Assembly (NCBI GenBank): GCA_947097615.1
Contig: CAMURX010000015.1
Span: 1 to 16,697, forward strand
DNA length: 16,697 nucleotides
Direction of reading: 5' to 3'
From: an uncultured Neisseria sp.
GTDB taxonomy: Bacteria > Pseudomonadota > Gammaproteobacteria > Burkholderiales > Neisseriaceae
In this document: positions 1 to 16,697 of the stretch, piece after piece
Numbering within the stretch: the first letter of the stretch is position 1
Layout of the letters: every line of letters starts with the position of its first letter
The notes under the pieces: generated by a model
What the model saw: the letters and a program-made list of their open reading frames with translations, nothing else
The model's database searches: none
Told to the model about the DNA's origin: nothing
Position numbers and translations under genes: made by a program

Positions 1-2
1 TC

Positions 3-143
3 AGCCGCGCCCTGCTGTACACCGCCGTCACCCGCGCGCGCGAACGTTTTGTATACGCAGGTAGCCGCGAATCCTTCGCCGCCGCCTGCGCCAACACCGA
101 AACCCGCCGCACCGCCCTGCGCGAATTCTTGGCGGCAGGGTAG
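3..143 (+). CDS. RecD/UvrD-family helicase, C-terminal end (partial)
   Basis: The window opens inside a reading frame of 46 codons ending in TAG. It begins SRALLYTAVTRARERFVYAG. The LLYTAVTRAR stretch is helicase motif VI of superfamily 1 helicases, as found at the C-terminus of RecD (exodeoxyribonuclease V alpha) and UvrD-like proteins. The arginine of this motif contacts ATP in these enzymes. The short tail after the motif fits RecD best, because RecD proteins end soon after motif VI. Only this motif is visible, so the RecD assignment is an inference and another UvrD_C helicase is possible. A DUS follows 26 bases after the stop. Confidence 0.6.
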   Translation, partial: SRALLYTAVTRARERFVYAGSRESFAAACANTETRRTALREFLAAG

Positions 144-194
144 GGCGGCAGACTGTTTTTCTGTATTAAAGGCCGTCTGAAAAGCCTTTTGCCG

Positions 195-244
195 TTGAAG
201 CTGCGCTTTCAGAAACGTCATTCCCGTGTAGGCAGGAACGGCCT
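195..244 (-). repeat. dRS3-like neisserial repeat, copy 1
   Basis: This is a 50-base unit whose core is an inverted repeat of the ATTCCCG...CGGGAA type, characteristic of the dRS3 family of neisserial intergenic repeats. It is nearly identical, in opposite orientation, to the copy at 2473-2522. The match includes a flank reading TTGAAGCTGCG then TTTCAGAAAC. It sits directly upstream of the immunity-22-like remnant. Confidence 0.75.
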
Positions 245-271
245 TCGTCCACCCCAAACTAGGAAAATTCC

Positions 272-470
272 ATGAACGAAGAATACAGATACGCCGACCG
301 TTTCAACACCGTCCACCTTTGGTTGGGCACGTTTGCCGGCACACAGGAAGAGTACGAACGCTATTTCGGGCAGGACGACCTGAACGAAGGCGAAATCTGC
401 CCTTTCTGCCGCGACATCGGCCTGAATGCCGAATTATGACGAAGACTATAACAGCCTGCATCAAGGATAA
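272..470 (+). pseudogene. Immunity protein 22-like gene, 5' remnant (frameshifted)
   Basis: An ATG at 272, behind an AGGAAAATTCC ribosome site, opens a frame of 55 codons that stops at 437-439. The product holds VHLWLGTFAGTQEEYERYF and then CPFCRDIGLN. As I recall the family, Imm22/DUF4284 immunity proteins of polymorphic toxin systems start with this hydrophobic-W-G pattern and carry an FCxDIGxxWYDED motif. The expected YDEDYNSLHQG continuation is present from 432 in another frame and ends at a TAA at 468-470. One frameshift near 431 therefore breaks the motif. The missing C-terminal half appears to lie at 1505-1726, beyond an AT-rich insert. No toxin gene is adjacent, so this would be an orphan immunity gene. 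A short functional protein of 55 residues cannot be excluded. The family call is from memory, without a profile search. Confidence 0.6.
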
Positions 471-490
471 CGGCTGCGGCGGGCATAAAA

Positions 491-535
491 AGGCCGTCTG
501 AAAACGGGAAAACCAGTTTTCAGACGGCCTTTTTT
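491..535. terminator. DUS inverted-repeat terminator
   Basis: A plus-strand DUS at 491-502 and its reverse complement at 519-530 form a 12+ bp stem followed by a run of T (529-535). It would end transcription from the immunity-22-like remnant. It also marks the left side of the AT-rich insert. Confidence 0.75.
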
Positions 536-591
536 GGGGTATCAAATTTAAGAATCCGGCTTGTGGCTGCTAAATAAATTGACAAACTGTA

Positions 592-987
592 CTAATTATT
601 AAAATTAATAGTTAAGTAAGGCTTTGGCGAGTTAAAAAGGCTAGATTGAGAAAGACAATCCTCTTTGCTACAGGAGAAAAAAGAAATAGAAATACGAATA
701 TTTTTATTTTTTTCTATTAGATTTAATGATTCTTTGATAAAAAAGTCAGTACTGGTCATACATGACGAATATATATTTAAGGCAATTCCAGATTTCAAAG
801 GCTCAATTAACATATGCTCATTTTGACAAGTTTTATTTTCTTTCCTATATAATTCATGATGTTTAATTATATCCAATCCATCAGAGTAAAAAGTCCTATC
901 TTCACAGCCATTTAACAGGAGAAAACAGGATAAACAAAAAAGTATATTTAAAATATTAAATAGAATATTTTTGTATCTGAAAATCAT
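592..987 (-). CDS. Predicted lipoprotein of unknown function, AT-rich
   Basis: The 131-residue product begins with a lysine-containing N-terminus, a hydrophobic segment (about residues 8-25) and a lipobox L25-N26-G27-C28. It should therefore be exported and lipid-anchored at Cys28. The mature part has six further cysteines and ends in a hydrophobic strand-like tail. The start is supported by an AAAGG ribosome site seven bases upstream on the minus strand (995-999). I do not recognise a family. Base composition is strikingly AT-rich compared with the genes on either side, which suggests recent acquisition. It is divergent from the zinc-ribbon gene at 1146, and both lie between the two halves of the immunity-22-like gene. 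It could be a degraded or strain-specific accessory gene. Confidence 0.6.
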   Translation of the reverse strand: MIFRYKNILFNILNILFCLSCFLLLNGCEDRTFYSDGLDIIKHHELYRKENKTCQNEHMLIEPLKSGIALNIYSSCMTSTDFFIKESLNLIEKNKNIRISISFFSCSKEDCLSQSSLFNSPKPYLTINFNN

Positions 988-1145
988 TATATTGCCTTTG
1001 TTTAAGGAGTTGTACTGGAGTTGTCCTGCATTTTATACCATTCTCGCAGGATCTTAAGCTGCAGGGACGGTGTACCGAAAGTTAAACCCAAATTCCTATT
1101 TTTCCATCTGCATATCCTCAGAAATAATTAAGAAAGGAATCTCTT
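988..1145. other. Divergent intergenic region of the AT-rich insert
   Basis: This stretch should hold promoters for the lipoprotein gene (leftward) and the zinc-ribbon gene (rightward). I see a short inverted repeat TCCTGC (1024-1029) / GCAGGA (1046-1051) and the 12-mer TTAAACCCAAAT at 1082-1093, which recurs at 1451-1462. I could not assign a convincing -35/-10 pair. Confidence 0.4.
1082..1093 (+). repeat. 12-bp direct repeat, left copy
   Basis: TTAAACCCAAAT occurs here and again at 1451-1462. The two copies bracket the zinc-ribbon gene. They could be traces of an insertion or recombination event, or a chance match in AT-rich sequence. Confidence 0.5.
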
Positions 1146-1409
1146 ATGGATAAAGAAATTAAAATTTGCCCAAGATGTGAGCAAGGCTACCTTTATCATG
1201 CAAAGCCTAAATATTTCTCTGGGGAGGTCATTTTATGCGATGAATGTTATGCTATGTGGCTTGGGGATATGAAAATTTTTTACGGACAATATGGAAAAGA
1301 TTTTTATGATTATCATGAGTTTATGAAAGATAAAGGCATAGAAGAAATAAATATGTGGGAAGGAGAGCTTTTTGATCACCCATATTATGAGGATGAAAAA
1401 TTTAAATAA
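1146..1409 (+). CDS. Small zinc-ribbon protein of unknown function
   Basis: The 87-residue product has two CxxC knuckles, C8-x-x-C11 and C31-x-x-C34, separated by 19 residues. This is the layout of a rubredoxin-like or zinc-ribbon fold that binds one Zn2+. The knuckle region (residues 5-38) is followed by an acidic, tyrosine-rich tail. There is no signal peptide, so the protein should be cytoplasmic. An AAGGAAT ribosome site precedes the ATG. I do not recognise a named family. The gene is AT-rich like the divergent lipoprotein gene and unlike the chromosomal genes around it. The position inside a disrupted immunity gene makes a role in a toxin/immunity or defence context conceivable, but nothing in the sequence shows it. 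Confidence 0.65.
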   Translation: MDKEIKICPRCEQGYLYHAKPKYFSGEVILCDECYAMWLGDMKIFYGQYGKDFYDYHEFMKDKGIEEINMWEGELFDHPYYEDEKFK

Positions 1410-1450
1410 TTGATTTTCTGTTCCCCGAATTTGGGAAATACGATGATATT

Positions 1451-1462
1451 TTAAACCCAAAT
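1451..1462 (+). repeat. 12-bp direct repeat, right copy
   Basis: This is the second exact copy of TTAAACCCAAAT. It lies 41 bases after the stop of the zinc-ribbon gene and just before a DUS at 1481-1492, where the AT-rich sequence gives way to GC-rich coding sequence. Confidence 0.5.
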
Positions 1463-1504
1463 ATTATTTAAAGTAGCAATAGGCCGTCTGAATATCCGTT
1501 TTAG

Positions 1505-1726
1505 ATAGGCATCATTCCCCTGTCCGCCCGCACCGTCCCGCTTGACGAGCTGCTGTCCGAAGCCGCCGTAGACGCAGACGCCCTGGACGCCGTGCGGCAG
1601 AAATGCCGCGCACTCGGCCTGTGCGAAGGCAACGCCGTCTTGTGGTATTCTGCCCCCGAGCTGAATATCGACGCCGGCAAAAGCTACAACGGCCTGCACC
1701 ACATCGGCGAATTTCCCTGCGACTGA
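1505..1726 (+). pseudogene. Immunity protein 22-like gene, 3' remnant (no start codon)
   Basis: This frame has no usable ATG and is preceded in frame by TAG at 1502-1504. It stops with TGA at 1724-1726. It encodes 73 residues including VPLDELLSEAA, a helix with Cys pairs, AVLWYSAPEL and a C-terminal YNGLHHIGEF. From memory, Imm22-type proteins end with a similar hydrophobic strand and a YxxxxxIGxF motif. Its composition and codon use match GC-rich Neisseria coding DNA, not the AT-rich block just upstream. Joined to the 5' piece (codon 465-467 to codon 1508-1510) it would give roughly 135 residues, a sensible length for the family. I read it as the separated C-terminal half of the gene that starts at 272. 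Confidence 0.55.
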
Positions 1727-1753
1727 CCTCCCTTTTCTCCAATCTGTGACACC

Positions 1754-2197
1754 ATGCCCACCGCCACCTTCTACACCCACGTTTCCGACCCCGCCGCCTT
1801 CGCCTGCCGCCTTGTCCGCCGCGCCGCGCAAAACCCCGAGCCGCTGCTGGTGTGGACGCAGGAGCTCGGCGAACTCGAAAGCCTCGATCAAGCCCTGTGG
1901 CGCGACCCGCCCGAGGGTTTTCTGCCGCACGAAATCTGGCAGACCGACGCGGCCTTTCCGCAGGGCGTTCCCGTCGTCCTCGCCTGCGGCGCGCAACTGC
2001 CGCCGCTGCCTGCGGGCACCGTCGTTCTCAACCTCAGCCAAGACTTTTGGACGCAGGCCGCGCCGCCACCCCTGCGCGTGCTGGAAATCGTCGGCAGCAG
2101 CCTGGAAGAGCTGGCCGCCGCCCGCGACCGTTTCCGCGCCTACAAACAGGCAGGCTTCACGCTTAAACACCACAATATGCAGGGAAAGGCCGTCTGA
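1754..2197 (+). CDS. holC: DNA polymerase III chi subunit
   Basis: The 147-residue product matches the HolC family in length and pattern. It has the opening strand ATFYTHV, the AxxLVRRAAxxPEPLLVWT segment, LDQALWxDPPEGFLPHE and a C-terminal helix ending RFRAYKQAGF. Chi binds psi in the clamp-loader complex and contacts single-strand binding protein, linking the replicase to SSB-coated DNA. No strong ribosome site precedes the ATG. The gene ends inside a DUS: codons GCC-GTC-TGA are part of AGGCCGTCTGAA (2187-2198), giving the C-terminus KAV. The DUF1289 gene begins four bases after the stop, so the two are very likely co-transcribed and perhaps translationally coupled. The call is firm. Confidence 0.9.
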   Translation: MPTATFYTHVSDPAAFACRLVRRAAQNPEPLLVWTQELGELESLDQALWRDPPEGFLPHEIWQTDAAFPQGVPVVLACGAQLPPLPAGTVVLNLSQDFWTQAAPPPLRVLEIVGSSLEELAAARDRFRAYKQAGFTLKHHNMQGKAV

Positions 2198-2201
2198 AAA
2201 C

Positions 2202-2459
2202 ATGGACCAGCCCGACTTCTTCGGCATCCCCAGCCCCTGTATCGGCGTCTGCCGCGCCAACAACAAAGGCTACTGTGTCGGCTGCCTGCGCAGCCGCGAA
2301 GAGCGTCACAACTGGCTAAAAATGACCGACGGCGAACGCCACCAAACCATGCGCCTGCTCGCCCTGCGCCGCAAAAAAGTCGAACAGGCCAAATGGGAAA
2401 AAAGCCGCGATTTCGGCGTGGCACCCGAACAGGAAGACCTGGATTTCGATTTCGATTGA
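2202..2459 (+). CDS. DUF1289 family protein
   Basis: The 85-residue protein carries the DUF1289 signature: SPCIGVC (residues 11-17), GYCVGC (23-28), then a conserved R-x-x-E-x-x-x-W-x-x-M helix (about 30-41). Four cysteines (13, 17, 25, 28) suggest a metal or Fe-S site, which is commonly proposed for this family but which I cannot show. The C-terminus is acidic and ends DLDFDFD. The ATG lies four bases after the holC stop. Its own stop TGA shares its last A with a DUS at 2459-2470. Function is unknown; members are small cytoplasmic proteins widespread in Proteobacteria. Confidence 0.85.
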   Translation: MDQPDFFGIPSPCIGVCRANNKGYCVGCLRSREERHNWLKMTDGERHQTMRLLALRRKKVEQAKWEKSRDFGVAPEQEDLDFDFD

Positions 2460-2472
2460 GGCCGTCTGAAAA

Positions 2473-2522
2473 AGGCCGCTCCCGCCTACGCGGGAATGAT
2501 GTTTCTGAAAACGCAGCTTCAA
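2473..2522 (+). repeat. dRS3-like neisserial repeat, copy 2
   Basis: A CTCCCGCCTACGCGGGAAT inverted repeat is followed by a conserved flank GTTTCTGAAAACGCAGCTTCAA. It is the reverse-oriented twin of 195-244 and lies between the DUF1289 gene and the lipoprotein gene, immediately after a DUS. Confidence 0.75.
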
Positions 2523-2557
2523 CGAAAACGAAGCCAAAACCGTGAAAGGAGCAAAAC

Positions 2558-2923
2558 ATGAAAACCGTCCGCACCGCGATTCTGCTGCTGCCGCTCTTGG
2601 CCTGCGCCTGCGTGTACAGCGAAACCCCCTACGGCCGCTACGCCGCCATCGACCTGCCCGTCGAAAACCGCACCGTTATCAACAAAACCGTCACCGTCAA
2701 CGCCCCGCCGGGCACCACCGTTATCTACGGCGATACCACGCCCGCCTCGGCCTACTACGGCCAAGACTGCTACTACGACCGTTACAACCGCCGCCGCTGC
2801 TACCCGCGCAACCCGCCGCCCGAGCGCGACGTCTACCGCATCCAAGGGCAGGGCGGCAGCATCAGCCAAAGCTACCAAGGCAGCGGCTATTCCGTCGGCG
2901 GCTACATCCGCCACGTGCGCTGA
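2558..2923 (+). CDS. Small predicted lipoprotein, unknown function
   Basis: The 121-residue product has a basic N-terminus, a leucine-rich segment and a lipobox L13-L14-A15-C16, so it should be lipid-anchored, probably at the outer membrane. The mature protein is rich in Tyr, Arg, Pro and Gly, with a YYGQDCYYDRYNRRRCYP stretch in the middle and a Gly/Ser/Tyr-rich tail. The start is well supported by an AAAGGAG ribosome site (GTGAAAGGAGCAAAAC before the ATG). I do not recognise a named family. It stands between two dRS3-like repeats (2473-2522 and 2932-2974) and is probably its own transcription unit. Confidence 0.75.
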   Translation: MKTVRTAILLLPLLACACVYSETPYGRYAAIDLPVENRTVINKTVTVNAPPGTTVIYGDTTPASAYYGQDCYYDRYNRRRCYPRNPPPERDVYRIQGQGGSISQSYQGSGYSVGGYIRHVR

Positions 2924-2931
2924 CGCGCCCG

Positions 2932-2974
2932 AGGCCGTTCCCGCCTACACGGGAATGACGTTTCTGAAAGTGTG
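2932..2974 (+). repeat. dRS3-like neisserial repeat, copy 3
   Basis: AGGCCGTTCCCGCCTACACG followed by GGAATGACGTTTCTGAAAGTG closely matches copy 2. A degenerate DUS core (GCCGTTTGAA) follows at about 2978-2987. Confidence 0.7.
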
Positions 2975-3058
2975 GCGGCCGTTTGAAAAAGACGCGGAAT
3001 TTTGCCTTTTCACGTCATTGTCTTATCGTTTGCGTGCGGCAAAACTGTCTGCGCCGCG

Positions 3059-3087
3059 TTGACATCGCGCCGCCGCCTGCGTATAGT
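3059..3087 (+). promoter_or_regulatory. Promoter of tRNA-Ser
   Basis: The -35 TTGACA (3059-3064) is perfect. After exactly 17 bases comes the -10 TATAGT (3082-3087). The following GCGCGC (3088-3093) is the GC-rich discriminator typical of stable-RNA promoters under stringent control. The tRNA starts about 16 bases after the -10. Confidence 0.85.
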
Positions 3088-3102
3088 GCGCGCTTTCTGC
3101 AC

Positions 3103-3195
3103 GGAGTAATGGCTGAGAGGCTGAAGGCACTTCCCTGCTAAGGAAGCATGTGGGGTCAACCTGCATCGAGGGTTCGAATCCCTCTTACTCCGCCA
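3103..3195 (+). tRNA. tRNA-Ser (anticodon GCU)
   Basis: A complete 93-base class II tRNA. The acceptor GGAGTAA pairs with TTACTCC (3185-3191). The discriminator is G and the CCA end is encoded (3193-3195). The anticodon stem is CTTCC/GGAAG around a CTGCTAA loop, so the anticodon is GCU, reading AGC and AGU serine codons. A long variable arm follows, as expected for tRNA-Ser, and the T arm holds GGTTCGAATCC. It has its own promoter and terminator. Confidence 0.95.
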
Positions 3196-3203
3196 AGCAA
3201 TCC

Positions 3204-3238
3204 GCGAAGCCCCTGATTCTTTCAGGGGCTTCGCTTTT
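3204..3238 (+). terminator. Intrinsic terminator after tRNA-Ser
   Basis: GCGAAGCCCCTGA (3204-3216) pairs perfectly with TCAGGGGCTTCGC (3222-3234) around a five-base loop and is followed by TTTT. It lies nine bases after the encoded CCA and ends 30 bases before the apbE start codon. Confidence 0.9.
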
Positions 3239-3240
3239 AC

Positions 3241-3254
3241 CGTTTGTGCAAACG
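3241..3254. promoter_or_regulatory. 14-bp palindrome ahead of apbE
   Basis: CGTTTGTGCAAACG is a perfect inverted repeat (CGTTTG-TG-CAAACG), placed 14 bases before the apbE ATG in the only short gap after the tRNA terminator. It could be an operator or a small mRNA hairpin. No factor can be assigned. Confidence 0.4.
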
Positions 3255-3268
3255 AATAAAAGAACACC

Positions 3269-4330
3269 ATGTCACCCTTCCGCATCCTCTTTTCCCTTCT
3301 CGCCGCCTGCCTGCTTTTGGCCGCCTGCAACCGCAGCGAAACGCCCGCGCCGTCCACCGTGACTCTGCGCGGCGAAACCATGGGCACAACCTACACCGTC
3401 AAATACGTTTCAGACGGCCTCAAGCAAACCCCCGCGCCGCAGGAAGTGCAAAAACAGCTCGACGGCCTGCTGGAAGAAGTGAACCGGCAGATGTCCACCT
3501 ACCGCGAAGATTCCGAAATCAGCCGCTTCAACCGCATGCGCGACACCGGCCGCCCCATGCCCGTGTCCGCCGATTTCGGTTTTGTCACCGCCGAAGCCGT
3601 GCGCCTGAACGGGCTGACCGGCGGCGCGCTGGACGTCACCGTCGGGCCGCTGGTCAACCTGTGGGGCTTCGGGCCCGACAAAAGCGTCAGCCGCGAGCCG
3701 TCGCCCGAACAGATTGCCGCCGCCTCGCGCGTCACCGGCATAGACAAAATCGCCCTCGGCGGCACGAGTGATGCCCCCACGCTGGCCAAAGCGCAGCCCG
3801 AAGTCTATTTGGATCTGTCGTCCATCGCCAAAGGCTACGGCGTCGACAAACTCGCCCTGCATCTCGAAAGCCTCGGCATCGGTAACTATCTGGTGGAAAT
3901 CGGCGGCGAGCTGCGCGGCAAAGGCAAAAACGCGCAGGGCGAAAGCTGGCGCATCGGCATCGAGCAGCCGCAGATTGTCCAAGGCGGCGGCGCGCAGATT
4001 ATCGTCCCGCTCGACAACCGTGCCATCGCCACCTCCGGCGACTACCGCAACTTCCACACCGACGCGCACGGACGCCGCCTGTCGCACATCATCGACCCGC
4101 AGCGGCACGAACCCATCAGCCACAATCTCGCCTCCGTCAGCGTGATTGCCGACACGGCCGCCACCGCCGACGGCCTCTCCACCGCCCTGTTCGTCCTCGG
4201 CGAAGAGCGCGGCCTCGAACTTGCCGAAAAACAGGGTTTGGCAGTATTCTTCATCGTCCGCGAAGGCGGCGGCTACCGCACGCAGACCAGCTCCGCCCTC
4301 AAAAAAATGCTCGCGCAGGAACAACCATGA
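3269..4330 (+). CDS. apbE: FAD:protein FMN transferase (lipoprotein)
   Basis: The 353-residue protein starts with a signal segment and lipobox L17-A18-A19-C20. ApbE is a Mg2+-dependent periplasmic enzyme that takes FMN from FAD and links it to a threonine of target proteins such as NqrB and NqrC. Visible family motifs are GETMGTTYTVKY (35-46), LDLSSIAKGYGVDKLA (181-196), LVEIGGELRGKGKN (208-221), IATSGDYRNF (253-262), SHIIDP (272-277) and the metal-binding segment ADTAATADGLSTALFVLG (294-311). Length is typical. An in-frame DUS (3409-3420) encodes VSDGL at residues 47-51. The stop overlaps the nqrM start (ATGA), indicating translational coupling. No obvious ribosome site or separate promoter is seen in the 30 bases after the tRNA terminator. 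The nqr structural genes are not in this window. Confidence 0.95.
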   Translation: MSPFRILFSLLAACLLLAACNRSETPAPSTVTLRGETMGTTYTVKYVSDGLKQTPAPQEVQKQLDGLLEEVNRQMSTYREDSEISRFNRMRDTGRPMPVSADFGFVTAEAVRLNGLTGGALDVTVGPLVNLWGFGPDKSVSREPSPEQIAAASRVTGIDKIALGGTSDAPTLAKAQPEVYLDLSSIAKGYGVDKLALHLESLGIGNYLVEIGGELRGKGKNAQGESWRIGIEQPQIVQGGGAQIIVPLDNRAIATSGDYRNFHTDAHGRRLSHIIDPQRHEPISHNLASVSVIADTAATADGLSTALFVLGEERGLELAEKQGLAVFFIVREGGGYRTQTSSALKKMLAQEQP

Positions 4331-4545
4331 ACACCATCCTCCTCACCTTCGGCCTGTTTTTAATCGTTATCCTCGCCATGTCCGTCGGCTATATTTTTTC
4401 CAAACGCAGCATCAAAGGCAGCTGCGGCGGCATCAGCGCGCTGGGCATGAAAAAAATGTGCGACTGTGACACCCCGTGCGACACCTTGCAGAAAAAACTG
4501 GACGAAGCGCAGGCGCAGGGCGGCGGCATCCGCGTCGACTCCTGA
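4327..4545 (+). CDS. nqrM: Na+-NQR maturation protein NqrM
   Basis: The 72-residue protein has one N-terminal membrane segment (about residues 4-24) followed by KRSIKGSCGGISALGMKKMC, the NqrM (DUF539) hallmark. The four cysteines of the family are at 33, 45, 47 and 51. NqrM is needed for assembly of the Na+-pumping NADH:quinone reductase and is thought to deliver iron to the cysteine-bound centre between NqrD and NqrE. Its ATG overlaps the apbE stop by four bases. The pairing is functionally coherent because both proteins mature the same complex. Confidence 0.93.
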   Translation: MNTILLTFGLFLIVILAMSVGYIFSKRSIKGSCGGISALGMKKMCDCDTPCDTLQKKLDEAQAQGGGIRVDS

Positions 4546-4560
4546 ACAGTCCGCCCGAAA

Positions 4561-4603
4561 CAGCCCGTCCCCGCTTTGGCGGGGATGATATTTTTACAAA
4601 CGG
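4561..4603. repeat. Diverged dRS3-like repeat, copy 4
   Basis: CCGTCCCCGCTTTGGCGGGG followed by ATGATATTTTTACAAACGG has the same arm-loop-arm and flank layout as the copies at 2473 and 2932 but with altered arms and flank. It fills most of the gap between nqrM and dusA. Confidence 0.55.
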
Positions 4604-4624
4604 CCACACAGAAAACCGCCCGCC

Positions 4625-5680
4625 ATGCACACAGCAGAACACACACAGCCCGCCCCCGATTCCGCATACCAAGGCACGCGCCGCCTGTCCGTTGCCCCCA
4701 TGCTCGACTGGACCGACCGCCACTACCGCTACATGGCGCGGCAGATCAGCCGCCACACCTGGCTTTACACCGAAATGATCAACGCCGGCGCGGTGGTGTA
4801 CGGCGATCCCGAACGCTTTTTGCTGAAAGACGACTGCGAAAATCCCGTCGTCCTGCAACTGGGCGGCAGCGAGCCCGCCGCCCTGGCGCAGGCAGCAGCA
4901 AAGGCGGCGGCCTACGGCTACGACGAAATCAACCTCAACTGCGGCTGCCCCAGCCCGCGCGTGCAGAAAGGCGCGTTCGGCGCCTGCCTGATGAACGAGG
5001 TTGCGCTGGTGGCCGACTGCCTCAACGCCATGCAGGATGCCGCACCCGACTGCGCCGTGACCGTCAAACACCGCATCGGCGTCGAGCGGCAGACCGAATA
5101 CCAAACCGTTGCCGATTTCGTCGGCACGCTGGCGGAAAAAACCGCCTGCAAAACCTTTGTCGTCCACGCCCGCAACGCCTGGCTTAACGGCCTCTCGCCC
5201 AAGGAAAACCGCGAAGTGCCGCCCTTGAAATACGAATATGTCTACCGCCTCAAACGCGAGTTTCCCGTGCTGGAAATCATCATCAACGGCGGTATCAAAA
5301 CCAATGAAGAAATCGCCGCCCACCTGCAACACGTCGACGGCGTGATGGTCGGGCGCGAGTGCTACCACAACCCGATGATTATGCGCGACTGGGATAGGCT
5401 GTTTTACGGCGATGCCCGCGCAGCCGTCACCCACGCCGAATTGGCAGGCCGTCTGAAAGACTACGCCGCCGCCCAGCTTGCCGCCGGACGCGGCAGCATC
5501 CTGCGCCACATGGCGCGCCACTACCTCGGCCTGATGCACGGCCTCAACGGCGCGCGCCGGTGGCGGCGCATGCTCTCCGACGCCGCCCTGCTCAAAGACA
5601 ACGACCCCGGTTTGATTCTGCGGGCGTGGGCGGAAGTGGAAAAAGCCGACGCTTTGCCGGTAAACCCGCAGGCCGTCTGA
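4625..5680 (+). CDS. dusA: tRNA-dihydrouridine(20/20a) synthase
   Basis: The 351-residue flavoprotein reduces uridines 20 and 20a in the D-loop of tRNA using NADPH and FMN. The DusA-specific start SVAPMLDWTDRHYRYMARQ (22-40) and LLYTEM-like WLYTEMI (46-52) are clear. Next come VVLQLGGSEP (75-84) and INLNCGCPSPRVQKGAFGAC (102-121) with the catalytic Cys108. KHRIGV and VHARNAWLNGLSPKENREVP follow, then INGGI and VMVGREC, the FMN phosphate-binding region. Length is typical. The ATG at 4625 has no strong ribosome site. A DUS at 5446-5457 lies in frame and encodes GRLK. A second DUS supplies the stop codon (QAV-TGA, 5670-5681). Confidence 0.95.
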   Translation: MHTAEHTQPAPDSAYQGTRRLSVAPMLDWTDRHYRYMARQISRHTWLYTEMINAGAVVYGDPERFLLKDDCENPVVLQLGGSEPAALAQAAAKAAAYGYDEINLNCGCPSPRVQKGAFGACLMNEVALVADCLNAMQDAAPDCAVTVKHRIGVERQTEYQTVADFVGTLAEKTACKTFVVHARNAWLNGLSPKENREVPPLKYEYVYRLKREFPVLEIIINGGIKTNEEIAAHLQHVDGVMVGRECYHNPMIMRDWDRLFYGDARAAVTHAELAGRLKDYAAAQLAAGRGSILRHMARHYLGLMHGLNGARRWRRMLSDAALLKDNDPGLILRAWAEVEKADALPVNPQAV

Positions 5681-5761
5681 AACGGCAAACCTGCCGCGCG
5701 CATTCCTCCCGCTTGTGGCACAATCCGCCTCCCTTCTTCTCACCGCAGGCCGCGCGAAACT

Positions 5762-5771
5762 TTCAGACGGC
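5762..5771 (-). repeat. DUS core in the nitroreductase leader
   Basis: TTCAGACGGC is followed by CG, so only the 10-base core is intact. It lies 22 bases upstream of the nitroreductase start codon, just before its ribosome site. Confidence 0.8.
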
Positions 5772-5793
5772 CGCCAACCCGAAAGGAAACCCG

Positions 5794-6354
5794 ATGGACG
5801 CACTCGACCTTCTCACCACCCGCCGCTCCGTGCGCGAACTCACCGAGCCCGCCCCCGACGAACTCGAACTGGAAACCGTCTTCCAGGCCGCCACGCAGGT
5901 GCCCGACCACGGCGGCCTCACCCCGTGGCGTTTTGTCGTGATACAGGGTGACGAAGCCAAAGCCCGCTTCCGCCGCGCGCTGGAAGAAACCGTCGTGCAA
6001 ATGAAGCTCGGCGACGAGTCCATGAAGAAAACGGAAAAAGTCGCCAACTTCGCGCCGATGGTGATCGCCGTGATCTCCAAAATCGCCGTCGGCGCGGAAA
6101 AACCCAAGCCCGAATGGGAGCAGTTTCTCAGCGCGGGCGCAGCCGCCTACGCCGTGCAGCTCGCTACCAACGCCCTGGGCTACGACAACGTCTGGATTAC
6201 CGGCCTGTGGTGCGGCAGCCCCGTTTTGCGCGAAGCAATGGGCTGCGGCGAAAAAGACAAAATCATCGGCTTCATCATGGTCGGCACCGCGCAGCACGAC
6301 TTCCCGAAAGAAGAGAAAAACACCGATTTGGAACCATTCGTTACCTATTGGTAA
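5794..6354 (+). CDS. YdjA-type NAD(P)H nitroreductase
   Basis: The 186-residue protein opens [20 protein letters not shown], where R10-R11-S12 is the conserved FMN-phosphate contact of small nitroreductases. APDH-like [14 protein letters not shown] follows. The C-terminal part holds [25 protein letters not shown] and GFIMVGT, which form the dimeric flavin site. Length and start match E. coli YdjA (about 183 residues). The frame stays open far upstream (to 5560), but the ATG at 5794 is preceded by GAAAGGAAACCCG, so it is chosen. Family members reduce nitro compounds and quinones in vitro; the natural substrate is unclear. It lies between dusA and thyA and is bounded downstream by a DUS hairpin. 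Confidence 0.88.
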
Positions 6355-6364
6355 ACCCCGCAAA

Positions 6365-6392
6365 AGGCCGTCTGAAAGTTTTCAGACGGCCT
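6365..6392. terminator. DUS inverted-repeat hairpin between nitroreductase and thyA
   Basis: DUS at 6365-6376 and its reverse complement at 6381-6392 form a tight 12-bp stem with a four-base loop. No T run follows on the plus strand, so termination may be partial. Confidence 0.55.
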
Positions 6393-6425
6393 CAATACGC
6401 AACACAAACAGGAAACAGGAAAACC

Positions 6426-7220
6426 ATGCGCCAATATCTCGACCTGATGCGCCACGTCCTCGAGCACGGCAGCGACAAATCCGACCGCACCGGCACCGGC
6501 ACCCGCTCCGTTTTCGGCTACCAGATGCGCTTCAACCTGCAACAGGGCTTTCCGCTCTTAACCACCAAAAAACTGCACCTGCGCTCCATTATCCACGAGC
6601 TGTTGTGGTTTTTGCGCGGCGACACCAACATCAAATACCTGCACGACAATAATGTCACCATCTGGGACGAGTGGGCCGACGAAAACGGCGAACTCGGCCC
6701 GGTGTACGGCTACCAGTGGCGCAGCTGGCCGACGCCCGATGGCGGCAGCATCGACCAAATCGCCAATTTGGTTGACCAAATCAAACGCAACCCCGACAGC
6801 CGCCGCCTGATCGTTTCCGCCTGGAATCCCGCGCTGGTCGACGAAATGGCGCTGCCGCCCTGCCACGCCCTGTTCCAGTTTTACGTGGCCGACGGAAAAC
6901 TCTCCTGCCAGCTCTATCAGCGCAGCGCCGACATCTTTCTCGGCGTGCCTTTCAACATCGCCAGCTACGCCCTGCTTACCATGATGATCGCCCAAGTCTG
7001 CGGCCTGCAAGCGGGCGAATTCGTCCACACTCTCGGCGATGCGCACCTTTACAGCAACCACTTCGAGCAGGCCAAGCTTCAGCTCACCCGCGAACCGCGC
7101 CCGCTGCCGAGCATGACCCTGAATCCGGCGGTGGACAATCTGTTCGACTTCAAATACGAAGATTTCGAACTAAGCGGCTACGAGCCGCATCCGCACATCA
7201 AAGCAGCGGTGGCCGTCTGA
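6426..7220 (+). CDS. thyA: Thymidylate synthase
   Basis: The 264-residue product has exactly the length of E. coli ThyA. It methylates dUMP to dTMP with 5,10-methylene-tetrahydrofolate. Recognisable parts are DRTGTGT (20-26), [10 protein letters not shown] (42-51), [12 protein letters not shown] (58-69), GPVYGYQWR (91-99), the active-site loop [13 protein letters not shown] with nucleophile Cys146, [20 protein letters not shown] (165-184) and HxYxNH-like HLYSNH (207-212). The start ATG follows CAGGAAACAGGAAAACC. The last codons and stop (GCC-GTC-TGA) lie in a DUS-core copy at 7212-7221, making the C-terminus AVAV; E. coli ThyA ends AVAI. A DUS terminator follows. Confidence 0.97.
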
Positions 7221-7229
7221 AAAAAGGGA

Positions 7230-7264
7230 AGGCCGTCTGAAACCCTGTTTCAGACGGCCTTTTG
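7230..7264. terminator. DUS inverted-repeat terminator after thyA
   Basis: DUS at 7230-7241 and the reverse copy at 7249-7260 form a stem extended by GAAAC/GTTTC-type pairing, followed by TTTT. It lies ten bases after the thyA stop. Confidence 0.8.
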
Positions 7265-7560
7265 CATTCGGGCGGACAGCTTTGCAAACCACCGCAGGCC
7301 GTCTGAAAGACAAGCAGGCTGCCGTAGCCGCGTTTGTGCCCCTCAGGGCTGCGTTCGGGTTTTGCGCCGATTGCCGCCCGATCCTTCGGCAGACGCAGAC
7401 AAGGGCAGGGCGGATTTTGGCTTTGCCAAGGTTTCAGACGGCCTTTTGCATCCGTAAGGCCGTCTGAAAACACGACGGGTTCGGGTAGCATAAAGCACCG
7501 TTTGTGCACCGCCGCCCTTTTTCAGACGGCCTCCGTTCCGCAGCGCCGTGTGAGGCGGTG
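7265..7560. other. Gene-free stretch with scattered DUS
   Basis: Between thyA and the MFS gene I find no credible gene. The stretch holds DUS copies at 7296-7307 (+), 7433-7444 (-), 7457-7468 (+) and 7521-7532 (-). The 7433/7457 pair and the 7457/7521 pair could form alternative hairpins. Short open frames exist but are made partly of DUS and lack ribosome sites. Confidence 0.6.
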
Positions 7561-7561
7561 T

Positions 7562-7607
7562 TATAATCGCGCCGTTTTTTGTTTGGCCGCCGCCGGGCGG
7601 CCGTTTT
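7562..7607 (+). promoter_or_regulatory. -10 element and terminator-like leader hairpin of MFS gene
   Basis: A perfect TATAAT lies at 7562-7567; the -35 position (about 7539-7544) has no good match. Ten to twenty bases after the expected start of transcription, GGCCGCC (7585-7591) pairs with GGCGGCC (7596-7602) and is followed by GTTTT. This resembles an intrinsic terminator inside the leader, 22 bases before the start codon, so attenuation is possible. Confidence 0.5.
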
Positions 7608-7628
7608 GTATGGCACACGGATAGGGAT

Positions 7629-8840
7629 ATGGAAAAGAAAATACCTTTGGGCAACCGGCAGACGGCATTCCTGCTGGCGACGCTGACGGCGATTATGCCG
7701 TTTTCGGTCGACGCCTATCTGCCGGCGGTGCTGTCGCTGGCCGACGATTTGCACGTCAATGTGCATCTGATCGAAAAAAGCATGAGCAGCTTTATGTTCG
7801 GCGTGGCTTTCGGCCAGCTGCTCGGCGGCGCGGTGTCCGACGTGAAAGGGCGCAAAACCGTGGCTCTGGCCGGTTTGGCGCTGTATGCCGCCGCCTCGGT
7901 CGCGCTGACGCTGCTGCAAAGCATCGACCAACTGATCGGGCTGCGCCTGATACAGGCTTTCGGCGGCGGCATGGCGGCGGTGATGGCGGGGGCGGTGGTG
8001 CGCGATTTCTACGAAGGCCGCGAGGCGGCGCAAATGTTCGCGCTGATCGGCATCGTGATGATGTCCGCGCCGCTGGTGGCGCCCATGCTCGGCTCGGCCT
8101 TGCAGCAGCTCGGCGGCTGGCGGCTGATTTTCGCCTTTCTCGCCGCCTATTCGATAACCGTGTTTCTGCTGGTGGCGCGTTTTCTGCCGAAAACGGCGGC
8201 CAAAGGGCGGATAGACAGGGCGTTTTTCGGCGGCATGATCCGCCGCTACATCCAAGTGCTGCAAACGAAAAGCGCGCTGGGCTTTCTCTTTTTCCAGGCG
8301 TTCAGCTTCGGCTCGATGTTCGTGTTCCTCACCGAATCGCCCTTTGTCTATATGAAGCTCTACGGCCTGACGCCGCACGCCTACGCCTGGGCGTTCGGCT
8401 GCAACATCATCACGATGGGTACGTTTAACCGCATCACTGCCTGGCGGCTGAAAAACGGCAGCAACGCCGAAGACATTCTGCTTTGGGGCTTGGGCATCCA
8501 GCTGGCGGCCAATGCGGCGCTGCTGGGCGCGGTGGCGGCCTTCGGCGGCATGCCGCCTTTCGCGCTGGCGGCGGCCTGCGCCATGTTGTCGGTTGGAACG
8601 CAGGGCTTGGTAACCGCCAACACACAGGCCTGCTTCATGAGCCGCTTCCGCGAAATCGGCGGCAGCGCCAACGCCCTGCTGATGGCGTCCACCTCGATGA
8701 TCGGCGCGGGCATGGGCTGGCTGGCAACCGAGCTGCACAACGGCACGGCCTATGTGATGTCCGCGCTGATGCTGTGCGCCACTTTGGCAGGCTGCGTGCT
8801 GCTCTACGCCTTTTCGCGCAACGCCTGGCAAAAAGGTTGA
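7629..8840 (+). CDS. MFS drug-resistance transporter, Bcr/CflA type
   Basis: The 403-residue protein has about twelve hydrophobic segments, typical of major facilitator proton antiporters in the inner membrane. Family marks are PFSVDAYLPA in helix 1, the motif-A loop GGAVSDVKGRKTV (about 65-77), RLIQAFGGGMAAVMAGAVVRD and the LVAPMLGSALQQLGGWRLIF segment (motif C region), all as in the Bcr/CflA multidrug efflux subfamily. Substrates cannot be told from sequence; Bcr relatives export bicyclomycin, chloramphenicol or sulfonamides. The ATG is preceded by ATAGGGAT, an unusually close ribosome site. It stands alone, flanked by DUS hairpins, with a TATAAT upstream and a terminator at 8865-8909. Confidence 0.88.
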   Translation: MEKKIPLGNRQTAFLLATLTAIMPFSVDAYLPAVLSLADDLHVNVHLIEKSMSSFMFGVAFGQLLGGAVSDVKGRKTVALAGLALYAAASVALTLLQSIDQLIGLRLIQAFGGGMAAVMAGAVVRDFYEGREAAQMFALIGIVMMSAPLVAPMLGSALQQLGGWRLIFAFLAAYSITVFLLVARFLPKTAAKGRIDRAFFGGMIRRYIQVLQTKSALGFLFFQAFSFGSMFVFLTESPFVYMKLYGLTPHAYAWAFGCNIITMGTFNRITAWRLKNGSNAEDILLWGLGIQLAANAALLGAVAAFGGMPPFALAAACAMLSVGTQGLVTANTQACFMSRFREIGGSANALLMASTSMIGAGMGWLATELHNGTAYVMSALMLCATLAGCVLLYAFSRNAWQKG

Positions 8841-8864
8841 GCGTCCGAGCGCTTGGCAGCTTTG

Positions 8865-8909
8865 AGGCCGTCTGAAAAACGGAATAAGCGTTTTTCAGAC
8901 GGCCTTTTT
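8865..8909. terminator. DUS inverted-repeat terminator after MFS gene
   Basis: DUS at 8865-8876 and reverse copy at 8894-8905 form a stem extended by AAAAACG/CGTTTTT, followed by TTTTT. It is a strong hairpin, active in either direction. Confidence 0.85.
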
Positions 8910-8951
8910 GTACCGCTCGCGCCGCTTCCGAGCTCGATTGCAGATGCGGAA

Positions 8952-9045
8952 AGGCCGTCTGAACAATACGGCCGGCGCTGCGGCGGTTCTTTCAGACGGC
9001 CTTTCGGGTTTCAGATTGATTTGAGTTGATTTGAGGCCGTCTGAA
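8952..9045. repeat. Second DUS hairpin, short tandem repeat and further DUS
   Basis: DUS at 8952-8963 and reverse copy at 8991-9002 form a hairpin with a 27-base loop. Then TTGATTTGAG is repeated twice in tandem (9016-9035), running into another DUS at 9034-9045. No gene is seen between the MFS gene and pgeF. Confidence 0.7.
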
Positions 9046-9065
9046 ACCTGTCGGAGCAACAGCAT

Positions 9066-9203
9066 TCCCTCTCCCGCTTGCGGGGGAGGGCTAGGGTGGG
9101 GGATCTTGCCGCTGCGGCGGCTTTTGCAGGACACCCGCAAAATGCAGTTCTGCAAACTGCCATCCCCACCCTGACCCCCGGGCTTTGGCGCAGGGGAGGG
9201 GGT
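9066..9203. repeat. Inverted pair of CCCTC-type palindromic repeats
   Basis: The left unit (9066-9102) is a hairpin, CCCTCTCCCG/CGGGGGAGGG, followed by CTAGGGTGGGGG. The right unit (9161-9203) reads CATCCCCACCCTGACCCCCG, then a loop, then AGGGGAGGGGG, which is the same layout on the other strand. About 58 bases lie between them. This CCCTC...GGGTGNGGG motif is a common dispersed palindrome in Proteobacteria. The paired, inverted arrangement resembles a small non-autonomous element. It lies just downstream of pgeF. Confidence 0.65.
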
Positions 9204-9227
9204 AGGTGCGTGGTGGGATTTTCGGTT

Positions 9228-10019
9228 TCAGACGGCCTCTTCCAGCCACACGGCGCTGACCATGCGTCCCGTCTGTCCGTCGCGGCGGTAGGAGAAGAAA
9301 GTGTCGCGTTCGAGAACGGTGCAGTGCGTGCCGCCGTAGATTTGCGTCACGCCTTCGCGGCGCAGGGCGAGGGTGGCGAGGGCGTAGATGTCGGCGAGGT
9401 ATTTTCCGCCGCCGATGTCGGTGAAAGCCGCTTCGGCGGCGGGATCGCGCAGGCAGAACGTGTCGAAAACGTCCTGCCCGACTTCAAAGGCATCCGGGCC
9501 GATGGCGGGGGCGAGGTAGGCGAGGATGTCGGTGGGGTTGGCCTGCATGGCGGCGACGGTGTTTTGCAGGATGCCGCCTGCCAGTCCGCGCCAGCCCGCG
9601 TGGGCGGCGGCGACGCAGCGACCGTCGGCGGTGCAGAAAAGGACGGGCAGACAGTCGGCGGTCATTACCGCGCAGGCCGCCTTGCCGCTACAGTCGATGG
9701 AGGCGTCGGCGTCGGTTAACATGGTCAGTGCGTCGGCGGCAGCAACGACGTTCGTGCCGTGCGTCTGGTTGAGATAGGAGAGGGGAACGGGCACGGCGGC
9801 TTGGACAATGGCACGGTTGCGCGCGACGTGTTCCGCATCGTCGCCGACGTGCGCGCCGACGTTGAGCGAGGCGTAGGGCGCAAGGCTGACGCCACCTTGC
9901 CGCGTGGAAACCAGCGTTTTCACATTGGCGGGCGCCGGCCAGTCGGCATGGAGGAAAAGGCCGTCTGAAACGGGCAGGCCGATGGCGGCGGAGAGGGTTT
10001 TCGGTGCGGGATAAGGCAT
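9228..10019 (-). CDS. pgeF: Peptidoglycan editing factor / YfiH-type multicopper enzyme
   Basis: The 263-residue protein belongs to the YfiH/DUF152 family. It is known as a laccase-like polyphenol oxidase and, in E. coli, as PgeF, which removes misincorporated serine from the muramyl dipeptide precursor. The metal ligands His87 (LNQTHGT), Cys123 (TADCLPVLF) and His140 (AHAGWRGL) are present with the same spacing as E. coli His71, Cys107 and His124. Other marks are AIGPDAFEVG and FFSYRRDGQTGRM near the C-terminus. About 16 extra N-terminal residues include an in-frame DUS (9958-9969) coding VSDGL, so the exact start is uncertain. The C-terminus EEAV-TGA lies in another DUS (9227-9238). It is convergent with the MFS gene and divergent from olsB. 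Confidence 0.92.
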   Translation of the reverse strand: MPYPAPKTLSAAIGLPVSDGLFLHADWPAPANVKTLVSTRQGGVSLAPYASLNVGAHVGDDAEHVARNRAIVQAAVPVPLSYLNQTHGTNVVAAADALTMLTDADASIDCSGKAACAVMTADCLPVLFCTADGRCVAAAHAGWRGLAGGILQNTVAAMQANPTDILAYLAPAIGPDAFEVGQDVFDTFCLRDPAAEAAFTDIGGGKYLADIYALATLALRREGVTQIYGGTHCTVLERDTFFSYRRDGQTGRMVSAVWLEEAV

Positions 10020-10107
10020 GGCGTGCGGCGGGATAAAGTGAAGAAGAGGGCGCTTTTATCACGCCGTTTCGCAGGCGGCAAGCGGCGGCAGGCAGTTGCG
10101 CCGCACT

Positions 10108-10131
10108 TTCAGACGGCCTTTGGGCTATAAT
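10108..10131 (+). promoter_or_regulatory. Candidate olsB promoter with DUS in spacer
   Basis: A perfect TATAAT lies at 10126-10131, 33 bases before the ATG. The -35 position (GCACTT, about 10103-10108) is poor. A reverse DUS (10108-10119) fills most of the spacer. Confidence 0.5.
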
Positions 10132-10164
10132 GCGCCCCTTTTTTGCCCACATCCGGAAGGCCTT

Positions 10165-10914
10165 ATGCAAAACAGCCGTTTTAACCAAACCGGCCCGAAA
10201 ATCGGCCTCAGCGTCCGACTGGCCGAAACCCGCGAAGAAATCGAAGCCGCGCAGCGCCTGCGCTATCGGGTTTTCGCCGAAGAACTGGGCGCCGACATCG
10301 CAGGTGTCGACGGCCGCGACACCGACCCCTACGACGAACACTGCCACCACCTGCTCGCCTTCGACGACGCCACCGGCGAAGTTATCGGCTGCTACCGCCT
10401 TATTACCGAAGACACCGCGAAAAAAGTCGGCGGCTGGTACAGCGAACACGAGTTTGATTTAAGCCCGCTCAAAGACATCCTGCCGCAAACCGTCGAACTC
10501 GGCCGCGCCTGCACCCACCCCGACTACCGCAACGGCGGCCTCGTCATGCTCTTGTGGACGGGGCTCGTCAAATTCATGAAAGACGAAAATCTGCGCTTTA
10601 TGATCGGCTGCGGCAGCATCGAAATGCGCGACGGCGGCAGCGACGCGGCAGGGCTCTACCACATCCTCAAAGAAAAACACCTCGCCCCCGAACAATGGCG
10701 CGTGCGCCCGCTCAACCCGCTCGAATGGGACAAAATCACCCCGTCCGCCCACCCCGACACCCCCGCCCTCATCAAAGGCTACCTCAAAGCGGGCGCCTGG
10801 TTCTGCGGCGAACCCTGCGTCGACGAAGCCTTCAACTGCGCCGACGTCCTCATCATGATGGACATCTCGCAACTGAGCGACCGCTACCTGCAAAAATTCG
10901 CCCCCAAACCTTAA
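10165..10914 (+). CDS. OlsB-like acyl-ACP:amino acid N-acyltransferase (GNAT)
   Basis: The 249-residue protein has the autoinducer-synthase-like GNAT pattern of OlsB. The segment VRLAETREEIEAAQRLRYRV and FAEELGA comes first. Next are DEHCHHLLAFD (57-67), GEVIGCYRLIT (71-81), VELGRACTHPDYR (110-122) and the PlsC-associated C-terminal part with LIKGYLKAGAW. OlsB adds a 3-hydroxyacyl chain from acyl-carrier protein to the alpha-amino group of ornithine, giving lyso-ornithine lipid. A GGAAGG ribosome site precedes the ATG. The next gene, 76 bases on, is a PlsC-type acyltransferase, as expected for olsBA. Ornithine specificity is inferred from the family; the substrate could be another amino acid. 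Confidence 0.78.
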   Translation: MQNSRFNQTGPKIGLSVRLAETREEIEAAQRLRYRVFAEELGADIAGVDGRDTDPYDEHCHHLLAFDDATGEVIGCYRLITEDTAKKVGGWYSEHEFDLSPLKDILPQTVELGRACTHPDYRNGGLVMLLWTGLVKFMKDENLRFMIGCGSIEMRDGGSDAAGLYHILKEKHLAPEQWRVRPLNPLEWDKITPSAHPDTPALIKGYLKAGAWFCGEPCVDEAFNCADVLIMMDISQLSDRYLQKFAPKP

Positions 10915-10923
10915 AATGATAAA

Positions 10924-10954
10924 AGGCCGTCTGAATACCGCTTTCAGACGGCCT
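10924..10954. terminator. DUS inverted-repeat hairpin between the acyltransferase genes
   Basis: DUS at 10924-10935 and reverse copy at 10943-10954 form a 12-bp stem with a seven-base loop. No T run follows, so read-through into the downstream acyltransferase is plausible. Confidence 0.5.
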
Positions 10955-10990
10955 CAACCCGTCTGCCCGAACAAAAAACACAACACAGCC

Positions 10991-11734
10991 ATGACCGCCC
11001 TCCGCTTTGCCTTCCGCCTTTCCTGCATCGGCCTGTGCCTTATCTACGGCGCCGCCGAAATGTTCTTCATCTTCCCCTTCTACACCCCCCGCCGCAAACT
11101 GCGTGCCATCCAAATCTGGTCGCACCGCGTCCTCGCCTCCTGCGGCATGACCCTGCACACCTACGGCACGCTCCCCGCCGAAAACCGCGGCCAAATGCTC
11201 GTCTGCAACCACATCTCCTGGCTCGACATCATGGCCGTCAACGCCGCCCACCCCGGCCGCTTCGTCGCCAAAGACGACGTCGCCAAATGGCCGGTTATCG
11301 GCTACCTTGCCACACAGGCGCGCACCGTCTATGTCGCCCGCAACAAAGGCGCCGGCGGCAACAGCGAAAAAATCCGCAACGTCACCCAAGCCCTCAAAGA
11401 CGGCGACACCGTCACCCTCTTCCCCGAAGGCACCAGCAGCGAAGGCCGCACCATCCTCCCCTTCAAAACCGGCTTCTTCCCCGCCGCCGCCGAAGCGCAA
11501 GTCCCCATCGTTCCCGTCCTCTGCCGCTACCCCAATCCCGACGGCAGCAGCCCCAATCCCCACACCGCCTACTACGGCGACATCAGCCTCTGGCAGTCCA
11601 TCTGCATGGTGATCCGCCAGCCGCGCAGCACCGTCGAACTCCACTTCCTTCCTCCCGTTGCCGCAGGAGAACGCCAGCAAACCGCCGCCCTGATCCGCGA
11701 ACAGCTTATCGCCAAACAACAGGAACTGGGCTGA
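10991..11734 (+). CDS. Lysophospholipid/O-acyltransferase, PlsC family (OlsA-like)
   Basis: The 247-residue membrane-associated acyltransferase has an N-terminal hydrophobic segment (about 6-30). The catalytic NHISWLD block (73-79, the NHX4D motif) follows, with FVAKDDVAKWPVIGYLA, the substrate-binding FPEGTSS (144-150) and VPIVPV (171-176). PlsC relatives acylate lysophosphatidic acid; OlsA acylates lyso-ornithine lipid. Neisseria is known to have more than one such enzyme (NlaA, NlaB), so this may be one of them. Its place behind an OlsB-like gene favours an OlsA role, but sequence alone does not decide. The ATG at 10991 follows a weak ribosome region. The stop TGA shares its A with a DUS (11734-11745). 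Confidence 0.82.
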   Translation: MTALRFAFRLSCIGLCLIYGAAEMFFIFPFYTPRRKLRAIQIWSHRVLASCGMTLHTYGTLPAENRGQMLVCNHISWLDIMAVNAAHPGRFVAKDDVAKWPVIGYLATQARTVYVARNKGAGGNSEKIRNVTQALKDGDTVTLFPEGTSSEGRTILPFKTGFFPAAAEAQVPIVPVLCRYPNPDGSSPNPHTAYYGDISLWQSICMVIRQPRSTVELHFLPPVAAGERQQTAALIREQLIAKQQELG

Positions 11735-11786
11735 GGCCGTCTGAAAAACGCATCCGTCAGGCACGTAAACCCGCCCCGCCGCACAA

Positions 11787-11819
11787 AGGCCGTCTGAAAC
11801 CCGTTTCAGACGGCCTTTG
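11787..11819. terminator. DUS inverted-repeat terminator after acyltransferase genes
   Basis: DUS at 11787-11798 and reverse copy at 11805-11816 form a stem extended by AAA/TTT with GGGTTTC-type loop closure, followed by TTT. It separates the acyltransferase unit from the hmbR promoter. Confidence 0.75.
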
Positions 11820-11903
11820 TCCTGCTGCGCGTTCCAACCCCCATTTCTGCGTGACGCACAAAGCGACACAAAACTTAACCGGAAAACCACACTCGCGCCC
11901 GCA

Positions 11904-11945
11904 ATGTAAAGAAAAGTTGCACTTTACAAAATATTAACACATAAT
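11904..11945 (+). promoter_or_regulatory. hmbR promoter with overlapping inverted repeat
   Basis: TTGCAC (11917-11922), 17 bases, then CATAAT (11940-11945) form a good sigma-70 promoter. An inverted repeat TGTAAAG (11905-11911) / CTTTACA (11922-11928) straddles the -35 and could be an operator. The 12-mer ATGTAAAGAAAA (11904-11915) recurs before the hemO promoter. Iron/Fur control is known for hmbR in meningococcus, but I see no classic GATAATGATAATCATTATC match here. Confidence 0.7.
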
Positions 11946-11960
11946 CCGCGCCTTCAAATA

Positions 11961-11995
11961 AGAACAAGAAAAGTTCTGATTACTTGAATCAGAAC
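11961..11995 (+). promoter_or_regulatory. hmbR leader: mutually exclusive hairpins
   Basis: GTTCTGATT (11973-11981) and AATCAGAAC (11987-11995) form a perfect 9-bp stem with a five-base loop. Upstream AGAAC (11961-11965) can instead pair with GTTCT (11973-11977). The structures share a strand and so compete. They lie 10-45 bases after the expected transcription start and about 90 bases before the hmbR ATG. Confidence 0.55.
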
Positions 11996-12087
11996 AAATC
12001 CATATTTATCAAATAACTGCGAGAATTTTTCACTCCGTGGCTAGACTTCGCAGGTTTTTATTGTTTTATCCGTTTGAAGGAAACCCC

Positions 12088-14466
12088 ATGAAACACAGCA
12101 AAATCACCCCGATCGCCCTGCTGGTCGGACTGATGTTCTGCAACGCCGCCCAAGCCGCCGAGGCCGAAGCGCAGGCAGCCTCCGAGCAGACTGGCACGCT
12201 CGAACAGGTTAAAGTCAAAGGGCGGCGCAGCGCGCCTGCAACGGTGGAGCGCGTCAACCGCGGCCGTATCGAACAGGAAATGATCCGCGACAACAAAGAC
12301 CTGGTGCGTTATTCCACCGACGTGGGCATTGCCGACAACGGCCGCCATCAGAAAGGCTTTGCCGTACGCGGCGTGGAGGGCAACCGCGTCGGCGTAAGCA
12401 TCGACGGCGTGAATATGCCCGATTCGGAAGAAAATTCGCTCTATTCGCGCTACGGCAACTTCAACAGCTCGCGCCTGTCGGTAGATCCCGAGCTGGTGCG
12501 CAATATCGAAATCGTCAAAGGTGCGGATTCGTTTGCCACCGGCAGCGGCGCACTCGGCGGCGGCGTGAACTACCAAACTCTGCAAGGCAGCGATTTGGTA
12601 CTGCCCGGCCGCCAATACGGCGCGATGCTCAAAAGCGGTTACAGCAGCCGCAACATCGAATGGACCAACACCGTCGGCTTCGGCGCAAACACCGACCGTT
12701 TCGATGCCGCCCTGCTTTATTCGCAGCGTCGCGGCCATGAAACCGAAAGCGCGGGCAACCGTGGCGCGGTTGTTGTCGGCGCAGGCGAAGGCGAAAACAT
12801 ACGCGGCTCGGCACGCGGCATCCCCGACCCGGCCAAACACAAATACCACAGCTTTCTGGCCAAACTCGGCTACCGCATCGGCGAAAACCACCGCATCGGC
12901 GCGTCGATTAACGGCCAGCAGGGACATAACTACACCATCGAAGAGTCCTACAACCTGTCTTCCTACAACTGGCGCGAAGCCGATGATGTGAACAAACGCC
13001 GCAACGCCAACGTGTTCTACGAATGGACTCCCGATTCCCGCGCCGTTTCGCTGGTGAAAGCCGATTTCGACTATCAGAAAACCAAAATGGCGGCGGTCAA
13101 CCACAAGGGTTCTTTCCCGATGGACTACAGCACATGGACGCGCAACTGGAATCAGAAAGACCTCGACGAAATTCTCAACCGCAGCATGGACACCCGCTTC
13201 AAACGCTTAACCCTGCGCGTGGACAGCCAGCCGTTTAACTTGGCTGGACAGCACCGCCTCTCGTTCAAAGCTTTCGGCAGCCAGCGCGATTTTGAAACGT
13301 TGAGCAAAGACGACTACTATTTCAGCGGCCGCGTCGTGCGTACATCCAGCACCATCCAGCATCCGGTCAAAACCACCAACTACGGCTTCTCGCTGGCCGA
13401 CCAAATCCAGTGGAACAACACCTTCTCCGGCCGTTTCGGCATCCGTTACGACCACACCAAAATGAAGCCGCAGGAATTGAACGCCGAATGCAACGCCTGC
13501 GACAAAACCGTGCCCGCACCGAGCACCTACAAAGGTTGGAGCGGCTTCGCGGGCTTGGGCGCACAGCTTAACCAAACCTGGCGCGTCGGCTACGATTTCA
13601 CCTCCGGCTACCGCGTGCCCAGCGCGTCGGAAGTGTATTTCACCTTCAACCACGGCGCAGGCACATGGCTGCCCAACCACCAGCTCAAAGCCGAACGCAG
13701 CACTACGCACACCCTGTCTCTGCAAGGCCGCAGCGACAAAGGCATGCTGGATTTGAACCTGTATCAGAGCAACTACAAACACTTCCTTTCGGAAGAACAG
13801 TCTGTACAAAGATCGGGTACTCCGGGATGTACCGAAATGGATGCTTATTATGGTATATGTAGTGATCCCTACAAAGAACAGCTTTACTGGCAGATGCAGA
13901 ACATCGACAAAGCCCGCATACGCGGCATCGAGTTCACAGGCCGTCTGAACGCGCACAATGTCGTCTCCGCTATTCCCGAGGGCTGGAAACTGTTCGGCTC
14001 GCTGGGTTATGCGAAAAGCAAACTGTCGGGCGACAACAGCCTCCTGTCTACCCAGCCGCTGAAAATCATCGCGGGCATCGACTACGAAAGCCCGAGCGAA
14101 AAATGGGGCGTATTCTCCCGCCTGAGCTATCTGGGCAAGAAAAAAGCCAAAGACGCTCAATACACTGTGTATGATAAAGAAGGTGGTCGTTGGAACGGCC
14201 CGTTGGTTAAATCTGTGCGCGATTATCCGTGGCTGAACAAATCCGCCGTCGTGTTCGATATGTACGGCTTCTACAAACCCGTGAAAAACCTCACCCTGCG
14301 CGCGGGCATCTACAATATGTTCAACCGCAAATACACCACATGGGATTCCCTGCGAGGCCTGTACAGCTACAGCACCACCAACTCGGTGGATGGAGAAGGT
14401 AAAGGCTTAGCACGCTACCGCGCCCCCGGCCGCAACTACTCCGTATCGCTGGAATGGAAGTTCTGA
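12088..14466 (+). CDS. hmbR: TonB-dependent haemoglobin receptor HmbR
   Basis: The 792-residue outer-membrane receptor closely resembles meningococcal HmbR. It binds haemoglobin and moves haem into the periplasm with TonB-ExbBD energy. It has a signal peptide (MKHSKITPIALLVGLMFCNA, cleaved near AQA at 21-23) and a TonB-box-like VKVKG (41-45). The plug holds RYSTDVG, GFAVRGVEGNRVGVSIDGV and VRNIEIVKGADS. The barrel includes GYRVPSASEVYF and the ending SLEWKF with terminal Phe. The frame opens at 12037, but the signal peptide and the TGAAGGAAA site at 12075 support 12088. Meningococcal hmbR has a phase-variable poly-G tract coding LGGGRHR; here residues 385-389 read LAGQH with no G run. An AT-richer patch (13795-13870) falls in a surface loop. 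An in-frame DUS (13938-13949) codes GRLN. Confidence 0.96.
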   Translation: MKHSKITPIALLVGLMFCNAAQAAEAEAQAASEQTGTLEQVKVKGRRSAPATVERVNRGRIEQEMIRDNKDLVRYSTDVGIADNGRHQKGFAVRGVEGNRVGVSIDGVNMPDSEENSLYSRYGNFNSSRLSVDPELVRNIEIVKGADSFATGSGALGGGVNYQTLQGSDLVLPGRQYGAMLKSGYSSRNIEWTNTVGFGANTDRFDAALLYSQRRGHETESAGNRGAVVVGAGEGENIRGSARGIPDPAKHKYHSFLAKLGYRIGENHRIGASINGQQGHNYTIEESYNLSSYNWREADDVNKRRNANVFYEWTPDSRAVSLVKADFDYQKTKMAAVNHKGSFPMDYSTWTRNWNQKDLDEILNRSMDTRFKRLTLRVDSQPFNLAGQHRLSFKAFGSQRDFETLSKDDYYFSGRVVRTSSTIQHPVKTTNYGFSLADQIQWNNTFSGRFGIRYDHTKMKPQELNAECNACDKTVPAPSTYKGWSGFAGLGAQLNQTWRVGYDFTSGYRVPSASEVYFTFNHGAGTWLPNHQLKAERSTTHTLSLQGRSDKGMLDLNLYQSNYKHFLSEEQSVQRSGTPGCTEMDAYYGICSDPYKEQLYWQMQNIDKARIRGIEFTGRLNAHNVVSAIPEGWKLFGSLGYAKSKLSGDNSLLSTQPLKIIAGIDYESPSEKWGVFSRLSYLGKKKAKDAQYTVYDKEGGRWNGPLVKSVRDYPWLNKSAVVFDMYGFYKPVKNLTLRAGIYNMFNRKYTTWDSLRGLYSYSTTNSVDGEGKGLARYRAPGRNYSVSLEWKF

Positions 14467-14481
14467 CCCGAAACCAAACCT

Positions 14482-14516
14482 TTCAGACGGCCTCTTATCT
14501 TCATAGGCCGTCTGAA
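14482..14516. repeat. DUS inverted pair after hmbR
   Basis: Reverse DUS at 14482-14493 and plus DUS at 14505-14516 can form a 12-bp stem with an 11-base loop, starting 15 bases after the hmbR stop. It has no T run of its own and precedes the palindromic terminator at 14522. Confidence 0.75.
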
Positions 14517-14521
14517 ACGGC

Positions 14522-14550
14522 AAAAAGGACGGCAATTGCCGTCCTTTTTT
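14522..14550. terminator. Palindromic terminator of hmbR
   Basis: AAAAAGGACGGC / GCCGTCCTTTTT around AATT is a perfect 28-base palindrome ending in a T run. It should stop transcription in both directions, so hemO needs its own promoter. Confidence 0.88.
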
Positions 14551-14576
14551 ATTTGCCCTGCCCGCCTCGCGAATCT

Positions 14577-14599
14577 GCATGGCGCGGCTCGCGCCATGC
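14577..14599. repeat. Perfect 10-bp inverted repeat, GC-rich
   Basis: GCATGGCGCG and CGCGCCATGC are exact inverted arms around GCT. No T run follows, so it is not a standard terminator. It lies between the hmbR terminator and the hemO promoter. Confidence 0.7.
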
Positions 14600-14638
14600 C
14601 ATCCTGATAATAAAAAAACGTGAAATTTGAGCAAGTTG

Positions 14639-14681
14639 ATGTAAAGAAAAATTTGCAGAGAAGGCCGTAGTCGGGGATAAT
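14639..14681 (+). promoter_or_regulatory. hemO: hemO promoter with shared upstream motif
   Basis: TTGCAG (14653-14658), 17 bases, then GATAAT (14676-14681) form a good promoter. ATGTAAAGAAAA (14639-14650) just upstream matches 11904-11915 before the hmbR promoter, and in both cases TTGCA follows. A GATAAT at 14606-14611 could be half of a Fur-type site. The leader to the ATG is about 120 bases. Confidence 0.68.
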
Positions 14682-14752
14682 CCTCACCATATCCGCAGCG
14701 AAATATTCCTATTAGCCCGAAATTTTGCCGCAATACATCTTTTTCAAACCGT

Positions 14753-14786
14753 TTCAGACGGCCTTTGCCCGCAGAGGCCGTCTGAA
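14753..14786. promoter_or_regulatory. hemO: DUS hairpin in the hemO 5' leader
   Basis: Reverse DUS (14753-14764) and plus DUS (14775-14786) form a 13-bp stem with a ten-base loop. It ends just before the AAGGAAA ribosome site, 22 bases from the start codon. No T run follows, so it should not terminate fully but could influence translation or mRNA stability. Confidence 0.6.
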
Positions 14787-14808
14787 AACACCATCACAAG
14801 GAAACACC

Positions 14809-15426
14809 ATGAGCAACGAGATGACTTTTGCCAAAAAGCTGAAAGAGCAAACCACCACCACCCACGACAGCGTCGATAATCTGGTGATGTCGGTAGAGCC
14901 TTTTGTCAGCAACGAAAACTACATCAAATTCCTGAAACTGCAATCCGTGTTCCATAAAGCGGTCGACCATATCTACAAAGACCCCGAGCTGAACAAGCTG
15001 ATCCCCGAACTCGAATATATGGCGCGTTACGATGCGGTAGTGAAAGATTTGGCCGATTTGGGCGAAAAGCCCTACGAATACGGCAAGCCGCTGCCGCACG
15101 AGACGGGTAACAAAGCCATCGGCTGGCTCTACTGCGCCGAAGGCTCGAACTTGGGCGCGGCGTTTTTGTTCAAACACGCCAAACAGCTGGCATTCGACGG
15201 CGAAAAAGGCGCGCGCCACCTTGCGCCGCATCCCGCAGGCCGCGGCAAACACTGGCGCGCTTTTGTCGAGCTGCTGAACGCGCTGCCGCTGGACGAGGCG
15301 GCGCAGGCTGAAGCCATCGAAGGCGCGCGCGAGGCGTTTGCGTTTTATAAAGTGGTGCTGCGCGAAACCTTCGGCCTGCCCGAAGGCGCGGAAGCGCCCG
15401 CCGGTATGCAGGCACACCGCCATTAA
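14809..15426 (+). CDS. hemO: Haem oxygenase HemO
   Basis: The 205-residue enzyme closely resembles meningococcal haem oxygenase (about 209 residues). It cleaves haem to biliverdin, CO and Fe2+, freeing iron from haem brought in by HmbR. The proximal haem ligand is His19 in TTTTHDSVDNLVMSV. The glycine-containing distal helix is YCAEGSNLGAAFLFKHA (108-124). ARHLAPHPAGRGKHWRAF and AFAFYKVVLRETFGL are conserved, and the C-terminal QAHRH matches the flexible haem-contacting tail of the meningococcal enzyme. The ATG has a good site, AAGGAAACACC. It is expressed from its own promoter (14653-14681) and ends at a DUS terminator. It is cytoplasmic. Confidence 0.96.
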   Translation: MSNEMTFAKKLKEQTTTTHDSVDNLVMSVEPFVSNENYIKFLKLQSVFHKAVDHIYKDPELNKLIPELEYMARYDAVVKDLADLGEKPYEYGKPLPHETGNKAIGWLYCAEGSNLGAAFLFKHAKQLAFDGEKGARHLAPHPAGRGKHWRAFVELLNALPLDEAAQAEAIEGAREAFAFYKVVLRETFGLPEGAEAPAGMQAHRH

Positions 15427-15458
15427 GCGGCTCCGCATCTTTCGGCAAACAAGGCAAA

Positions 15459-15491
15459 AGGCCGTCTGAAAACGTTTCAGACGGCCTTTTT
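15459..15491. terminator. DUS inverted-repeat terminator after hemO
   Basis: DUS at 15459-15470 and reverse copy at 15476-15487 form a stem extended by AAAC/GTTT-type pairing and an A run, followed by TTTTT. Confidence 0.85.
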
Positions 15492-15513
15492 GCGGATGGA
15501 AATTATAAAGGCA

Positions 15514-15552
15514 TTTCAAAATACTCTTAAAACATTGAAAAACGGATAGAAT
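15514..15552 (+). promoter_or_regulatory. Candidate control region of the toxin-antitoxin operon
   Basis: An inverted repeat TTTCAA (15514-15519) / TTGAAA (15535-15540) precedes a -10-like TAGAAT (15547-15552). Antitoxins of this family usually bind such a site to repress their own operon. The -35 element is not convincing. Confidence 0.4.
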
Positions 15553-15587
15553 GTCGGCAGCCTTAATCACACAACGAGGAGTAAACC

Positions 15588-15830
15588 ATGCACACTATAT
15601 TTGCCGAACATGCCGTTAGCGTTACCGAACTCAAACGTAATTTCAGCGCGATCGTGCAGGAGGCCGAAGGTGTCGTGATCGTACTCAACCACAACCGTCC
15701 GGAAGCCTATCTTGTCCCTGCCCGTTTTTACGAAAAGCTGATTTCTTATATGGAAGATTTCGAAGACGCCAAAATCGTGTTGGAGCGCCAGGATTCCCCG
15801 ATCATAGAGGTATCTATCGATGATTTATAA
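15588..15830 (+). CDS. Phd/YefM-family antitoxin (StbD-like)
   Basis: The 80-residue protein has the Phd/YefM pattern. An N-terminal strand and helix (AVSVTELKRNFSAIVQEAEG, residues 9-28) form the DNA-binding dimer part. VIVLNHNRPEAYLVPARFYE (30-49) follows, and then an acidic C-terminal helix (MEDFEDAKIVLERQ) that wraps the toxin. The opening resembles StbD antitoxins. A strong ribosome site (ACGAGGAGTAAACC) precedes the ATG. The gene overlaps the toxin gene by 11 bases, the standard coupled antitoxin-first arrangement. It should neutralise the toxin and repress the operon. Confidence 0.88.
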   Translation: MHTIFAEHAVSVTELKRNFSAIVQEAEGVVIVLNHNRPEAYLVPARFYEKLISYMEDFEDAKIVLERQDSPIIEVSIDDL

Positions 15831-16134
15831 AGTTTATAAGCCGGAATATAAACTGGCATTTTGCATTGAGGCGAAAGACGAATGGAACAAACTGGATGAC
15901 GACGTCAGGCAGCAGTTGGGCAAGAAACTCAAAAAGCGTTTGGAAAACCTGCATGCGCCTTCGGAAGCCCTGCGTAATCTGTCGGGCTTCTACAAAATCA
16001 AACTCCGCCACGCGGGATGCCGCCTTATTTATCAGATGCACGGCGAAACACTCACAGTTGTCTTGGTCGGTATCGTCGGCAGGCAGGATAGGGACGCAGC
16101 CCGCAAGAAAGCGGAAAACAGGCTCGACAGCTGA
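15820..16134 (+). CDS. RelE/StbE-family toxin
   Basis: The 104-residue basic protein fits RelE. WNKLDDDVRQQLGKKLKKRL forms the helical hairpin, and GFYKIKLRHAGCRLIYQ (56-72) matches the RelE core strands. RelE toxins cut mRNA in the ribosomal A site. The catalytic lysines of E. coli RelE (K52, K54) and R61 correspond to K59, K61 and R68 here. E. coli Y87 has no counterpart (Ala or Arg, depending on one gap), and R81 aligns with R88 only in an ungapped alignment. Activity may therefore differ from classical RelE. The start ATG lies within the antitoxin's last codons, with AGAGG nine bases upstream. A DUS terminator closes the operon. Confidence 0.87.
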   Translation: MIYKVYKPEYKLAFCIEAKDEWNKLDDDVRQQLGKKLKKRLENLHAPSEALRNLSGFYKIKLRHAGCRLIYQMHGETLTVVLVGIVGRQDRDAARKKAENRLDS

Positions 16135-16160
16135 AACCGTCGGAAATCTTCAATACAAAA

Positions 16161-16195
16161 AGGCCGTCTGAAACTTTGCTTTCAGACGGCCTTTT
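16161..16195. terminator. DUS inverted-repeat terminator between toxin gene and metF
   Basis: DUS at 16161-16172 and reverse copy at 16181-16192 form a stem extended by AAA/TTT, with AAAA before and TTTT after. It can serve the toxin-antitoxin operon and the convergent metF gene. Confidence 0.85.
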
Positions 16196-16209
16196 CCTAC
16201 CCGCGCGGT

Positions 16210-16697
16210 TCAGTAGCCCAAGCGCTGGCAGATGGTAGACGACAGCCCCGCCTGATTCATGGTGTAGAAGTGCAGGCCGGGTGCGCCCTGTTCGAGCAGG
16301 CGGCTGCACATTTCGGTGACAACGTCGAGGGCGAGGGCTTTGATGGCGGCGGTGTCGTCGGCGTAGGACTGAAGTTTCAGGCGTAGCCAGCGCGGGATTT
16401 CCGCGCCGCAGGTGTCGGAAAAGCGGGTCAGTTTGGAGAAGCTGGCGATGGGCATGATGCCGGGAATGACGGGAATGGCCACGCCGCGCCCCTGCACTTC
16501 GTCGACGAAGCGGAAATAAGCGTCGGCGTTGTAGAAATACTGGGTGATGGCCGAGTCTGCGCCCGCTTTGGCCTTGCGCACGAAGTTTTCGATGTCTTCG
16601 TCGGCGCTGCGCGCCTGCGGGTGGTATTCGGGATAGGCGGCGATTTCGATGTGGAAGTGGCTGCCGTATTCGTTTTTGATGAGTTCGACCAGCTCGT
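16210..16697 (-). CDS. metF: 5,10-methylenetetrahydrofolate reductase, C-terminal part
   Basis: The last 162 codons of metF run off the right edge of the window. Visible segments are HIEIAAYPEYHP, FVRKAKAGADSAITQYFYN, IPVIPGIMPIASFSKLTRFSDTCGAEIP and the C-terminal GAPGLHFYTMNQAGLSSTICQRLGY, all conserved in MetF. The enzyme reduces methylene-tetrahydrofolate to methyl-tetrahydrofolate with NADH and FAD for methionine synthesis. In this fragment the AAYPEYHP and QYFYN elements contribute to the active site and folate pocket. Its product feeds MetE/MetH, while ThyA elsewhere in the window competes for the same folate substrate. The start codon is outside the window. Confidence 0.95.
   Translation of the reverse strand, partial: ELVELIKNEYGSHFHIEIAAYPEYHPQARSADEDIENFVRKAKAGADSAITQYFYNADAYFRFVDEVQGRGVAIPVIPGIMPIASFSKLTRFSDTCGAEIPRWLRLKLQSYADDTAAIKALALDVVTEMCSRLLEQGAPGLHFYTMNQAGLSSTICQRLGY

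What the first reader, a model, noticed from the sequence alone, without database searches (positions are those of the whole stretch)
272..1726. Immunity-22-like gene split by a 1-kb AT-rich insert
The N-terminal half of an Imm22-like protein (272-470) and a start-less C-terminal half (1505-1726) flank an AT-rich block. Joining codon 465-467 to codon 1508-1510 gives one frame reading SLHQGIIPLSARTVPLDELL, and both junctions contain AGG. There is also an upstream frameshift near 431. This looks like an orphan polymorphic-toxin immunity gene interrupted by acquired DNA. The alternative is two unrelated remnants of tandem immunity genes.
Basis: partly seen in the sequence, partly recalled or inferred. 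Interest (0 to 1): 0.72.

Follow-up and report, generated by a model that had tools for sequence, protein, structure and literature searches.

The report
Immunity gene split by imported DNA
In a bacterium of the Neisseria group, a gene that would protect against a rival's toxin has been cut in two by about 1 kb of foreign DNA that carries another toxin-protection gene without its toxin; relatives of that second gene also stand alone at other chromosomal sites in the genus.

Summary
272-449 and 1505-1726 are two parts of one Imm22 (PF14112) gene: an intact 132-aa relative, P0015 (Neisseria sp. 23W00296), matches them at 96% and 93%. The insert is 450-1504 (1,055 bp; G+C 32% against 59%). 'SLHQG' is not Imm22: 450-571 is 93% identical to the 3' end and terminator of N. 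elongata fbp. Then follow a lipoprotein gene, an IS1595-type remnant, the last six codons of a TpsA/CdiA-type toxin gene, an intact 87-aa gene, the tail of another small gene and half a DUS hairpin. The 87-aa gene has relatives in 7 of 46 Neisseria genomes: in toxin-module loci in 3, away from recognisable toxin modules in 4. Empty-site comparison shows one of these 4 as a clean insertion and supports a second less sharply. Best reading: an imported fragment carrying a toxin-free CDI immunity gene disrupted an orphan imm22. Neutralisation, expression and the import route are inferred. Orphan immunity genes are a known kind; their scatter in Neisseria is the interesting part.

The parts
272..449 (+). 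imm22, 5' part (residues 1-59 of the relative P0015); the frame changes near 431
   Evidence: PF14112 positions 1-40; 52/54 identical to P0015; YDEDY at 435-449
450..1504 (.). acquired insert, 1,055 bp, between codons 59 and 60 of the P0015 numbering; no codon lost, at most one base (an A) ambiguous
   Evidence: G+C 0.323 against 0.588 in the imm22 pieces
450..470 (+). last codons and stop of an fbp (fructose-1,6-bisphosphatase) gene: NSLHQG-stop
   Evidence: 450-571 identical to N. elongata L084:4616-4738 in 114/123 columns; that gene has both FBPase domains; ends of 30 of 46 Neisseria fbp genes read, only N. elongata's has this sequence
487..534 (.). terminator-like hairpin of two inverted DUS copies
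   Evidence: inverted repeat 487-508/513-534, 95% complementary; DUS at 491 (+) and 519 (-)
592..987 (-). 131-aa predicted lipoprotein gene (LNGC at the end of a hydrophobic N terminus), function unknown, possibly a second immunity protein
   Evidence: two relatives in the protein collection, 99% and 74%; 0 of 83 Neisseriaceae genomes, a search without a positive control
1004..1106 (-). remnant of the end of an IS1595-type insertion sequence
   Evidence: 77% to L090:5159-5058 and, for 1037-1106, 81% to L091:4988-5056, the latter inside an ORF with DDE_Tnp_IS1595
1107..1127 (+). last six codons and stop (SAYPQK) of a TpsA/CdiA-type toxin gene
   Evidence: the same ending (AYPQK-stop) closes the toxin-module genes in L085 and L087 just before relatives of the next gene; DNA similarity to relatives starts at 1107-1110
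1146..1409 (+). intact 87-aa CdiI/IORF-like immunity gene with four invariant cysteines
   Evidence: AGAAAGGA at 1131-1138, seven bases before the start codon
1415..1471 (+). tail of another small gene (FLFPEFGKYDDILNPNII-stop)
   Evidence: 12/17 identical, E=3e-06 for one comparison, to the end of a 162-aa ORF upstream of the 87-aa relative in L169
1479..1504 (+). first arm of a DUS hairpin; the second arm, present in N. dentiae, is missing and imm22 follows
   Evidence: 1410-1498 identical in 85/89 columns to N. dentiae L085
1505..1726 (+). imm22, 3' part (residues 60-132 of P0015)
   Evidence: PF14112 positions 53-118; 68/73 identical to P0015

Best explanation
An imm22 gene between recD and holC was interrupted by a 1,055-bp fragment of Neisseriaceae DNA (shown by sequence). 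The fragment begins with the 3' end and terminator of an N. elongata-type fbp gene and ends in the first arm of a DUS hairpin that, in N. dentiae, belongs to a TpsA/CdiA-type toxin locus (shown). It carries one intact immunity-type gene whose relatives stand behind toxin modules, while the toxin gene itself is reduced to its last six codons (shown). Inferred: the fragment came from another strain by natural transformation (it carries uptake sequences of the dialect used throughout the window) and joined without long homology (no imm22 codon lost, no target duplication longer than one base). Also inferred: the 87-aa protein, if made, binds and neutralises the cognate toxin of neighbouring Neisseria, and is kept because it protects, while the older, already toxin-free imm22 was dispensable. 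Whether the frame change near 431 came before or after the insertion cannot be told.
For: Imm22 parts adjoin in one intact relative. fbp end at the left edge. N. dentiae toxin-locus sequence at the right edge. Relatives of the 87-aa gene behind DUF637/PT-VENN modules in three genomes, whose toxin ends are 72-80% identical while a module followed by another small gene has no significant match to them. dN/dS 0.10-0.18 in the 4 of 8 comparisons where it could be computed. Stray copies in 4 of the 7 genomes that have the gene, one a clean insertion against four relatives with the empty site. The gene behind fbp in N. elongata also belongs to a family found beside PT-VENN modules.
Against: The DNA of an intact imm22 locus and of the donor as one piece was not found. 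The promoter scan of 150-1760 found 5 promoter-like sites against 3.8 expected in shuffles, so expression is not supported. Low dN/dS describes the family, mostly before this insertion. The left and right parts of the insert resemble different species, so the mosaic may have formed in steps. Of five relatives compared for the N. polysaccharea copy, only two have flanks that meet. No neutralisation test exists.
Confidence: 0.8

Rival explanations
1. The fragment was copied from the strain's own fbp region (duplication within one genome) rather than imported from another strain.
For: The strain's own genome is not held, so its fbp end is unknown and could carry the same sequence.
Against: 450-571 is 93% identical to N. 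elongata, while holC and its neighbour are 77% identical between the window and N. elongata; two N. elongata neighbours in the listing (G042, G046) have different fbp ends.
Confidence: 0.15
2. The insert was built in place in several steps (an fbp-tailed piece, an IS element, a toxin-locus piece), not imported as one fragment.
For: Its parts resemble different species, and an IS remnant abuts the toxin end exactly at 1106/1107.
Against: Only one pair of imm22 junctions exists; the simplest count is one event into imm22.
Confidence: 0.2
3. The insert is a transposon or site-specific mobile cassette with its own insertion machinery.
For: Clean insertion without loss of codons; an IS remnant inside; another copy of the family is also a clean insertion.
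Against: No inverted repeat links its two ends beyond DUS copies; at most one base duplicated; no intact transposase or recombinase ORF recognised in it; the inserts in G044 and G010 begin and end with other sequence.
Confidence: 0.05
4. The junctions are assembly errors.
For: The source record is unknown; three relatives of the 87-aa protein in metagenome collections look chimeric.
Against: Both halves of one gene flank the block with no codon missing, which a chimera would not produce by chance.
Confidence: 0.03
5. 272-470 and 1505-1726 are two unrelated remnants of tandem immunity genes.
For: Polyimmunity loci exist (passages of PMC3482391).
Against: Both match one protein at 96% and 93% in adjoining parts and non-overlapping profile positions.
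Confidence: 0.01

Closest known systems
Imm22 (PF14112, DUF4284) immunity proteins
   Same: Both gene pieces and P0015 match this profile; Imm22 is listed among MafI immunity proteins of Neisseria (passages of PMC4287609) and among polymorphic-toxin immunity families (passages of PMC3482391).
   Different: No toxin neighbour recognised here, and the gene is broken.
IORFs of meningococcal TPS islands / CdiI
   Same: Small gene directly behind TPS/DUF637/PT-VENN toxin modules in relatives, with gene type tied to toxin-end type; IORFs confer immunity and were proposed to be collected by recombination (passages of PMC3848433; review passages of PMC9263626).
   Different: Here the gene has left the island: it lies inside imm22 between recD and holC with only six toxin codons.
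Orphan immunity genes (T6SS immunity arrays of Vibrio cholerae; acquired interbacterial defence loci of Bacteroidales)
   Same: Immunity genes kept without the toxin after transfer (abstract of PMC5361080; search listing of PMC12247911 and PMC10470768).
   Different: Those are described as arrays beside T6SS clusters or as defence systems; the Neisseria copies here are mostly single and scattered among unrelated genes.

Membership tests
Imm22 (PF14112) | profile score above the curated cut-off of 27 bits | tested here: inconclusive
   22.3 and 20.4 bits for the two pieces; the intact relative P0015 reaches 65.8
Imm22 (PF14112) | linked polymorphic toxin gene | tested here: not met
   no such domain in the 16 window proteins scanned; not every ORF was scanned. 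It is therefore an orphan
CdiI / TPS-island IORF (87-aa gene) | lies directly downstream of a TpsA/CdiA-type toxin gene | tested here: inconclusive
   met in G020, G028 and, for the first of two tandem copies, G046; in the window only the last six toxin codons remain
CdiI / TPS-island IORF (87-aa gene) | immunity type tied to toxin-end type | tested here: met
   toxin ends upstream of the relatives in L085, L086 and L087 are 72-80% identical over 167-170 residues; the G046 module followed by a different small gene gives no significant match
CdiI / TPS-island IORF (87-aa gene) | protein neutralises its toxin | not testable with these tools
   needs an experiment
natural-transformation import in Neisseriaceae | fragment carries the DNA uptake sequence of the recipient's dialect | tested here: met
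   AGGCCGTCTGAA at 491, 519 (-) and 1481; 39 in the window against 0.01 expected. DUS is common, so this is compatible, not proof
transposon insertion | terminal inverted repeats and target-site duplication at the insert's ends | tested here: not met
   at most one base ambiguous

The most novel reading that the evidence does not exclude
Commensal Neisseria build a chromosome-wide, toxin-free library of CDI immunity genes: short transformed fragments holding one complete immunity gene and at most a few toxin codons insert cleanly and without long homology at scattered sites, even inside older immunity genes, and are kept because they protect against neighbours' TpsA/CdiA toxins.
Probability: 0.28. 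Interest if true: 0.62.

Novelty: new member of a known kind. Interest (0 to 1): 0.42.

Why it matters
It is a readable case of how a toxin-free immunity gene leaves its island: the toxin gene is cut to six codons, the immunity gene is whole, and an older orphan immunity gene is broken in the process. Since an empty site is available in close relatives of a second genome with a stray copy, and less sharply for a third, the spread of immunity against contact-dependent inhibition in a transformable genus can be traced and tested.

Tried and rejected
Two unrelated remnants: rejected. Transposon: no linked ends, no duplication. Restriction-alleviation (Lar) reading of the 87-aa protein: 18 bits against a cut-off of 28.6, outweighed by gene neighbourhood. 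PADLOC: 0 matches for three proteins. NCBIfam: 0 families for the two imm22 pieces. Rfam at gathering score: one tRNA in the window. PDB by sequence: nothing convincing for P0015 and nothing for the 87-aa protein. HolC scan of genome contigs: no relative; the DusC scan gave 63 loci. PF14112 in 21 genomes: 0, and no control genome rang; in 46 Neisseria genomes at E<=10: 8 with weak matches, 0 over the cut-off. Imm22 3' part in 83 Neisseriaceae genomes: 6 with matches at E<=0.1, not followed up. Recipient site: the recD-holC interval of N. elongata has a different gene with no Pfam match. Viral contigs: one relative of the 87-aa gene at 64% and one short partial match; none for the lipoprotein or P0015. 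Fold search of the 87-aa model: 59 matches at E<=10, none at E<=0.001. The lipoprotein model was too weak to search (mean pLDDT 60). Lipoprotein against the lipoprotein-like ORF of L086: no alignment. In one search I translated the helicase end (window 2-142) in a wrong frame; recD rests on DNA identity and NCBIfam instead.

Full report
What is there. The window is probably Neisseria chromosomal DNA. AGGCCGTCTGAA, the DNA uptake sequence (DUS; name and role recalled), occurs 39 times against 0.01 expected. The order helicase end - imm22 - holC - DUF1289-type gene (last name recalled) resembles recD - another gene - holC - the same gene in N. elongata. The window's own genome is not held.

The split gene. 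The ORF at 272-439 matches PF14112 (Immunity protein 22) positions 1-40 and the piece 1505-1726 positions 53-118; each alone is below the curated cut-off. A search with the 3' piece found one protein, P0015, 132 aa, named 'immunity 22 family protein' of Neisseria sp. 23W00296. Its residues 1-54 are 96% identical to the 5' piece and residues 60-132 are 93% identical to the 3' piece. It scores 65.8 bits against PF14112. Residues 55-59 (YDEDY) are read in the window at 435-449 in another frame, so the frame change near 431 is real. Residue 60 starts at 1505. The interruption is therefore 450-1504, 1,055 bp, with no codon lost and at most one base ambiguous. Its G+C is 32.3% against 58.8% in the gene pieces.

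The left edge. It is not: 450-571 is identical in 114 of 123 alignment columns to N. elongata (L084), where AACAGCCTGCATCAAGGATAA ends a 325-aa gene with both FBPase domains, followed by the same DUS hairpin and flank. A search of 46 Neisseria genomes with window 1-2460 listed only N. elongata for this stretch beyond the DUS hairpin, but that search scored few candidates per genome and its listing was cut. All 46 genomes have fbp; the ends of 30 were read and only N. elongata's has this sequence. For comparison, holC with its neighbour is 77% identical between the window and N. elongata.

Inside the insert. (a) A 131-aa predicted lipoprotein gene on the minus strand (592-987): two relatives in the protein collection, 99% and 74%, none in 83 Neisseriaceae genomes, a search without a positive control. 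(b) 1004-1106, the end of an IS1595-type element. (c) 1107-1127, SAYPQK-stop; AYPQK-stop also ends the toxin-module genes of L085 and L087, just before relatives of the next gene. (d) 1146-1409, an intact 87-aa gene. (e) 1415-1471, the tail of another small gene, 12/17 identical to the end of a 162-aa ORF that precedes an 87-aa relative in L169. (f) 1479-1504, the first arm of a DUS hairpin whose second arm is present in N. dentiae but not here. 1410-1498 is 85/89 identical to N. dentiae, the coding part only 201/263.

What the 87-aa gene is. The protein search gave 12 relatives, of which at least three look chimeric. Among 46 Neisseria genomes, 7 have a match. In G020 (N. dentiae) and G028 it follows directly on a gene with DUF637 and PT-VENN domains; the G028 gene also has a TPS secretion domain. 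In G046 there are two tandem copies, the first (44% identical to the window protein) directly behind such a module, the second (64%) behind a leftover toxin-gene ending. The last 167-170 residues of the three toxin proteins are 72-80% identical, while another module of G046, followed by a different small gene, gives no significant match to them. That pairing of toxin end and small gene is what was reported for meningococcal tpsA/tpsC and their IORFs, where an IORF confers immunity (passages of PMC3848433). C8, C11, C31 and C34 are invariant in 16 sequences. dN/dS between the window copy and relatives is 0.10-0.18 in four of eight comparisons; in the other four synonymous change is saturated. 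The best AlphaFold2 model has mean pLDDT 85, the other four 61-71, and Foldseek found nothing with E<=0.001 in the PDB. By neighbourhood I call it a CdiI/IORF-like immunity gene. Neutralisation is untested. A purine-rich stretch AGAAAGGA lies seven bases before its start, but promoter-like sites are no more frequent than in shuffles (5 against 3.8).

The same gene without a toxin. In the other 4 of the 7 genomes the stretches seen hold no recognisable toxin module (names here recalled from sequence): G044 upstream of an sdhC-like gene, G010 (N. polysaccharea) upstream of a tonB-like gene, G003 between a hemerythrin-like and a YdcF-like gene, and G002 near a tyrS-like gene with stops inside the match. 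For G003 and G002 only about 1.5 kb on each side or less was seen. Empty sites were compared for two. In G044 a 644-bp insert, beginning in a toxin-gene ending (ITTAYPQK-stop) and including the immunity gene and a Correia-like repeat (name recalled), sits between GCC and TTT of a stretch that is uninterrupted in four relatives (G045, G043, G031, G039); a fifth, G027, aligned on one side only. In G010 an insert of about 350 bp is absent from five relatives, but only in two (G009, G013) do the flanks meet, with a 14-base overlap; in three about 100 bases between the flanks do not align. G003 and G002 were not resolved to the base. So there is one clean and one less sharp case besides the window.

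The donor region. In N. elongata the gene just behind fbp (155 aa, minus strand) has no Pfam or NCBIfam match. Its family has matches in 14 of 46 genomes; in G009, G013 and G032 it is 88-90% identical although fbp is only 74-75% identical there. Members lie beside PT-VENN modules in L245 and L249, and in L246 one lies beside a MutY-like gene (name recalled). So the place behind fbp in N. elongata already seems to hold an orphan immunity-type gene, which fits the fbp-tailed insert of the window.

How it most likely works. Shown: an imm22 gene is interrupted by a mosaic fragment with an intact immunity-type gene and no toxin. Inferred: import by natural transformation, joining without long homology, and retention because the protein protects against neighbours' toxins. 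The lipoprotein may be a second immunity protein, since a lipoprotein-like ORF takes the immunity position behind a module of G046, but the two are not related.

Known or new. Imm22, IORFs and orphan immunity genes are described (passages: PMC3482391; PMC4287609; PMC3848433; PMC9263626; abstract and outline: PMC5361080; search listing only: PMC12247911 and PMC10470768). In the searches, of which I saw the listings, no title or abstract start described stray IORF copies outside TPS islands in Neisseria; subscription papers are mostly not in that library. I therefore rate it a new member of a known kind, with the scatter as its most interesting side.

Noticed in passing
database proteins P0006, P0008, P0012 (relatives of window 1146-1409): Three database proteins share the 87-aa protein up to, or from, about residues 49-54 (YGKDFY) and then run into unrelated sequence. 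Assembly chimeras are likely, but all three break at about the same place.
   Followed up: no
L112-L114, L118-L131 (G069, G070, G072): Three unnamed Neisseriaceae genomes have ORFs of about 280-304 aa, most with two stretches like the 3' part of Imm22 each, up to 12 matches in one genome: they look like two-domain Imm22 proteins in several copies.
   Followed up: no
window 15588-16134: A Phd/YefM antitoxin and ParE toxin pair lies behind the heme oxygenase gene.
   Followed up: no
window 12037-15426: A TonB-dependent haemoglobin/transferrin/lactoferrin-type receptor gene is followed by a heme oxygenase gene, a likely haem-uptake unit.
   Followed up: no
L088 5050-5230 and L107 1221-1451: The stray immunity copies in G044 and G003 lie next to a repeat found many times across Neisseria genomes, Correia-like by recall.
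   Followed up: partly
L084 4758-5225: The gene behind fbp in N. elongata belongs to a family also found beside PT-VENN toxin modules; it is 88-90% identical in species whose fbp is only 74-75% identical, which suggests transfer.
   Followed up: partly
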